A DNA stretch of 64,000 bases from Roseivirga thermotolerans (lineage in GTDB: Bacteria > Bacteroidota > Bacteroidia > Cytophagales > Cyclobacteriaceae): NCBI RefSeq assembly GCF_014653175.1, contig NZ_BNAG01000003.1:682001-746000 (forward strand). The letters run 5' to 3'. The notes under the pieces were generated by a model. That model was not told the origin of the DNA. It searched no databases and saw nothing but the letters and a program-made list of their open reading frames with translations. Below, piece after piece: positions 1 to 64,000 of this stretch. The position numbers were made by a program, and so were the translations under genes. Position 1 is the first letter of the stretch. Each line of letters opens with the position of its first letter.

Positions 1-521
1 ATCGGATTATTAAGGCCCGTTTTTTATCAACCCAGGCGCGCGATCAGGCAGTACACTATCAACACAGTGAGTTGGGATATAATTACCGTCTCTCCAATGT
101 ACTGGCCGGAATAGGCGTAGGGCAAATGGAGTTATTGGAACAATTTGTAGCGCTCAGGCGCAAGAATTTCGACTTCTATTGCCAGCTTTTTGATGGCAGC
201 CCGGTCACGGTTCATAAAGAGAGTTCAGACCAGTCATTTTCAAATCACTGGCTAACCACTGTGGTTTTTCCCAAGGACCATGAAAAATTGAACAAAGAAG
301 TTTTCATGCAAGCATTTTTGGAAGAAAATATTGAATCGAGGCCTTTGTGGAAACCAATGCATATGCAACCTCTCTATAAAGGAGCCGAAATGCATGGTGG
401 TGCTGTATGCCACGATTTATTTCAACGCGGATTATGCTTACCTTCAGGTTCTAATTTAACCAATGCCGATCGCGATAGAATAGCATCAGTAGTTCGAAAA
501 GTGTTGAGAAATGCTCAATAA
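1..521 (+). CDS. DegT/DnrJ/EryC1/StrS-family sugar aminotransferase, C-terminal part (5' end outside window)
   Basis: PLP-dependent enzymes of this family transfer an amino group to a 4-keto nucleotide sugar. The frame is open from base 3 with no stop upstream, so the gene is cut by the window edge; about 173 C-terminal residues remain. The stretch HSELGYNYRLSNVLAGIG and the later WKPMHMQPLY are hallmark family segments. The catalytic lysine would lie upstream, outside the window. An internal TTG at 72 is not the true start, because the family sequence continues before it (KARFLSTQARDQA). The gene overlaps the next one, a 4,6-dehydratase, by 11 bases. The pair would make a 4-amino-4,6-dideoxy sugar, as PglF and PglE do in bacillosamine synthesis; which sugar is made here cannot be told. 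Confidence 0.93.
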   Translation, partial: RIIKARFLSTQARDQAVHYQHSELGYNYRLSNVLAGIGVGQMELLEQFVALRRKNFDFYCQLFDGSPVTVHKESSDQSFSNHWLTTVVFPKDHEKLNKEVFMQAFLEENIESRPLWKPMHMQPLYKGAEMHGGAVCHDLFQRGLCLPSGSNLTNADRDRIASVVRKVLRNAQ

Positions 522-2406
522 GTTTAAAACCCTTAATGTTCTGCCAAGATGGATTATTGTGATGATCGATCTTACCATATTCTCTTTGGCAGCACTTATT
601 GGGTACTTGCTTCGACTCAATTTTCAAATTGATGAACTTTATGAGTTCGACTTTTTGCGTGGTATAGCCATTTACACCATTTCCGGCCTTATTGCCTCGC
701 TGCTTACCCGTAGTTTTGCCGGAATTATCAGATATACCGGTATTCAGGATACTTTAAGAGTTCTATATGCCAACCTGGTTTCTTTGCTCATTGTATTTGC
801 CATTAATTACCTTTCTGAAAATGCCCTACCATATTCAGTTGCACTCATAGCTTTTCTTGTTTCACTGGTTATATCCATTAGTTATCGTTTACTGGTTAAA
901 GAACTGTTCGCCTTTTATAGAACAGTGCCCAAGAGCCAGCGTAAAATACTTATTATGGGAGCCGGCCGATCCGGTATGATTACCAAGCAACTACTGGATA
1001 ATGACACTCGGTCTAATGTTAAAGTAGTGGGCTTTCTGGAAGACAACCCCAGAAAAATTGGTAATGTAATTGGCGGGGTAAGGATTTTTTCAGCCAAAGA
1101 TGAGTTCGAAAAAGTAGTGATTAAACACAATCCCACAGAACTAATATTGGCAGCTACCAAGCTTTCGCTGGAGCGTAAAAACGATTTGGTAGACCGTTGT
1201 CTGGAGTTTGGAATTAAGGTTACCAGTGTTCCTTCTGCCGACCAATGGATTGGTGGAGAGTTCGATATCAACCAGATCAAAGAGGTGAAAATTGAGGACT
1301 TGCTGGGCAGAAACGCCATTGTGCTCAAGAATAAGTTCATTAGCAAGCAGCTCAACGATAAGTGTATCCTCATTACCGGGGCTGCAGGCTCCATAGGGAG
1401 CGAAATTGTTCGTCAGGTTGTACGTTATTCGCCTGCCAAGGTAATTTTGCTCGACCAGTCTGAAACGGGTTTGTTTGAAATTGAGAATGAGATTAGAGGG
1501 CTCAAGAAGATGGGTGAAGATCTTATCTCGTTTGTGGCGGACATCACCAATACTAACCGACTTAAGGAATGCTTTTCGCGCTTCAGACCTCAGGTAATCT
1601 TTCATGCTGCTGCCTACAAACATGTGCCCATGATGGAGCTAAATGTTCCGGAGGCTGTATGTTGCAATGTGCTGGGTACCAGAAATCTGGCAGACCTTTC
1701 GGTAGAGTTCGATGTGGAAAAGTTTGTGATGATTTCAACCGATAAGGCTGTTAACCCCACCAGTGTAATGGGAGCCACCAAACGAGCGGCAGAGGTATAT
1801 GTACAAAGCCTTAATGAATTTTTGGTAAGTATAGATTCCGGTTCAACAAAGTTTATTACAACGCGATTTGGTAATGTGCTGGGGTCAAATGGATCGGTAA
1901 TTCCCATATTCAAAAAACAGATTCAGGCTGGCGGACCAATTACGGTTACCCATCCTGAAATTACCAGGTATTTTATGACCATCCCGGAAGCTTGTAGCCT
2001 TGTGTTGGAGGCTGCTACCATGGGAGATGGAGGAGAAATTTTTGTCTTTGATATGGGTAAGTCCGTTAAGATTGTTGATCTGGCCAGGCGTATGATCCAG
2101 CTTTCCGGGCTAGTAGAAGGCAAAGACATCGATATAGTTTTTACCGGCCTAAGGCCCGGAGAAAAGCTCTACGAAGAGCTACTCGATGATAACGAGAACA
2201 ACCTGGCCACTCATAATCCCAAAATAATGATCGCCCAAACCCGTAAACTGGACTTTAAGATGGTTAAGGAGTGTCTTGATCGTTTGGACGAATTGGCAAC
2301 ATTTAGCGAAGGTTATGCCTTCAGTGATGTGGAAATAGTCCGTGTTCTTAAGTCTATGCTCACCGAATATAAGAGTAAGGCCTCTAAGTTTGAATCACTG
2401 GACTAA
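511..2406 (+). CDS. Membrane-bound NDP-sugar 4,6-dehydratase (CapD/WbpM/PglF family)
   Basis: 631 residues. The N-terminal 125 residues hold about four membrane helices, followed by a first Rossmann domain (GAGRSGM near residue 150) and a second catalytic one (GAAGSIGSE near 290). AAYKHVPMME and STDKAVNP are signature segments of the family. The usual SDR Tyr-x3-Lys reads Met-x3-Lys here (MGATK near 421-425); this Ser-Met-Lys triad is known from the large WbpM-type enzymes, so it is not a defect. The reaction is the conversion of a UDP-HexNAc, typically UDP-GlcNAc, to the 4-keto-6-deoxy sugar at the inner face of the cytoplasmic membrane, feeding surface polysaccharide or glycan synthesis. 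The start at 511 overlaps the upstream aminotransferase, which suggests coupled translation. Confidence 0.93.
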   Translation: MLNKFKTLNVLPRWIIVMIDLTIFSLAALIGYLLRLNFQIDELYEFDFLRGIAIYTISGLIASLLTRSFAGIIRYTGIQDTLRVLYANLVSLLIVFAINYLSENALPYSVALIAFLVSLVISISYRLLVKELFAFYRTVPKSQRKILIMGAGRSGMITKQLLDNDTRSNVKVVGFLEDNPRKIGNVIGGVRIFSAKDEFEKVVIKHNPTELILAATKLSLERKNDLVDRCLEFGIKVTSVPSADQWIGGEFDINQIKEVKIEDLLGRNAIVLKNKFISKQLNDKCILITGAAGSIGSEIVRQVVRYSPAKVILLDQSETGLFEIENEIRGLKKMGEDLISFVADITNTNRLKECFSRFRPQVIFHAAAYKHVPMMELNVPEAVCCNVLGTRNLADLSVEFDVEKFVMISTDKAVNPTSVMGATKRAAEVYVQSLNEFLVSIDSGSTKFITTRFGNVLGSNGSVIPIFKKQIQAGGPITVTHPEITRYFMTIPEACSLVLEAATMGDGGEIFVFDMGKSVKIVDLARRMIQLSGLVEGKDIDIVFTGLRPGEKLYEELLDDNENNLATHNPKIMIAQTRKLDFKMVKECLDRLDELATFSEGYAFSDVEIVRVLKSMLTEYKSKASKFESLD

Positions 2407-2549
2407 GACACTATTTCCGACACCACTCAACCTCGCAAGGGTATCTGTCATAGCTAAAGCCCTCTATTCAACAAAGCACAAACAATCTGGCTCGAAGAAT
2501 AATTGATCTGATGTCCGGACTAATTTCCAGGGCTGGCAGCGCGAAAAGG

Positions 2550-3503
2550 TTATCTAAACTTAGGTTTCTTTCTGGAGGGGGAGAAGAGTTCTCCAAGGAA
2601 GTTATCAGGTAAGTACATCTCCAATCTTAATGAGAAGATATAATAAGCATCGTTGTTTTCTCTACCTCTTATAGCCCCTTTCTGCCGGGCGGTATAACCA
2701 CCTTCAACCGATCTGTCATATACCTGAACAGCAATATCTGCCATTGGTGAGCCCGGACCACCATTCCATTCTATGATTTCATCTCGGCTCGGATAAAAGG
2801 TTGCCACATCGTCAAGGTAATCAGTAAAGGTAAACCTTCTGGCACCTTCAATAAGAATATCGATGTACTGGTTGGCTTTTAACCTAACTCCAATACCAAA
2901 TGGAATTACGGTTACATTTTTAGGATAAGAACTAACTGGTGCAGCTTCTTCTGTTTGAATTTCCCAAAGCCTTACGGTGTAATTGCCTTCTTCTCCGGGA
3001 AGAAATGTCTTAGGACGGTTAGTAGAACGCCCAATACCAAACATCAGGTAAGGGTTAATAATTGGTCTTCTGGTATAACTTCCGTCAACAGGAATTAGGT
3101 TGAAAATGGCAAGGGCAGAAACTTCTAAGTTTTGCGATCTGAAATTCAGGTTTCTGATGTAGCGGTCGTCCTCATCTCCAACATCGGTACGATTACTGAT
3201 TCGCTTTGAAATGAACCCAGACTTGCCTTCAGCATCACTTCCGCCTATCTGATACCAGTTTACGTCTACACGCAGTGAGAGCTGCGAACCGAACTTCTTT
3301 CTCAGGCCAACACCTAAACTTGGGCCCAGGGCAGACTGAAGACCATCATAAAAAACATCGTGCATGTCGCCATGATAGGTAGAAAAGCCTACGCCATAGG
3401 AGAACATCCATGTGCGATCTCTACGTCTGGAATAGAAGGATTGGGCGTTTGCAAGTTCAGTAAACGCTAAGATAATAAGTAAAGTGAAAGTGACCTTTTT
3501 CAT
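2550..3503 (-). CDS. Predicted outer-membrane beta-barrel protein (DUF6089-like)
   Basis: 317 residues with a signal peptide (MKKVTFTLLIILAFTELANA then QSF). The mature part is rich in alternating aromatic strands (FSYGVGFSTYHGDMHD, INPYLMFGIGRSTNRPKT, FTDYLDDVATFYPSRDE), ending in a strand-like segment YIFSLRLEMYLP, which suits an 8- to 10-strand barrel. It is clearly a paralog of the protein at 5705-6577: both share PYL-x-x-GIG-x-x-x-N-x-PKT and YLDDV-x-T. The function is unknown; members of the group are annotated only as outer-membrane proteins. The 143 bases between it and the dehydratase hold nothing I recognise. Confidence 0.8.
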   Translation of the reverse strand: MKKVTFTLLIILAFTELANAQSFYSRRRDRTWMFSYGVGFSTYHGDMHDVFYDGLQSALGPSLGVGLRKKFGSQLSLRVDVNWYQIGGSDAEGKSGFISKRISNRTDVGDEDDRYIRNLNFRSQNLEVSALAIFNLIPVDGSYTRRPIINPYLMFGIGRSTNRPKTFLPGEEGNYTVRLWEIQTEEAAPVSSYPKNVTVIPFGIGVRLKANQYIDILIEGARRFTFTDYLDDVATFYPSRDEIIEWNGGPGSPMADIAVQVYDRSVEGGYTARQKGAIRGRENNDAYYIFSLRLEMYLPDNFLGELFSPSRKKPKFR

Positions 3504-3596
3504 CTTAAAGCTTATAGTAAAGCTAATTAACTTCTTATTGGGTTACAAACTATCTTAGCTGAGGCTCTACAAATTTATGATTATTTACTGTAAACG

Positions 3597-3626
3597 AAAA
3601 ATCTCCAGCCAAATGACTGGAGATTT
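3597..3626 (-). terminator. Rho-independent terminator after tRNA-Arg
   Basis: A perfect 10-bp stem (AAATCTCCAG at 3617-3626 reading leftward, pairing with 3599-3608) with an 8-base loop, followed on the minus strand by a run of T. It lies 2 bases past the tRNA end, so it would end the sucC/tRNA transcript. Confidence 0.85.
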
Positions 3627-3628
3627 GT

Positions 3629-3701
3629 ACACCCGGAAGGAGTCGAACCCTCAACCTCTGGAGCCGAAATCCAGCGCTCTATCCAGTTGAGCTACGGGTG
3701 C
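3629..3701 (-). tRNA. tRNA-Arg, anticodon TCG
   Basis: 73 bases fold as a full cloverleaf: acceptor GCACCCG/CGGGTGT with a G-U first pair, D-arm GCTC/GAGC, anticodon stem CTGGA/TCCAG with loop TTTCGGC (anticodon TCG, reads CGN arginine codons), T-arm GAGGG TTCGACT CCTTC. The CCA end is not encoded, so the CCA-adding enzyme at 23649 is needed. It sits 23 bases after the sucC stop on the same strand and may be cut from a shared transcript. Confidence 0.96.
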
Positions 3702-3724
3702 CTGCGCTTAAAAGAGTGCTTCTA

Positions 3725-4936
3725 TTAAGCCAATGCCTGTTGCACTTTGGCAGCAGCATCTTTCAGTAATATAGCCGATTCTACCGCCAAACCACTTTCA
3801 TTGATGATTTGTGCAGCTTCTTCTGCATTAGTTCCTTGTAGTCTTACAATGATTGGAATGTTGATGTTGCCGATTTTCTTGTAGGCCTCAACCACTCCGT
3901 TGGCTACACGATCACAACGAACAATTCCTCCAAATATATTGATCAGAATGGCTTTTACGTTAGGATCTTGCATAATTATTCTAAAGCCTGCTTCCACAGT
4001 TTCTGCGTTTGCGGTTCCCCCAACATCCAGAAAGTTAGCCGGTTCACCACCGGAAAGCTTAATAATGTCCATAGTTGCCATGGCAAGTCCTGCTCCGTTC
4101 ACCATACAGCCTACGTTACCATCTAACTTCACATAGCTCAGTCCGTACTTGCCTGCTTCTACTTCTGCCGGATCTTCCTCCGTTATGTCTCTCAGTTCGG
4201 CAAGATCTTTATGTCTGAAAAGCCCGTTATCGTCCAGGTTAACTTTGGCATCAACCGCCAAAATCTGGTTGTCAGATGTTTTTAGTACCGGGTTAATTTC
4301 AAACTGAGAGGCGTCAGAATCTTCATAGGCTTTGTAAAGGGCGTGAATGAATTTCACCATTTCTTTAAAGGCTTGTCCTTCCAGGCCTAGTTGAAAGGCT
4401 ACTTTTCTCGATTGAAAGCCTTGCAAGCCCACTCTTGGATCTATCCACTCTTTAATAATTTTCTCTGGAGTTTCTTCGGCTACAGCCTCAATGTCCATTC
4501 CACCTTCAGTAGAAGCCATAATTACATTGCAGCCTTTGGCCCTGTCTAACAATATAGACAAGTAGTATTCTTTGGGCTCAGAATCGCCAGGATAGTAAAC
4601 GTCCTGAGCGATCAATACTTTGTTTACTTTTTTACCCTCTGCTCCGGTCTGGTGAGTTACCAAAGTTCCTCCCAAAATGGCTTCAGCCTTAGGGCCAACC
4701 TCATCGAGGCTTTTGGCCAGTACCACACCATTAGAGCCAGTTTCTTGTATCTTACCTTTCCCACGGCCTCCCGCATGAATCTGAGCTTTCACCACGTACC
4801 AAGAGGTTCCGGTTTGTTCGTTGAGCTTTTTAGCAGCCTGAGTGGCTTCTTCTGGCGTGTTTGCAACTATGCCTTCCTGAATTTTTACCCCGTATCCTTT
4901 AAGTAATTCTTTTGCTTGGTACTCGTGAATATTCAT
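3725..4936 (-). CDS. sucC: Succinyl-CoA synthetase beta subunit (ADP-forming)
   Basis: 403 residues; starts [17 protein letters not shown], the diagnostic SucC N-terminus. The N-terminal ATP-grasp domain covers roughly residues 1-225 ([15 protein letters not shown] for nucleotide binding, FEINPVL near its end), followed by the CoA-ligase domain with NFLDVGGTA and [11 protein letters not shown]. With SucD it interconverts succinyl-CoA and succinate with substrate-level ATP formation in the TCA cycle. sucD is not in this window, so the two subunit genes are unlinked here, as often in Bacteroidota. tRNA-Arg follows immediately. Confidence 0.98.
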
Positions 4937-5038
4937 GATGCTTTTAAATTTGGTGCGAAGCTAAATCTTTGGGCCTATAATAACAAGTGAATTTCGTTTA
5001 TTAGAAGTTTGTTGCTGCTCTGTTTAGATTCGATTCAT

Positions 5039-5046
5039 TATGTTTG
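5039..5046 (+). promoter_or_regulatory. -7 box TATGTTTG upstream of the LolD-type gene
   Basis: Exact match to the Bacteroidota -7 consensus TAnnTTTG, only 6 bases before the ATG at 5053. If used, the transcript would have almost no leader. It covers the alternative TTG at 5044, favouring the ATG as start. Confidence 0.4.
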
Positions 5047-5052
5047 GGATGT

Positions 5053-5721
5053 ATGGCAGAAATTATCCTTAAGGCACAGAATATTTCCAAGGCCTATAAC
5101 AACCTTCAGGTTCTCAAGAAGATCGATCTGGAGATTGCCGATCGAGAAGTGGTTTCCATTGTTGGTGCCTCGGGAGCGGGCAAAAGTACCTTATTGCATA
5201 TTTTGGGCACCTTAGATAGGCCCGATCAGGGCACCTTGAATATAGTAGGGCAAAATGTACTTGCTCTTTCTGCCGCCAAACTGGCCAGGTTTAGAAACAG
5301 TGAGATTGGGTTTGTATTTCAGTTTCATAATCTGCTGCCTGAATTTTCGGCTTTGGAGAATGTATGTCTTCCCGGTTTTATTTCCGGTCTTTCTGAAAAA
5401 GAAGTGAGGCAGCGAGCGTTGAACTTGTTAGAAATACTGGGCTTGGCCGATAGGGCTACGCACCGACCTTCCGAACTTTCGGGGGGTGAACAGCAGCGAG
5501 TATCTGTGGCTCGTTCGCTCATCAACGACCCCAAAGTGATTTTTGCCGATGAGCCAAGTGGAAACCTTGATTCTAAAAATGCGGAATCATTGCATAAACT
5601 GTTTTTCGACCTTCGCGACAGGTTCAAAAAAACGTTTGTGATTGTTACACACAACCAAGCTTTGGCTGAGTTATCTGATCGGCAGATCGAGATTAAAGAC
5701 GGACTTATCGCGTCATCTTAA
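5053..5721 (+). CDS. lolD: ABC transporter ATPase, LolD/MacB type (lipoprotein release)
   Basis: 222 residues from the ATG at 5053; an in-frame TTG at 5044 is less likely. Walker [10 protein letters not shown] (about residues 37-45), Q-loop [16 protein letters not shown], signature LSGGEQQR, Walker [14 protein letters not shown] and H-loop VTHN are all present, so it should be an active ATPase. [11 protein letters not shown] is characteristic of the LolD/FtsE/MacB subgroup. LolD powers release of lipoproteins from the inner membrane by LolC/E; no permease gene is nearby, so the exact partner is inferred. Its last 17 bases overlap the convergent gene at 5705. Confidence 0.85.
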
Positions 5722-6577
5722 TTACCTTACAACGGATTGATGATTTACCGTATAGCGATTTAGGTAAATAGAATCCCAAACGAAACCCAATCCTAAGGTA
5801 TGAGTCGTTGCTGCCATCACCTCGGGGAGTGCCTGCCGCAACGGGAGCCACCGGAGGGTTAAGCGCGGCCCTTGGGTCAGACAGTAATCCGAGGGTATTG
5901 GCATCTACACCATTGGTTTCTGAGAAAGAAGAAGGGTCTCGGTATACCGTACTCACATCGTCTAAATAGCCCGTCATGGTAAGTGTATATTGGGCTTCTA
6001 TTTGTAGATCTACATTTCTCGACATAAAAAAGTTGAATCCAAAACCAAGCGGAATAGCCAAGGCCAAACCTCCATACTGAACGCCTTCCAGCGAAAGGGG
6101 GCGAAGATCATAGGTGGTTCCCGCAAGTTCTGTTTTGGGGTTGTTGCTGGTAATGCCTATGCCCAAATGCAAGTAAGGGTTGGCAAAGGCCCTGTCTTTA
6201 TACCCGGAGGCAGGGTGCCTGAAGGCGTAGTACAAGGCCTGGACGGTAAATTCTACGTTGGTAGCTTTGAAACTAAGGTTTCTCGTTTTGTTGGCCGGAA
6301 GTGGAGATAGAGAATCGTCAGCTTGAATTTTATATATGCTCAGGTTAGTTCTTATGGCAATTTGGTCGGTAAACAAATGTTCGTAACCTATCGTAGCGCT
6401 CAGGCCCGTCTGAAGCTTTGGGTCTTGTGCCCTTCGTAATTCTCCGAAATAGGTATTTAAACCAAAGCCAACAGAGGCTTTTGACAGTCGGTCAAAATCG
6501 CCTGTGGTTACATATTGTTGAGCGTGAATGCTAGTGTGAAGGCAAATGACCAACAGCAGCGGAACGAAAAATCTCAT
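5705..6577 (-). CDS. Predicted outer-membrane beta-barrel protein, paralog of the one at 2550
   Basis: 290 residues from the ATG at 6577. The frame is open further up to 6616, but the promoter box at 6605-6612 and the signal peptide ([19 protein letters not shown]) fix this start. The mature region ([43 protein letters not shown], and a C-terminal strand [13 protein letters not shown]) parallels the 2550-3503 protein along its whole length. The function is unknown. The two copies flank the sucC/tRNA/lolD block, consistent with an old duplication. The 3' end overlaps the convergent lolD by 17 bases. Confidence 0.82.
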
Positions 6578-6604
6578 ATTCTTCCGAAATGACAGGTTAG
6601 GACA

Positions 6605-6612
6605 CAAATTTA
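6605..6612 (-). promoter_or_regulatory. -7 box TAAATTTG
   Basis: Exact TAnnTTTG match on the minus strand, 28 bases before the ATG at 6577. No clear -33 TTTG at the expected spacing. Confidence 0.5.
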
Positions 6613-6637
6613 TCATTCGAACGTAGAAAATCGAGTT

Positions 6638-7081
6638 TTATTCGGTTTTTAATTGTGCAATCATATGCTCTATATGTTTTCGAGCCCCGAACAGGTCGGA
6701 ATAGATGGCTGCAACTTGTTGTTTTGAGTCAATCAGGTAGGTTATTCGTTTGGGTATATTCACAATAGGCATGAGCGCACCATAGACTTTACAAACATTT
6801 CCTGAAGGGTCGGAGAGAAGCTCAAAGGGTAGGTCGTGCTTTGCCCTGAATCTTTTATGAGTAGCTGGCGAATCTTTACTTATGCCAAATACATGAATGT
6901 TGAGGCCTTTGAAAATGTGATGTTGATCTCTGAAGCTACAGGCTTCTTCGGTACATCCGGGGGTAAAATCTTTCGGATAGAAGTATACAATGCAGGGTAG
7001 GTTTTCCGGTAGGCTAACCAAAACGTTCTCGCTATTCTTCAATTGGAAGGAAGGTGCTTTTTGACCAACTTTTAATGCCAT
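6638..7081 (-). CDS. bcp: Thioredoxin-dependent thiol peroxidase (Bcp/PrxQ)
   Basis: 147 residues, the usual length. FYPKDFTPGCTEEACSFRD contains the peroxidatic Cys (TPGCT) and, five residues on, the resolving Cys typical of PrxQ/Bcp. It reduces hydroperoxides in the cytoplasm, being recycled by thioredoxin. The start MALKVGQKAPSF is the family N-terminus. Only 38 bases separate its start from the divergent transporter gene at 7120, so both promoters lie in this short gap or reach into the genes. Confidence 0.96.
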   Translation of the reverse strand: MALKVGQKAPSFQLKNSENVLVSLPENLPCIVYFYPKDFTPGCTEEACSFRDQHHIFKGLNIHVFGISKDSPATHKRFRAKHDLPFELLSDPSGNVCKVYGALMPIVNIPKRITYLIDSKQQVAAIYSDLFGARKHIEHMIAQLKTE

Positions 7082-7119
7082 ATTTTATCGTTCAAAATTG
7101 AATAAGTGCATCTTTGTGC

Positions 7120-7980
7120 ATGTTTTCAAAAGGGGTAATTTACATGATGTTGGCCACATTCGTTTTTGCTGTCATGAATGTGTTGGTAAAATATCTACCT
7201 AATATCCCCGCAATAGAAATCATTCTTTTCAGGTCAATTGTTTCGTTTTTTATGTCGGGGGTAACCTTGCGAATCAAGAAAGTGCCTTTGTTGGGGAATA
7301 ACAGAAAAGTTTTGCTCATCCGTGGTTTGGCCGGAGCCTTAGCTCTGATGATGTTCTTTACTACTTTGCAGGAAATACCACTGGCGAGCGCGGTAACTCT
7401 TATGTTTCTGGGGCCAATTTTTACCACGCTTATTGGTATATGGGTGGTCGGTGAGAAGGTGAGCCCCATTCAGTGGTTATTCTTTGCCTTGTCGTTTGCC
7501 GGAATAGTTATGATTAAAGGGTTTGACCCAAGGGTGTCTCCATTTATGGCCTTGCTTGGGGTTGGCGCTGCATTTTTCTCAGGTGTGGCTTACAATATGA
7601 TTCGAAAGCTCAAAACATCTGAACATCCGTTGGTAATCATCTTTTATTTTCCACTGGTTACTTTGCCTATAGTGGGGGTATACTCTGCTTTGCATTGGGT
7701 TCAACCGGAGGGTATCGAGTGGCTTCTTTTGCTTGGGGTAGGGGTATTGACTCAAATTGCCCAGTATTTCTTAACAGTCGCCTATCAGTCAGAAGAGCTG
7801 TCTAAAGTTTCGAATATTAATTTTATTGGTATTATCTATGCCCTCGGTTTTGGGTTTTTTCTGTTCGATGAAACCTTCAATGTATTGACTTACCTTGGCA
7901 TGACGGCCGTAATGGCCGGGGTGGTATTAAATGTAATTTTCAAAAGCAAAAAGAAAAACCATGAAGCTGTACCAAATTGA
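7120..7980 (+). CDS. EamA/DMT-family transporter
   Basis: 286 residues from the ATG at 7120 (a TTG two codons earlier is less likely). About ten hydrophobic helices in two homologous EamA halves, with AIEIILFRSIVSF in the first half and a typical GVVLNVIF helix at the end. Such proteins usually export metabolites; the substrate cannot be told. The gene overlaps the PhzF gene by 20 bases, so the two are cotranscribed and translationally coupled. Confidence 0.9.
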   Translation: MFSKGVIYMMLATFVFAVMNVLVKYLPNIPAIEIILFRSIVSFFMSGVTLRIKKVPLLGNNRKVLLIRGLAGALALMMFFTTLQEIPLASAVTLMFLGPIFTTLIGIWVVGEKVSPIQWLFFALSFAGIVMIKGFDPRVSPFMALLGVGAAFFSGVAYNMIRKLKTSEHPLVIIFYFPLVTLPIVGVYSALHWVQPEGIEWLLLLGVGVLTQIAQYFLTVAYQSEELSKVSNINFIGIIYALGFGFFLFDETFNVLTYLGMTAVMAGVVLNVIFKSKKKNHEAVPN

Positions 7981-8755
7981 TTCTTTCACCCAGACTGTTT
8001 TTAGTGGAAATCCTGCCGGTGTATGTGTTTTAACCGAACCCTTAAGGGAGGATGAAATGCAGGCTATTGCCTCAGAAATGAATTTGTCGGAGACGGCATT
8101 TGTGGTGAAAAAAGAAGGTAGGTATGACTTGCGATGGTTTACTCCGGCTCGCGAGGTACCACTTTGTGGACATGCTACTCTGGCCTCGGCCTTCGTACTG
8201 TTTTCAGAAGGTTTTCATACGGCCGATGCTCCCATTGTGTTCGACACGCTGAGTGGTGAATTGGTAGTTAAACAGATGAGCGATGGTGCTCTGGAAATGA
8301 ACTTTCCTTTAACAATGCCTTCGAGCTACAGCGGAGACCAACAGCATATCATTCAGTCTACATTTGGTCCTTCGGTGATTGATGTACTTGAGGTGCCCAA
8401 CGAATTGATCGTGATTGTTGATTCTGTTCAAATCTTGGTGGGGTTAAACCCTTCAATGGATAATGTGGCTAGACTGGCGGTAAATGGAGTAATGGTTTCA
8501 GCATGGGATGAAACAGGTACTTACGATTTTGCTTCACGATACTTTGCTCCCAATCTGGGTATAAACGAAGACCCGGTTACCGGATTTATCCATACCATAT
8601 TATCGCCTTACTGGGCTGTGAAAAAGGGACAAACGCAGTTCAAATGTTTGCAAGCCTCAAAAAGAAGGGGAGAACTTTTTGTTGAAACACTTAGTAACCG
8701 AACACTCATAAGAGGCTTTGCGGTCAAAGTTTTTGAAACGGAGCTTGCTATGTAA
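7961..8755 (+). CDS. PhzF-family isomerase/epimerase
   Basis: 264 residues. N-terminus MKLYQIDSFTQTVFSGNPAGVCVL and NLSETAFVV (with the conserved catalytic Glu) are PhzF signatures; RWFTPAREVPLCGHATLAS and EDPVTGF follow in order, giving the two-lobe diaminopimelate-epimerase fold. Few family members have a known substrate. It lies directly behind an EamA exporter with 20 bases of overlap, suggesting a shared small-molecule pathway. The 45-base gap to the convergent pullulanase shows no obvious terminator. Confidence 0.93.
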   Translation: MKLYQIDSFTQTVFSGNPAGVCVLTEPLREDEMQAIASEMNLSETAFVVKKEGRYDLRWFTPAREVPLCGHATLASAFVLFSEGFHTADAPIVFDTLSGELVVKQMSDGALEMNFPLTMPSSYSGDQQHIIQSTFGPSVIDVLEVPNELIVIVDSVQILVGLNPSMDNVARLAVNGVMVSAWDETGTYDFASRYFAPNLGINEDPVTGFIHTILSPYWAVKKGQTQFKCLQASKRRGELFVETLSNRTLIRGFAVKVFETELAM

Positions 8756-8800
8756 AAATGGCAGCTTCTTTATAGGTCAATTTCCAACACGAATAGAAAT

Positions 8801-10792
8801 TCAATCCTTCTTAAGAATAAAGGCTGTGCTGGCCGGGATGGTCATTACCCGACTGCTGCTTTTAAGGCCTTGTTCATTCACTTGGTTGCCATCGGCCACG
8901 AGTGTCCATTCACCGTCTGGCAGCTCAATGGTTTTGTTAAGTCCACTTCCGTTGAGTAACACCAATATCGTATGCCAGTTATCTCCATTAGCATTATTTT
9001 TTAACTGATAGGCCAGAAAGTTCTCTCCCTCGTAAGGCAAAAACTCAAGGTGTGCTTGAATTTGCGCGGTAGAGGTCATGCGAAAAGCCGGATGATTTTT
9101 TCTCAAGGCTATGAGTTGCTTGTAGTATTTAAAAACCTCTTTATACTTTTCTTTTCGCCTCCAGTCGAGCTGGTTGATGGAGTCAGGAGAGTTGTATGAG
9201 TTTTCTACTCCTTGTTTAGTTCGGAGAAATTCCATGCCGGCATGGAGAAACGGTACACCCTGAGAGGTGAGCACAATAGTTTCGGCCAGTTTGTGCATTT
9301 TAATACGCTCTTCTTCGCTGGCTGTAGGGTTAGAAATTTCTAGCTTGTCCCAAAGGGTATGGTTGTCATGGCAAGAAACATAACTAATGGTTTGACCGGG
9401 TTCTGCGGCCCATGGTGCCTTAGAGTAATTCACTTGAGAATAATCTATCTGGGGATGTTGGGTAGATGCTACTATACCAAATTTAATGCTCTCCTTTAGT
9501 CCGGTCCGCTGACTTACAAAGCCACCTTCTTCATGTTCAAAGACGCTTCCTTTTAGGCCATCGCGCAAGTCATCGCTAAATGCGGCCACATGATTTAGCT
9601 TGTATGTGTTTGCTTTAATTGCCTGTTGATCCTGAGGCAATGGTGATGCTCCGGCCGTCCACCCTTCGCCATAAACAAACAAGCTGGGGTCTATGGCCCT
9701 TACGGCTTCACTTACAGCATTCATGGTTTCAATATCATGAATGCCCATAAGATCGAAACGGAAGCCATCGAGGTGATATTCTTTGACCCAATACTGAACG
9801 GATTCAACAATGTATTTTCGCATCATGGCCCGTTCTGAGGCTGTTTCATTGCCGCAGGCAGAGGCATCGGAGAAGCCTCCTTCCTCATTTTGTCTGTAGT
9901 AATAGCGCGGAACAAGTTGGTTGAAGTTAGAATCTTCTGTTTCACCGGTGTGGTTATAAACAACGTCCAGAATAACCCGAATGCCATTTTGGTGGAAGGC
10001 CTGCACCATTTCTTTAAATTCTTTGATACGAACAGCTCCGTCATAAGGATCGGAAGAAAAGCTACCTTCGGGCACGTTGTAATTGAGCGGATCGTAACCC
10101 CAGTTGTATTGAGGTTCGTTTAGCCGTGTTTCGTCTATGGATCGGTGATCGAAGGTGGGTAGCAGATGTACATGTGTAACCCCCAGTTCTTTTATATGGT
10201 CTAAACCGGTGGTCAGCCCCTGAGGGCTACGGGTTCCGGTCTCTACGAGCCCGGCATATTTACCCGGCCGACCGGATCCCGAAGAGGGGTGTATGGTCAT
10301 ATCGCGGATGTGCAACTCATAGATAATAATATCGGTGTAATTATTGAGAGCAGGTCTTTTGTCTAAGTTCCAGCCTTCCGGATCAGTTTCGTCCAGATCA
10401 ACAATCATGCTGCGCCTTCCGTTTACCCCTACCGCAACGGCATATAGGTCGGGCTTTTCTTGCATCCATTGGCCTTCCTGATTCACCTGATAGGTATAGT
10501 ATTTCCCTTTGAGGTTTCCCGAAACACTAAAGGTCCATGTTCCTTTTTCAGCCCGTTTCATGGCATAAGTGGCTTCAAGATTATCGCCATTACCCGAACT
10601 ATATATCTTTAGACGCACCTCTTTTGCCGCAGGCGACCACAGCCTAAAGTGAGTAGCCGATTCGGTATAAGTGAATCCAAGGTCGCTACCTTCGTATACC
10701 GGATAGTCGGTTAAGTGTTCATAATGAGGTTGTTTTTCGCAAGAGAACATAATTAGAAAAATGCCGATGAGGAGGAAAGTCTTTGAATACAT
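8801..10792 (-). CDS. pulA: Type I pullulanase, lipoprotein (GH13)
   Basis: 663 residues. The lipobox places the lipidated Cys at residue 18 (LIMFSC), so it is anchored in a membrane, probably the outer one. An N-terminal CBM48-like domain spans roughly 35-130. The GH13 catalytic barrel follows, with YNWGYDP (229-235, the pullulanase signature), DVVYNHTG (276-283), GFRFDLMG (nucleophile Asp347), YGEGW (acid/base Glu376) and HDN (Asp476). It cleaves alpha-1,6 branches of pullulan or limit dextrins. The sugar transporter gene ends 12 bases upstream on the same strand, giving a two-gene alpha-glucan operon; no SusC/SusD pair is in the window. Confidence 0.96.
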   Translation of the reverse strand: MYSKTFLLIGIFLIMFSCEKQPHYEHLTDYPVYEGSDLGFTYTESATHFRLWSPAAKEVRLKIYSSGNGDNLEATYAMKRAEKGTWTFSVSGNLKGKYYTYQVNQEGQWMQEKPDLYAVAVGVNGRRSMIVDLDETDPEGWNLDKRPALNNYTDIIIYELHIRDMTIHPSSGSGRPGKYAGLVETGTRSPQGLTTGLDHIKELGVTHVHLLPTFDHRSIDETRLNEPQYNWGYDPLNYNVPEGSFSSDPYDGAVRIKEFKEMVQAFHQNGIRVILDVVYNHTGETEDSNFNQLVPRYYYRQNEEGGFSDASACGNETASERAMMRKYIVESVQYWVKEYHLDGFRFDLMGIHDIETMNAVSEAVRAIDPSLFVYGEGWTAGASPLPQDQQAIKANTYKLNHVAAFSDDLRDGLKGSVFEHEEGGFVSQRTGLKESIKFGIVASTQHPQIDYSQVNYSKAPWAAEPGQTISYVSCHDNHTLWDKLEISNPTASEEERIKMHKLAETIVLTSQGVPFLHAGMEFLRTKQGVENSYNSPDSINQLDWRRKEKYKEVFKYYKQLIALRKNHPAFRMTSTAQIQAHLEFLPYEGENFLAYQLKNNANGDNWHTILVLLNGSGLNKTIELPDGEWTLVADGNQVNEQGLKSSSRVMTIPASTAFILKKD

Positions 10793-10804
10793 GGATGAAT
10801 AAAT

Positions 10805-12103
10805 TTAATGGGCGGTTTCTACCTCATTTTGCAATGAGGCTTCAGTGGTTTGGTCTTTTACTAAAAGCCACAGCGCGGCCGAAATGCCCAGGCAAATGGC
10901 ACTAATAATGAAGATTACGTTTTTATTTTCGGACTGATCTATAAAGCCACCTAAGTAGGAAGCCACCAGCTGAGGTAACACTACCGAAAGATTAAAAAGC
11001 CCCATATAGAGCCCCATTTTGTTTTGATCTACGGTTTCGGACATTATGGCAAAGGGCAAACTAACTACCGCTGCCCAGCCAATGCCCAATACAACCATAA
11101 ACCCAAAGAGTGCGGCTTGTGTATGACCAAACATAACAATAAGGAAGTAGCCCATAGCCATAATGGCTATACATAGCATATGTGTTTTTACACGCCCAAT
11201 ACGTTTGCTTAATGGTTCTAATACCAGTGATGGCAATAAAAAACCAACAGTATTCAGTACGGCAAAAGATACCCCGGTAATAAAGCCAATTTCATTGTTC
11301 TGAGCATCGGTTAGTTGATCGAGGGTAGCAAAGCCCATTATATTCTCTTTTATGTAAGAAAAGGTGTAAATAAACATGGTTTGCACACCAACCCAGGTAA
11401 AGGCATGGGCTATACAAATTTTAAGAAAGGCGAGTGAATTAGTCTTTTTTCCGGTATTGTTCGTTTCTATTACCTCATCTTCCGGAATGAGCTTTTGAGG
11501 CTCTTCGATAAAAAATGTGGGTATAATAGAGAATAGGAAAACCAAGCCGGCTCCCAGATATATGAGTATATAGTTGCTCACAAATGCTCCTATGAGATAG
11601 GCTACAACTCCAAAAAAACCGGATATGGTTTGCATCCAGGTATAGCCTTTGGTACGCACATCTCCACGAGGTGTAACATCGGCAATAACCGAACGCGTTG
11701 GGTTAAAACTAATGTTGATGGCCAGATCGAGCGAAAGAGCTACGGCAATGGCAACCCCAATCATTTCTTCTATGCCCAGGGCTTTGCCTATGATATCGAT
11801 ATTCGGTAAGGCCAGAAGCATTAGTGCTGCTATAGTGCCACCTACAAGGATAAAGGGTCTTCTGCGACCTCCCCAAAACCAGACCTTATCGCTTATTAGT
11901 CCAACAATTACCTGTCCTAAAATGCCGGCAGCCGGACCGGCAATCCACACGTAGCCAATCTCTTCAAGATTGAAGCCGAATTTGGTATTCAGTATCCAGC
12001 TGAGAGCAGCAATTTGAACGGAGAGGGCAAAGCCCATTGCCGTGGCAGGTAAACTGAGTACTATGAAGAATGGTTTGGTGAGTTTTTTCTGAAAGCTAAG
12101 CAT
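10805..12103 (-). CDS. MFS sugar transporter (SLC45/GPH-like)
   Basis: 432 residues from the ATG at 12103; a TTG two codons before is possible. Twelve predicted helices with a long central loop near residues 200-215. GPAAGILGQVIVGLISD and WGGRRRPFILVGG are the loop 2-3 signature of SLC45-type sucrose/maltose carriers. It is the first gene of an operon with the pullulanase, so uptake of maltose or maltodextrins across the inner membrane is the likely role. This is inferred from family and context. Confidence 0.88.
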   Translation of the reverse strand: MLSFQKKLTKPFFIVLSLPATAMGFALSVQIAALSWILNTKFGFNLEEIGYVWIAGPAAGILGQVIVGLISDKVWFWGGRRRPFILVGGTIAALMLLALPNIDIIGKALGIEEMIGVAIAVALSLDLAINISFNPTRSVIADVTPRGDVRTKGYTWMQTISGFFGVVAYLIGAFVSNYILIYLGAGLVFLFSIIPTFFIEEPQKLIPEDEVIETNNTGKKTNSLAFLKICIAHAFTWVGVQTMFIYTFSYIKENIMGFATLDQLTDAQNNEIGFITGVSFAVLNTVGFLLPSLVLEPLSKRIGRVKTHMLCIAIMAMGYFLIVMFGHTQAALFGFMVVLGIGWAAVVSLPFAIMSETVDQNKMGLYMGLFNLSVVLPQLVASYLGGFIDQSENKNVIFIISAICLGISAALWLLVKDQTTEASLQNEVETAH

Positions 12104-12184
12104 GGCCAAAAGCGGTTATTAACGAGTAATATACCGGTTTCCTTCCGTTTGGCTTATGCCAACGTTTGCATGCTGTTTTTTCCC

Positions 12185-12209
12185 AAAAAAGAGGGGCCAA
12201 AAGGTGGCC
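12185..12209 (-). terminator. Possible terminator after the coiled-coil gene
   Basis: GGCCAAAAGGTGGCC at 12195-12209 can form a short stem, and on the minus strand it is followed by CCTC and six T. A second small hairpin (GCCGG/CCGGC) lies just before it. Moderate support only. Confidence 0.4.
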
Positions 12210-12225
12210 GGATGAACCGGCTCGC

Positions 12226-13140
12226 TTATCTCACATTGAATGTAGTACGGCCTATTTCGTAGTTATCGGCCCAGATTACTACTTTATGGTCGCCTTTCTC
12301 AAAGTCAGTGCCCTTGTCATAAACAAAACTTAAGGCCTGCTGCGAGTTGTCGAAAATTATTTCTTGAGCGGCAGTGAAGTAAATCTCTCGTCCGTCTACG
12401 GTAAACGACCCGGAACCTCTGGCTACATCGAATATTACATTGCCGGCAGGGTCTATTACCTGAATCAAAATACGGTGAGCTCCAGCCGGAGCCACTTCAT
12501 TCTCGGCCAGATTAAAAGTAACTTTTACCTTTTGAGCCTGTCGCTGCCGGAAGTCTCCTTCGCGTTCGCGCCCACGGTCGTTTACGTTATAAACCTGAAT
12601 GTTTTCGGCTTTCAATTTGGCGGCCAGGCCAATGCGTTGTTGAAGTTGCTGTTGCTTTTGCTGCGCTTCGTTGATGGTTTTGGTAAGCTCGTTTTGCTCT
12701 TCTTTTAACTCATTATTTTCTACCAGCAACTGAGAGTTAATGGCTTGAAGATGAGCTATTTCTTCATCTTTGGCTAAAAGGAGTTCTTCGTAGCCGGTTA
12801 CCTTTCGGTCTAATCGTTGTATGAGTGCTTTGTTGGCTACACGCGTACGTTGAAGCTGATCTCTTTCTGCTGTAATGGAGTCTTTTACAGCCACCAGCGA
12901 GTCGATATCTCCTCCCAATTTGGCAATCTCAGAAATCTTATCGCTCAGCTCAGTAGATATGCTGTCCAGTTTAGAGGTGAGGAGCGTTCGGGTAGCATCG
13001 TATTCTGCTTGCAAGGCCTTTTTCGCCTGTTGGTCGGTATAAATCTTATAGCCAGACCCTAATACAACCACGGCAATAGCAACGATTAGAATAATCCGGA
13101 TTTTGTCTTTTTTACCTTTTTCTGAAGGTGCCTCACTCAT
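12226..13140 (-). CDS. Membrane-anchored coiled-coil protein of unknown function
   Basis: 304 residues. A lysine-rich start (MSEAPSEKGKKDK) precedes one membrane helix (about residues 14-32), then a long heptad-rich coiled coil (about 40-175, rich in E/Q/L), and a compact C-terminal domain (about 190-304) that looks all-beta (GAHRILIQVIDPAGNVIFD, GDHKVVIWADNYEIGRTTFNV). With the N-terminus inside, the coiled coil and beta domain would sit in the periplasm. I do not recognise a named family. It is transcribed alone, with divergent and convergent neighbours. Confidence 0.85.
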   Translation of the reverse strand: MSEAPSEKGKKDKIRIILIVAIAVVVLGSGYKIYTDQQAKKALQAEYDATRTLLTSKLDSISTELSDKISEIAKLGGDIDSLVAVKDSITAERDQLQRTRVANKALIQRLDRKVTGYEELLLAKDEEIAHLQAINSQLLVENNELKEEQNELTKTINEAQQKQQQLQQRIGLAAKLKAENIQVYNVNDRGREREGDFRQRQAQKVKVTFNLAENEVAPAGAHRILIQVIDPAGNVIFDVARGSGSFTVDGREIYFTAAQEIIFDNSQQALSFVYDKGTDFEKGDHKVVIWADNYEIGRTTFNVR

Positions 13141-13232
13141 TTTTTGTCTCTTTAAATCAACTTTTTAACGACCTTTCGGCCAAAATATGGGCGAATTACC
13201 TAAACTTTTTTTAATAATTCAAAGCAGCACGT

Positions 13233-13814
13233 ATGGAGCTTGGGGCCGACTATTGGGATAAAAGGTATGAGACTGGTGCAACCGGATGGGATATTGGTCA
13301 TGTTTCTACACCTCTAAAGGCTTATTTCGATCAGTTACAGGATAAAAGCTTGCAGATACTTATACCGGGGGCGGGGAATGCCTATGAAGCAGAGTATCTC
13401 TGGCAAATGGGTTTTAAAAACGTATTCGTAGTAGATATTTCCGAAAAGCCATTGCGGAGTTTTGCCGAACGGGTAGGGGATTTTCCGAAAGATCAGCTCA
13501 TTCATGCCGATTTTTTTGCGCTGAAAGGAGATTACGATGTGATCGTTGAGCAGACTTTCTTCTGCGCTCTTAGCCCCGACTTAAGGCCTGCCTATGTAAC
13601 GCAATGTGGTCGGTTGCTGAAAAACGGAGGTAAACTGGTAGGGCTTTTATTTCGCACAGCCATGAATTCGGACAGGCCTCCTTTTGGAGGTTCTAAAGAG
13701 GAGTATGTGAAGCTTTTTTCGGAGAGTTTTATACTCGAAACTATGGAGTTGGCGGTTAATAGTATTGAGCCAAGAGCTGGCAATGAGCTGTTTATCAAAC
13801 TGTTGAAAAAATGA
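13233..13814 (+). CDS. SAM-dependent methyltransferase, thiopurine S-methyltransferase (TPMT) family
   Basis: 193 residues. WDKRYETGATGWDIGHVSTPL is the TPMT-family N-terminus. ILIPGAGNAYEAEYL is the SAM-binding motif I, and DVIVEQTFFCALSPDLRPAYV contains the family's EQTFFCAL segment. Bacterial members methylate sulfur, selenium or tellurium compounds or are uncharacterised; the substrate here is unknown. It is a single gene, converging on the next methyltransferase 7 bases away. Confidence 0.92.
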   Translation: MELGADYWDKRYETGATGWDIGHVSTPLKAYFDQLQDKSLQILIPGAGNAYEAEYLWQMGFKNVFVVDISEKPLRSFAERVGDFPKDQLIHADFFALKGDYDVIVEQTFFCALSPDLRPAYVTQCGRLLKNGGKLVGLLFRTAMNSDRPPFGGSKEEYVKLFSESFILETMELAVNSIEPRAGNELFIKLLKK

Positions 13815-13821
13815 CCGGCAG

Positions 13822-14592
13822 CTAGAAGTGGAGTATGTAGTGCCCGCGGGTGAGGCCGGGATCTAAAAATAAAAGACCTGCTTCGAAAAGGTCGATAGAG
13901 ACAAAAATTTCGTCTTTCTTTCGAATGGTATCCCAGGCATGGCTCATTTCTTTAGACCAGTGAATATCGTCAATTACAATAATGCTTTTGTGATGGCATG
14001 CGGCCAATACGGATTCATAGTAGTGGAGGGTGGGGGCATATCTATGGTTAGCATCCAGATAGGCCATGTCTATTTTGGGCAATCTATGAAGAACGAGTGG
14101 AAGGGTCTCATCAATTGGGCCTTCAATAAGCTCAATGTTCGGCCGGTTGAATTGGTCGAAATGGCTCCTGGCCATGTGGCAAAGGATGGGGTCGCCTTCG
14201 AAAGTGGTGAGATGAACCTCCGGTGTAGTACTCATGTAAAGGCTGTTTAGCCCCAATGAGGTGCCCAACTCCAGCACCTGTGTCATATTAAATTGCCCGA
14301 TAAGGGTATGTAAGAGTGCTGAGAATTTTGGTGGGGTGCTGGCATGTTTGGCCAAGGAAGAAACTGTGCGCTGTTTGGAGGAACTAACTCTGGAGCCTGC
14401 TCCAAAATCGGTGAGCTGTATGTATTGATGGTTATTGAGCAATTGTTGTCTTAGCTGTTCAACAGAGTTTATGCGGAACGACCGGCAGGGCTTGATTAAT
14501 TCGCGGTATAGCTTGTATACGAAAGGAGAATGCAGCGAGTGCTCATCGGCTTGTTGTAGCCAGTAGTTTATAAATGCTAAAACCTGAAACAA
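13822..14592 (-). CDS. Class I SAM-dependent methyltransferase (O-methyltransferase-like)
   Basis: 256 residues. A helical N-terminus (about 1-80) is followed by a Rossmann methyltransferase core: QVLELGTSLGLNSLYM (motif I, about 107-122), IDMAYLDANHRYAPTLHYYE (motif IV) and SIIVIDDIHWSKEM. The layout matches class-I O-methyltransferases that use a metal near the Asp/His residues; the substrate is unknown. The only start available near the family N-terminus is TTG at 14592, two bases after the apaG stop, which suggests coupling to apaG. Confidence 0.85.
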   Translation of the reverse strand: MFQVLAFINYWLQQADEHSLHSPFVYKLYRELIKPCRSFRINSVEQLRQQLLNNHQYIQLTDFGAGSRVSSSKQRTVSSLAKHASTPPKFSALLHTLIGQFNMTQVLELGTSLGLNSLYMSTTPEVHLTTFEGDPILCHMARSHFDQFNRPNIELIEGPIDETLPLVLHRLPKIDMAYLDANHRYAPTLHYYESVLAACHHKSIIVIDDIHWSKEMSHAWDTIRKKDEIFVSIDLFEAGLLFLDPGLTRGHYILHF

Positions 14593-14594
14593 GA

Positions 14595-14984
14595 CTAGTT
14601 GAGTAAGAAGGGCACAATCATGTTGAACTCCGGAATCCTAACTTCAAATTCCTTGCCGTCCACAATTCGTTCCATTAGATAAGTACCGTACATTTTTCCG
14701 TAGCCGGATCTTAGGTTACAGCCGGAAACATACTCGTGTTTTTGTCCGGGCTCCAGAATGGGTTGTTGCCCTACTACTCCTTCGCCCTCAACTTCTCTTA
14801 CCGTATTGTTAGCATCATGGATAAACCAATGGCGTCTATGCAACTTAATGGTATAATCTGCATTGTTCTCTATGGTAATGCGGTAAGTAAACACAAAGTG
14901 CAACTGGGCCGGGCTGGAATACTCGGGTTGATAACTGGTTTCAACACAAACCTTAATGCCTTTTGTGGTTGCTGTAACAATCAT
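14595..14984 (-). CDS. apaG: ApaG protein
   Basis: 129 residues, the full usual length for the immunoglobulin-like ApaG fold. FTYRITIENNADYTIKLHRRHWFIHDANN, split around ITIENN and RRHWFI, and the GEGVVGQQPILEPG loop are conserved in the family. ApaG has been tied to Co/Mg resistance and binds nucleotides or metal; its reaction is not settled. It starts the two-gene unit apaG-methyltransferase. Confidence 0.96.
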   Translation of the reverse strand: MIVTATTKGIKVCVETSYQPEYSSPAQLHFVFTYRITIENNADYTIKLHRRHWFIHDANNTVREVEGEGVVGQQPILEPGQKHEYVSGCNLRSGYGKMYGTYLMERIVDGKEFEVRIPEFNMIVPFLLN

Positions 14985-15165
14985 TTAATTCTCTCTTGTT
15001 GTTCTGATTTTCAGTGGCTGGCAGCCGAAGAAGCCTAATTACAAGGAAACTTCAGGTACTTAAGTTCCTTGCTAAACCTCTGGATTAGTAAATCAAACAA
15101 CTTAATATTGAGTTTTAAAGTTAGAGATTACTTTCAAAATTGCTAATTCAGTAATTGAAAATTCA

Positions 15166-15828
15166 ATGACAGTAAAAATTGAAGAGAGTTGGGGTAGGGT
15201 GCTGAGCCCTGAGTTTGAAAAAGACTACTTCCGTGAGCTAACCGATTTTGTGAAATCTGAATACGCAACTCATACGATTTACCCCAAAGGAAAAGACATT
15301 TTTAGAGCTTTTGATGCCTGCCCTTTCAACGATGTAAAGGTGGTTATTCTTGGGCAAGATCCTTACCATGGTCCGGGGCAGGCCAATGGCTTGTGTTTTT
15401 CTGTACATGAAGGGGTGACCTTTCCGCCCTCTTTGGTCAATATTTTCAAAGAAATTAGAAACGACTTGGGTAAAGAAATTCCTCCGAATGGTTCACTGGA
15501 GCGTTGGGCCAGGCAGGGAGTATTACTACTCAATGCAACCTTAACAGTGCGAGCGCACCAGGCAGGCTCTCATCAAAATAAGGGGTGGGAAACTTTTACC
15601 GATGCTGTTGTAAAGGCATTGGCATCTCAGAAAAAAGGCTTGGTATATATGCTCTGGGGTAGCTACGCCCAAAAGAAGGCTGCAATAGTCAGTGCTAATG
15701 AAAATCTGGTACTCAAATCTCCTCACCCCAGCCCACTTTCTGCTCATAGAGGCTTCTTTGGCTGCGGCCACTTTAGCAAGGCGAACCGGTATTTAGAGGA
15801 AAAGGGTTTAGGCCAGATTGAGTGGTAG
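15166..15828 (+). CDS. ung: Uracil-DNA glycosylase, family 1
   Basis: 220 residues. VVILGQDPYHGPGQANGLCF carries the catalytic Asp65 and His68 in the water-activating DPYHG loop. HPSPLSAHRGFFGCGHFSKAN carries the second catalytic His and the leucine intercalation region. It removes uracil from DNA at the start of base-excision repair. A near-consensus -7 box (TACTTTCA) about 38 bases before the ATG may drive it. It converges on dapB with 9 bases between the stops. Confidence 0.98.
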   Translation: MTVKIEESWGRVLSPEFEKDYFRELTDFVKSEYATHTIYPKGKDIFRAFDACPFNDVKVVILGQDPYHGPGQANGLCFSVHEGVTFPPSLVNIFKEIRNDLGKEIPPNGSLERWARQGVLLLNATLTVRAHQAGSHQNKGWETFTDAVVKALASQKKGLVYMLWGSYAQKKAAIVSANENLVLKSPHPSPLSAHRGFFGCGHFSKANRYLEEKGLGQIEW

Positions 15829-15837
15829 ATAGGAGAT

Positions 15838-16557
15838 TTAGAACTTACTCTCCAAAAACTCATTCATGGTTTTTATACCTTTCTGATCTTTGAGCCATTC
15901 GGCCACGGCAATGGCTCCTCTGGCAAAGCCCTCTCGGGAATGAGCCGTATGTTTTATTTCAATGGTATCAACCGGAGAGGTGTAGGTAATTTCGTGTGTT
16001 CCCGGAGCGGGGTCTATACGCTCAGAAACTATGGCCAGTTCATCGGGCTGGTTAGTGGAATGATTCACCCATTTCTTCTTTTGGGTAAGGTGTTTCAGTA
16101 TGCCTTCTGCCAGTGTAATGGAGGTGCCGCTCGGAGCATCTTTTTTAGAGGTATGATGAATTTCTTTGGTACTTACTTCATAAGCCTGCGAGGCCATTAA
16201 CTGGGCCAGGTATTCATTGAGTCTGAAAAATATATTTACTCCAATGCTGTAGTTAGAGGCAAATAGGTAAGTGCCCTTGTGTTGCGAGCAATAGGCATCA
16301 ATCTCCGGTTTTTGATCAAGCCAGCCGGTAGTGCCCACGGCTACCGGAATTTGTCTTTGAAGACACCATTTAATGTTCTCAACGGCTGCTTCAGGCTGGC
16401 TAAACTCAATGGCTACATCAACGGTTTTGGGATCCAGTGTTTCGAGTAATTCACGGTTGTCTACATGAATTCGTTCAACCACATGGTGGCCTTGGGCGGT
16501 GGCCAGTTCATCTATGAGTTGGCCCATTTTGCCATAACCTAAAAGTAAAATATTCAT
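15838..16557 (-). CDS. dapB: 4-hydroxy-tetrahydrodipicolinate reductase
   Basis: 239 residues, the short form seen in Bacteroidota. N-terminal GYGKMGQ nucleotide-binding loop (7-13). VAVGTTGW and the catalytic segment HHTSKKDAPSGTS (about 134-146) bind the substrate. It makes tetrahydrodipicolinate for lysine and meso-diaminopimelate, the peptidoglycan cross-linking residue. Its ATG overlaps the DUF5683 stop by 4 bases, placing it last in the parAB operon, a gene order common in the phylum. Confidence 0.97.
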   Translation of the reverse strand: MNILLLGYGKMGQLIDELATAQGHHVVERIHVDNRELLETLDPKTVDVAIEFSQPEAAVENIKWCLQRQIPVAVGTTGWLDQKPEIDAYCSQHKGTYLFASNYSIGVNIFFRLNEYLAQLMASQAYEVSTKEIHHTSKKDAPSGTSITLAEGILKHLTQKKKWVNHSTNQPDELAIVSERIDPAPGTHEITYTSPVDTIEIKHTAHSREGFARGAIAVAEWLKDQKGIKTMNEFLESKF

Positions 16558-17132
16558 TTGCCTATGGGTAAAGTAAGCTTCATTCCAATAAAAGGAGTTC
16601 CGTCATTGATCACTCCAAACTTGGGTTTCAAATTGAGCGAAAGGTTATCGTCTACATTGAATCCTTTTAGGTGAGCATCTACGGTGGCATCTATAATCTG
16701 AAGCCCGTATATGCCAACCATAGTGAGTACCACCAAATCACGGTTTCTGCGCCATGCATCAGCATTTCGGCTAAAAACTCGTATGCGATTGGCATTCTGA
16801 TCTTGCGGGTCTTTAGCCCGCTCAATGGCTAGTTCTGTTTTAAAAAAATGATATCGGTCATCATTAAAATAGATGAAGTATATGGCGGTGCCGAAACCTC
16901 CGTATAGTATGGGCACCTTCCACCAGCTGTCATTATAAATTTGCCCCCAGCCGGGAATCATGGCCGATCTTCTGGCTGCCACTTTTGGATTGTAGTACTT
17001 GCCTTCTGTTTTCTTGATTTTTACCGTATCGCCATACGTTACGCCATTCTTAATAGCTCCACTTCGTTGCTGAGCTTGAGCACTCAGCGCCACGATAAGC
17101 AAAGCGATAGCGTAAACAGATTTTAGGTGCAT
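16554..17132 (-). CDS. DUF5683 membrane protein
   Basis: 192 residues with a signal peptide (MHLKSVYAIALLIVALSAQAQ). AARRSAMIPGWGQIYN followed by WWKVPILYGGFGTAIYFIYF is the family core with an aromatic membrane segment, and a second hydrophobic stretch lies near residues 120-140. The function is unknown; the family is largely restricted to Bacteroidota and is regularly found between parB and dapB. Its ATG overlaps the parB stop by one base (TAATG) and its stop overlaps dapB by 4, so it is firmly inside the operon. Confidence 0.9.
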   Translation of the reverse strand: MHLKSVYAIALLIVALSAQAQQRSGAIKNGVTYGDTVKIKKTEGKYYNPKVAARRSAMIPGWGQIYNDSWWKVPILYGGFGTAIYFIYFNDDRYHFFKTELAIERAKDPQDQNANRIRVFSRNADAWRRNRDLVVLTMVGIYGLQIIDATVDAHLKGFNVDDNLSLNLKPKFGVINDGTPFIGMKLTLPIGK

Positions 17133-18040
17133 TATAAACTAATGATTTCCAAAATGCGGTTCAGGTCTTCGGTAGAAACAAATGGAATTTTTATTTCTCC
17201 TCTAAACTGACCGTCTGCTTTGAGACTTACCCGTGTGCCGAAGTGTGAAGACAGCTTGGTTTGAATTTGCTGCACCTCATAGTTTTTATGATGGTTACTG
17301 CCTTTCTTTTCCGGTTTGGGGTCGTCAACGCTTTTGGACATCAAATCACGTACCAGCTGCTCTACTTTTCTAACAGAAAGTCCTTCATCTACGGTCTTGT
17401 TGTAAATATAGAGCTGCTTGGCCACGTCTTCAACATTAATGATAGCTCTGGCATGACCCATCGATATTTTCTGGTCTCTGATACCGGCTTGAATGTCGGG
17501 AGGCAGCCTGAGTAATCGCAAATAGTTGTTAACAGTTGTTCTGTTTTTGCCTACCCGGTCTCCCAGCTCTTCTTGTTTGAGGTTGCATTCATCGAGCAGT
17601 CGCTGGTAGCTCAGGGCTATTTCAATAGCGTTTAGATTTTCTCGCTGAATGTTCTCAATAAGGGCCATTTCCAACATTTGTTGGTCATCGGCCGTACGAA
17701 TGTAGGCAGGAATATTTTCCAGTCCGGCTATTTTAGAAGCCTGAAACCTGCGTTCTCCTGAGATCAGCTGATATTCCTTATCGCTTAGCTTGCGAACAGT
17801 AATTGGCTGTATAATCCCCTGTACCTTTATACTTTCTGCCAGCTCTTCCAGAGCGGTTCTGTCAAAGTGGGTACGAGGCTGATATGGGTTTACCTGTATT
17901 TGGTCTAACGGAATTTCATTGAGACTACCACCTGCAGAAGAGGCAATGTCTGATGAAACGGTGTTGTTCGTAGAATCCTCCAAAAGTGCCCCCAGGCCTC
18001 TTCCTAATGCATTCTTACGTTTTGGAGATTTAGCTGCCAT
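17132..18040 (-). CDS. parB: Chromosome-partitioning protein ParB
   Basis: 302 residues from the ATG at 18040; the frame runs two codons further to a TTG. N-terminal RKNALGRGLGALLED is the ParA-interacting segment. The ParB/Srx CTPase domain has PYQPRTHFD and ISGERRFQASKIAGL (the GERR box), followed by the helix-turn-helix NRTTVNNYLRLLRLP and a C-terminal dimerisation domain. It binds parS sites and segregates the origin region with ParA. I did not find a clear parS (TGTTTCACGTGAAACA) in the window. Confidence 0.97.
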   Translation of the reverse strand: MAAKSPKRKNALGRGLGALLEDSTNNTVSSDIASSAGGSLNEIPLDQIQVNPYQPRTHFDRTALEELAESIKVQGIIQPITVRKLSDKEYQLISGERRFQASKIAGLENIPAYIRTADDQQMLEMALIENIQRENLNAIEIALSYQRLLDECNLKQEELGDRVGKNRTTVNNYLRLLRLPPDIQAGIRDQKISMGHARAIINVEDVAKQLYIYNKTVDEGLSVRKVEQLVRDLMSKSVDDPKPEKKGSNHHKNYEVQQIQTKLSSHFGTRVSLKADGQFRGEIKIPFVSTEDLNRILEIISL

Positions 18041-18049
18041 GCTCAAAAA

Positions 18050-18817
18050 TTAAACTTTATTCTTTTCTGCAATTTCTTTAGCCAAACTTAAGTAGGCCAG
18101 TGAGCCTTTACTTTCGGCATCGTGCACAATGGCCGGAATACCGAAACTAGGCGATTCGCTCAACTTCACATTTCTTGGAATAATGGTTTCAAAAACCATG
18201 TTCTTGAAATGCGTTTGTACTTCTTCGACCACCTGATTGCTCAGGCGCAGGCGTACGTCATACATGGTGAGCAGAATGCCTTCAATTTCGAGGCTTGAAT
18301 TTAAACGTTTCTGTATAATAGTAATTGTGTTGAGCAATTTACCGAGTCCTTCTAAGGCAAAATACTCGCACTGAACGGGGATTATTACGGAATTTGAAGC
18401 TGTAAGTGCGTTGACGGTAATGAGCCCCAGAGAAGGGGCACAGTCTATGAGTATAAAGTCGTACTCATCGCGTACTTCGCTTAGCACTTCGCGCATTTTT
18501 TCTTCGCGATTGCTAATGTTAACCATTTCTACTTCTGCTCCCACCAGATTGATGTGTGAAGGAACAAGGTGTAGAAAGGAAACTTCGCTTTCTATAATGC
18601 AATCACGGATGTCGGCTTTGCCCACCATGCATTCGTAAATGCTCTTTTCAATTTCTCTGGGGTTGTGCCCCAAGCCAGATGTTGTGTTGGCCTGTGGATC
18701 GGCATCAATCACCAGTGTTTTATATTCCAGCACGGCAAGACTTGCGGCCAGGTTCATGGCAGAAGTGGTTTTTCCGACCCCGCCTTTTTGGTTTGCTATG
18801 GCTATAATTTTGCCCAT
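18050..18817 (-). CDS. parA: Chromosome-partitioning ATPase ParA (Soj)
   Basis: 255 residues. Deviant Walker [16 protein letters not shown] (about 10-24) starts right after [10 protein letters not shown], so there is no N-terminal DNA-binding domain, as in chromosomal Soj-type Par[13 protein letters not shown] and [11 protein letters not shown] are the other switch motifs. It forms the nucleoid-bound gradient that moves ParB-parS complexes. It lies 6 bases after the MBL hydrolase and 9 bases before parB. Confidence 0.97.
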
Positions 18818-18823
18818 GTATAT

Positions 18824-19504
18824 TTAGAGTGAAAGGGTTTCTCCAATTGTTGGTAGTGTTAGGGTTACACCATTGGCCTCGGCTATTTGCATAGCTTGTT
18901 CATGGTCAATGGCCACATAGGGGAAGGTGTCGAAATGAACACCAATAAGCTTATTGCATTTCACCATTTCGCAGGCTTTCATTGCATCTTTTACCCCCAT
19001 GGTAAAATTGTCGCCAACCGGCATTATAGAAAAATCAAGGCTAAACTCTTCTCCAATGAGTTCCATGTCTTTGGTCAATGCGGTGTCTCCGGCATAGTAG
19101 AAGCAGCCTTCACTGTTGTGGATAACTACTCCGGCCGGGTGCCCTCCATAGCTGCCGTCTGGCATAGAACTGGAATGCACAGCATTTACCAGTTTTAGGG
19201 TGCCAAAGTCAAACGTTTTGGCTCCGCCATGGTTCATAGGATGGTTACGTTCCAGCCCTTTATTGCCAAACCAGGTCACTACTTCGAAGGTAGAAATAAT
19301 GGTAGCATTGCTTTGCTTGTAAATAGCTTCCACGTCCGCTACATGGTCTCCATGACCATGGCTTAGTATAATGTAATCGGGCTTTATGGAGTTAATATCT
19401 ACTCCCTTGGCCAACTCATTAGGTGTTATAAATGGGTCGAACAGTAATTGCTTACCCATGGTCTCAATTAGAAAAGACGAATGTCCGTAGTAAGTGAATT
19501 TCAT
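18824..19504 (-). CDS. UPF0173 metal-dependent hydrolase (MBL fold)
   Basis: 226 residues from the ATG at 19504. The frame stays open to 19594, but the -7 box at 19542-19549 lies inside that extension and the family begins MKFTYYGHSSFLIET. Metal ligands are in LSHGHGDHVAD (HxHxDH type), with YAGDT and GVHFDTFPY further on. The natural substrate of UPF0173 enzymes is unknown. It is the first gene of the operon with parA, parB, DUF5683 and dapB, with spacings of 6, 9, -1 and -4 bases. Confidence 0.94.
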   Translation of the reverse strand: MKFTYYGHSSFLIETMGKQLLFDPFITPNELAKGVDINSIKPDYIILSHGHGDHVADVEAIYKQSNATIISTFEVVTWFGNKGLERNHPMNHGGAKTFDFGTLKLVNAVHSSSMPDGSYGGHPAGVVIHNSEGCFYYAGDTALTKDMELIGEEFSLDFSIMPVGDNFTMGVKDAMKACEMVKCNKLIGVHFDTFPYVAIDHEQAMQIAEANGVTLTLPTIGETLSL

Positions 19505-19541
19505 GTTTCGGCCTGAATTTTCTCCTGTTAAGTAGAGGGTA

Positions 19542-19549
19542 CAAAGATA
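19542..19549 (-). promoter_or_regulatory. -7 box TATCTTTG of the UPF0173-parAB-dapB operon
   Basis: Exact TAnnTTTG match 37 bases before the ATG at 19504. It decides that start and would drive the whole five-gene operon. No good -33 element is visible. Confidence 0.55.
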
Positions 19550-19860
19550 TAAGAATAGGCGAAAGATTAATCCAGAGTTTATGCACACAATCAAGGGGTA
19601 GATCGTTGATAACTTTTTAAGGTGTTGATAGCCTTGGACTTATTATGTGTGAAAGGAGTTGACCTTTTATAAGGCCTTTAAAATGAGGGGTATGAAAGAA
19701 GCTTTTGAAATATGAGGCCAAGAAACCTTGGGGAGTACAAGGCAACGTTTTTCAGGTACTTTAAAGTAAGAGAGAAATTAAATGCTGCTGTTAGGCTGGG
19801 GTTTAGAGGGTTTCGAAATGGTCAATCGTAGTGTTTTGGCAAGGGCAATGGGTACAATAA

Positions 19861-20027
19861 ACGAGCGTCTCAAAATCATTCCATCGTTATTCTTTAGCTA
19901 TTTGTCTGTATAAGAACTTAGATTAGAGCGAATACTGCTAGTTTACGAGTAGAGCATTACGTTCTAAAATAAGCCATTTAAATGGCTAAAGGAGAATAAC
20001 GAGTTTTACGTTTTTGAGACGCTTCGT
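19861..20027. repeat. Long imperfect inverted repeat, MITE-like or structured RNA
   Basis: The left arm 19861-19898 and right arm 19985-20027 pair almost throughout: ACGAGCGTCTCAAAA with the complement of TTTTGAGACGCTTCGT, and CGTTATTCTTTAGC with the complement of GCTAAAGGAGAATAACG. The middle 86 bases add smaller palindromes (TAAGAACTTA at 19911-19920). No direct target duplication is visible. It ends 9 bases before the yidC stop codon, so it would also form the 3' end of the pyrG-yidC transcript. Confidence 0.65.
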
Positions 20028-20036
20028 CTTATACTT

Positions 20037-21866
20037 TTATTTCTTCTTTCGGCCTTTCTGTTGTTGTTTCTTAGCTTCCTGGCTTGCCTTCATGGCATTC
20101 TCCAGTCTTTGCTGAAACTTAGATTTGCCTTTTGTCGCATTCTTCTTCTTATTTTCCTCCAGTTGCTCTCTGATTTTATCTTCATCGATAAACCTTCTAA
20201 TCATGGTTTGCTGACCGAAAGTAACCAGGTTGGAAATAAAGTAGTAGAAGCTAAGACCTGCCGAATAGCTGTTTAACACAAACATGAATACTACCGGCAT
20301 TATATAACCAATGTTTTTCATAGGCCCCTGCACAGTACTTACCTGATTGTTGGACCAGGTAATGGCCAGAGTAGAAAGGGTCATGAGCAAGGTGAACCCA
20401 CTAACATGCGACCCATAGAAAGGTATGGTAAAACCAAGGTTAAAGAGCACATCGTAGGTAGAAAGGTCTGTGGCCCACAGAAATGATTCTTGCCTAAGTT
20501 CTATGGAATTCGGGAAGAAGAAGAACATAGCGAACAAGAAAGGCATTTGCAAAAGCAGTGGTACACAACCACTAATTGGGTTCACGCCCATTTCTCGATA
20601 AAGCTTCATCTGCTCCTGCTGCATCTTTTGCATGTCGCCACCGGTTTTTTCCTTTAGCGCATCCAACTCAGGTTTTAGCACTTTCATTTTCGCCATCGAG
20701 AGGTACGACTTTCTGGAAAGCGGGAAAAGAGCCAGTTTAATAATGAGTACTATGATGATAATGATGACACCATAGTTGGAGATGTGTTGTTCCAGAAAGC
20801 TGAAAAGCTGAACAATGATATATTTATTTACCCAGCTAACCAGCTTATAGCCCATGTATACATTGTCATCATAAGCTTCTGTTACTCTTTTGAGTACTTT
20901 GTAACTGTTCGGGCCATAGTAATAGGTAAAGTCAGCTCCATTGTAAAGATTGTCTACGGGCATTTTGAGTTCCATACGCCCGAGCTCCACATAAGAAGTG
21001 TCATTTACAGGAGCGTTAAACAAGGTGCCACTGGTAAATCCATTTTGAGATATAATACCTGCATTAAAGAACTTCTGCGAAAAACTAGCCCACTTTATTC
21101 CCTCACCAATGTTTTCTTGCTGAGCTTCGTTAGACATCTCTTTCAGATTGTCTGAATCTTCCGTAAGGGTATAGTAGCGTACGGTGGTTTTGTTTCGTGC
21201 ATCGTCCAAATTGGTTTCGAAACGCTTCATTTTGTCTTCCCAAACCCAGGTTACTTCGTTGGAAAGTACCTTGTTCTGAAGCCCGTTCAGTTTGAGGTTA
21301 TAATGGAGGTCATAACGATCTCCAAACAGCGTATAGGTTTGTTGTACAGTAGAGCCATCGGCCAAGGTGGCTGTAAATACAATTCGGGTAGAATCGCCCG
21401 CCTGAACTAGTTCGGGTTGGCTGTCCGGAACAAAGTACAGATCGGTCAGGTCAATAATACCATGGGTTGTTCCTATTTGCAGATCGAGGCTAGAACTCTC
21501 ACTATCGAAAAGAATGAGCGGCTCTTTTTTATGGTTGAGGTACTCTTTCAGTTCTACTGATTCAATGATTCCACCTTTGGTGCTAAAATTGTATCTGGCC
21601 TTTTCTGTTTCAACCTGAAACTTATTGTTTTCTCCGTTCATGGCAGAGGCAAACACACCATACTGAGAGCTAAGCACAGAGTCTTGCTCTGCGGCATCAG
21701 GTGCTTCAGTCTGGGGTTTTTCTACCGCAATATCTGCCGGAGTGTTTACCGTTGTAGAATCGGTTGTTACAAGCGGTTGCTCTTGCACCGGTGGCTTAAA
21801 CACCAGGGAGTAACCAATCAATAAGACCGCAATTAAGACAAGGCCAACGGCCTGATTTCTGTCCAT
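20037..21866 (-). CDS. yidC: Membrane protein insertase YidC
   Basis: 609 residues. N-terminal helix (about 5-22, MDRNQAVGLVLIAVLLIGYSL), large periplasmic beta domain (about 50-350), then the conserved five-helix insertase domain (about 365-570) with ISNYGVIIIIIVLIIKLALFPL and NPISGCVPLLLQMPFLFAMF, and a Lys/Gln-rich cytoplasmic tail (KKQQQKGRKKK) that binds ribosomes. It inserts and folds inner-membrane proteins with or without SecYEG. It starts 11 bases after pyrG, so the two share a transcript. Confidence 0.98.
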   Translation of the reverse strand: MDRNQAVGLVLIAVLLIGYSLVFKPPVQEQPLVTTDSTTVNTPADIAVEKPQTEAPDAAEQDSVLSSQYGVFASAMNGENNKFQVETEKARYNFSTKGGIIESVELKEYLNHKKEPLILFDSESSSLDLQIGTTHGIIDLTDLYFVPDSQPELVQAGDSTRIVFTATLADGSTVQQTYTLFGDRYDLHYNLKLNGLQNKVLSNEVTWVWEDKMKRFETNLDDARNKTTVRYYTLTEDSDNLKEMSNEAQQENIGEGIKWASFSQKFFNAGIISQNGFTSGTLFNAPVNDTSYVELGRMELKMPVDNLYNGADFTYYYGPNSYKVLKRVTEAYDDNVYMGYKLVSWVNKYIIVQLFSFLEQHISNYGVIIIIIVLIIKLALFPLSRKSYLSMAKMKVLKPELDALKEKTGGDMQKMQQEQMKLYREMGVNPISGCVPLLLQMPFLFAMFFFFPNSIELRQESFLWATDLSTYDVLFNLGFTIPFYGSHVSGFTLLMTLSTLAITWSNNQVSTVQGPMKNIGYIMPVVFMFVLNSYSAGLSFYYFISNLVTFGQQTMIRRFIDEDKIREQLEENKKKNATKGKSKFQQRLENAMKASQEAKKQQQKGRKKK

Positions 21867-21877
21867 ATGTATACTAA

Positions 21878-23515
<1,638 letters not shown>

Positions 23516-23525
23516 TTATGGGACA

Positions 23526-23533
23526 CAAAGGTA
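23526..23533 (-). promoter_or_regulatory. -7 box TACCTTTG of pyrG-yidC
   Basis: Exact TAnnTTTG match on the minus strand, 34 bases before the pyrG ATG. The -33 region is weak. Confidence 0.55.
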
Positions 23534-23595
23534 AGACTTTTCATTTGAAACCGCCCCGACAAATTTATTCTTTGTGTGAACTGCCCGGACCATTT

Positions 23596-23627
23596 TTTGA
23601 ATAGCCCTGAATAAAGCCCTAACTTTG
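23596..23627 (+). promoter_or_regulatory. -33/-7 promoter of the CCA-enzyme gene
   Basis: TTTG at 23596-23599 and TAACTTTG at 23620-23627 are separated by 20 bases, matching the Bacteroidota -33/-7 pattern on both elements. The ATG follows at 23649. This is one of the best promoters in the window and decides the start against the TTG at 23625. Confidence 0.75.
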
Positions 23628-23648
23628 CAGCCTTTTAGCTTAAACCTC

Positions 23649-25073
23649 ATGAATCTTTCTTCGAAACTACAAGAGCCAATCTTTAAAACCGTTGGCAAGG
23701 TGGCAGATAAACTAGGGTTGGAAACCTATGTAGTAGGAGGTTATGTAAGAGACCTTCTGTTAAAAAGAGAAAGTAAAGACATAGACTTTGTGTGTGTGGG
23801 CAGTGGTGTGCAACTGGCAGAAGAGGTGCATAGAGCTCTTGGAGGGAAGCTTCCTTTTAATGTTTTCAAGAACTTTGGTACGGCCAGTATTAAACAGTCT
23901 GACTGGGAATTGGAGTTTGTGGGTGCCAGAAAAGAATCTTACCAGAGAAGCTCACGTAAACCAGTAGTTGAAAACGGTACCTTGCAAGACGATCAGAACC
24001 GCAGAGATTTCACCATCAATGCCATGGCCATTTGTCTTAATGAATCTAGATATGGTGAGCTGGTCGATCCGTTTGACGGGCAAAACGACTTAAAGGAAAA
24101 GCTTATTAAAACCCCGTTGGCTCCTGAAACAACCTTTTCAGACGATCCGCTAAGAATGATGCGTGCCATAAGGTTTGCCTCTCAGCTGAAATTCGATATT
24201 GATGCCGATACTTTCGAAGGTATTTTACAGATGAACGAACGGATTGGTATTGTGTCTAAAGAAAGAATTATTGTTGAGCTCAATAAGATTATTCTTTCCG
24301 AAGAGCCTTCTTATGGGTTTAAGCTACTGTTTCATAGTGGTTTGCTAAAAGAGATATTTCCGGAAATGGTTGCACTACAAGGTGTACAAACCATTGAAGA
24401 TAAATCGCACAAAGACAATTTTTATCATACCCTGCAGGTGCTAGACAATATAAGTCAAAACACCGATAACTTGTGGTTGCGTTGGGCGGCCATATTGCAC
24501 GACATTGCCAAGCCGGCTACGAAGCGGTTCAACAAAAAGGTGGGGTGGACCTTCCATGGCCACGAAGATAAAGGAGCCAGAATGGTGCCGGGCATTTTTA
24601 GGAGGATGAAGCTACCCATGGGGGAGCCCATGCGCTACGTGCAAAAACTTGTGAGGCTACATCTTAGGCCTATTCCACTGGTGAAAGAGGAAATTACCGA
24701 TTCGGCCGTAAGGCGATTGCTCTATGAGGCCGGAGACGATATTGAAGACCTCATGACTCTCTGCAGGGCCGATATTACTTCTAAAAATAACCTGAAGGTG
24801 AAGCGTTTTTTGAGCAATTTCGATAAGGTTGAACAAAAAATGCGCGAGGTGGAGGAGAAGGATAAAATTCGTAACTTTCAACCCGTTATCACCGGAGAAA
24901 TCATTATGCGTACTTTTGGCCTTCAACCGGGCCGCGTAGTTGGTGAACTCAAAGAGGCGTTGAAAGAAGCAGTGTTGGAAGGTGAAATCCAGAATGAATT
25001 TGACGAAGCCTACAGGTTCCTACTTAAACTAGGTGAGGAAAAAGGCTTAGTTGTTGTAAACGATAAGAATTAA
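23649..25073 (+). CDS. CCA tRNA nucleotidyltransferase with HD domain
   Basis: 474 residues from the ATG at 23649. The nucleotidyltransferase head has VVGGYVRDLLLKRESKDIDF with the metal-binding D-x-D. RRDFTINAMAI and DDPLRMMRAIRFASQL form the neck motifs, and the HD domain starts at HDIAKP (near residue 290). It adds or repairs the 3' CCA of tRNAs, which this genome's tRNA-Arg does not encode; a poly(A) polymerase role cannot be excluded from sequence alone. It is followed 10 bases later by a TPR protein. Confidence 0.95.
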   Translation: MNLSSKLQEPIFKTVGKVADKLGLETYVVGGYVRDLLLKRESKDIDFVCVGSGVQLAEEVHRALGGKLPFNVFKNFGTASIKQSDWELEFVGARKESYQRSSRKPVVENGTLQDDQNRRDFTINAMAICLNESRYGELVDPFDGQNDLKEKLIKTPLAPETTFSDDPLRMMRAIRFASQLKFDIDADTFEGILQMNERIGIVSKERIIVELNKIILSEEPSYGFKLLFHSGLLKEIFPEMVALQGVQTIEDKSHKDNFYHTLQVLDNISQNTDNLWLRWAAILHDIAKPATKRFNKKVGWTFHGHEDKGARMVPGIFRRMKLPMGEPMRYVQKLVRLHLRPIPLVKEEITDSAVRRLLYEAGDDIEDLMTLCRADITSKNNLKVKRFLSNFDKVEQKMREVEEKDKIRNFQPVITGEIIMRTFGLQPGRVVGELKEALKEAVLEGEIQNEFDEAYRFLLKLGEEKGLVVVNDKN

Positions 25074-25083
25074 TAACCATAAA

Positions 25084-25779
25084 ATGATGAAGTTCAGACT
25101 TTTGCTGATGGCCCTGGTACTCACGTTGAGCAGCCAAATCAGTTTTGCACAAGACAGCACCTACATTTCTAATGAATACGCTAAGGCTGTTGCGCTATAT
25201 AATAGAGCGCAGCGCTACAACGATGGGGTACTTACCCGTCAGGCTCTAATGGAAATGGCTATTCTTAGCCCCAGAGATACGTCCGTGCTTCGGTCGTTGG
25301 CAGAGCTATATTTCAATAATGGGCAGTATGTTTCAAGTGCAATGGTTTCTATGGACATGGTGAAACTGCACCCAAATAATATGGTGGCCCTTGAAATTGC
25401 AGCATTGAGCTACGAAAGTCTCCGCCTGTACGACAAAGCCATTGAACAATACGAGGCCATGTGGCTGAATACAGAAAATACAACTATTCTGTATCAGATA
25501 ACTTATTTACAGTACATGATTGATAGGTATGAAGAGGCCAAGGCAAACCTCAATATTTTGCAGAGCAAAATTAAAGATGGTGATAAAATTAGTCTCTCTA
25601 AACAAGATGGCTCTGTACAGGAAGTTGCCTTTGCTGCAGCTCTTCAAAATTTGAGAGGATTAATTGCCAAAGATCAAGGCAATGTAGAAGCTGCCAGAAC
25701 CCACTTTACCAAAGCATTGGAGATTACACCTGAGTTTGAGGCCGCCAAAAATAGTCTGGCCGAACTGAACAAAGGATAA
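25084..25779 (+). CDS. Secreted TPR-repeat protein
   Basis: 231 residues with a signal peptide (MMKFRLLLMALVLTLSSQISFA). About four TPR-like helical hairpins follow (SVLRSLAELYFNNGQYVSSA, YDKAIEQYEAMW, YEEAKANLNILQ, NVEAARTHFTKALEITPEF). It is probably a periplasmic scaffold; the partner is unknown. It is cotranscribed with the CCA enzyme and a strong terminator follows at 25805. Confidence 0.85.
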   Translation: MMKFRLLLMALVLTLSSQISFAQDSTYISNEYAKAVALYNRAQRYNDGVLTRQALMEMAILSPRDTSVLRSLAELYFNNGQYVSSAMVSMDMVKLHPNNMVALEIAALSYESLRLYDKAIEQYEAMWLNTENTTILYQITYLQYMIDRYEEAKANLNILQSKIKDGDKISLSKQDGSVQEVAFAAALQNLRGLIAKDQGNVEAARTHFTKALEITPEFEAAKNSLAELNKG

Positions 25780-25804
25780 AAACCAACAGCACTTTATTAA
25801 AACC

Positions 25805-25864
25805 AGGCTTTTCAAACAACCGGCATTCATGGCAATGAGGTGGTTTGAGAAGCCTTCTTTTTTT
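25805..25864 (+). terminator. Rho-independent terminator of the cca-TPR operon
   Basis: 17-base arms (25805-25821 and 25839-25855) pair with one G-U and one mismatch around a 17-base loop, followed by TCTTTTTTT. Confidence 0.85.
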
Positions 25865-25880
25865 GTCGGGCACCTAATTT

Positions 25881-25911
25881 TTTGAGTCGGCTCCGAATAT
25901 CCTTATCTTTC
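25881..25911 (+). promoter_or_regulatory. -33/-7 promoter of the ECF sigma gene
   Basis: TTTG at 25881-25884, a 19-base spacer, then TATCTTTC (7 of 8 to TAnnTTTG) at 25904-25911. The gene starts at 25961. Confidence 0.5.
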
Positions 25912-25960
25912 TTATGCAACCCCGGGCAGACTTTGGTGTCTTTAGCCCGATCTTAAAGAA

Positions 25961-26524
25961 TTGAGTACCGGTTATCACAATATTCATCAGGGAATTATCG
26001 ATCGCTGTTTGCAGGGCGACCGATTGGCTCATTATGAACTATACAAGCTGTACTCCAGAGCAATGTACAATACCAGTTTGCGCATAACTGGTAATGAAAT
26101 GGATGCAGAAGATGTGTTGCAAGAGTCCTTCGTAAGTGCTTTTAAGAACCTGGCAAACTATAGAGGGACTGCCTCTTTTGGTAGTTGGCTTAAAAGAATA
26201 GTAATTAATAATGCGATTAACCTGGTAAAGAAGAGGAGGTTCGATTTAGAGTCTGTGGAGGGTAAGGAAGATGCCGAAGCATTGTTAGAAACCAAAGAAG
26301 ATGAAGCCGATGTGACCTATGATTTTCAACTCGTAAAAGAAGGGATCAACCGGTTGCCGGAGGGGTATCGATTAGTGCTCACTTTATACCTTATTGAGGG
26401 CTACGACCACAAAGAAATTGCCCAAATTTTGGGAATTACAGAGTCAACCTCCAAATCGCAATTCAACAGGTCGAAGAAAAAATTAAAAGAGATAGTTAAG
26501 GAGGAATTGAAATATGCAGGATAA
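25961..26524 (+). CDS. ECF-type RNA polymerase sigma factor
   Basis: 187 residues. Sigma region 2 has MYNTSLRITGNEMDAEDVLQESFVSAF, split as NEMDAEDVLQESF for core binding and GSWLKRIVINNAINLVKK for -10 recognition. Region 4 has LPEGYRLVLTLYLIEGYDHKEIA and the HTH ITESTSKSQFNRSKKKL. The only plausible start is TTG at 25961: the frame is closed by a TAG at 25943, and an ATG at 25914 is in another frame and stops at once. The target regulon is unknown. The gene overlaps the next one by 11 bases. Confidence 0.95.
   Translation: MSTGYHNIHQGIIDRCLQGDRLAHYELYKLYSRAMYNTSLRITGNEMDAEDVLQESFVSAFKNLANYRGTASFGSWLKRIVINNAINLVKKRRFDLESVEGKEDAEALLETKEDEADVTYDFQLVKEGINRLPEGYRLVLTLYLIEGYDHKEIAQILGITESTSKSQFNRSKKKLKEIVKEELKYAG
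26499..26504 (+). promoter_or_regulatory. Strong Shine-Dalgarno AGGAGG inside the sigma gene
   Basis: AGGAGG lies 9 bases before the ATG at 26514. Such sites are rare in this window, so the overlapping gene has its own efficient initiation signal. Confidence 0.6.
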
Positions 26525-27062
26525 TGACAAATTGGAAGCGTTGATTCGCAATAACCGCGAGTCGTTCGATTCTCACGAACCAAGGCCTGAAAACTGGCAG
26601 AAGATTGAAGCCGAACTTGGCTTTGACCAAAGAAGAGATAATAAAACTCAGAGCCTTTGGCTGTGGAAAGCCGCTGTTATTCTCCTGTTGGGAGTGGTAG
26701 CCTTTCTTTTGGCCGACAAATACAATCAATCCGAACCTCTGGAAGAGCAACTGGCCAGTGTGCAGCATTTTGAGGAGTTAGAAACCTTCTACACTTCATT
26801 GATTAACAACAAGAGAGAGCGACTTTCTGAAGTGAAAGGAGAGTCTAGTTTCGATTTACAGGTTGAGATGAAGGAGCTGGATGAGATTTATTCTGACCTG
26901 AGAGAACTGTTTCTGGAGAGTCAGCCCTCTGAACAGGTGTTGGAGCGGCTGGTTCATTTATTAAGGCAAAAGCTCCATGTAATAGATAGTCAGTTAGAAA
27001 TTATTGAACAGGAGCAACTGCCTGAAGAAATGAAGAAAGAGATGGAGGTAAACTCCCTTTGA
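26514..27062 (+). CDS. Membrane protein, probable regulator (anti-sigma) of the upstream ECF factor
   Basis: 182 residues. An N-terminal cytoplasmic stretch of about 45 residues ends at PENWQKIEAELG. One membrane helix (about 46-66, LWKAAVILLLGVVAFLLA) follows, and then a charged, helical periplasmic part. The order, the 11-base overlap with an ECF sigma gene and the single-pass topology fit an anti-sigma factor, but there is no zinc-binding HxxxCxxC motif and the cytoplasmic part is short. The role is inferred from context. Confidence 0.7.
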   Translation: MQDNDKLEALIRNNRESFDSHEPRPENWQKIEAELGFDQRRDNKTQSLWLWKAAVILLLGVVAFLLADKYNQSEPLEEQLASVQHFEELETFYTSLINNKRERLSEVKGESSFDLQVEMKELDEIYSDLRELFLESQPSEQVLERLVHLLRQKLHVIDSQLEIIEQEQLPEEMKKEMEVNSL

Positions 27063-27063
27063 G

Positions 27064-27762
27064 CTAGGCTTTTTCTACCGGATTGGCAGAGTCAATTACA
27101 AAGCCTTTTTCACACTTCAGCGTGCGTTTCGGGTAGTTTTCTATGAGCTTAAAGTCGTGGGTTGCCATTAAAATGGCGGTTCCGCTTTTGTTAATTTCCA
27201 AAAACGTCTTAAAAATCCCTTCAGATACTTCCGGGTCAAGGTTACCCGTAGGCTCATCGGCAATAAGCAGTGATGGTTCGTTTACAAGTGCGCGTGCAAT
27301 AACCACTCGTTGTTGTTCGCCTCCGGAGAGCTGGTGAGGCATTTTGCTCGATACAGAGCCAAGGCCTACACGCATTAATACTTCGGCCAGGCGGCTTTTC
27401 ATTTTTGCCTTGTCTGTCCAGCCGGTGGCACGCATTACAAAATATATGTTTTCGGCCACGTTACGGTCGGGCAGGAGTTGAAAGTCTTGAAAGATGATAC
27501 CCAGCTTTCTTCTTAGTAATGGAATTTGGTTTCGTTTGATGTTCTCAATGTCGAATCCGGCAATCCGAATGCTGCCCATGTGTAAGGGGAGGTCGCAATA
27601 CAAAGTTTTGAGGAGAGAGCTTTTTCCGCTTCCTGTGCGGCCAACCAGATAAACGAATTCACCTTTGTCTATTTTAAGGTTTATGTTGTTTAAAACAGTA
27701 GTGTCTTCCTGAAAAATGCTCGCATCTACTATGCGCACTATTGGCTCTCCCGAAAATGTCAT
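27064..27762 (-). CDS. FtsE-like ABC transporter ATPase
   Basis: 232 residues. Walker A GRTGSGKSS, Q-loop FQDFQLLPDRNVAENIYFV, signature LSGGEQQR, Walker B LLIADEPTGNLDPE, H-loop ATHD. LLPDRNVAENI is typical of FtsE, which with FtsX regulates peptidoglycan hydrolysis at the division site. No ftsX lies next to it. The ATG abuts the stop of the 87-residue protein upstream (27763), so the three genes from the aldolase onward form one operon. Confidence 0.85.
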   Translation of the reverse strand: MTFSGEPIVRIVDASIFQEDTTVLNNINLKIDKGEFVYLVGRTGSGKSSLLKTLYCDLPLHMGSIRIAGFDIENIKRNQIPLLRRKLGIIFQDFQLLPDRNVAENIYFVMRATGWTDKAKMKSRLAEVLMRVGLGSVSSKMPHQLSGGEQQRVVIARALVNEPSLLIADEPTGNLDPEVSEGIFKTFLEINKSGTAILMATHDFKLIENYPKRTLKCEKGFVIDSANPVEKA

Positions 27763-28026
27763 TTAGATTTCTAGTTTTTGAAGTTTGCCAAAAGGCAATT
27801 CAGTAATCAATTTTCTTAACGCCACCTCTTTGCCTTCTAGTCCATACTTGTCCAGATTTTTCAGCGGACGATCGGCTCTAAAGTAGGCTATCAATACAAA
27901 GTTTTCGTCTCTCAACTGAATGTAGTCAGGAATTTTGGCCTTGCCTTTTACTTTGATGATGTACATTTCTGATGTTAGCTCCGGAGTATTTGAATAACCC
28001 GGAGCTTTAACTATTGTTTTACCCAT
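27763..28026 (-). CDS. Conserved small protein of unknown function
   Basis: 87 residues from the ATG at 28026, which overlaps the aldolase stop by 8 bases; four codons further up is a second ATG (28038). It looks like a small globular alpha/beta protein ([51 protein letters not shown]), with no signal or membrane segment. I do not recognise the family. It is wedged between an aldolase and the FtsE-like ATPase without gaps. Confidence 0.75.
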
Positions 28027-28675
28027 TGGCCTTGGCATGATCTGCTAAAAACTGAGCCAGTCCCTTATCAGTAAGCGGATGGTTCAACAAGCTGGTAATA
28101 ACCTTCAGTGGGCAGGTGGCTACATCGGCACCAATCTCGGCACATTGAATAAGGTGCATGGTGTGTCTGATAGAGGCGGCCAAAACTTCGGTCATGTAAC
28201 CGTAATTGTCATAAATGCCTACAATTTGTTCAATCAACTGAAGTCCGTCATAGCTGATATCGTCAAGCCTTCCAATAAATGGAGATACGTATGATGCCCC
28301 TGCTTTGGCTGCCAGCAAAGCCTGACCGGCCGAAAACACCAGGGTGCAATTGGTTCGTATACCCTCTGCTGTAAAATATTTAATGGCCTTAACTCCATCC
28401 TTAATCATCGGAATTTTAACCACAATCTTGTCGTCAATCTTGGCAAGTTCTTTACCTTCTTTAATCATTCCGTCAAAGTCAGTAGCAATTACCTCGGCAC
28501 TTACGTTATCATCTACAATGTCGCAAATGGCTTTATAGTGGGCCTTTACATTGGCTTCTCCGGCAATGCCTTCCTTGGCCATAAGTGAAGGATTGGTGGT
28601 TACGCCATCCAAAACACCAAGGTCATAGGCTTCTTGAATTTCATTCAAATTAGCGGTGTCAATAAAGAACTTCAT
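28019..28675 (-). CDS. Transaldolase-like fructose-6-phosphate aldolase family protein
   Basis: 218 residues from the ATG at 28675, the family length; the open frame to 28759 is excluded by the promoter box at 28703. [16 protein letters not shown] and [13 protein letters not shown] are the class signature. The Schiff-base lysine is Lys87 in VVKIPM, and SPFIGRLDD lies in the phosphate-binding region. Members are either small transaldolases of the pentose phosphate pathway or FSA; sequence alone does not separate them, but in this phylum transaldolase is more likely. Confidence 0.93.
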
Positions 28676-28702
28676 GTTTGTTTTTTTAGCTTGAAAGATG
28701 TA

Positions 28703-28710
28703 CAAAGCTA
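28703..28710 (-). promoter_or_regulatory. -7 box TAGCTTTG
   Basis: Exact TAnnTTTG match 27 bases before the aldolase ATG at 28675. Confidence 0.55.
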
Positions 28711-28824
28711 GTGTTTTTTTTATACCGACAGACAGTGTAAAAGCATGCATTTTAGGCATTCACAAATTGTTTTTTAGGAAGGTATAGTTTTGGCTTTCTT
28801 TATGATGAATTATTTATTTTCTGT

Positions 28825-28832
28825 TAATTTTG
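28825..28832 (+). promoter_or_regulatory. -7 box TAATTTTG
   Basis: Exact TAnnTTTG match 22 bases before the ATG at 28855. Confidence 0.5.
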
Positions 28833-28854
28833 TGAATAACACACGTTAGTTTTT

Positions 28855-29784
28855 ATGATTGTATGGCTAAAAAGGTCAATAAAAGGGTTCCTGGAACCTC
28901 ATCCAAATTCGGTAGCCATAGGTTACTTAGACAAAGGACATTATGCCATAAAAGAAATTAAGAACAACTTTCCTTCGCCAGAGACGGACTATTTGAAAGT
29001 TCAGACCCTCGATTTTGGAGAGGTATGGGTTTGTTCGCGCTGGCAAGATGAGCACTATGCCATTGTTAACCCGGACAGGGAGGAGCAACCGTTGGTTAGT
29101 TCAGAGAACTTGGGAATAACAGAGCGAATTACCCGTACACTTACATCCATCACTCAACATCGATCTGCTACGGAGTGGGAAGGGGCTGTAGAAGAATCGG
29201 TGCTGCTAGAAGAACTTGAAAAATTCACTGACGAGGGATATTCCGCTTATAGTTCAAAGAAAGAGAAAAAAGAAATAGGCAAGGCCTATGCCGGGCAGCC
29301 GCCCCACAGTGCTGGTTTTATAGAGGCTCTTTTGGTACAGGCCTGGCGCAAGAGCTTTCCCGACTTTTGCTGGAGCGAAAGGAACCATCGTCAAATGACT
29401 CAACCATCGGCAGAAGACTATTTTTCACCGGTCACGGCCTGTGTGGAGTCCGGAATGGCCGTAAGGCAATCTAACGAAGATCGTCCTTTGCCCTGGTCTG
29501 TGGTGCACGGATGGAAAAGCCAATGGAAGCACGGACATACTTTTATATCGGTAGCACATCATAAAGCAACCGATGCCGTGTTGATGCTCGAAGCCGGTAA
29601 TGGTAATGGTTTAAGCGGTGTGGGTTTGAGAAAGTTAGGCGCGCTTGCAGAGTTGAACTACAGGGTGCCCGAACAATGGTGGCTTACCCCCGGTATCTGG
29701 AGTTGGAATAGGGTGAAGAAGGTGTATCCTTACAGATCCATGGCTTCTCTCAAGGTGAAAAACTTACAGTGGGTTAAGCTATAG
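28855..29784 (+). CDS. Protein of unknown function, 309 residues
   Basis: No signal peptide or membrane segment, and no family I can name. The N-terminal half (about 1-90) looks like a small beta domain (VAIGYLDKGHYAIKEIKNNF, FGEVWVCSRWQDEHYAIV). The C-terminal half has Trp-rich segments and a Cys...His layout (TACVESGMAVRQ near residue 200, then KHGHTFISVAHHKATDAV), which loosely recalls papain-like NlpC/CHAP hydrolases. That reading is tentative. It has its own promoter and is not tied to a neighbour. Confidence 0.8.
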   Translation: MIVWLKRSIKGFLEPHPNSVAIGYLDKGHYAIKEIKNNFPSPETDYLKVQTLDFGEVWVCSRWQDEHYAIVNPDREEQPLVSSENLGITERITRTLTSITQHRSATEWEGAVEESVLLEELEKFTDEGYSAYSSKKEKKEIGKAYAGQPPHSAGFIEALLVQAWRKSFPDFCWSERNHRQMTQPSAEDYFSPVTACVESGMAVRQSNEDRPLPWSVVHGWKSQWKHGHTFISVAHHKATDAVLMLEAGNGNGLSGVGLRKLGALAELNYRVPEQWWLTPGIWSWNRVKKVYPYRSMASLKVKNLQWVKL

Positions 29785-29823
29785 GAGGTTATGGTTTATG
29801 CAGAGCCTGGGTCAGGGCATTCT

Positions 29824-30186
29824 TTAGTTTATGTACTCCTTTTTCTTTACAAGGGCCAATTGGTCGCCCTCCAGAGGTAAGTAGCCATACTCGTAGCAGA
29901 AATAGTAGGTGGCTCCTGCGCGGGTGGTGTAAGTGCTTGTATGATAGTCAAAATCAAACCCCTTTTCTATCAGTCTTGAGCGGGCTATTTTTGAGGTTCC
30001 CTCAGGATTTAGTTCTTCCAGAATTCTTCTGTTTCTTCTTAGCAAGTAGTGAACGTTTCGCATGTAATTGTTGGCATCCGAGTTCAGCTTATTGTTATAA
30101 GCGTTTCTACAGGCATCATCGCAAAACTTTTTGTCCGCCCTACCACGGAGCACTTCACCGCATTCCAGACATTTTCTTTCGTTCAT
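29824..30186 (-). CDS. Zinc-ribbon protein of unknown function
   Basis: 120 residues from the ATG at 30186; the open frame to 30255 is poor in coding character. The N-terminus MNERKCLECGEVLRGRADKK then FCDDACRNAYNNK forms a CxxC...CxxxC zinc ribbon of the kind in DUF2116-like proteins. A basic helix (YLLRRNRRILEELNPEG) and a small beta domain follow. Nucleic-acid binding is plausible but unproven. It is divergent from ssb. Confidence 0.85.
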   Translation of the reverse strand: MNERKCLECGEVLRGRADKKFCDDACRNAYNNKLNSDANNYMRNVHYLLRRNRRILEELNPEGTSKIARSRLIEKGFDFDYHTSTYTTRAGATYYFCYEYGYLPLEGDQLALVKKKEYIN

Positions 30187-30374
30187 GGTGTGTTTGTTGA
30201 ATAGTCTAAAATAGCGAAAAACAGCAATTATCCGTTTGCAAACGACTACAAACACTTACAGCCATTTAATTACCGAATGTTCGGAGTGAACAGCTCTTAC
30301 TTTGCCAGTGTCAAATCGGAAAACCCGATACGACACCAACAGATGTTAAAATGTTAAAACTAAATTTTATAATC

Positions 30375-30713
30375 ATGCAAAATTTAAGAAACCGCGTACA
30401 GTTAATTGGAAGATTGGGACAGGATCCTGAAGTAAGAGTGTTGGCCAGTGGCAAAAAGCTGGCTACTTTTTCAGTGGCAACTATCGACTCCTACAGGAAC
30501 GCTAGTGGCGATAAAGTAGAAGAAACGCAATGGCACAATGTGGTGGCCTGGGGTAAGGTGGCAGAGATAGCAGGAGAATATCTTTCGAAAGGACAGGAGG
30601 TGGCGCTTGAGGGCAAGCTTACTCACAGAAGTTATGAGACGAGTTCTGGCGAAAAGCGGTATGTTACGGAGGTTAATTTAAACGAACTCCTTATGATTGG
30701 TGCTAAGAAATAG
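30375..30713 (+). CDS. ssb: Single-stranded DNA-binding protein, short form
   Basis: 112 residues from the ATG at 30375 (MQNLRNRVQLIGRLGQDPE). The OB fold is complete (WHNVVAWGKVAEIAGEYLSKG, VALEGKLTHRSYE), but the protein stops right after it (LLMIGAKK) and lacks the Gly/Pro-rich linker and acidic -DDDIPF tip that recruit repair partners in housekeeping SSBs. It is therefore probably an accessory SSB, with a full-length one elsewhere in the genome. Confidence 0.93.
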   Translation: MQNLRNRVQLIGRLGQDPEVRVLASGKKLATFSVATIDSYRNASGDKVEETQWHNVVAWGKVAEIAGEYLSKGQEVALEGKLTHRSYETSSGEKRYVTEVNLNELLMIGAKK

Positions 30714-30733
30714 CATTCGGTTATTATAGATAA

Positions 30734-30776
30734 AGCTAATCTGATGTTGGTGAAGTTGCTCTGCATCAGATTAGCT
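30734..30776. terminator. Perfect 13-bp inverted repeat, candidate terminator
   Basis: AGCTAATCTGATG (30734-30746) pairs exactly with CATCAGATTAGCT (30764-30776) around a 17-base loop. On the minus strand it is followed by TTTATCT. It could end both ssb and the small minus-strand ORF, whose stop codon lies in the right arm. Confidence 0.5.
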
Positions 30777-30899
30777 AATTACGATGTCCATAATGGTTTG
30801 ATAGCTAATGAACACACCAATTATTGTAACCATAATCATGAAGGCTTTGTTGGCTGCACTTGTCTTTTTCTGAGTATTTGTTTGCATAGTCTTTTCCAT
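30771..30899 (-). CDS. Possible small single-pass membrane protein, 42 residues
   Basis: An ATG at 30899 opens 42 codons: a polar basic N-terminus (MEKTMQTNTQKKTSAANK), then one clear hydrophobic helix (AFMIMVTIIGVFISYQTI). The reading is supported only by the positive-inside layout and by the inverted repeat at its end. There is no promoter box of good quality. The rest of the 318-bp gap (30900-31031) shows nothing else convincing. Confidence 0.4.
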   Translation of the reverse strand: MEKTMQTNTQKKTSAANKAFMIMVTIIGVFISYQTIMDIVIS

Positions 30900-31031
30900 G
30901 CTAAACAAGGTTGCAAATCAGAGGCCATTGCGTTTAGAGCGTGTATGGGCTGTTTTTCGATAATATATAGGCTCATAAAGAGAATAATTCCCATAATGGG
31001 ATAACATGATGGAAGGGGTATCCGGTTGTCG

Positions 31032-32426
31032 TTATCGCCATCTCTCCATAACGGTTACCCAAAACCCATCACCGTAGGTAACACTTTGAAGTTTCAAACC
31101 CTCGTTGTCATTTTTCAAGAGTTTATCCATTGGGAACTCGGTCGTTTTATTCCAGCGCTGCATGTAGTTGGAGGCATTTCGGTCAGCATATTCGGTCATT
31201 ACCAATAACCACTTACCGTCTAAATACTTCAGTGTAGTAATGAACCAGTTCTTATCCCAATACTCCTTAATTTTTTCTTTGGGAAACTCATCATACCGAC
31301 CATAGTACTGATTGGTGAACTTTTCGTAATTGTTGGTTTTGTTAAAAACTATGGCCCACAGCCCGTTCCCATAAGCCGCCTCAGTAATGTAGTAACCCTC
31401 TTTCCAGGATTCTTTTATTTTCTCTTCTGGAAACTGCCCGTTAGTGGACCAGCGTTGTTTGATGAATTTATTGTCGAAGGAAGTCATTACCAGACTCCAT
31501 TCGTCATTGTAGTAGTCGAGACTGGTGATTATCGAATTATTTTTATTCCACAACTCTTTGATTTCGTCTTTAGGAAAATTGTCTCTTCGCCTATATGCCT
31601 GCCATGCACCAAAATCTTTTTGCATGAATACATACCAGTGATTGTAATCGTATACAGCAGCTTTGTAATTATAGCCGGCATTCCACGAATCTCCGAGCAT
31701 CGGAAAATTGTCTGACTGGATTACATCATGAAAGTTGAGCGAAGTGGCATCAGATATTTCCACATCAAGTTTAGAAACTTCGATTTTAGTCGTTGTTTCC
31801 GGAGTGGTAGTGGTGGGAGTATTTGTTATTCCGGCTGCGTCATTCCATCCTTCTTTAATGGCATTGAGTCGTTTGAATTTGGCCGGATGACTTGAGTAAG
31901 AGTCGTCTTCAGGGTGGCCAATGGCGTTCATGGCTGCCTGGGCATCTGTAAGTTTTGCACCTAGTTTCTGCAAAACAAACCCACTGAAACGATCGGCTTC
32001 TAACTCCATTTTGCGAGATTCCTCATTGCCGGTTCTTCTTAGGGTGTGTCCCTGTAAGTGATGCCCAATCTCATGTGCCAGAATGCTAATTGATGTCCAG
32101 TCATTACTGGCGGCATTCGATATTTTTTGCATAAACTCCCTGTCATAAACAATGTAGCGAAATCCGTCATTGAGGGTAACTGCGGCACAATTGGCAATAT
32201 TAGGGCAGGGTACCATAATGAAGTTCGGAGCCAGGCCAAGTACCCTGAGAATTTTTTTGGTTGCTTCGTTAGCATCCTCTCCGCTGGAGAACGACCGTTG
32301 CATTTGCATGCATAGCAAATCGGGTGTTCCGCCTTCACCGTATGTGCATACAAACTTGGTTTCCAGGTTCTGAGCAGGTAAAGACAACGAGATAAAGAGT
32401 AGAAGGAAGAGTAATACTTTTTTCAT
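31032..32426 (-). CDS. Secreted M48-like zinc metalloprotease with C-terminal Trp-rich repeats
   Basis: 464 residues with a signal peptide (MKKVLLFLLLFISLSLPAQ). The protease part (about 20-190) has HEIGH at 118-122 (zinc ligands plus catalytic Glu) followed by MELEADRFSGFV, the third-ligand Glu motif typical of M48/Ste24-like peptidases. Residues about 225-464 hold five repeats of some 48 residues, each with FP-x-(D/E)-(K/E)-IKE-x-W then a strand ending in a W-x-x-V-(M/F) unit. The repeats recall the C-terminal domain of plant MUT9-like kinases (DUF7477), which is a resemblance noted by eye. The substrate is unknown. Confidence 0.85.
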   Translation of the reverse strand: MKKVLLFLLLFISLSLPAQNLETKFVCTYGEGGTPDLLCMQMQRSFSSGEDANEATKKILRVLGLAPNFIMVPCPNIANCAAVTLNDGFRYIVYDREFMQKISNAASNDWTSISILAHEIGHHLQGHTLRRTGNEESRKMELEADRFSGFVLQKLGAKLTDAQAAMNAIGHPEDDSYSSHPAKFKRLNAIKEGWNDAAGITNTPTTTTPETTTKIEVSKLDVEISDATSLNFHDVIQSDNFPMLGDSWNAGYNYKAAVYDYNHWYVFMQKDFGAWQAYRRRDNFPKDEIKELWNKNNSIITSLDYYNDEWSLVMTSFDNKFIKQRWSTNGQFPEEKIKESWKEGYYITEAAYGNGLWAIVFNKTNNYEKFTNQYYGRYDEFPKEKIKEYWDKNWFITTLKYLDGKWLLVMTEYADRNASNYMQRWNKTTEFPMDKLLKNDNEGLKLQSVTYGDGFWVTVMERWR

Positions 32427-32504
32427 GGTTCAGAATGGTTTGCGGTTAGGAAGATTATTCTGAATCGGTTAGAGGCAGTCTCCTCTAAATATAGGAAAAA
32501 GTCT

Positions 32505-33611
32505 TTACTCTACCGTAAGCGATTCGCACTCCTTTAAAAAGTCGGCCGATACCTCCAGACCCAATCCCGGTTGGTCGGGTATTCGTATATCCCAGTTTTT
32601 CTGATACTCCATTCCGCCTACAATTGGGTCGAATTGATGAAAAAGAGGGCTGTCTAAGTCATAGAAACGGACCAGGTCGGAGAGATGAGCCAGGTGAGTA
32701 TTGGCAGTAAAGAGCAGGCGACTTTCTACAAAACCACCAATCTGACAAAGAATGCCGTAGCGTTCAGCTACCTTAAGTATTTTTCGTGCCTTATACAATC
32801 CACTCGATTTGCCGAGCTTAATATTGAAGTAATCGCAATAACCACCTTTTACCAGCTTCCTGGCGTCTACATGGTCCATGAGAGACTCATCGGCCATTAT
32901 TTTAACAGGACTGTTATTAATTACTTTCTTAAGTTGGTAATAACGCCTCTTATTTATTGGTTCTTCGCAGTACTGAATATTCAGGCTGGCCATTTCATTC
33001 AGACACCTTATCGCCTCTTTTTGAGTCCAGCCTTGGTTAGCGTCCACCCTTAGGTCTATAGAATTGCCAACCGCTTGACGAATGGATTTAATACGTTTGA
33101 TGTCTTTGGAAGCATCATCTCCCAACTTGATTTTTAGAGTTTTAAAACCCTCTTGTACCTTTTCAAGGGCATCGTTGGTCATGGTCTCTACAGAATCCAG
33201 GCTTATGGTAAAGTCTGTTCTGATAGTTTTTTCGATCCGTCCGCCCATTGTGAGATAGAGTGGCTCGTCACAACTTTTAGCCCATAAATCGTGGCAGGCA
33301 ATGTCGATAGCCGATTTTATGCCCGTGTGTCCAAAAATTATTCGATCCATGAGTTTTGATACATGGCCCACTTCTCTCGGGTCCTCATTGAGGAGTTTTT
33401 CGGCCAACATTTTTCCGACTATAAAACAGGTTTCGGGTGTTTCGCCAACAATCGGAGGAAATGGACTACACTCTCCCCAACCACAAAGACCCTTTTGGTT
33501 GGTGACTCTAACGAATATGCTGGTGGTAGTATCTCTTTTGCCCAGCGAGGTGGCAAATGTTTTTTTTAAGGGGATGTGAGCCTTAAAGAATTCTATCTTT
33601 TTTATTTTCAT
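32505..33611 (-). CDS. Enolase-superfamily epimerase (mandelate racemase/muconate lactonizing family, dipeptide-epimerase-like)
   Basis: 368 residues. The capping domain (about 1-125) is followed by the barrel with KIKLGDD (catalytic KxK lysine), LRVDANQGW (metal Asp), YCEEPI (metal Glu), MADESLMD (metal Asp) and FNIKLGKSSG (second lysine). The set matches L-Ala-D/L-Glu epimerases, which recycle peptidoglycan peptides; specificity within this superfamily cannot be fixed by reading. It begins 8 bases after the glycerol facilitator gene on the same strand. Confidence 0.9.
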   Translation of the reverse strand: MKIKKIEFFKAHIPLKKTFATSLGKRDTTTSIFVRVTNQKGLCGWGECSPFPPIVGETPETCFIVGKMLAEKLLNEDPREVGHVSKLMDRIIFGHTGIKSAIDIACHDLWAKSCDEPLYLTMGGRIEKTIRTDFTISLDSVETMTNDALEKVQEGFKTLKIKLGDDASKDIKRIKSIRQAVGNSIDLRVDANQGWTQKEAIRCLNEMASLNIQYCEEPINKRRYYQLKKVINNSPVKIMADESLMDHVDARKLVKGGYCDYFNIKLGKSSGLYKARKILKVAERYGILCQIGGFVESRLLFTANTHLAHLSDLVRFYDLDSPLFHQFDPIVGGMEYQKNWDIRIPDQPGLGLEVSADFLKECESLTVE

Positions 33612-33619
33612 GAGCTTTT

Positions 33620-34411
33620 TTACTTCCTCGATTCCTCAATAATGGCAACGATAATGGCCGTGATCATAAGCCCAATGGCAGCCCAGCCCAAGCTGCTGGT
33701 TACTCCTTTAAAGATGAGATAGTAAAGAGCTGCACCGGCACCACCTCCTATAAACGGTCCTAAAACGGGAATCCAGGCGTAGGACCAGTTAGAGGATCCC
33801 TTGCCTTTAATGGGTAGAATGAAATGAGCCAGCCGGGGGCCAAAGTCTCTGGCCGGGTTAATGGCATAGCCTGTACTTCCGCCTTGGGCCATTCCAATGA
33901 GAGCAATGAGTCCGCCCACCACCAAGGGGTTTAGGCCTTCGGTAAATTTATTGGCGCCAATCATCATAAGTCCGACAATTAGAATCATGGTGCCTAGCAT
34001 TTCACTGATGAGGTTGGCACTTTTTTGGTCTATGGCTCCGGCAGTACAAAAAACTCCCAGTTTGGTGGCTTGGTCTTCCGTTTTTCTCCAGTGTGGTAAA
34101 TACTGTAGCCAGGCTAGCGTAGCTCCAAAAATTCCACCTAGTAATTGAGATATGATATAACCCGGCACAATTTGCCACTCAATTTCACCGGCCATGGCCA
34201 GTGAAGTTGTGACTGCCGGATTAATGTGGGCCCCACTAATATTGCCCACAGCATAAATGCCAAAAGTTACGGCTAGCCCCCATCCTAAGGTGGTAATTAC
34301 CCAACCGGAGCCCTGGGCATATGATTTATTCAGAGAAGTGGCGGCATTCACACTATTCCCAAAATAGAGAAGTATAGTAGTGCCGATAAATTCAGCCAGA
34401 TAAACAGACAT
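33620..34411 (-). CDS. glpF: MIP-family glycerol facilitator (aquaglyceroporin)
   Basis: 263 residues, six helices. The two pore boxes are NPA in GAHINPAVT (64-66) and NPA in GYAINPARDFGPR (185-187). Asp after the second box (NPARD) and the long extracellular loop before it are the mark of glycerol-conducting members rather than water-only aquaporins. It passes glycerol across the inner membrane. No glycerol kinase is nearby; the following epimerase gene probably shares its transcript. Confidence 0.94.
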   Translation of the reverse strand: MSVYLAEFIGTTILLYFGNSVNAATSLNKSYAQGSGWVITTLGWGLAVTFGIYAVGNISGAHINPAVTTSLAMAGEIEWQIVPGYIISQLLGGIFGATLAWLQYLPHWRKTEDQATKLGVFCTAGAIDQKSANLISEMLGTMILIVGLMMIGANKFTEGLNPLVVGGLIALIGMAQGGSTGYAINPARDFGPRLAHFILPIKGKGSSNWSYAWIPVLGPFIGGGAGAALYYLIFKGVTSSLGWAAIGLMITAIIVAIIEESRK

Positions 34412-34463
34412 GTGAAGTTGAAAAGTTTATCGTGATAATACGATAATGAAGGGAATAAAAAAA

Positions 34464-34557
34464 GGCATCAGGATGTCGCACCGCTACAACCGCCTACCCT
34501 TGCTCTGTTCCCAGCCTGGGGGAGTTCAGCAGGAGCTGGTCGCATCCCTCTGCCATT
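34464..34557 (-). ncRNA. ffs: Signal recognition particle RNA (4.5S type)
   Basis: The minus strand shows the SRP domain IV hairpin: CCCAGG, CTG-GGAA-CAG with the GGAA tetraloop, then AGCAAGGG, giving the conserved CAGG/AGCA internal loop bound by Ffh. Outer arms GGATG and CATCC pair around AACTCCCC and GGTAGGCGG stretches. A -7 box TACCTTTG sits at 34564-34571 and a T7 run follows the 3' end at 34457-34463, so both transcript ends are supported. With Ffh it targets nascent membrane proteins. Confidence 0.9.
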
Positions 34558-34563
34558 GGGGGG

Positions 34564-34571
34564 CAAAGGTA
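34564..34571 (-). promoter_or_regulatory. -7 box TACCTTTG of the SRP RNA
   Basis: Exact TAnnTTTG match placing the RNA start near 34557. Confidence 0.65.
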
Positions 34572-34758
34572 TTAAGAATTTACGAAAGGGAAAACGGTGA
34601 AGTAAAAATTGATAGAAATACCTAAATTCAGGTATTTCTTTCGTGCCTAAAGAAAGCTTTGTTTGTGTTCTGACCATGCACGATACGTCAATACAGATAC
34701 AATTACCTGATGATTGTTTATCTCCGGGTTTATTTTTTTCTAATTAAACAGCGTGCAT

Positions 34759-34920
34759 ATGAAACACCAACTCAACATTTCAGATGAAAGATTTTATAGA
34801 AGTCTTGGTAAAATTTATTTAAATAGAACTCCCGATCCGGAGGATCCACCGACTGATCCGCAGCCGGATGACAACTCGGAGGAATCTGGGTCTACACCTC
34901 CACCAGGAAGCGGCACCTAA
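34759..34920 (+). CDS. Small ORF, 53 residues, acidic proline-rich tail
   Basis: An ATG at 34759 opens 53 codons ending 10 bases before the ATG of the sensor kinase. The N-terminal half is mixed polar (MKHQLNISDERFYRSLGKIY). The C-terminal half is a Pro/Asp/Glu/Ser/Gly tail (PDPEDPPTDPQPDD and GSTPPPGSG) likely to be disordered. There is no signal peptide. Tight coupling to the kinase gene suggests cotranscription. It could be a signal or RiPP-like precursor, or a small regulator; nothing in the sequence decides this. Confidence 0.5.
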   Translation: MKHQLNISDERFYRSLGKIYLNRTPDPEDPPTDPQPDDNSEESGSTPPPGSGT

Positions 34921-34930
34921 TTAATAGCGA

Positions 34931-36724
34931 ATGATAAAATCGGTTTCGAGAGTTTTAAAGTGTTTAGTAGGTCTAGCCTTTTTGCCGGCTGTTCTATTAG
35001 GCCAAACAGAACAGGAACAAGAATGGACCAGGTTAATCAAAGAGGCGGACGACTACAGTATAGGGGCAAAATATGATTCAGCTCTTTTACTTTCTAATCA
35101 AGTTGCCCTGGCGGCAGAAATGGAGGAGAACTATGAATTTATGACCAGAGCATATTTTGTTATGGCCTCTGTTTATTATCGGATTAGAAAGCTGGATTTG
35201 GCTATTGATGAGTATGTAAAGGCGAAAGAGACAGCCCGCAAATGGGGAAACGAGAGTTTTGTTGTACGAGCCGATTTAGGTTTAGGTGTGGTTTACCATC
35301 AGTTTGGGTTTAATGCTTTAGATGAATCACATCCAACCTACGATACTGTTCAAGCGGTTCTGTATTTAGACTCTGCATTTAAAATGTTTACCATGGCTCA
35401 AGAGTATTACATGAGAAATGCCCCGGATAACTATCTAATGCTTGCTTATACAGCCACTAATTTGGCCGGAAATTATTATGCACGTAAAGAATTTATCAAA
35501 TCATCTGTGTATAGAAAAGAGGCCATTGAATTGTATGAAAGGGTAGGAGAAAAGTCAAATGCCATTAGTCATACTTACTTTTTAGGAAGTACTTATCTCC
35601 AGCATTTTAAACTGGACCAGAAGAATCATAGGCCTTATTTAGATAGTGCCAAACACTTCCTATTGTTTTCTCATGTTAAAAGCTTAGATATTCCCTTAAC
35701 GGAAGTGGCTAGAAACGCGAGTAAAGATTTAGCATTTGTTCATCAATATCTTAATAACACAGATAGTGCACTCTATTATTGGAATCTGTCAGATTCGCTT
35801 TTAATAGAAATTTATTCCAGCAATTATGAAGATAGAGTATTGGAGTACAGGGCTCAGTATGAAACAGCTTCGGCAGAACTTGAAGCTGAGCAACAACGTT
35901 TTAGAGCACTTCAACAAGAAAGGAATAAAAGAATAGTACTTATTATATCCATTGCGGTGGTTATCATTTTTTCCATTTGGCTATACATCATTGACCAGAA
36001 GCGTAAGAATATAAAGGCAATTGCTGCTAAAAATGAGGAACTGAATAAGCAGCGAATCGATGAACTTTTGCAGCAGCAGGAGATAGCTTCACTTCAAGGG
36101 ATCTTAGAAGGGCAAGAGCAGGAGAGAAAGCGCGTAGCCATAGACTTGCACGATCGATTGGGAGGTATATTGTCCATGGTGAAGCTTCATTTTAGTGCTG
36201 TGGAAGAAAAGCTGCCACAAGATAATCCGGAGAAGAAAAAGTTTCTGACCGCCAGTGAGTTATTAGACTTGGCAGCCGGTGAAGTGAGAAATATATCTCA
36301 CAACCTACTTTCTGGCGTGTTGGCCAAGTTTGGGCTGGTGCCGGCTTTGAAAGATCTGGCCGATCGAATTAACGAATCTGGTGAAATTAAGCTTCATCTT
36401 ATTCAGCACAATCTGGATAACGCTTTAAATGGTGAGCAAGAATTGCAGCTCTACCGCATTGTACAGGAACTAATCAGCAACATACTGAAACACTCTGAGG
36501 CCAAAGAGGCCACCATTCAGCTCATTCGTAATGAAGACAGCGTAAACCTTATAGTTGAGGACGATGGAAAAGGCTTTAATCCAAACGAAGGCATTAAGGG
36601 AGGAGGAATAGGGTTAAGCAACCTTAAGGCCAGAGTGAATAAGTTAAACGGCAATTTTCATATAGACTCAGGCAAAGGAGCGGGTACAAGTATTTCAATA
36701 GACATTCCAATTATAAATGATTAA
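34931..36724 (+). CDS. TPR sensor histidine kinase (HisKA_3 type)
   Basis: 597 residues. The signal peptide (VLKCLVGLAFLPAVLLG) leads a TPR-rich sensor region (about 25-310). A coiled segment, one membrane helix (about 337-355, IVLIISIAVVIIFSIWLYII) and the HisKA_3 dimerisation domain with phosphoacceptor His407 (AIDLHDRLGG) follow. The ATPase domain has QELISNILKHSEA (N-box), EDDGKGF (G1) and GGGIGLSNL (G2). Periplasmic TPRs sense an unknown partner. It phosphorylates the NarL-type regulator whose gene overlaps its end by 8 bases. Confidence 0.94.
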   Translation: MIKSVSRVLKCLVGLAFLPAVLLGQTEQEQEWTRLIKEADDYSIGAKYDSALLLSNQVALAAEMEENYEFMTRAYFVMASVYYRIRKLDLAIDEYVKAKETARKWGNESFVVRADLGLGVVYHQFGFNALDESHPTYDTVQAVLYLDSAFKMFTMAQEYYMRNAPDNYLMLAYTATNLAGNYYARKEFIKSSVYRKEAIELYERVGEKSNAISHTYFLGSTYLQHFKLDQKNHRPYLDSAKHFLLFSHVKSLDIPLTEVARNASKDLAFVHQYLNNTDSALYYWNLSDSLLIEIYSSNYEDRVLEYRAQYETASAELEAEQQRFRALQQERNKRIVLIISIAVVIIFSIWLYIIDQKRKNIKAIAAKNEELNKQRIDELLQQQEIASLQGILEGQEQERKRVAIDLHDRLGGILSMVKLHFSAVEEKLPQDNPEKKKFLTASELLDLAAGEVRNISHNLLSGVLAKFGLVPALKDLADRINESGEIKLHLIQHNLDNALNGEQELQLYRIVQELISNILKHSEAKEATIQLIRNEDSVNLIVEDDGKGFNPNEGIKGGGIGLSNLKARVNKLNGNFHIDSGKGAGTSISIDIPIIND

Positions 36725-37346
36725 GATTTTTGTAGTAGACGATCATCAGGTAGTCATTGATGGGATTTCATCTATTTTTTCAGAAGTTGATGAAATAGCC
36801 ATCATTGGCAGTGCTCTCAATGGCAAAGAAGCCTTGCGCAAGCTGGAAACCTTGTGGCCCGATGTACTGCTATTAGATATCAACATGCCGGAAATGGATG
36901 GTATTGAACTGGTTAGAGCTTTAAAACAACAGGGGCGCGAGATTAAAACGTTAATTCTAACCATGCACAACAATCCCCAGTTTACCAAGCAACTTATTGA
37001 AGAAGGAGTACAAGGATGTGTGCTTAAAAATGCAGGCAAGAAAGATTTGATTTTTGCTATTAGCGAGATTCATGAAGGCAGGCGATATTACACGCAAGCT
37101 GTAACCGACTCGTTGGTGGAGAGTCTTGAAAAAACGCAGGCAGCTATAGACGAAGTGCAGCTTACCCGAAGAGAGGTTGAGATAGTGAAGCTTATAGCCC
37201 TTGAACATACTACCAATGAAATAGCCGAAAAACTATCCATTAGTGCCTACACGGTAGATACACACCGAAAAAATATTATCAATAAACTAGGTGTAAAAAA
37301 CTTAGCCGGCTTGGTAAGATTTGCCTTCGAGAAAAATCTCCTTTAG
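36717..37346 (+). CDS. NarL/LuxR-family response regulator
   Basis: 209 residues. Receiver domain with VVDDH at the N-terminus, phosphoacceptor Asp54 (LLLDINMPEMDG) and the conserved Lys near 103 (LKNAGKKDL). The LuxR-type HTH at about 145-205 has LTRREVEIVKLIA and STNEI-like NEIAEKLSISAYTVDTHRKNI. It is the partner of the TPR kinase, with an 8-base gene overlap. Its targets are unknown. Confidence 0.95.
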   Translation: MIKIFVVDDHQVVIDGISSIFSEVDEIAIIGSALNGKEALRKLETLWPDVLLLDINMPEMDGIELVRALKQQGREIKTLILTMHNNPQFTKQLIEEGVQGCVLKNAGKKDLIFAISEIHEGRRYYTQAVTDSLVESLEKTQAAIDEVQLTRREVEIVKLIALEHTTNEIAEKLSISAYTVDTHRKNIINKLGVKNLAGLVRFAFEKNLL

Positions 37347-37393
37347 TCTCCCGTTAATATTAGTTTTTTAACCTGAGTTCGATGTACGAAAAG

Positions 37394-37530
37394 AACGTCA
37401 TGCCGGAAAAACAGGTCTTAAGCTCTCAAAAAGGGCTGTTTTATCCGGTATCTCAACAGAGCCTAAATGAGATTGCGGATATTTTCCTTTGCGCATGTGA
37501 AGTTTTCAGAGGAAAATTCCGCAATGACGT
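37394..37530. repeat. Intergenic two-hairpin element (REP-like)
   Basis: Hairpin 1 pairs CCGGAAAAACAG (37403-37414) with CTGTTTTATCCGG (37436-37448). Hairpin 2 pairs GCGGATATTTTCCT (37475-37488) with AGGAAAATTCCGC (37510-37522). The outer ends ACGTCAT (37395-37401) and ATGACGT also mirror each other. It fills most of the 297-bp gap between the response regulator and the minus-strand genes, and no ORF here is convincing. Confidence 0.5.
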
Positions 37531-37643
37531 CCTAAGAGGGGATATTTTACTACTTACTTACATCGAATTCAGTTTTTTTTAAACAGAGAGTGGAGGTGTA
37601 TTCATTGGACGGGGAAAACTCAATGCGCAAAACTCAAAGGGCG

Positions 37644-37901
37644 TTAATCCTCTTCACGAGTAAAGAAATCCCGTTTCATATAAAGTTGAAACTCCAGCGG
37701 GCTGCTTTCTTTGAACTCATCTACTTCCAGGTCTTCATAGATATCCTCATCAAACTGCATGTCCGTTTTTTCAATCTTTCCGTCCGGATGAACAATCAGC
37801 TCAGTGCCTGAATAATCTATAGGATTGACAGAAACCAATACCTGATAATCGTCAAACACCCGTTTGAAGTACTTGTAAACTATAGCGTCTTTTTTCCCCA
37901 T
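37644..37901 (-). CDS. Conserved small acidic protein of unknown function
   Basis: 85 residues. MGKKDAIVYKYFKRVFDDYQ leads a small predicted alpha/beta protein with a very acidic middle (DMQFDEDIYEDLEVDEF) and ELIVHPDGKIEK. No signal or membrane segment and no recognised family. It overlaps the PAP2 gene end by 22 bases and is the last gene of the hemF-PAP2 operon. Confidence 0.7.
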   Translation of the reverse strand: MGKKDAIVYKYFKRVFDDYQVLVSVNPIDYSGTELIVHPDGKIEKTDMQFDEDIYEDLEVDEFKESSPLEFQLYMKRDFFTREED

Positions 37902-38464
37902 CGGGTCATTGTTAATTGTTTCAATATAAAATTAATTACTACACCACTGCCAATACCTATGAGTGCACCGGCCAGAATATCGCCAGGAAAATGAACCCCT
38001 AAATACACACGGGAGTAAGCCACCAAAGCGGCCCAGGGAAATAGCCAGCCAATGTAACGCACCGAATCTTTAAGTAGAAGCCAGCAGAACATAGCTACTG
38101 CAAAGGAGTTGCTTGCATGGCTGGAAGCAAAGCCGTATCGGCCTCCACAACCTTTTAATAAATGAACCTGCCCTTCCAGCTCCGGGTCGTAGCAAGGTCT
38201 TAAACGTTCCACCCAAGGTTTAAGTAGGCCGGAGGCAGTCTGGTCGCTCAGAAGAATGAGCAAGCCAATGCCGAGCAATACTGCCCAGGCCGGTACCTTA
38301 CTATATCTTATGAGTGAATACAACAGAAAAGCATAGAGGGGAATCCATACGTATTTATTGCTAATCCATGGCATTAACCAATCAAATAGTGCATTATGGG
38401 TTCCGTTTAAAACACGAAACAAGTCTTTGTCCAGTGCCTCGAGGTATGAAATTAAGCCAGCCAA
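37880..38464 (-). CDS. PAP2-family membrane phosphatase
   Basis: 194 residues, five to six helices. All three acid-phosphatase motifs are present: KPWVERLRP (KxxxxxxRP), ASSHASNS (the xSxH motif) and SRVYLGVHFPGD (SRxxxxxHxxxD). Members dephosphorylate undecaprenyl diphosphate or phosphatidic or lipid A phosphates; which one applies here is open. The start is TTG at 38464, overlapping the hemF stop by 13 bases, with no ATG near the family N-terminus. Confidence 0.9.
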   Translation of the reverse strand: MAGLISYLEALDKDLFRVLNGTHNALFDWLMPWISNKYVWIPLYAFLLYSLIRYSKVPAWAVLLGIGLLILLSDQTASGLLKPWVERLRPCYDPELEGQVHLLKGCGGRYGFASSHASNSFAVAMFCWLLLKDSVRYIGWLFPWAALVAYSRVYLGVHFPGDILAGALIGIGSGVVINFILKQLTMTRWGKKTL

Positions 38465-39354
38465 TCGATTCCTTTTTTAAGCATGGTCAATGTTTGGGCT
38501 TCGGCCGATCCTTCTTTGGGTTGATGATCATATTCCCAGCCCGCCATGGGAGGTAAGCTCATTAGTATAGATTCTGTTCTTCCGTCTGTTTCTAAGCCAA
38601 ACTTTGTACCTCTGTCCAGCACTAGATTAAACTCAACATAACGGCCTCTGCGAAGCATTTGCCAACTCTTTTCTTTTGGGCCAAAGGGCTTCACGCTGTT
38701 CTTAGCCATAAAATGAGTGTAAATCGATGGGAAAGCAAGACCCACATCCTTCACAAAGTTGAAAATATCCTGCTTGTTTTTGCCGTTATCGGCCGACAGA
38801 TGATCGAAGAATATTCCGCCAATTCCCCGGGTTTCCTTCCTGTGTTTTATATAGAAGTAATCATCAGCCCACTGCTTAAACTCTTGGTAGTAATGCGGAT
38901 CATGTTTGTCGCAAACGGCCTTTAACTTAGAGTGAAACCATCGGGCATCTTCCATGTCTACATAATGAGGGGTAAGGTCTATGCCTCCTCCAAACCAATA
39001 GGTTCCATTAGACATTTCAAAGTACCTGATGTTCATATGAATAATAGGTACCCAAGGGTTTTCAGGGTGAAGAACAATAGAAACACCAGTGGCAAAGAAA
39101 TGACCTTCTGAGAGACCAAATGAGTTCAATATTTTTTCCGGAGTTGGCCCAAAAACCTCAGAAAAATTAACACCACCTTTTTCTATGATATTTCCTTTAC
39201 GCACTATCCGACTGCGTCCGCCACCGCCACCCGGACGCTGCCATTTGTCCTCTTCAAAAATGGCCTTTCCATCAGCATTTTCCAGCGACTTGCAAATATG
39301 GTCCTGTATATTTCTAAAAACGGCTGCAATGTCTTCTTTAGTCAACTCCGGCAT
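38452..39354 (-). CDS. hemF: Oxygen-dependent coproporphyrinogen III oxidase
   Basis: 300 residues. WQRPGGGGGRSRIV, HPENPWVPIIHMNIRYFE, WFGGGIDLTPHYV, GIGGIFFDHLS and KEKSWQMLRRGRYVEFN are the HemF blocks in order. It converts coproporphyrinogen III to protoporphyrinogen IX with O2, so the organism makes heme aerobically. A -7 box (TAATTTTG at 39359-39366) ends only 5 bases before the ATG, which would give an almost leaderless message. Confidence 0.98.
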   Translation of the reverse strand: MPELTKEDIAAVFRNIQDHICKSLENADGKAIFEEDKWQRPGGGGGRSRIVRKGNIIEKGGVNFSEVFGPTPEKILNSFGLSEGHFFATGVSIVLHPENPWVPIIHMNIRYFEMSNGTYWFGGGIDLTPHYVDMEDARWFHSKLKAVCDKHDPHYYQEFKQWADDYFYIKHRKETRGIGGIFFDHLSADNGKNKQDIFNFVKDVGLAFPSIYTHFMAKNSVKPFGPKEKSWQMLRRGRYVEFNLVLDRGTKFGLETDGRTESILMSLPPMAGWEYDHQPKEGSAEAQTLTMLKKGIDWLA

Positions 39355-39358
39355 GGCG

Positions 39359-39366
39359 CAAAATTA
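39359..39366 (-). promoter_or_regulatory. -7 box TAATTTTG next to the hemF start
   Basis: Exact TAnnTTTG match; its closeness to the ATG makes it either a leaderless promoter or chance. Confidence 0.35.
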
Positions 39367-39496
39367 GCTTTTTAGTGCGAAGATTAAATACTGACCAAAC
39401 AATTAGACGGATACAACCTTTTATTTTATTCTATACAGAGTGCAATCAAAAAGCTAATGATCGTTAGGTTTTTCGGCAATCGATTGAATTATTGAC

Positions 39497-39504
39497 TAAC
39501 TTTG
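39497..39504 (+). promoter_or_regulatory. -7 box TAACTTTG of the fused E1 gene
   Basis: Exact TAnnTTTG match 24 bases before the ATG at 39529; the -33 region is weak. Confidence 0.55.
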
Positions 39505-39528
39505 ACGAGTAGATCAGGATAAAACCTC

Positions 39529-41634
39529 ATGGATTTGACCAAAGAGATTAAGAAGACAGCGAAGACAACGACAGCGAATCAAATTCCTAAAAATATTCTA
39601 GAAAAGGCCTATCGGCTTATGCAAACAGCCTATAATATGGCTGTTCTGTACGATGAGAATCGGGCAGTTTGTAGTAAGTATGTGCATAGCACTTCTCGGG
39701 GTCATGAAGCCATTCAATTGGCAGCAGCCTTTCAATTGAAAGCATACGATTTTGCTGCCCCTTACTATAGAGACGAGTCCATTTTGTTGGGAATAGGCAT
39801 GCAACCACACGAGTTGATGCTCCAGCTTTTGGGAAAGAAAGACGATCCCTTTTCCGGTGGAAGAACATATTACGGACACCCTTCCCTTAAGCGAGAAGGC
39901 TTCCCTACCATACCGCATCAGAGTTCAGCTACGGGCATGCAGGCCATACCAGCCACAGGCATGGCTCACGGTTTGCATTATCTGGAAGAGCAAGGCCTTC
40001 TGAAGGGTAACAACAAGCCTGTGGTGTTGTGCTCACTTGGCGATGGTTCTGTAACCGAAGGGGAGGTTTCCGAAGCCATGCAAATGGCGGTACTGCACAA
40101 ATTACCTATTGTATACCTTATTCAAGACAATGATTGGGGGATAAGCGCTACGGGCAGCGAAATGCGGGCCATGGATGCTTTTGAGTTTGCTGCCGGATTT
40201 AAAGGTATGGAGCGCATGCGTATAGACGGATCTGATTTTGTGAACTCCTACGAAGGCATGAAGCAGGCTTTTCAATATGTAAGAGAAAAAAGAGCCCCAA
40301 TATTGGTTCATGCTAAAACCCCGTTGCTAGGACACCATACATCAGGTGTGCGAAAAGAGTGGTACAGAGGAGACCATGACCTGGATATACACCAGAAGAG
40401 TGATCCAATTCCTAAGTTGAGAAAAAGCCTCAAGGCTGCGGGTTACAAAGAAACTGATCTGGTGAAGTTGGAAGACGAGGCAAGAGCCTTTGTTCAGTCA
40501 GAATACGCCAGAGCACTTAATGCCGATGATCCTGATCCGGCTACTGTTTTAGACCATGAATTTGCACCCACTCCAATTACCGAAGAAAAAGGCCAAAGAA
40601 AACCGAGAGGAGCTGAGAAGGTGGTGATGGTTGATGCGGCTTTGCATGCAGTTGATGATATTTTGAAAAACCATCCCGAGGCACTTTTCTATGGTCAGGA
40701 TGTGGGCGGAACTCTGGGAGGTGTTTTTCGCGAAGCGGCTACGCTTGCCCAGAAATATGGAGACTCAAGGGTGTTTAATACCCCTATTCAGGAAGCATAC
40801 ATTGTAGGCTCCACAGCCGGAATGTCGGCAGTGGGCGCCAAGCCCATAGTGGAGATTCAATTTGCCGATTATATATGGCCGGGGATTAACCAGTTAGTAG
40901 AAGAACTATCTAAAAGCTGCTATCTCAGTAAGGGGCAGTTTCCCATACAGTCGCTCATAAGAGTGCCAATTGGGGCCTATGGTGGAGGTGGGCCGTACCA
41001 CTCTGGAAGTGTTGAGTCTACTTTGCTCAACATAAGAGGAATAAAGGTAGTTTATCCGTCCAATGCAGCCGACATGAAAGGTCTGATAAAAGCGGCTTTC
41101 CACGATCCTAACCCGGTGGTTATGCTCGAGCACAAAGGCTTGTATTGGTCTAAAGTTCCTGGTACTGAATTGGCAAAGACTTTCGAACCGGATTCGGAGT
41201 ATATTATTCCTTTGGGTAAGGCCCGTATAGATCAGGAAGCTTCTGAAGAAGCTGTTGAAAATGGAGAGTCTTGTGTGGTAATAACCTATGGCATGGGCGT
41301 ATATTGGGCCAAGGCGGCCAGCAAGCGCTTTGAGGGACGCGTGGAAATACTGGATCTAAGAACCCTAAATCCAATTGACTGGGAAGCGATAAAGGTTGCG
41401 GTTAAACGACACAACAAGGCTATGGTACTTACCGAAGAGCCTTTGTTGAATTCATTTGCCGAGTCTTTGGCCGGTCGAATATCCCAACACTGCTTCCAGG
41501 AACTTGACGCTCCGGTTATGGCCTATGGTGCCGAAAATCTGCCGGCTATTGCACTCAATGTAGACCTGGAGAAGGCCATGCTGCCAACTCCGGAAAAGGT
41601 AGAGGCACAGCTGGAAAAGTTGTTGAACTATTAA
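39529..41634 (+). CDS. 2-oxo acid dehydrogenase E1, alpha and beta fused (thiamine diphosphate enzyme)
   Basis: 701 residues. The alpha half (about 1-345) has SRGHEAIQLAAAFQL and the ThDP motif LGDGSVTEGEVSEAMQ to QDNDWGIS. The beta half (about 360-701) has LFYGQDVGGTLGGVFREA, NTPIQEAYIVG, QFADYIWPGINQLVEELSK and RVPIGAYGGGGPYHSGS. Separate E1 subunits in pyruvate or branched-chain dehydrogenases are joined here, as is usual in Bacteroidota. It is most like branched-chain 2-oxoisovalerate dehydrogenase; E2 and E3 are not in the window. Confidence 0.95.
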   Translation: MDLTKEIKKTAKTTTANQIPKNILEKAYRLMQTAYNMAVLYDENRAVCSKYVHSTSRGHEAIQLAAAFQLKAYDFAAPYYRDESILLGIGMQPHELMLQLLGKKDDPFSGGRTYYGHPSLKREGFPTIPHQSSATGMQAIPATGMAHGLHYLEEQGLLKGNNKPVVLCSLGDGSVTEGEVSEAMQMAVLHKLPIVYLIQDNDWGISATGSEMRAMDAFEFAAGFKGMERMRIDGSDFVNSYEGMKQAFQYVREKRAPILVHAKTPLLGHHTSGVRKEWYRGDHDLDIHQKSDPIPKLRKSLKAAGYKETDLVKLEDEARAFVQSEYARALNADDPDPATVLDHEFAPTPITEEKGQRKPRGAEKVVMVDAALHAVDDILKNHPEALFYGQDVGGTLGGVFREAATLAQKYGDSRVFNTPIQEAYIVGSTAGMSAVGAKPIVEIQFADYIWPGINQLVEELSKSCYLSKGQFPIQSLIRVPIGAYGGGGPYHSGSVESTLLNIRGIKVVYPSNAADMKGLIKAAFHDPNPVVMLEHKGLYWSKVPGTELAKTFEPDSEYIIPLGKARIDQEASEEAVENGESCVVITYGMGVYWAKAASKRFEGRVEILDLRTLNPIDWEAIKVAVKRHNKAMVLTEEPLLNSFAESLAGRISQHCFQELDAPVMAYGAENLPAIALNVDLEKAMLPTPEKVEAQLEKLLNY

Positions 41635-41660
41635 TCTAAAAGGTTGTAGGAAGTTGCTAA

Positions 41661-41693
41661 GGCAGGGTTTTTAGCCTGCCAAGAGCTTTTTTA
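41661..41693 (+). terminator. Rho-independent terminator after the E1 gene
   Basis: GGCAGG/CCTGCC stem around an 8-base loop, followed by AAGAGC and six T. Confidence 0.6.
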
Positions 41694-41720
41694 TTGCTGA
41701 GCCTGACTGAGGCATTGTGC

Positions 41721-44192
41721 TTAGAACGGATAACCCACCGCAATATTCCAAACTGTTTGTCCCTGTCTGGAACGAGAGAATGGCATTTGCCAACGCAGAC
41801 CCTCCGGAAAACGAGGGTCTTTTATTTTGTGGCCGGCATCGAACCTGAAAACCAGGAAATTAAAGTCGAACCGCAAACCCAGCCCTGCTCCAATAGCAAT
41901 CTCCTTGTAAAAATCGGAAAAGCTGAAGGCACCACCGGTCGAAAGACGCTGTACCTGCGAAGGGTCGTCACTGGCAAACTCCTGAAAACGCCATACGTTG
42001 CCCGCATCGATAAAGAAAGCCCAATCGATAAAACTGGTGATATTGCCCCTGTATTCCAGGCTAAGCTCTAGCAAAATCTCACCCGGCTGCTCAAACCGAT
42101 AGCTTTCTCTGCCCGTTCGTAACGGAACCAATTGGCCATCAATTATTTCGTTATTGCCATCTTCATCCAGTTTATAAGGGTGAGCCGAACCCGGTCCCAG
42201 TCGTCTTGGAAACCAGGCCCTGTTGCTGTTGCTACCTCCGGTAAAGAAGTAGCGTTCGTAAGGTAAGGCCTTCTCATCGCCATAAGGCAGGGCGTAGCCC
42301 ACGTTTACACGCCAATGCAGCGATTTGTCTTCTCCCAGCGGAATATACTTTCGGTAGTCCAATTGAGCTTTGCCAAACTTAAAGTAGGTCAAAGAGTCGC
42401 TTTCCAATAGGCCGGTACCGATCAGGTTGTAAATGGTGCCTCCCGCTTCCAAAAACACACGTAAATAGTCCGATGGTTTTTCTGTATTGCCATAGTTGTT
42501 ATTAAAAATGGCGTTGAAGTTTGTGGCAGAAACAAATGATTTATTAAAGGCCTGAGCCAGTGTATTTCCTTGTAGTTCAAGATCGTCCAGTTGCTTTTGA
42601 AATGCCGAATCAATTCTGGATGTGTTTACAAGGTTAATTTCCGATACGTTTAAACGATAGGAAATATTACCTTTCTCGTTTTGCCATGAATAACCGTATG
42701 AGCCATTAAGGTTTTGCCTGGAATATTCCGGTCTGTTAATAAATGAATATCCCAAAACGAGAGAACTTTTGGCATTGAACGATCTGCGGCTAAGCTCACG
42801 CGAATTGAAAGGGGTTACGAACCGGGGGAATGTAAGGCTCACATTGGCTCCGTATTGAAGGTTAGAAATACTGAATGTTCCTTCCTGTTCGGTAGCAGAA
42901 GAAACACCATCAGAGCCAATAAAACCATTGAACTGAAGGATTTCTGCACCTCCAAAAGTATTTCTGTTTCTCAAAGAGAGGTTGTAGAAGGGGCCAAAAG
43001 TTCCTTCCGTTACATTCACACCAAGTTCTTGGGTAAGCTGATAGCGTTGCAGTGGTGCGGTGTATATGTTGGCTACAAACTTATCTTGAACCAGTGTAGT
43101 GTCAAAGTTCACATTGGCGAATCGGAAAATGTCCATGTTCAAAAGTTGGCGTTGGGTGTTCACCACATCAGAATATCGGTAGAGTTGGTTAGGTTCTAGC
43201 TTAAGACGGGTGTCCAATACCTTTGGAGAAAAGTATATGTCTGAGAAGTTGTATTTAATACCCAGATAGTTCATTGCATCTAAGATTTCCTCATTTCCAC
43301 TGGTGTTGAACACTATGGAGTCAATCTTAAATTGTTTGTGAAAATCTCTGTTGGCAGGCTTGTTTATGATGGTGGTTATCCATAGGTCTTCAGACTTGGG
43401 TGCGTATTCGACCACAAACTCTATAAATCGCTTATTAAACTCAAAATACCCATTGTTTCGGAGCAACAGGTCCAATCGGTCTTGTTCTTTTTCCATGTTG
43501 GCCCGGTCATAATACTCGCCCACCTTTAAGTGCGAATTGGCCTTTGCCTCGGTGATAATTCGGGTAATGGTTGTGTCGCCAGTACGAAGCATTAGGCTAT
43601 CTATGAAGCTGCGTTTTCCTTCTTTTATGCGAAAGGTTTGGGTTATTTTGCGGCCTTTTTCTTTGGTTTCTATGGTCACTGCAGACTTCCTGAAACCCTT
43701 GCTCATGAGGTAGTTTCTAATACGAACAGCCGACTGTTCAATCAATGCGCTGTCGTATACGGCCAAAGGAGATCCGGTGCGCATGCGCCCATTGCCAAGC
43801 CGCAACTCCTTGTTGTAGCGGTCTACCTTTCTGCTTTTCTTGGCTTCAAGCTTTTTGGTAGATTTGCCATTGGCTTGCCGTTCTTCGATTCGGGCATCAA
43901 TTTCTTCTATGAACTCTTCTTTTTCGCGAGCCACTTTGGCGGAGTCGAAGGCCCTTTCACCGGTTTCATAAATATAGGCACCAATAGGGCCAATAATGGG
44001 GAAACGAGTATTAGGCTCAAGCAAAATCTGATCGGCTATATCATTTTTATTTGCTTTTTTTACACCGGCAATCTCCTGTTTATAGAGTAATTTTTCACCT
44101 TGTTCAAGGTATTTTACTCCCGTACAAGAGGCCAGTAAAACCGAAATGATTAATACGTAGAATAGTCTTTTTCCTCGCTTCACGAACAACAT
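41721..44192 (-). CDS. tamL: TamL-type outer-membrane assembly protein (lipid-anchored BamA/TamA family)
   Basis: 823 residues from the ATG at 44192. The frame is open to 44498, but that part is antisense to the methyltransferase gene. The lipobox LLASC gives a lipidated N-terminus, the feature that separates Bacteroidota TamL from TamA. POTRA-like repeats (about 130-400, e.g. NNGYFEFNKRFIEFVVEY) lead to the C-terminal Omp85 barrel (about 430-823), with YFFTGGSNSNRAWFPRRLGPGS and LEYRGNITSFIDWAFFIDAG. It would help insert outer-membrane proteins with TamB. No tamB is in the window. Confidence 0.88.
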   Translation of the reverse strand: MLFVKRGKRLFYVLIISVLLASCTGVKYLEQGEKLLYKQEIAGVKKANKNDIADQILLEPNTRFPIIGPIGAYIYETGERAFDSAKVAREKEEFIEEIDARIEERQANGKSTKKLEAKKSRKVDRYNKELRLGNGRMRTGSPLAVYDSALIEQSAVRIRNYLMSKGFRKSAVTIETKEKGRKITQTFRIKEGKRSFIDSLMLRTGDTTITRIITEAKANSHLKVGEYYDRANMEKEQDRLDLLLRNNGYFEFNKRFIEFVVEYAPKSEDLWITTIINKPANRDFHKQFKIDSIVFNTSGNEEILDAMNYLGIKYNFSDIYFSPKVLDTRLKLEPNQLYRYSDVVNTQRQLLNMDIFRFANVNFDTTLVQDKFVANIYTAPLQRYQLTQELGVNVTEGTFGPFYNLSLRNRNTFGGAEILQFNGFIGSDGVSSATEQEGTFSISNLQYGANVSLTFPRFVTPFNSRELSRRSFNAKSSLVLGYSFINRPEYSRQNLNGSYGYSWQNEKGNISYRLNVSEINLVNTSRIDSAFQKQLDDLELQGNTLAQAFNKSFVSATNFNAIFNNNYGNTEKPSDYLRVFLEAGGTIYNLIGTGLLESDSLTYFKFGKAQLDYRKYIPLGEDKSLHWRVNVGYALPYGDEKALPYERYFFTGGSNSNRAWFPRRLGPGSAHPYKLDEDGNNEIIDGQLVPLRTGRESYRFEQPGEILLELSLEYRGNITSFIDWAFFIDAGNVWRFQEFASDDPSQVQRLSTGGAFSFSDFYKEIAIGAGLGLRFDFNFLVFRFDAGHKIKDPRFPEGLRWQMPFSRSRQGQTVWNIAVGYPF

Positions 44193-44196
44193 CAAT

Positions 44197-44937
44197 ATGC
44201 TCTCTAAACGCCAATCAAAGTACTTTAAATCTCTGCAATTAAAAAAATATAGACAGGCCGAAGGTAAGTTTTTGGTAGAAGGGGCAAAAGGAGTGGAGGA
44301 AGTACTCAAATCCGATTGGGAAGTGGAAGCGCTTTTGGCTACTTCGGAGTACCTGAAAACGTTAGATAAGGGGTTATTTCGGAAAAAATTTGATTTGTTT
44401 GAAGTAAAGGAGAACGACTTGTTGCAGGTGGGTACCTTTAAGTCGAATAGTACCGGGCTGGCTGTGGTTAAAATGCCGGAACAATCGCTCAATGCCAATT
44501 GGGAAGAGGAAATGGTGCTGGCTCTGGATCAGGTTAACGACCCGGGTAACCTGGGGACAATTGTTCGCATTGCAGATTGGTATGGAATAAAGCAAATTGT
44601 TTGCAGTCGGGATACTACCGATGTATTTAGCCCCAAAGTAATTAATGCTACCATGGGATCTTTTACTCGCGTAAAGGTGCATTATACCGATTTGAGGAGC
44701 TTTTTATCTGAGTGTGAAAGACATGTTTACGGAGCTCTGTTAGACGGTCAATCCATTTACCAAACGAAACTTCAACACGGAGTTATCCTAATGGGGAGCG
44801 AGTCGCATGGTATATCGGAAGAATTGAGGCCACTGGTAACTCACTCCATAAAAATACCGGGTCGGGGAGGAGCTGAGTCGCTCAATGTGGCAGTAGCCAC
44901 TGCCGTGGTGTTGGATAATTTTGCCCGAAATATTTAA
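44197..44937 (+). CDS. SpoU/TrmH-family RNA 2'-O-methyltransferase
   Basis: 246 residues. The N-terminal substrate-binding domain begins MLSKRQSKYFKSLQLKKYRQ. The SPOUT knot domain has LALDQVNDPGNLGTIVRIADW (motif 1), MGSESHGIS (motif 2) and IKIPGRGGAESLNVAVA (motif 3). It methylates a ribose in rRNA or tRNA, as RlmB or TrmH do. Its ATG is 4 bases from that of the divergent tamL. The 3' end overlaps the convergent transporter gene by 4 bases. Confidence 0.93.
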   Translation: MLSKRQSKYFKSLQLKKYRQAEGKFLVEGAKGVEEVLKSDWEVEALLATSEYLKTLDKGLFRKKFDLFEVKENDLLQVGTFKSNSTGLAVVKMPEQSLNANWEEEMVLALDQVNDPGNLGTIVRIADWYGIKQIVCSRDTTDVFSPKVINATMGSFTRVKVHYTDLRSFLSECERHVYGALLDGQSIYQTKLQHGVILMGSESHGISEELRPLVTHSIKIPGRGGAESLNVAVATAVVLDNFARNI

Positions 44938-45719
44938 GCTTCGCTACTCGCTTCGGCCATCATTTGCTCAGCTGTTTCTTTGCCCAAATATTTATCGATG
45001 ATGTAATGGGCAATATAGAGGATGGGGGTAAGGCCTACGGCAATTATAAATTTATAGATGTAGTTGGTTACTCCCACGGCCAAAACCTGAGTGATACTCC
45101 ACGGACCTAAGAAATAAAAGGCTACAAAGAGTACCACAAAACTATCGATGAGCTGCGAAACAAGAGTAGAGCCTGTTGCTCTGAGCCATATTTTTTTCTT
45201 TCCTGTAATTTTCCGCAGCTTATGAAAAACAAACACATCTACAAACTGACCCACTACAAAGGCTACCAACGAAGCAAAAATAATGTTTAAGCCTTGTGAG
45301 AGAACTTTTTCAAATGCGTAGTTAATATCAAAAGGCTCTCCTTTTTCATTTACAGCATTTACTTCGAGCCAAAAATCGGCCGGAACAAGCTTCATGGCCA
45401 GAAAAATAACGAGAAAAGCGTAGGCAATAAGCCCTACTGTAATGAATGTGATTCTTCTAACACCTTTCTTTCCAAAGTATTCATTAATGATATCGGTAGT
45501 TATAAATACCACTGGCCAAAGCACAACACCGGCCGTTAGGTTAAACTGCAGCAGGAAGTCTCCGAAGAGGGGAGTATTGAGAGGTTCAAATCCAAGGGTC
45601 TTTTCAAACGAAAAAATTTTACCTCCAATCAATTCTGCAATCAGCGCATTGGTAATGAAAATACCACTGAGAATAATGAAAAGGCTATTTTTCTTATCGG
45701 AGAGAATTGATTTGGCCAT
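44934..45719 (-). CDS. Queuosine precursor transporter (YhhQ/VUT family)
   Basis: 261 residues, about six to seven helices. LTAGVVLWPVVFITTDIINEYFGKKGVRR is the family hallmark (shown here as WPVVFITTDIINEYFGKKG). FASLVAFVVGQFVDVFVFHKLR and LVSQLIDSFVVLFVAFY follow. Members import 7-cyano-7-deazaguanine or related queuosine precursors. It is the last gene of the purC-STAS-rnz unit, one base after rnz. Confidence 0.92.
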   Translation of the reverse strand: MAKSILSDKKNSLFIILSGIFITNALIAELIGGKIFSFEKTLGFEPLNTPLFGDFLLQFNLTAGVVLWPVVFITTDIINEYFGKKGVRRITFITVGLIAYAFLVIFLAMKLVPADFWLEVNAVNEKGEPFDINYAFEKVLSQGLNIIFASLVAFVVGQFVDVFVFHKLRKITGKKKIWLRATGSTLVSQLIDSFVVLFVAFYFLGPWSITQVLAVGVTNYIYKFIIAVGLTPILYIAHYIIDKYLGKETAEQMMAEASSEA

Positions 45720-45720
45720 A

Positions 45721-46638
45721 CTAGCTGTCTAATATAAACTCTTCTCCTTCAATAGCCAGGTACGATTCTGCAAAAAACTCCCGTGCTTCTGCCTCAAGTG
45801 GTTCCAGTTCTTTGTATCGGGCCGAAAAATGGCCTAACAGTAATTTCCCTACATTAGCTTTTTGGGCAATAGTGGCAGCTTCTTTGGCCGTGCTATGGTA
45901 GGTAGAAGTGGCTCTGTCTAAATGCTCTTCTAAAAAAGTAGCTTCATGATAGAGCATATCTACCCCTTCAATTATGGGTATAATGGACTCATCATATTTG
46001 GTGTCACTACAGTAGGCATATCGAAACGACTGACGAGGCGGGAGCGTCATGTCTTTATTTTTATACAGAAGCGTACCGTCTTCAGCATAAATGTCTTCTC
46101 CTTTTTTAAGGCGAATGATGTTTCTTACGCTCATGTCATCGGGGAGCATTTCTCTACGGATTCTCCTGTTCTTTGTTTTTTCTTCGAACAGAAAGCCGCT
46201 GCACGGAATGCGGTGATTGAGCGGAATGGAGTGTACGCAAATGAGTTCATCTTCATGGATTACCTGACTGCGGCTGGCATCTACTTCAATAAACTTGAGA
46301 TCATAATTGAAGATGGTTTCAGAGTAGCGGAGTTGCAGAGTAATTATTTCGGCCAAGCCCCTGGGGCCATAGAGGTTCAATGGTTTGTTTCTTCCCATAA
46401 GGTGCATGGTTGAAAGCAAGCCCATAAGCCCCAGGTAATGGTCGCCATGTAAGTGCGATATAAAGATATTGTTGATGCGCTGAGCCCTGAGCTTGTAACG
46501 TTTGAGTTGTAGCTGAGTGCCTTCACCGCAATCCACCAGGTAATACTTGCCTTCTACATTAACCAACTGCGAGGTGTGGTTTCGCCTGTGCGCAGGCGTG
46601 GCAGAACTAGAGCCTAATATTTTTACCCTGATGCTCAA
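45721..46638 (-). CDS. rnz: Ribonuclease Z (tRNA 3' endonuclease)
   Basis: 305 residues. MBL fold with SHLHGDHYLGLMGLL (metal ligands His62, His64, Asp66, His67), the flexible-arm region RFRYAYCSDTKYDE-like FRYAYCSDTKYDE, and LYHEATF and GHFSARY with late ligands. It cuts tRNA precursors at the 3' end before CCA addition, which suits a genome whose tRNA-Arg lacks an encoded CCA. The start is TTG at 46638, with no better codon nearby. It sits in one operon with purC, the STAS protein and the queuosine transporter. Confidence 0.96.
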   Translation of the reverse strand: MSIRVKILGSSSATPAHRRNHTSQLVNVEGKYYLVDCGEGTQLQLKRYKLRAQRINNIFISHLHGDHYLGLMGLLSTMHLMGRNKPLNLYGPRGLAEIITLQLRYSETIFNYDLKFIEVDASRSQVIHEDELICVHSIPLNHRIPCSGFLFEEKTKNRRIRREMLPDDMSVRNIIRLKKGEDIYAEDGTLLYKNKDMTLPPRQSFRYAYCSDTKYDESIIPIIEGVDMLYHEATFLEEHLDRATSTYHSTAKEAATIAQKANVGKLLLGHFSARYKELEPLEAEAREFFAESYLAIEGEEFILDS

Positions 46639-46647
46639 ACCTAAGCT

Positions 46648-47013
46648 TTATTCTTCTTCCTCGCTTGGGCTATTTGCCAAAATAAGGTCTTTGGCAGCTT
46701 CGTCAGTGGCCAAAACTGTCAAAACATTTTTTAGCTGAGAGATGGTTAAAAGTTTATCTACAAAAGAAGTGACTTCGCTAAGAATAAATGCTCCGCCATT
46801 TTCGGTATAGGCTCTGTTGCCGGTGAGCAGGGCGCTTAGTCCGGAAGAATCGGCATACTTGGTTTCAGAAAGGTTAAGTATTAGGTTTTTAACTCCTTGA
46901 GCCTGAAGGGATACTAGTTCCGATTTTAGTTCAGGAGAAAGAGTAGAGTCTAGTTTCTCTTCCTGAAGTTTGAATACGGTAAACAGCTCTTTTTTGTCTA
47001 TTGAAAACTTCAT
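46648..47013 (-). CDS. STAS-domain protein (anti-sigma factor antagonist type)
   Basis: 121 residues, a single STAS domain. [23 protein letters not shown] contains the DSSG segment (shown as [12 protein letters not shown]) with Ser56/Ser57, the site phosphorylated by RsbW-type kinases in SpoIIAA/RsbV. A short acidic tail (SPSEEEE) ends it. The partner kinase is not nearby, so control of a sigma factor is only inferred. It overlaps purC by 4 bases and rnz follows after 9. Confidence 0.9.
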
Positions 47014-47960
47014 AGGTTATGCTTTGCTAAATAATTTTTAATGTTTTTTTCAATGCGTTCTACAACGTTTGTTCCAGTTTGCTTTTGGAAGGTTTCACCT
47101 GTCACTTTTTCATACAATTCAATGTATCTGTCAGAGATAGACTGTACCACCTCGTTGGTCATGGTAGGAATTTCCTGCCCTTCCTTACCCTGAAATCCAT
47201 TTTCTATGAGCCACTGTCTCACAAACTCTTTCGACAGCTGCTTTTGTTTTTCTCCTGATGCCTGCCGGCTCTCATAGCCCTCTTTGTAGAAGTATCTGGA
47301 TGAGTCAGGTGTATGAATCTCATCGATCAGGTAAATTTCATTGTTGAATTTACCAAATTCGTACTTGGTGTCAACCAATATGAGCCCTTGTTTGGCGGCT
47401 ATTTCAGTGCCTCTTTCAAACAGTGCTCGGGTATATTTTTCCAGTTGAACATATTCTGCTTCGGCCACTATGCCCTGTCTGAGAATCTCTTCCCTTGAAA
47501 TATCTTCGTCATGGCCTTCTTTGGCCTTGGTGGTAGGGGTAATGATAGGGGTGGGCAGTTTATCATTTTCTTTGAGCCCTTCGGGCAGACTTACTCCGCA
47601 AAGAGTTCTTTTTCCTTCACGGTACTCCCGCCAGGCATGGCCTGCCAGATAGCCTCTAATGACCATTTCTACCGCATAGGGTTGGCATTTTAGACCTATG
47701 CTCACATTGGGGTCGGGCGAATCGGTAATCCAATTGGGAACCACATCTTTAGTAGCTTCCAGAAATTTCTGGGCTATTTGGTTCAGTACTTGCCCCTTGT
47801 AAGGAATGGGTCTTGGTAGTATTACGTCAAAAGCAGAAATGCGGTCGGTGGCCACCATGGCCAACTTGTCTTTGAAAAAGTAGATGTCTCTTACTTTACC
47901 GCTGTAAAATCCTGTTTGATTGGGGAACTGGAAATTAGTCTCCTTAACACCTTCGATCAT
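47010..47960 (-). CDS. purC: SAICAR synthase
   Basis: 316 residues. [25 protein letters not shown] is the family start (here [20 protein letters not shown]). [15 protein letters not shown]-like [23 protein letters not shown] and [13 protein letters not shown] follow in order. It joins aspartate to CAIR in purine synthesis using ATP. It leads the purC-STAS-rnz-queuosine transporter operon. The long form (about 300 residues) is that of Bacteroidota and yeast rather than the 237-residue E. coli type. Confidence 0.98.
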
Positions 47961-48002
47961 CGGGTAAAAATAGTCAAAATTCGTTTGCTGATAGCTGGCG
48001 AA

Positions 48003-49319
48003 TTAATTTTCTGTTGTGCTCATTAACTGGCCTCGGGAATAGGTTTCTGTTTTGAGTAGTTTTTGCTCTTTGTTGTAATAGGTCCAGGTGCCTTGTTTCA
48101 CATCGTAGAGGTGGTTTCCCTTTACTTTTACTTCGCCCGATTCAAAATATTCGTAGTATCTGCCCGATTTCTGACCATTGAGATAGTTGGTTTCCGTATG
48201 CTTCTTGCCACTGGCGTAATAGGAAGTTTCTACTCCTGTGTTGCGTCCATATATGTATGGGACAGATTTTACGAGCTGTCCTTGTTCATTGTAGAACTTA
48301 ACCAGTCCGTTTATATGGCCTGACTCGTGTGGGGTTTCAGTTTCTACCTGACCATTTTCATAGTAGGTCTTCCAGGTTTTGGCCTTTTTTCCATTTACAT
48401 ATACTTGTTCGGTTTTTAATTGGCCAGACTTATAGTATTCTCGTAGCACCCCATCTTTGGTAATGCGGGTGTAGTTTTCTACCCACATTTTCTCACCGGT
48501 TTCGTAGTAGGTTGTGTTAATTCCTGTTTTTGCTCCTTTCTGAAAGTGCTGTACTTCTTTGGGAGCACCACTTTCATAGTAGGTTTTTCTCACCCCATCA
48601 TTTATTCCGTCTATGTAGGAGCCTTCTTCCAGCAGCTGCCCGTTGGGGCTGTACTTCTTATAGGCTCCGTTTTTGTAACCGTTTACATAGCTGTAAACGC
48701 CTTCTTTCTCTCCGTTGGAGTAAAAGGTTTCGTAGGTGCCGTTAATTACGCCATTGCTGTAGGTGAAAACAGAAGAGGGTTTCCCATTGGCGTAGTAGGT
48801 TTTGGCCGGTCCGTTTTGCTTCCCGTTCAGGTAGGTGAATTCTTGCTTTATGTTGCCATTGTGAAAATACTCAATAGCAGGCCCATTGGGAATTCCGTTG
48901 GTAAAGGTGGTTTCTCCTTTAAGTTTACCATCATCGTAGAAGGTTTTAACCTTTCCATTCAAAACGCCATCTATGTAACTGCCCTTTTGAATAGGTGCTC
49001 CGTTTTTTGCGTAGACCTCAAAAGGGCCTGTTTTCTTACCATTCTTATAGGTGGTTTTAGAGAGTGTCTTGCCGTCTTCATAATATTCTATGAAGAGCCC
49101 CTGAGGTTTTCCTTCAACAAACTCACCCTTCATGGCAATTTCTCCCTCTTCATAGTATCGGGTGTATGAACCGTGAATTTTGGTGGTGTCTCCATCAAGA
49201 ATAGTGTAAACCTCTTTTACATTTTTAAACTCGGGAGGGTAGAATTTCTTTATAGTATCTTGACCATAGACGTACTGAACCGCGAGAAAAGCAATGATGT
49301 TGAAGATTGATCTTTTCAT
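48003..49319 (-). CDS. Secreted YwqK/MORN-like repeat protein
   Basis: 438 residues with a signal peptide (MKRSIFNIIAFLAVQYVYG). The mature protein is about 16 tandem repeats of roughly 23-24 residues with the pattern YY-x-(N/S)G-x-x-K-x-E-x-x-Y-x-NG-x-x-(N/H)G. These are the YwqK antitoxin-like or MORN-type repeats. Although the family is named after a toxin-antitoxin pair, no toxin gene is next to it, and secretion argues for a surface or periplasmic role. It is separated from the thiolase by a strong terminator. Confidence 0.9.
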   Translation of the reverse strand: MKRSIFNIIAFLAVQYVYGQDTIKKFYPPEFKNVKEVYTILDGDTTKIHGSYTRYYEEGEIAMKGEFVEGKPQGLFIEYYEDGKTLSKTTYKNGKKTGPFEVYAKNGAPIQKGSYIDGVLNGKVKTFYDDGKLKGETTFTNGIPNGPAIEYFHNGNIKQEFTYLNGKQNGPAKTYYANGKPSSVFTYSNGVINGTYETFYSNGEKEGVYSYVNGYKNGAYKKYSPNGQLLEEGSYIDGINDGVRKTYYESGAPKEVQHFQKGAKTGINTTYYETGEKMWVENYTRITKDGVLREYYKSGQLKTEQVYVNGKKAKTWKTYYENGQVETETPHESGHINGLVKFYNEQGQLVKSVPYIYGRNTGVETSYYASGKKHTETNYLNGQKSGRYYEYFESGEVKVKGNHLYDVKQGTWTYYNKEQKLLKTETYSRGQLMSTTEN

Positions 49320-49351
49320 AAAAAAAGCCTTACGTAAAATTACGTAAGGCT
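49320..49351 (-). terminator. Rho-independent terminator after the thiolase gene
   Basis: AGCCTTACGTAA (49340-49351 read on the minus strand) pairs perfectly with 49326-49337, a 12-bp stem with a 2-base loop, followed by at least six T. It ends within 1 base of the start codon of the YwqK gene, so that gene needs its own promoter inside this 53-bp gap. Confidence 0.9.
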
Positions 49352-49372
49352 CAGGTATTTAGTATAGTAATC

Positions 49373-50551
49373 CTACATTTTCTCGATAACAATGGCCGAA
49401 GCTCCGCCACCACCATTGCAAATACCGGCTACCCCAATTTTGCCATCGTTTTGTTCCAATACATGGCAAAGAGTGGTTACAATACGGTTTCCTGAGGCTC
49501 CCAGCGGGTGGCCGAGTGCCACGGCTCCACCATTTACGTTCACCTTGGCACTGTCTAGCTCCAGGGTTTTGTTGTTGGCAATAGCTACTACTGAAAACGC
49601 CTCATTAATTTCATAGAAATCTACCTCTTCTTTAGATACTCCGGCTAGTTTCATGGCCTTAGGTATGGCCAACGCAGGGGCTGTGGTAAACCAAAGCGGA
49701 TCTTGCGCTGCATCGGCAAAACCACGGATTTTGGCCAGTGGTTTTACTCCCAATTCTTCGGCTTTTTCTTTGCTCATGAGCACCATGGCCGAGGCTCCAT
49801 CGTTTATCGTAGAGGCATTGGCGGCAGTAACTGTGCCTTCTTTGGAGAATACCGGGCGGAGAGCCGGTATTTTATCGAAGAATACATTTCTGAATTCTTC
49901 ATCTTCGTCCATAATTACAGGATCGCCTTTTCTTTGCGGAATTTCTACGGGGATAATCTCACTTTTGAATTTGCCTTGCTCTGTAGCCGCGGCAGCTCTT
50001 TTGTACGAATTAATGGCATATTCATCTTGTTCTTCGCGAGAAATGTTCATTTCTCTGGCGGTGTTGTCAGCACAGTTGCCCATGGGGAATCCGTTGTATA
50101 CTTCCCATAAACCATCTTTTAAGAGTCCGTCTACTAACTCACCATTACCATATTTGTATCCGTAGCGAGCCTTGGGTATGTAATAGGGTATGTTAGACAT
50201 GCTTTCCATACCACCGGCTACTATTACCTCTTGTTGGCCGAGCATAATGGACTGTGCCGCGAGCATAACCGACTTCATTCCCGAAGCACACACTTTATTG
50301 ATGGTAGTGCAGGGTACTTCGTGGCCGATGCCGGCACCAAGGGCTGCCTGACGAGCCGGAGCCTGTCCTAAGCCGGCCGAAACTACGTTGCCCATAAAGA
50401 CTTCCTGAACTTGCGATGCAGCCACACCTGCTTTTTCCAAAGCACCTTTAATAGCTATAGAGCCTAGCTGAGTAGCCGAAAAACCGGCTAGTTTGCCTCC
50501 AAAACTACCAATTGGTGTACGTGCTGCAGAAACAATATATACTTCCTTCAT
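49373..50551 (-). CDS. Acetyl-CoA C-acyltransferase (thiolase)
   Basis: 392 residues. Nucleophile Cys88 in [34 protein letters not shown] (catalytic His) and [11 protein letters not shown] (second Cys) complete the set. It condenses or cleaves acetyl-CoA units in fatty-acid breakdown or biosynthesis of acetoacetyl-CoA. It is transcribed alone, with a -7 box at 50584 and a terminator at 49320. Confidence 0.97.
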
Positions 50552-50583
50552 ATCTAAATTATAGTTTTCCTAACGAGTGTTAG

Positions 50584-50591
50584 CAAAGATA
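50584..50591 (-). promoter_or_regulatory. -7 box TATCTTTG of the thiolase gene
   Basis: Exact TAnnTTTG match 32 bases before the ATG at 50551. Confidence 0.55.
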
Positions 50592-50727
50592 AGAAATAGG
50601 CTCAAGATTGAAAGGAGAATGAAAAGGAGATGTCGGGTATAGGATTTAGTTAAGAAGTACTCATTTCCCACAAACCTTTAAAATTGAGAAGCTTTGTGGT
50701 TGAACTACCGGCCGGTCGTCAATCAAC

Positions 50728-51666
50728 TTACCAGTCTGGTTTGTCAGAGTCTTTCTTCTGGGTGGCCTTTCTCTTCTTTTGTTGCACATACTGGATCTCA
50801 TTGTTTTTCATGGCCTCCAGTATCATTTGAGCCTTTTCTAGCGGAATGTTCATTTCCTTCAGCTTCTCCATGAGCTTTTGCATAGGGTCATCTTTTTGCT
50901 CACCCTCTTTTTGCTCTTGTTGTTCTTGCTGTTGTTTATCGTTTTTTTGCTGCTCCTGCTCTTGCTGCTCTTTGTTCTGATCGTTCTTTTGCTCCTGATC
51001 TTGTTTTTTTTGCTGATCTTTTTGGTCTTTCTGATCCTTGTTCTGTTGATCTTGCTTTTGCTCTTGTTGCTGATCTTTCTTTTGGTCTTGCTGTTGCTGC
51101 TCTTGTTGTTGTCTTAGCAGTTTTTTCAGCAGCTCATAATTGTATCGGGCTTGTTCGTTAGAAGGGTTTTTGAGCAAGGCATTCTTAAAATTGCTGAGGG
51201 CAGAGTTCATAAAAGACTCTTTTTCATCGGGCGATTGCTCACTCATTTTGTAGGCAATTATACCCAGCTGATTGTGGGCCGAAGAAGCAAGAACTGGCTC
51301 TGCTGCACCGGCAACGGTTTTGTAATTTTTATCGGCAATATCAAAATAGCGAAGGTCTCCGCTAATGGCGCTTAACTGAGCACTGTCTTGCACCTGGGTT
51401 TTGCCGCTGCTTATGTCGCTCAATAAGCCCATGTTGTCTCCCCCATATGACAGTAAATAGGCTGCATGGGCTAGGTTTAAACGGGCCTTATAGTCTTCTA
51501 CTTCTAAACTATCGAGCAGAGATACATAGGCCGTAACAGCTTCGGCATACTGGCCTGTTTCGTAGGCTTCTTTGGCCGTACGCTTAAGCTTGTTCGATCG
51601 GGCAATTTTATTTACCGGATCTGTAACCCCTCCCAGTATAATCAATAAGCTGATAATGTATTTCAT
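50728..51666 (-). CDS. batC: BatC-like TPR protein with Gln/Lys-rich low-complexity region
   Basis: 312 residues. The signal-like start (MKYIISLLIILGGVTDPVN) leads TPR helices (about 30-185: AYETGQYAEAVTAYVSLLD, FKNALLKNPSNEQARYNYELL). A stretch of about 80 residues (about 190-270) is made almost only of Q, K, D, E and N, and a helical MQKLMEKLKEMNIPLEKAQ end follows. This is the BatC layout of Bacteroides aerotolerance operons. It overlaps batB by 4 bases. The low-complexity DNA also produces meaningless Leu-rich frames on the other strand. Confidence 0.85.
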   Translation of the reverse strand: MKYIISLLIILGGVTDPVNKIARSNKLKRTAKEAYETGQYAEAVTAYVSLLDSLEVEDYKARLNLAHAAYLLSYGGDNMGLLSDISSGKTQVQDSAQLSAISGDLRYFDIADKNYKTVAGAAEPVLASSAHNQLGIIAYKMSEQSPDEKESFMNSALSNFKNALLKNPSNEQARYNYELLKKLLRQQQEQQQQDQKKDQQQEQKQDQQNKDQKDQKDQQKKQDQEQKNDQNKEQQEQEQQKNDKQQQEQQEQKEGEQKDDPMQKLMEKLKEMNIPLEKAQMILEAMKNNEIQYVQQKKRKATQKKDSDKPDW

Positions 51667-52631
51667 ATCCTTAATGTCTTTCTTCTAATGAGCGCATCCA
51701 GAGCCAAAAGCACCAGCGCACCCAGCACGAAATAATAAAACTTATTGGCCGAGGCATCGATCATTCGGGCATCGCGCAATTCGCCCTCTACTTCATTTAT
51801 AGCCCTAATGAGTCGAGCTACATCGTTTTGATTTTCATTGATTTCGAAGTATTTGCCACCGGTATCAACGGCCAGTTTTCTTAACGATTTGGAGTTGAGC
51901 TTTGTTACTACCTCCTGCCCATTTCTGTCTCGTTTAAAACCATTGGCCTGCCTTATTTTAGAACCTGTTTCTGTTCCCACACCAAGAGCAAACAACTGAA
52001 TGCCACTTTTTACAATCTCTTTGGCAGCCTCATCAGTTTCATCGCCAAAATCTTCTCCATCGCTAATCAATAAAACAATCTTTGCCTTTTGTTGGGTAAT
52101 GGGCGATTCAGAATCTTCGAGCTTGTCTAAAGCCATTCGTAGGGGAGCACCAAAATCGGTTCCTGCGTTGGGCACCAGGCTGGTGTTGAGAGTGCTGATG
52201 AATAAACTAAGCGCACTCTGGTCGTAGGTAAGAGGACATTGTACAAAGGCTTCGGAGCTAAAAATAATCAGGCCAATGCGGTCAGAACTAAAGGCGTCTA
52301 CAATGTTTTTAAGTTCAAATTTAATTTTCTCCAGTCGGGTAGGTTGAATGTCGAAGGCGTTCATAGATTGCGATAGGTCTACCGCTATATATATATCCTT
52401 ACCCTCCGACTTCACCTCTTTAGTGGTTTCTCCAAAAGAAGGGCCCAGCAAGGCTATAATAAGCAAGGCCATGGCCATGCTACGGAGCAAAATCTTGAAA
52501 ACGAGCGGTCGAAAGGAGGTTTGTAGCCTCCTGGCCACCATGAACATTCGAATAATATATGCGGAGTAGGCAATTATGAATATGCCTATAAATACCCACT
52601 CTGTTGTTCCAATACTTTTAAACCAGGTCAT
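51663..52631 (-). CDS. batB: BatB-like von Willebrand factor A membrane protein
   Basis: 322 residues. Helix near 12-30 and a second near 44-62, VWA domain about 80-280 with the MIDAS motif DLSQSMNAFD (DxSxS), LLISDGEDFGDE, and a C-terminal helix (about 297-315). It binds metal and probably protein partners in the periplasm or cytoplasm next to the inner membrane. BatA, MoxR and the DUF58 protein that usually precede it are absent: the next gene upstream points the other way. A -7 box lies at 52644. Confidence 0.9.
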   Translation of the reverse strand: MTWFKSIGTTEWVFIGIFIIAYSAYIIRMFMVARRLQTSFRPLVFKILLRSMAMALLIIALLGPSFGETTKEVKSEGKDIYIAVDLSQSMNAFDIQPTRLEKIKFELKNIVDAFSSDRIGLIIFSSEAFVQCPLTYDQSALSLFISTLNTSLVPNAGTDFGAPLRMALDKLEDSESPITQQKAKIVLLISDGEDFGDETDEAAKEIVKSGIQLFALGVGTETGSKIRQANGFKRDRNGQEVVTKLNSKSLRKLAVDTGGKYFEINENQNDVARLIRAINEVEGELRDARMIDASANKFYYFVLGALVLLALDALIRRKTLRI

Positions 52632-52643
52632 ATTTCAGAAAGC

Positions 52644-52651
52644 CAAATATA
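52644..52651 (-). promoter_or_regulatory. -7 box TATATTTG of batBC
   Basis: Exact TAnnTTTG match 12 bases before the batB ATG, so batBC has its own promoter and is not the tail of a larger operon. Confidence 0.5.
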
Positions 52652-52739
52652 TAGAAGTATACCTTTATATATAAGCCACTCATCAAGTGTGGCCATTTAG
52701 TGGGTGTTAAAGATTGTTAAGGCTTGCTAAATCGACAAC

Positions 52740-52754
52740 TAGGTGTTACACCTA
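52740..52754. promoter_or_regulatory. Palindromic operator candidate TAGGTGTTACACCTA
   Basis: A 15-base palindrome (7 bp arms around one base) whose twin, 14 of 15 bases identical, lies at 56534-56548. It sits 50 bases before the -7 box at 52804 and about 95 bases from the batB -7 box. The size and symmetry fit a LuxR/NarL-type response regulator site. Confidence 0.6.
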
Positions 52755-52803
52755 TTTTTTAAATCTAAGGAAATATACCTACTAAAAGGCTTTGGGGAGG
52801 CTC

Positions 52804-52811
52804 TACATTTG
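52804..52811 (+). promoter_or_regulatory. -7 box TACATTTG of the small secreted protein gene
   Basis: Exact TAnnTTTG match 18 bases before the ATG at 52830, with no good -33 element, as expected for an activator-dependent promoter. Confidence 0.55.
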
Positions 52812-52829
52812 AAACATAAGTAAAGCATT

Positions 52830-53360
52830 ATGAAAACGCTCAAAACCTTTTTCGCCTTCTTTGTTTCGCTACCCTTATTGTATTTGCCGGTAGAGCTGGC
52901 ACTGGGTGAAAAATCGGCTGATGCGAATGCGCTAACTAGTGAGCAGGTGGCCTTCGACTCCCATAGCTTCTCGGCAGGAGAGTGGATGACCAGCAATTTG
53001 GCACTGGTTAATGAGCAGGCGAAAGTTTCTAAAGAGCACTTTACTTATGAAGAACTTGAAACCGTAAAGCCCGAAGGTTGGGAACTTCCCACAATGGAGC
53101 AGGCTGTTAGTTTACTAAAAAGCATGGGATTCAACCAGAGTTCAGGATATATTCCTTCTGACTATTATAAGGTCAACTGGCAGTATTCAGGCTATGTAGA
53201 CCCAATTTTGGGCAAAGTAAATGAAGGCGAGAAGCTTCTGTTGTGGGTTAAAGACAATGGTCAGCACAACTACATTTCCATTAGCAAAGACAATTTAGAA
53301 TTCACCCCTGGAAAAACACTGGCACATGCCAGACTTTCGGCCAGGCTGGTAAGAAATTAG
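52830..53360 (+). CDS. Small secreted protein with lectin-like (Fib_succ/DUF1566-like) features
   Basis: 176 residues with a signal peptide (MKTLKTFFAFFVSLPLLYLP then VELALG). The mature part has GWELPTMEQAVSLLKSMGF, a spaced W/Y set (YYKVNWQYSGY, LLLWVKD) and the end HARLSARLVRN. The order W-x-LPT ... W ... AR-x-VR-x resembles the Fib_succ_major/DUF1566 proteins of C-type-lectin-like fold, a tentative reading. It has its own promoter with an upstream palindrome shared with the 3' side of the neighbouring response regulator gene, and a terminator at 53390. Confidence 0.75.
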   Translation: MKTLKTFFAFFVSLPLLYLPVELALGEKSADANALTSEQVAFDSHSFSAGEWMTSNLALVNEQAKVSKEHFTYEELETVKPEGWELPTMEQAVSLLKSMGFNQSSGYIPSDYYKVNWQYSGYVDPILGKVNEGEKLLLWVKDNGQHNYISISKDNLEFTPGKTLAHARLSARLVRN

Positions 53361-53389
53361 CATATACATTTAGTGTTTTGGTTAAAAGG

Positions 53390-53420
53390 GGCTTCTCAGA
53401 TGGAGAAGCCTTCTTTGTTT
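53390..53420 (+). terminator. Rho-independent terminator
   Basis: GGCTTCTC pairs with GAGAAGCC around AGATG-like five bases (53390-53410), followed by TTCTTTGTTT. It separates the secreted-protein gene from the kinase gene. Confidence 0.8.
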
Positions 53421-53502
53421 ATATAGCTTAATCTTTACTCGATTTAGCACCGATTATTCTTGGAATTGCATAAATTTAATCCTATTCCTACCGAGTGATC
53501 TC

Positions 53503-55872
53503 ATGGCTCAATCCAAGATTGACGATTTTATTTTAGGCGTAGTGAATGCAACCAATTCGCTTATAGCTTCCAAACTGGAAGAAGGGATTCAGATTGCCCT
53601 GGATACCCTGTGCGATCATCTCGACATTAGTTCATCTTTTATTTACAAAAACCATAGAAACGAGAACGGAGAGCTCCTAAGCTCCATTAAGTATTTTTCG
53701 AGCAAAACCGTGATTCCTGAGCGAGTTGCTCGCAATCAGGATGTTCCTCTTTATCGCATGGAGAAACTAAGCAAGGAATTGGCAGCCGGCAGACCTTACA
53801 TGTTGGTTTACTCTGACAGCGACAGCGAACTAAGGGCGCATATGGGGTTAGACCATACGAAACTCGTGGCTTTCTTTCCCATAATAGTAGATGACGATTT
53901 TTGGGGAGCCATAGGCTTTGCTGACTTTAGCAAAGAAAGAAAACTGTCAGAGCCGGAAAAGCAATTACTCATGACTTTGGCCAATGCAATAGCCGGTTCT
54001 ATCAGGCGAGAAAGGCTCGAGTCCAATCTGGAACAGTTGGTGCAGCAACGTACAGCAGAGCTTCAGGACCACAAACTGCGGTTTCAGTTGGCGCTGGAAA
54101 GTACACAAAATGGTTTTTGGGACTGGCTGCCACAAGAAAACAAGATTTTCTGGTCTAAAAACATGTACGACAACCTGGGCTACGAACCGGGCGATCTTCC
54201 CGATTTGATTGAAGGCTTCTATGACCTCGTTCATCCGCACGACAGGGCAGAGGCCAGGCGAAGATTCAATAACTATCTCCAAAATAAAGTGCCCTACGAA
54301 ATGGAATTCAGGTTGAAGAAAAAGGATGGTAGTTACCGATGGTTTCTTTCAACTTGCAAAGCTGTTTGGGACGAAGAAGGCAAACCCATTCGTGTGGTGG
54401 GAAGCCATGCCGATATTCATACCCGCAAGGTAAGTACCGAGCTGTTGGCTCGACAGGAAGAAAAGTTCAGAACAGTTATTCGCACCGACCCCAACCCTTT
54501 ATTTCTCGTTAACAAGCGAGGTAAAATAGTGCTGCACAGTAAAAGGTCGTGCGAGGTGTTTGGCTATTCGGATGAGGAACTCAACGGGCTTAATGTACTG
54601 CGATTGTTGCCTCCCGACAAACGAAGCAAGTACAAGCAACTACTCAACGACTTTTTAACCAAACCCCGAACTCAGGTACTTGATTCTACTGCTGAGATAA
54701 AGGCCAGAAAGAAAAACGGCCGACTATTTTGGATAGAAATGGGCTTGAGCCCGGTGAGTATTGACGGTGAAACCATGGTGTTGGCTGTGTTGACCGATGT
54801 AACCCGAAAACGAGAGGCTGAGCTAAAGCTCAAAGAAAGTTACCGGCAAATGAATAACCTCATAAATAACTTGCCGGGGGTGGTATATCGCTGCCGAAAC
54901 GATGAGTCATGGACCATGGACTATATCAGCCCGGCTTGTGAACAAATTACAGGATACAGACAGGAGGAGTTTTATGGCGATCCGGCCATTACAACTTTTG
55001 GTAACTTGATTATACCAGATGACAGGGATGAGGTTTGGGAGCATGTGCAGCGTTCGGTGAACGATCAAAAGCCTTTTCGGATGACATACCGAATAAAGGA
55101 TAAGCAGGGCAGAATAAAGTGGATATGGGAACAGGGGGTAGGTGTGTTTGAAAACGATATGCTGGTGTGGCTGGAAGGCTGCCTTTTCGATGTGACCCCT
55201 ATTATTAGAAATCAGGAGAAAGTTCAGCAGGCTATATACAGTACTGAAGACAAAGAACGCAGAAGGATTGCTTCAGATTTGCACGATGGTGTACAACAAA
55301 CCCTGGGGGTTAGCTATATGAATCTTAAGCATCTGGATGAGGAGGTCGCAAAGTTTTCGGAGGCACTACAAAAGAGATACTACAAAAGCCTTAAGTATTT
55401 AGAGCAGGGTATTAAAGAAAGTCGCAATATTGCCCATCAGCTATTGCCTAAAGATGTAGAGGAACTGGGGCTTGTAAAAGCCCTGGAACAATTAATTTCC
55501 GATACCATTAATGGCAACGGCACCGAGGTTGAATATTATACCAATATTACAGCAAGACTACCGGCCGAGGTAGAGCTAGGGTTGTATCGGGTAGCCCAGG
55601 AAACCCTAAATAATATAATGAAGCATGCCAAAGCCAGTAAGATTAGTGTGCAGCTCATTAAAACGGCCGATGAAAACGTGCAAATGATGATAGAGGACAA
55701 CGGTGTGGGTTTTGATAAAAACAAACTAGATATTTATAAAGAAGGATATGGCCTGACAAGCATGAAAAACCGGGTATGGTCAATGTCTGGTAGGCTATCA
55801 GTAGATAGCAACCCGGGAAAGGGTACTTGTTTGGTGGCCATTATTCCAGCAAAGCTTAAAGTATATGAATAA
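53503..55872 (+). CDS. GAF-PAS sensor histidine kinase (HisKA_3 type), cytoplasmic
   Basis: 789 residues with no membrane helix. N-terminal GAF-like domain (about 5-170; LVAFFPIIVDDDFWGAIGFAD), coiled linker, PAS domains at about 190-310 (FQLALESTQNGFWDWLP), 320-440 (RTDPNPLFLVNKRGKIVL) and 450-570 (NNLPGVVYRCRNDE). The HisKA_3 domain carries His594 (ASDLHDGVQQTLG), and the ATPase domain has ETLNNIMKHAKA, EDNGVGF and GYGLTSMKNR. It should phosphorylate the LuxR regulator encoded next, whose start overlaps its stop by 8 bases. Confidence 0.95.
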   Translation: MAQSKIDDFILGVVNATNSLIASKLEEGIQIALDTLCDHLDISSSFIYKNHRNENGELLSSIKYFSSKTVIPERVARNQDVPLYRMEKLSKELAAGRPYMLVYSDSDSELRAHMGLDHTKLVAFFPIIVDDDFWGAIGFADFSKERKLSEPEKQLLMTLANAIAGSIRRERLESNLEQLVQQRTAELQDHKLRFQLALESTQNGFWDWLPQENKIFWSKNMYDNLGYEPGDLPDLIEGFYDLVHPHDRAEARRRFNNYLQNKVPYEMEFRLKKKDGSYRWFLSTCKAVWDEEGKPIRVVGSHADIHTRKVSTELLARQEEKFRTVIRTDPNPLFLVNKRGKIVLHSKRSCEVFGYSDEELNGLNVLRLLPPDKRSKYKQLLNDFLTKPRTQVLDSTAEIKARKKNGRLFWIEMGLSPVSIDGETMVLAVLTDVTRKREAELKLKESYRQMNNLINNLPGVVYRCRNDESWTMDYISPACEQITGYRQEEFYGDPAITTFGNLIIPDDRDEVWEHVQRSVNDQKPFRMTYRIKDKQGRIKWIWEQGVGVFENDMLVWLEGCLFDVTPIIRNQEKVQQAIYSTEDKERRRIASDLHDGVQQTLGVSYMNLKHLDEEVAKFSEALQKRYYKSLKYLEQGIKESRNIAHQLLPKDVEELGLVKALEQLISDTINGNGTEVEYYTNITARLPAEVELGLYRVAQETLNNIMKHAKASKISVQLIKTADENVQMMIEDNGVGFDKNKLDIYKEGYGLTSMKNRVWSMSGRLSVDSNPGKGTCLVAIIPAKLKVYE

Positions 55873-56521
55873 GTCAATTCGCCTTTTTGTGGCCGATGAT
55901 CACCCTATGATTTTAGAAGGATTGGTCTCCTTTTTAAGCCAAATACCAGAGTTTAAAATTTGTGGCACAGCCTCCAATGGTCTGTTGGCCTACGAACAAC
56001 TTAAAAGTCTGGAGGTAGACATACTGCTCACCGATATTCAAATGCCCCAGCTCAATGGTATTGAACTGGTTGAACGGTTGATTGCCGAAAATAGGGATGT
56101 GAAGGTAATAGTACTCACCATGTTCAATGATGTGATCTTCGTAAAACGCCTCTTGCAATTGGGGGTTATGGGCTATGTATTAAAAGATGTTGGGAAAAAT
56201 GAGTTAAGGCAGGCCATTGAAACCGTATATAAGGGAGGGCAGTTTTACTCCTATGAAATTACTGAGATAATGATGAGCAAGCTCAGGGGAAATGGAGTAG
56301 GTTTTAGCCTAAAAACTGACCTTACCGATAGAGAGAAAGAAATTTTGCAGCTCATTTTAGAACAAAAGAGCAATAGAGAAATTGCCGATCAGCTATTTAT
56401 TAGTGCCCGAACGGTGGAGGCTCATAAACGAAACATGTTAGAGAAAACCGGTAGTAAAAATCTGGCCGGGCTCATCATTTACGCAATCGAAAACGAGATT
56501 TTCAAGAAAAACAATTCTTAG
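55865..56521 (+). CDS. NarL/LuxR-family response regulator
   Basis: 218 residues. Receiver with VADDH, phosphoacceptor Asp57 (LLTDIQMPQLNG) and Lys near 107 (LKDVGKNEL). The HTH at about 150-215 has LTDREKEILQLILEQKSNREIA and FISARTVEAHKRNM. It is the output partner of the GAF-PAS kinase. Two candidate binding palindromes lie just past its stop (56534 and 56558), and one lies 3.1 kb upstream before the secreted-protein gene, which suggests it controls them; that is inference. Confidence 0.95.
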   Translation: MNKSIRLFVADDHPMILEGLVSFLSQIPEFKICGTASNGLLAYEQLKSLEVDILLTDIQMPQLNGIELVERLIAENRDVKVIVLTMFNDVIFVKRLLQLGVMGYVLKDVGKNELRQAIETVYKGGQFYSYEITEIMMSKLRGNGVGFSLKTDLTDREKEILQLILEQKSNREIADQLFISARTVEAHKRNMLEKTGSKNLAGLIIYAIENEIFKKNNS

Positions 56522-56533
56522 TAAAAGCAAATC

Positions 56534-56572
56534 TAGGTGTTTCACCTATAGAAGAGTTAGGTGTTTCTCAGA
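56534..56572. promoter_or_regulatory. Palindromic operator candidates TAGGTGTTTCACCTA and TAGGTGTTTCTC
   Basis: The first (56534-56548) matches the 52740 palindrome at 14 of 15 bases. The second (56558-56572) keeps one half-site and lies 24 bases on, start to start. They begin 12 bases after the response regulator stop and precede a -7-like box at 56595. Confidence 0.55.
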
Positions 56573-56602
56573 TGTTTGTGAAAAGTAAGTCCCCTTACTT
56601 TG

Positions 56603-56706
56603 TAAATGTGATCAAGGGAGGGCGCAAAGAGGCCAATAACCAAAGATATGATCAGACTGAATTTTACTCTGCGCTCCCTGAGATTACATTTTAGAAATCT
56701 CCTTTT
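56603..56706 (+). ncRNA. Candidate small RNA downstream of the operator sites
   Basis: TTACTTTG at 56595-56602 could serve as a -7 box. The following bases form AGGGAGGGCGCAAAGAG/CTCTGCGCTCCCT (56615-56679, with bulges), then GAGATT/AATCTC (56680-56701) followed by CTTTTC. The layout is of a roughly 100-base structured RNA, but nothing identifies a family and the ends are guesses. Confidence 0.3.
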
Positions 56707-56889
56707 CACCTAGATTGACTGTAGCTAAGGCGGACTCTATGTCTTAAAAAAAGAGCATTGTCAAATGCGGTTTTCCAAAGACAAACAATAACAAACATAA
56801 AGACATCAGTTGGGTACTTTGTGTGAAGTTGGTTCATCGATCCGACACGAAAGATGATTATTTAAGTAGAGTTGATAGTTAAAGTGCCG

Positions 56890-56964
56890 CAGAGGTTGTC
56901 TTAAGAGTGTTATCTCTTTCTTCCGGAAATGAGCTGCACGCTTAAGGCAGCCTCTGTTTTTTTT
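56890..56964 (+). terminator. Long-stem terminator without a gene in front
   Basis: CAGAGGTTGTCTTAAG (56890-56905) pairs along all 16 bases, with two G-U pairs, with 56941-56956, followed by eight T. The nearest coding stop on this strand is 370 bases upstream, so it may end a separate non-coding transcript. Confidence 0.7.
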
Positions 56965-57330
56965 GGACAAATTTCTGCTATCGAGTAGAAGAACAATTTT
57001 TAAATAAACGCTGGTAATCGGGTAAAACTTTGCTCCATACAAGTTCTTTATCGTAATACTCTAGATGTGCGGCCTGGCCGTGGTTAAGATAATAACTTGT
57101 TCTTTTTCGGGGTTTCTGTTGCTTAATTTGAGTAATTAAAGCATATCGCTACATCTTCGGTAATTGGTATTGTACAATCCAATCAGATGCATTTAGGGCT
57201 ATCGCTTTTCAGGGAAAATATCGCTATTATTGAGATTGTCTCACACCACTTTCACGCAATAGATTATTAGCACCGTTCGAGGTTTGTCTATTATGGAACA
57301 CCCGGGTAGGGTTCCATCAATCCATTATGT

Positions 57331-58833
57331 ATGAACAAAAATGAGTTGATGAATAAAAGAGAAGTGGATAATAATGTAAATGAGTCATTACAGGTATACA
57401 AAGACCTTTTCGATAAAATCGATTTGGGTATTGCCAATTTTTACGTTCGAAGAACTGGCAAATCCATAAAATCAGTGTGCTTTCATGTGATCAACCCCAG
57501 CTTTGAAGAACTTCTGCAGGTGGAGTCAGCAACAATACTTGGTAAGTGGTTTCCTGAGAAAAAAAGAAATGCCTACGACTCTCCTTTTCATTGGCTCATT
57601 AGTCGGCTTGGTGAACCACGAGCAGAGAAGTCAAAGTTTACCCATTTCTTTAATTCAGTAAACCGCTGGTGTACCGTAGAAATAATTCCCCTGCAAACAG
57701 ACTACTACGGACTCATACTAACCGATGAAACGGAAAAAGTAAATATGGATACCTCCATTCAGCATCAGTTGGAGGTACTGAAGAGAGTTGGAGAACACCT
57801 GCATGTGGGTGGTTTTGAATATGACCTTTTAAGCCATACCATGTACTGGTCTGACGAAATGTTTACGATCCATGAGTTAGACATAGGCGAGGCACCAGAC
57901 CTGGAGCAGACACTAAGCTTCTATACCTCTGCCGATCGCCCCAAACTTAGAGAAGCTCTTAAAGCCGGTCTGGTAGATGGTACTCCTTTCGATTTGGAAC
58001 TGGAGATAATAACTGCCAATGGCAACAAAAAACAAGTGCGTATTTTTGCACAGCCCATATTCAGGCACAATCGGTTGGTGAAACTTGGTGGAGGAATATT
58101 AGACATTACTGTGTTGTACAAAAATCAGCACGAGCTCAATCAGCTCAACCGTGAGCTGGAGAGATCCAACAAAGAACTGGAGGAGTTCGCTTACGTGGCA
58201 TCGCACGATTTACAGGAACCCATCAGAACCATTTCGGCCTTCACCGAACTTTTAGTAACCCGCCTGGGAACCAATCTGGACGATAAATCTCAAATGTTTG
58301 TGGAGTATATTTTGGGAGGAACCAGCAAGATAAAACGCATGATCAATGACTTGTTGGCTTACTCCAGAGTAAATACTTCCAAGAATCCTTCGGTTGTATT
58401 TAGCACTCAAACGGCTCTGGAAAATGTGTTGGAGCTATTGCGCAAAAAAATATATGAACACAATGCTACCGTAACGTACTCGTCCATGCCGGAAATATCC
58501 TTTCAGCAGAGCCTTTTTGAGAGGTTGCTCATGAACCTGATAGACAATGGGTTGAAGTACAATAAAAGTAGTAAACCCAAAATTCATATTGAAGCTTTAG
58601 AATCGTCTGGGTTTGTCACTTTTTCCGTAAAAGATAATGGTATTGGTATCCCGGAAATTTACAAAAACGATGTGTTTGTAATCTTTAAGCGATTCGCGGG
58701 CGAAGAAGTGCAGGGTTCAGGCATGGGGCTGGCTATAGCTCATCGCATAATTTCTAAGGGAGGTGGAGATATATGGTATGAATCTACTGAAGGAGAAGGC
58801 ACCACATTCTTCTTTAAGCTACCCAAAAAATAG
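57331..58833 (+). CDS. PAS sensor histidine kinase (HisKA type), cytoplasmic
   Basis: 500 residues with no membrane helix. Two PAS-like sensor domains at about 20-135 (DLFDKIDLGIANFYV) and 150-270 (VGEHLHVGGFEYDLLSHTMYW), and a short coiled linker (ELNQLNRELERSNKELEEFA). The HisKA domain has phosphoacceptor His292 (VASHDLQEPIRT). The ATPase has RLLMNLIDNGLKYN, VKDNGIGIPE, FKRFAGEEVQGSGMGLAIA. It resembles light- or redox-type orphan kinases that signal to stand-alone receivers; the giant receiver protein that follows is a natural partner. Confidence 0.95.
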   Translation: MNKNELMNKREVDNNVNESLQVYKDLFDKIDLGIANFYVRRTGKSIKSVCFHVINPSFEELLQVESATILGKWFPEKKRNAYDSPFHWLISRLGEPRAEKSKFTHFFNSVNRWCTVEIIPLQTDYYGLILTDETEKVNMDTSIQHQLEVLKRVGEHLHVGGFEYDLLSHTMYWSDEMFTIHELDIGEAPDLEQTLSFYTSADRPKLREALKAGLVDGTPFDLELEIITANGNKKQVRIFAQPIFRHNRLVKLGGGILDITVLYKNQHELNQLNRELERSNKELEEFAYVASHDLQEPIRTISAFTELLVTRLGTNLDDKSQMFVEYILGGTSKIKRMINDLLAYSRVNTSKNPSVVFSTQTALENVLELLRKKIYEHNATVTYSSMPEISFQQSLFERLLMNLIDNGLKYNKSSKPKIHIEALESSGFVTFSVKDNGIGIPEIYKNDVFVIFKRFAGEEVQGSGMGLAIAHRIISKGGGDIWYESTEGEGTTFFFKLPKK

Positions 58834-59199
58834 TTCTGAATGTTTTTTTGACCATTTTATAGATTTTTCAGTGGGCTGGCTTGTCTTTAGGAGTGTTTTA
58901 AAAACTACGTGAATCACCTACATCCATTACACAGAGAATCACATACAGGAATTCGAATTTAATCTAAGTAATTGCACACTTTCCATAACTAGGCAGATCT
59001 GGTAATTCAGATGGCCGGTTAGCGATGAGACTCAACCTCGGAATCGATTTGGCGTAAGCAATTGCATTTTATAGAGAAAATATCGCTGGTAGTTATTTTT
59101 TATCGGGCATTAAACCCTTAAATTATACCTATCTGAGCTAAGGGTTGAGTTTTTAGAGCTTAGGATTAAACGTTTCGAGGGAAAATACAGATTCCTGCT
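58834..59199 (+). other. 366-bp gene-free region before the giant receiver protein
   Basis: No coding ORF. It holds two near-identical 12-mers, TAAGTAATTGCA (58965-58976) and TAAGCAATTGCA (59055-59066), and a copy of GAAAATATCGCT (59076-59087) also found before the upstream kinase. No clean -33/-7 promoter or terminator is visible. Confidence 0.5.
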
Positions 59200-62100
59200 A
59201 TGACCAAAATACTCCACATAGAAGATAATCATACCGATGCCATTCTTTTACAAGAATATGTATCGATGTTCGATCATGACAAGGAGTTTAGAATAGAACA
59301 TGTGGTTGACTTTTGGGTGGGTATGGAGTGGCTCGAAGAGGAAACCTTTCATGTGGTGTTTCTAGACCTGGGTTTGCCGGGTATCAAAGGGTTAGAAGGG
59401 GTAGAGCGAATTGTTAATAATTTTCCTGACATATGCCTTATTGTTTTAAGTGGTAATCAGAGCCTCGATTTGGCCAAAGAAGCCATACAATTGGGTGCGC
59501 AAGATTACCTTTCAAAGCACGAGATGTCGCCTACCCAGATCGAGAAGTCCCTCATATTCTCTCTGGAACGCATAGAACTCAGAAGAAAGGTAACCACACA
59601 AAGCGCTAAGCTCGAAAAACTTTCCGCAGCTGTAGAACAGTCTGCCAATATTATCCTCATTACCAATATTGACGGAAACATAGAATATGTTAACGACAGG
59701 TTTGTGGAGGTAACCGGCTACACCAAAAGAGAGGTAATAGGGAAAAAACCAAGCCTTTTAAAGTCGGGTCGTCAAGACGAGGAGGTATTTAAACAACTTT
59801 GGGATACTATTATAGAAGGAGATACCTGGTCCGGTAATTTCATAAACAAACGCAAAAATGGTACCCTACTCTACGAAAAGGCCATCATAAGCCCAATAAA
59901 AGACGAAAACGGCCGAATAGTTAATTTTCTGGCAGTTAAGGAAGACATTACAGAATTGAAGGCCATGGAAGAGCGTCTCGACTTCACGCTTGAGGCCGCC
60001 AATCTGGGTACATGGGAGTGGAACCTGAAAACCAACGAAATGCTCTACAACTTTGAGTACGCCAAAATGCTTGGCTTCGAAGTGTCTGAGTTAGACAAAT
60101 CGCTGGGCTTTTCAAGAAGCAGAATTCACCCGGAAGACTTTCCTGAATCTTTGGCCAAACTAGAGCAGCATGTAAAAGGAGAGACAGATAAGTACGAGGC
60201 CGTATACCGTATTCAGCACAAAGAAGGGCACTACATCTGGATTTATGATACGGGTAAAATAATGGAGTACGATAGCCAGCGCAACCCTATTAAAGTGCTG
60301 GGCGTGCATGTTGATATTACGGCCCTCAAAGAGCAAGAAGAAAAAATAAGATTTGAGAAAATACAGCTTCAGAAAACCCAGAAGTTGGGTCGTATTGGTA
60401 GCTGGTATTTCGATTTAGAGCAGGAAGAATTTACTTACGTTTCTCCTAAGTGCCGAGCCATACTGGGCTTTCCGGCAGAGCAGAAAATTGATCGGGAAAC
60501 TATTCTGGATGCTATATATGGAGAAGATAGAGAGCTTTTTATTACTGACTTCAAAAAAATGTGCGATGGTCAGCACATTGAGTTTTTACACAGGGTAGAA
60601 AAGAATAAACAAGTACGATGGGTAAAAGTGACTGGCGACCCCGAGTTTAACGCCAAGGGTAGGTTGCTAGGCGTATTGGGTTTAGTTCAAGACATTACGG
60701 AGGAAAAAGAGCGACAAATTGCCCTGGAGCAAAGCGAACTCAAATTCAGAACCATATTTGACAATGCCACTGTGGGTATTGTATACCAGGATTCGGAAGG
60801 GCAAATTCTAGACTCCAATAAAAAGGCTGCGGAAATTTTAGGCTTAGACCGCGAGGTGCTCGACACCAAGGGAGCGAAAGATCCTGATTGGTATTTTATC
60901 GATGAAGACCACAATCAGCTGGATTGGACAGCCATGCCTTCGGCCAAGGTGGTCGAATCTAAAAAGCCGGTATTGGGCGATATTGTGGGGATTTTCAATC
61001 CTAGAAAGTCAGCTATTGTCTGGATCCTCATAGATTCATTTCCGCTTATAGATCAGGCTACCAACGAGCTTAAAACCTGTACCATATTTACCGATATTAC
61101 CGAGCGCAGAAGGCATCAGCTGGAAATTAAAGATCGGCAGGCCAAGCTTCAGGCTGCTCAAAAAATTGCCAACTTTGGCCACTGGACTTACAGCTATAAA
61201 ACCGATAACTACACCTGGTCTGACTCGGCCTATGAGTTATTCCATTTAGACAAAAAGATTCAACCCTCCAGAGAGGTGTTTTTTAAGTTGGTTCACCCAG
61301 ACGACCGAAAGCGCCTTAGGGACCTCATTAAACAATCGAGAAAAAGCCATAAAAACACTCATGTAGAGTTTAAGGCTTTACTGCCGAACGGAGAGGTGCG
61401 CTATTTTGAAGATTCCTGGGAAACTACTTACGACCCAGAAGGTAACCCTGATTCTGTTTTGGGGGTGTATCACGACATTACCGAGCGAAAAATTGCCGAG
61501 AATGAGCTCCACGAAGTGAAAGAAAAGCTATTGTCCATTCTCGACTCGTTCGATGATATAGTCATTATAATAGACAGAAATCTTCGCTACAAAGAGGTTT
61601 TTCCTGGTGGAGACCCCGGTGATTTGCTGGCCGTACCAGCCAAAATGATTGGCAAAAAAATAGCAGACTTTATGCCCGATGATGTGAGTCAGCTGGTAAA
61701 AGAAGCCTTTGTAAGAATTAAGGAGTCTTCCCAAACCGAATCCATTACCTATAGCATACAGTTTGGAACAAAAACCAAATGGTTCGATGCCAAACTTTCC
61801 GCTCTGCACGACCAAAAAGGCATGTTCAACGGAGTAACCATGTTGGTGAGAAACGTAACAGAGCAGAAGTTGAATGAACTTGCCCTGCAGGAGAGTGAGA
61901 GCAAATTTAGAATGCAGTCTGAATTTTTACCACACATTCTATGGACAGCCGATTCGCAAGGAAAAACGAATTACATTAATGAAGCCGGCCGACACTTCTA
62001 TGGAGATAACATAAAGTACTACCATCAGGGAAGAAGAAACGGGCTTCATAAAGACGATCGGGAGCAGGCCCGCCTTAAATGGGAAGAAGCACTGGCCAAC

Positions 62101-64000
62101 AAGTCTTCCTATTTTAACCTGGAACGCCACAAAGACGCTTCTGGCAAGTACAAGTGGTTGAGTGTTAAGGCCAATCCAATATTAGATGAGAATCAGAACA
62201 TTATCTCATGGATTGGTGTATCTACCAACGTGAATGCAGAAATGGAGGCCAAACGGCAGAATGAGAAACTGGTGTTCGATTTGAAGGAGCGCGTAAAGGA
62301 GGCTAAGTGCCTCTATGGTATTTCTCATCTGGCCGAGTCGGGGCTGTCTTCCAAAGAAGACTTGTTGCGCCAGGCCGTTCAGCTTATTCCACCAGCTTTT
62401 CAGTATCCGGAGTGTACGCAGGCACAAATTATTTTTGATGATAATAAATTCAATAGCGGAAAATTCACCTACAAAAACAGGTATAGCTCTCCGTTGCGAA
62501 TGGATGGTGTTGTAGTAGGAGAGGTAGCCGTGGCCATTGCTAAAAGAAATTCAGAAGGAGAAGAAATTAACTTTTTGCCTGAGGAGGTTTCTCTTATGGA
62601 TGCCATTTCCGAAAACCTGGGGCTTATTTTAAAACACAAACGAGCCGTTCGCTTGGTGGCCGAAAGCGAGCAAAGATTCCGGGTATTGTTGGAAAACGCC
62701 ACAATAGGTATAGCACTGCTCAAGGACTATCGCTTTGTAGACTGCAATAAGCGAATGAGTCAAATATTCAATATGCCCATTTCTGAGCTCAACAATAAAG
62801 CCATGTGGGAACTGTCTCCTTCGCACCAGCCGGGAGGGAGAACCTCTGAAGAAGCCACCAAATATCATGTGGGCCAACTAGAGGTAAGGAAGGATGAGAA
62901 CTTTATTTGGTATTACAAAGACGGCCAGGGCAATACCATAATTGCCAATATTCATCTCAATAAAATTGAACTGAAAGATGGAGAGTATGTAATGGCCTTC
63001 TTACGCGATATTACCCAGGAGTATCAGGCAGTGAAAGCTCTGGAAGAGTCGGAAAACAAGTATCGAAGTATCTTCGAAAACATTCAGGAGGGCTATATTC
63101 TTGTCGATACCAACGGAGAAATTCTTGAGCTAAACCCGGAGGGTGCCCGTATTTTGGGTAGACCATCGCAAAAGCAATTGCTCGGTAAAAACATTAATAA
63201 TTTTATACCCCATTCCAGCAATCTTTTTGAGGTCTCCGACCTAAACAAAACCCGGCATAATATTGAGGTGCTTTTCAACACCGAGAGCGGTGAGAAACGC
63301 TGGCTCAATTTTAACGTGCAAACAGTTTTTAAGAATGGTGCTCCGTATTTGTTTGAGTCTACCTTTAGCGATGTAACTGAGCAGCACAAGTTCAATGAAT
63401 TTTTGAGCTTTACCGTAAAACTGTACGAAGCCTACCAGAAAAGCCTTGAAGAACTCATTCAGCGTGGAGTGGAATATGCAGTAGAACTACTCGACTCTAA
63501 CTGCGGATTCTATCATTTTGTAGATGAAGACGAGGGTAAAATTAAGTTTGTGCAGTGGAGTCAGGAGGGTGTTTCTGCTTCCAACACAAAGAAGAGAATC
63601 CCCGATTATGAGATAGAAGAAGCGGGCATTTGGAAAGACTGTATAGACAAACGCAAGCCTGTAATTCATAGTCAGGAAGAACAAATTGGCGATAAGGGAA
63701 TACCGGAAGGTCACCCTCAACTAAATCGCGACCTTGAGATACCTATAATAGATGGCAACAAAGTGGTGGCTATTTTAGGTGTTGGTAACAAAGTAGCTGA
63801 GTACAGTACCAGAGACATTGAACTGCTCACCAACTATGCCAACTTGCTACATTCGCTGGTTAAAAAGAAAGAACTGGAAATAGAATACCTCAACACACTC
63901 GAAACCTTTGAAGAGTCGCAAAATGTAGGCCGAATTGGTACCTGGCGATACGACATGCAGTTTGAAGAAACCTGGTGGTCCGATGTCATGTTCGAACTGT
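59200..64000 (+). CDS. Giant receiver-PAS-GAF signalling protein (3' end outside window)
   Basis: The frame opens at the ATG at 59200 and is open to the window edge, at least 1600 residues. An N-terminal receiver (1-125) has IEDNHTDAILL and phosphoacceptor Asp56 (VFLDLGLPG). It is followed by PAS domains near 145, 260, 383, 510, 645, 771 and 896, a GAF-like domain near 1031-1147, PAS near 1155 and 1282, a GAF domain near 1398-1554 and the start of another PAS near 1566 (GRIGTWRYDMQFEETWWSD). No membrane helix is seen. A histidine kinase or GGDEF output probably lies past the edge, which I cannot see. Confidence 0.9.
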   Translation, partial: MTKILHIEDNHTDAILLQEYVSMFDHDKEFRIEHVVDFWVGMEWLEEETFHVVFLDLGLPGIKGLEGVERIVNNFPDICLIVLSGNQSLDLAKEAIQLGAQDYLSKHEMSPTQIEKSLIFSLERIELRRKVTTQSAKLEKLSAAVEQSANIILITNIDGNIEYVNDRFVEVTGYTKREVIGKKPSLLKSGRQDEEVFKQLWDTIIEGDTWSGNFINKRKNGTLLYEKAIISPIKDENGRIVNFLAVKEDITELKAMEERLDFTLEAANLGTWEWNLKTNEMLYNFEYAKMLGFEVSELDKSLGFSRSRIHPEDFPESLAKLEQHVKGETDKYEAVYRIQHKEGHYIWIYDTGKIMEYDSQRNPIKVLGVHVDITALKEQEEKIRFEKIQLQKTQKLGRIGSWYFDLEQEEFTYVSPKCRAILGFPAEQKIDRETILDAIYGEDRELFITDFKKMCDGQHIEFLHRVEKNKQVRWVKVTGDPEFNAKGRLLGVLGLVQDITEEKERQIALEQSELKFRTIFDNATVGIVYQDSEGQILDSNKKAAEILGLDREVLDTKGAKDPDWYFIDEDHNQLDWTAMPSAKVVESKKPVLGDIVGIFNPRKSAIVWILIDSFPLIDQATNELKTCTIFTDITERRRHQLEIKDRQAKLQAAQKIANFGHWTYSYKTDNYTWSDSAYELFHLDKKIQPSREVFFKLVHPDDRKRLRDLIKQSRKSHKNTHVEFKALLPNGEVRYFEDSWETTYDPEGNPDSVLGVYHDITERKIAENELHEVKEKLLSILDSFDDIVIIIDRNLRYKEVFPGGDPGDLLAVPAKMIGKKIADFMPDDVSQLVKEAFVRIKESSQTESITYSIQFGTKTKWFDAKLSALHDQKGMFNGVTMLVRNVTEQKLNELALQESESKFRMQSEFLPHILWTADSQGKTNYINEAGRHFYGDNIKYYHQGRRNGLHKDDREQARLKWEEALANKSSYFNLERHKDASGKYKWLSVKANPILDENQNIISWIGVSTNVNAEMEAKRQNEKLVFDLKERVKEAKCLYGISHLAESGLSSKEDLLRQAVQLIPPAFQYPECTQAQIIFDDNKFNSGKFTYKNRYSSPLRMDGVVVGEVAVAIAKRNSEGEEINFLPEEVSLMDAISENLGLILKHKRAVRLVAESEQRFRVLLENATIGIALLKDYRFVDCNKRMSQIFNMPISELNNKAMWELSPSHQPGGRTSEEATKYHVGQLEVRKDENFIWYYKDGQGNTIIANIHLNKIELKDGEYVMAFLRDITQEYQAVKALEESENKYRSIFENIQEGYILVDTNGEILELNPEGARILGRPSQKQLLGKNINNFIPHSSNLFEVSDLNKTRHNIEVLFNTESGEKRWLNFNVQTVFKNGAPYLFESTFSDVTEQHKFNEFLSFTVKLYEAYQKSLEELIQRGVEYAVELLDSNCGFYHFVDEDEGKIKFVQWSQEGVSASNTKKRIPDYEIEEAGIWKDCIDKRKPVIHSQEEQIGDKGIPEGHPQLNRDLEIPIIDGNKVVAILGVGNKVAEYSTRDIELLTNYANLLHSLVKKKELEIEYLNTLETFEESQNVGRIGTWRYDMQFEETWWSDVMFEL

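Follow-up and report, generated by a model that had tools for sequence, protein, structure and literature searches.

Tandem 15-bp sites and a sensor kinase/NarL-type regulator pair with a very probable small regulon of its own in Roseivirga thermotolerans

Results

The locus and its two promoters

It was concluded that a sensor kinase and a NarL-type response regulator, encoded next to each other in the window (the whole analysed stretch of 64,000 nucleotides), very probably switch on their own small gene set. The best explanation of the whole, in which we place considerable confidence, was that the GAF/PAS kinase at 53503 would phosphorylate the regulator at 55865, which in turn would bind two tandem 15-bp sites in each promoter and activate RNA polymerase at promoters with a TAnnTTTG-type -7 box and without a -33 element. 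Counted from the first base of the -7 box, the centre of site 2 lies ~30 bp upstream (roughly -41 from a predicted start) and that of site 1 ~25 bp further (roughly -66). In this clade the dedicated outputs would be sec, encoding a small secreted-type protein, and dsp, an orphan gene for a predicted helical hairpin of ~85 aa.

The host is a marine Roseivirga-type bacterium. The kinase gene (53503..55872, + strand) encodes 789 aa with GAF and PAS repeats, HisKA_3 (PF07730, E 2e-10) and HATPase_c (PF02518, E 1.1e-14). It overlaps by 8 bp the regulator gene (55865..56521, + strand; 218 aa), whose product contains a Response_reg receiver (PF00072, E 2.1e-26) and a GerE helix-turn-helix (PF00196, E 9.7e-19) with the recognition helix RTVEAHKRN. 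By its domains and the adjoining HisKA_3 kinase, the regulator is a two-component regulator of the NarL/FixJ (LuxR-type) family.

The palindromes reported by the first-pass annotation at 52740-52754 and 56534-56548, together with the degenerate copy at 56558-56572, were found in place. The sec promoter consisted of site 1, TAGGTGTTACACCTA (52740..52754, + strand), preceded by a neighbour gene on the opposite strand, a weak site 2, AAGGAAATATACCTA (52767..52781, + strand), detected with the composite model and spaced 27 bp from site 1, and a -7 box, TACATTTG (52804..52811, + strand), of the TAnnTTTG type described in PMC7366714. This box followed site 2 after 22 bp, lay 57 bases from the palindrome centre and ended 18 bp short of the ATG. 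The second promoter, downstream of the regulator, consisted of site 1, TAGGTGTTTCACCTA (56534..56548, + strand), a degenerate site 2, TAGGTGTTTCTCAGA (56558..56572, + strand), and a -7 box, TTACTTTG (56595..56602, + strand). This box differs from TAnnTTTG at a single base, follows site 2 after 22 bp and lies at a distance of 54 bases from the palindrome centre. The first-pass annotation had put both boxes about 55 bases from the palindrome centre. The half-conserved third copy was real and belongs to the second promoter as its site 2. The weak site 2 of the first promoter, the 22 bp between site 2 and box in both, and the decayed gene behind the second promoter had been overlooked.

The 176-aa sec product (52830..53360, + strand) has a signal-like N-terminus, as judged by eye, and homologs that match Fib_succ_major (PF09603). 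The protein itself scored E 0.16 and 12.7 bits, below the Pfam cut-off of 33.9; five of six aligned members matched at E <= 0.01 (best 1.8e-9), and sec was regarded as distant kin only. Its predicted fold had a mean pLDDT of 66.3. Between sec and the kinase gene a terminator-like stem was located by a stem scan (53388..53412, + strand), the surrounding region containing six such stems against a shuffle mean of 4.1.

The second target gene, dsp, is an orphan of ~85 codons (80-91) in the relatives. In the window, alignment to G013 and G016 revealed homologous DNA with a broken frame (56608..56890, end approximate, + strand), and no dsp protein match was found in the strain's own genome. As judged from this alignment, dsp in the window strain is a decayed relic behind a still recognisable promoter. 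The dsp protein was predicted to fold into a helical hairpin (mean pLDDT 76.8), and a fold search of the PDB gave zero matches at E <= 0.001, so its function cannot be read from the fold. A strong hairpin (56889-56957) followed by a T run (56889..56964, + strand) is a possible terminator of the relic transcript; the segment 56880-56966 folded at -38.3 kcal/mol (z -5.8), a value equalled by none of 200 shuffles.

The composite promoter in the genome

The sequence TAGGTGTTWCACCTA had two occurrences in the window, and 100 shuffles yielded none. Exact matches to TAGGTGNNNCACCTA numbered three in the whole genome (4.21 Mb), namely both window promoters and one before a BLUF gene. When up to two mismatches were allowed, the single palindrome was present at 86 places in the genome against 89 in the control, and at 4 in the window against a shuffle mean of 1.75, with 15 of 100 shuffles reaching 4. 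The lone palindrome therefore proves little and, being at background frequency in the genome, was rejected as a genome-wide signal; the signal is carried by the composite arrangement, that is, a 15-bp site 1, a site 2 starting 24-27 bp later, 22 bp, and a TAnnTTTG-type -7 box. The background frequency of the loose palindrome might suggest that the two palindromes are alike by chance; however, the same geometry was kept in 7 other genomes and the gap histogram described below peaked at 22, which makes coincidence scarcely credible.

A model trained on six dsp promoters, all from other genomes, was applied to both window strands and ranked the site at 56534 first (42.7) and that at 52740 second (13.2). 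On 200 Markov windows the maxima averaged 5.6, the highest being 15.9. The score of 52740 fell inside this random range when the site spacing was held to 24-26 bp; with its real 27-bp spacing it rose to 25.0, which none of 500 shuffled versions of that region matched. The patterns and models were drawn up after some promoters had already been seen. In a genus-wide scan, only the two window promoters fell below E 0.01 in their own genome (1.3e-8 and 4.4e-7), both being in the training set and 150 of the 1190 own-genome first-look candidates being scored. The motif scan proposed by the first-pass annotation therefore gave background for the lone loose palindrome and, within those scored candidates, only two full promoters for the composite. 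Some match at E <= 1 was obtained in all 19 genomes. Of two genus-wide pattern searches, one returned 15 places (control 7) and the other 14 (control 7), so that part of the single hits must be due to chance. Two hits of the 15-place search inside coding sequence (L088, L092) were taken as chance; in the 14-place search ten places were inspected, all but those in G015, G003, G007 and G009. Among 28 loci of other NarL-type regulators, the composite model gave one weak match (13.7 bits), and the simple model gave stray control-locus hits of 9.1 (L179), 15.9 (L180), 10.0 (L181) and 12.5 (L190).

Further candidate targets were examined. The operon of bactofilin and collagen-like genes, outside the window in the same genome, scored 10.8 with the composite (0/500 shuffles) and is a candidate target; no match to model R1 was found there, only one of 30 bactofilin loci (G016) had an R1 match, and the collagen-like upstream region was counted among those giving no support within 260 bp. 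The BLUF photoreceptor gene, with the exact palindrome 91 bases upstream, was rejected, as it had no properly spaced tandem site and box and 160/500 shuffles were as good. Within 260 bp upstream, no support was found for autoregulation of the window kinase gene (161/500 shuffles as good) or for the histidine kinase gene at 57331 (110/500). For the paralogous hybrid kinase gene at 59200, 341/500 shuffles were as good, the tested 260 bp stopping short of a related site, TACGTGAATCACCTA (58906..58920, + strand), upstream of that gene. This site is a weak candidate: its composite score of 3.7 was below the random-window mean maximum of 5.6, and a site-2-like copy at 58931-58945 lacked a good -7 box at a gap of 22-23 bp.

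Conservation in relatives

All 7 intact dsp promoters that were found (G001, G008, G010, G011, G013, G014 and G016) shared a 70-bp layout of site 1, site 2 at +25, 22 bp and TAnnTTTG. The dsp promoter followed the orthologous regulator, ahead of dsp, in 6 of 8 genomes, the window included; in G008 and G010 dsp lay elsewhere, together with this promoter. A search of 118 genomes detected dsp in 7, and close orthologs of the pair were present in precisely these 7 relatives (42-58% for the kinase over aligned pieces, 56-61% for the regulator), the kinase being searched in 59 genomes and the regulator in 19. The genome of Roseivirga spongicola carries dsp. The sec promoter layout also recurred before sec homologs. 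When the upstream regions of sec and its homologs were held out in 7 of 8 genomes (all but G012), no more than 0-2 of 500 shuffles scored as well as any of them, and the distance from site 2 to the box was 22 bp in all seven, gaps of 22 and 23 being allowed. The motif was kept beside orthologous regulators or with the target genes.

When the gap was left free (5-45) for 53 tandem-site candidates, the box was found at a gap of 22 in ten cases, 23 in three and 21 in one, the 38 other gaps together accounting for five. Two B-type promoters had 23 rather than 22. Across 15 promoters the right half of the site stayed ACCTA or GCCTA, and site 1 in relatives was often a poor palindrome (3-6 of 6 arm pairs).

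A simple scan flagged each palindrome as terminator-like, and one precedes TTTTTT, as if these were transcription terminators or RNA hairpins. Yet arms pairing at only 3-6 of 6 positions beside a conserved right half, a distance between the elements and the -7 boxes downstream of them that hardly varies even where dsp was relocated, the opposite strand of the gene upstream of 52740 and zero Rfam matches at the gathering threshold make that reading very improbable, and it was rejected.

No TTTG was found at a spacer of 17-21 (limits set by the analysts) in either window promoter, in agreement with the first-pass annotation, and the element was present in 1 of 15 promoters. It was considered whether the regulator represses by covering the -33 region and blocking polymerase, since site 2 spans the place where such an element would sit. 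However, the near absence of a -33-spaced TTTG fits a need for an activator, and the near-constant 22 bp would fit contact with polymerase better than a steric block; repression is thus distinctly improbable. With activation the preferred reading, site 2 lies at the fixed distance expected of a Class II activator-dependent promoter, and activator dependence itself is predicted.

Each of the 19 regulators in clades A, B and P had the recognition helix RTV[ED]AHKRN, most control helices being different (e.g. HTVDTHRKN). The paralog at ~65303, just outside the window and belonging to the hybrid-kinase system, also reads RTVEAHKRN, and a sister-clade regulator of the same genome (L180) has the near-identical KTVDAHKRN; the binder could therefore be another regulator or several, and the regulator at 55865 may have to share the motif. 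It is unlikely, but conceivable, that the sites are bound mainly by this paralog, or by both as a shared regulon. Similar tandem sites precede sec homologs in G004, G006, G015 and G007, genomes with a P-type and no A-type regulator among the matches listed; P-type loci gave further weak composite-model matches of about 13-19 bits, and the paralogous kinase gene has the related site at 58906 ahead of it. Against this, G001, G008, G010, G011 and G014 have an A regulator and no P- or B-type among the matches listed, part of the regulator helices in these genomes having been read, and keep complete dsp promoters, while the own-genome stretch around the paralog (L124) gave no composite-model match at E <= 1. 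A private regulon of the pair is the best-supported reading. The earlier proposal stood with three corrections: the motif may be shared with the paralog, the second gene proved to be broken, and binding by the regulator is presumed.

Discussion

The NarL heptamer is TACYYMT, and NarX has a nitrate-sensor architecture. The site described here differed in sequence from that of E. coli NarL (TAGGTGnnnCACCTA type), the window kinase carries GAF and PAS domains unlike the NarX-type nitrate sensor, and the sigma factor class was also different. As at the E. coli ogt promoter with NarX/NarL, a two-component kinase and a NarL-type regulator were combined with two targets upstream of one promoter; the ogt targets lie at -44.5 and -77.5, 33 bp apart, according to PMC7419079, against ~-41/-66 and 24-27 bp in the window. 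Bacteroidetes sigma-ABfr promoters have a -7 TAnnTTTG and a -33 TTTG (PMC7366714). The promoters studied here were alike in carrying this -7 box or one a single base off (at 56595 in the window), and differed in that the -33 TTTG was missing in 14 of 15, where site 2 of the regulator sits instead.

The paralogous kinase/NarL pairs of types P and B in this genus resembled the window pair in regulator clade, site type, similar spacing and nearby outputs (sec homologs, and by eye a receiver-like ORF of 117-120 aa), and in G018 the full arrangement stood upstream of a P-type kinase gene. Unlike the window pair, they had other, larger sensor kinases, partly different target genes and the gap of 23 in two B-type promoters.

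We also considered a closed, genus-confined module in which the pair drives the orphan helical-hairpin dsp which, being found only together with the pair, would probably act back on it; in the window strain dsp would be dead and its kept promoter would now drive a ~360-nt noncoding RNA ending at the hairpin with its 17-bp stem. This extension appears quite doubtful.

Among the open-licence PMC papers listed in literature searches, none showed a Bacteroidetes NarL-type regulator with a described binding site. The locus offers a testable site, a near-constant -7 spacing and named targets, by which the regulator clade may be linked to its outputs wherever a genome carries it. It further connects one signalling pair with an uncharacterised family of small proteins, dsp, and dsp in the window strain shows how an output gene can be lost while its promoter stays.

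Gene order and palindromes in the window

The sec gene (52830-53360, plus strand), encoding a small secreted-type protein and regarded as the target of the first promoter, was divergent from a VWA-domain gene (51663-52631, minus strand), which we take to be BatA-like. A terminator-like stem (53388-53412, plus strand) separated sec from the kinase gene (53503-55872, plus strand). The Pfam domains of the kinase were GAF, PAS and HisKA_3, its sensor parts being GAF and PAS only; the regulator encoded at 55865-56521 (plus strand) was of the NarL type. Downstream of the regulator, a stretch without a long ORF was followed by a further gene for a PAS histidine kinase (57331-58833). The window covers 682001-746000 of contig 3 of its genome. 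Upstream of the VWA gene, GTTAAAGATTGTTAA at 52706-52720 formed an element of its own with strong conservation; it was identical in the matching region of loci L047, L048, L049, L050, L051, L052, L053 and L055, and was found reversed in L054 and L134.

Both palindromes of the first-pass annotation, and its degenerate third copy, were confirmed at their positions. In the proposed scan of the genome (4.21 Mb), the exact 12-base core with its 3-base spacer was present at three places, of which two lie in the window, 3.8 kb apart; a looser motif occurred at background frequency. The third exact palindrome (contig 4, 45404; L003) preceded a gene for a BLUF blue-light receptor (PF04940, E 2.2e-30) by 91 bases, with neither a tandem site nor a -7 box at the usual distance.

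The composite promoter in related genomes

Close orthologs of the kinase/regulator pair were found in 7 of the 18 other genus genomes searched (G001, G008, G010, G011, G013, G014, G016), and the loci around them were compared together with those around more distant homologs. Conservation beside the orthologous regulator, the comparison suggested by the first-pass annotation, was borne out in five relatives (G013, G016, G014, G001, G011): the regulator stop was directly followed by two tandem 15-bp sites, a TAnnTTTG box and dsp, a conserved gene of ~85 codons. Site 1 even overlapped the stop codon in G014 and G001. No such promoter was present 3' of the regulator in G008 and G010, where a genus-wide pattern search placed the same composite promoter elsewhere in the genome, directly before a dsp homolog. 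Because these two genomes carry it at the relocated dsp and not after the regulator, the sequence comparison indicates that the composite promoter travels with its target gene rather than with the regulator gene. The length from site 1 to the box end was 70 bp in all seven intact dsp promoters.

The dsp gene was present in 7 of 118 genomes searched, namely those with close orthologs of the pair, the pair itself having been searched in fewer genomes (kinase 59, regulator 19). One conserved dsp peptide pattern gave 59 stretches in 84,980 species genomes, and six of these stretches encode a relative; the titled dsp relatives (n = 6) were five from Roseivirga, R. spongicola among them, and one from a Cytophagia bacterium. 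The next long ORF past dsp in G001 (L051) and G016 (L046) encoded a multi-span membrane protein resembling an AI-2E-type transporter.

A dsp relic behind the second promoter

The same search of 118 genomes gave no dsp protein match in the window strain. At the DNA level, the region from 56608 to ~56890 was alignable to dsp of G013 and G016, including the unbroken block CTCCTTTTCACCT, and the alignment revealed insertions and deletions disrupting the reading frame. Given these frame-breaking changes, the second promoter of the first-pass annotation (56534) faces a dead gene. The relic was single-copy in its genome and ended at a hairpin with a 17-bp stem and a U run (56889-56964). This hairpin was very stable, and its 3' arm did not align with the equivalent region in G013 and G016.

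Homologs of sec and their promoters

A sec homolog adjoined the orthologous kinase in G013, and a sec fragment lay beside it at a contig end in G016, whose full copy and analysed promoter were on a second contig (C327) next to a VWA gene. In G004, G006, G015 and G012 a homolog lay near the P-type paralog of the system, and G007 had one more. When the upstream regions of the copies in G000 (the window strain), G013, G016, G004, G006, G015 and G007 were scored with the dsp-derived model, the composite promoters obtained were equalled by 0, 2, 0, 0, 0, 1 and 0 of 500 shuffles, respectively. Site 2 and the box were 22 bp apart in each of the seven, in a search restricted to gaps of 22 and 23. Weaker promoters were those of G007 (box 118 bp from the ATG) and G013 (score of 1.6). 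The sec product itself was under the Pfam cut-off for Fib_succ_major, a family matched by 5 of 6 aligned sec members at E <= 0.01.

Statistics of the composite promoter

On both strands of the window, the dsp-derived model, trained on six such promoters from genomes other than the window strain's, ranked 56534 first (42.7), far outside the highest maximum among 200 Markov windows (15.9), and 52740 second. The latter scored 13.2 with limited spacing, within the random range, and 25.0 with its real 27-bp spacing. A free-gap count of 53 tandem candidates gave 10 boxes at gap 22, three at 23, one at 21 and five at the other 38 gaps together; it covered 17 loci, excluded the dsp promoter of L047, included reverse-strand readings of the same sites, and contained three loci (L127, L130, L131) from a pattern search with the distance already limited, the others having been fetched by homology or as stretches around window and own-genome sites.

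A second model, trained on the sequences of 14 promoters including both of the window, was run on 19 genomes. In the window strain it returned the two window places (1.3e-8 and 4.4e-7) and, among the 150 of 1190 first-look candidates scored, nothing else but their reverse strands; all 19 genomes had some match at E <= 1, mostly weak. Other NarL-type regulators supplied 28 control loci (120,671 bases), which yielded a single weak match of 13.7 bits, in L179; the simple model gave stray scores >8 in four of these loci, L179, L180, L181 and L190, the highest being 15.9.

A one-mismatch site with a 25/22 layout was observed on contig 2 of the window strain (681618; L007, L126), before a bactofilin and a collagen-like gene, both named by eye. 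A full composite promoter preceded a related collagen-like gene adjoining bactofilin in G016.

The regulator clade

In a tree of 40 regulators, from which 8 of the 28 control loci were absent for want of a readable helix, the A type (the window regulator and its orthologs, 8) and the paralogous B (2) and P (9) types each fell on one side of a branch and together formed one clade (support 92/86). Their sister group, joined at 99/99, comprised L180, L080 and L179, the source of the 13.7-bit match. The recognition helix was RTV[ED]AHKRN throughout the A, B and P types (19 of 19); sister-group helices were close (RTVEAHKRN, KTVDAHKRN, RTVDAHRRN), and the remaining control helices read were different, e.g. 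HTVDTHRKN.

The B-type regulators of G013 and G016 were followed by the same promoter with a gap of 23, then by an ORF of 117-120 aa, receiver-like by eye. A complete site arrangement was found upstream of a P-type kinase gene in G018. For the P-type pair of the window strain, with a kinase gene start at 59200, the related site at 58906 scored 3.7 with the dsp-derived model, which was not significant. This hybrid kinase gene of 2036 codons extends past the window end, and its NarL-type partner (~65303 in window coordinates) is 48% identical to the regulator at 55865.

Proposed mechanism

The open-licence literature searched contained no occurrence of the palindrome sequence words, and no report was found there on binding sites of Bacteroidetes NarL/LuxR-type regulators or on Roseivirga two-component systems. 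Assuming that the TAnnTTTG box begins at about -11, site 2 would be centred near -41 and site 1 near -66, an arrangement resembling class II activation. The E. coli ogt promoter, where NarL has two targets, at -44.5 and -77.5 (PMC7419079), is similar. The Bacteroidetes promoter consensus, as given in PMC7366714, consists of a -7 TAnnTTTG and a -33 TTTG. The latter element was absent in 14 of 15 promoters, and we propose that the phosphorylated regulator would substitute for the -33 contact.
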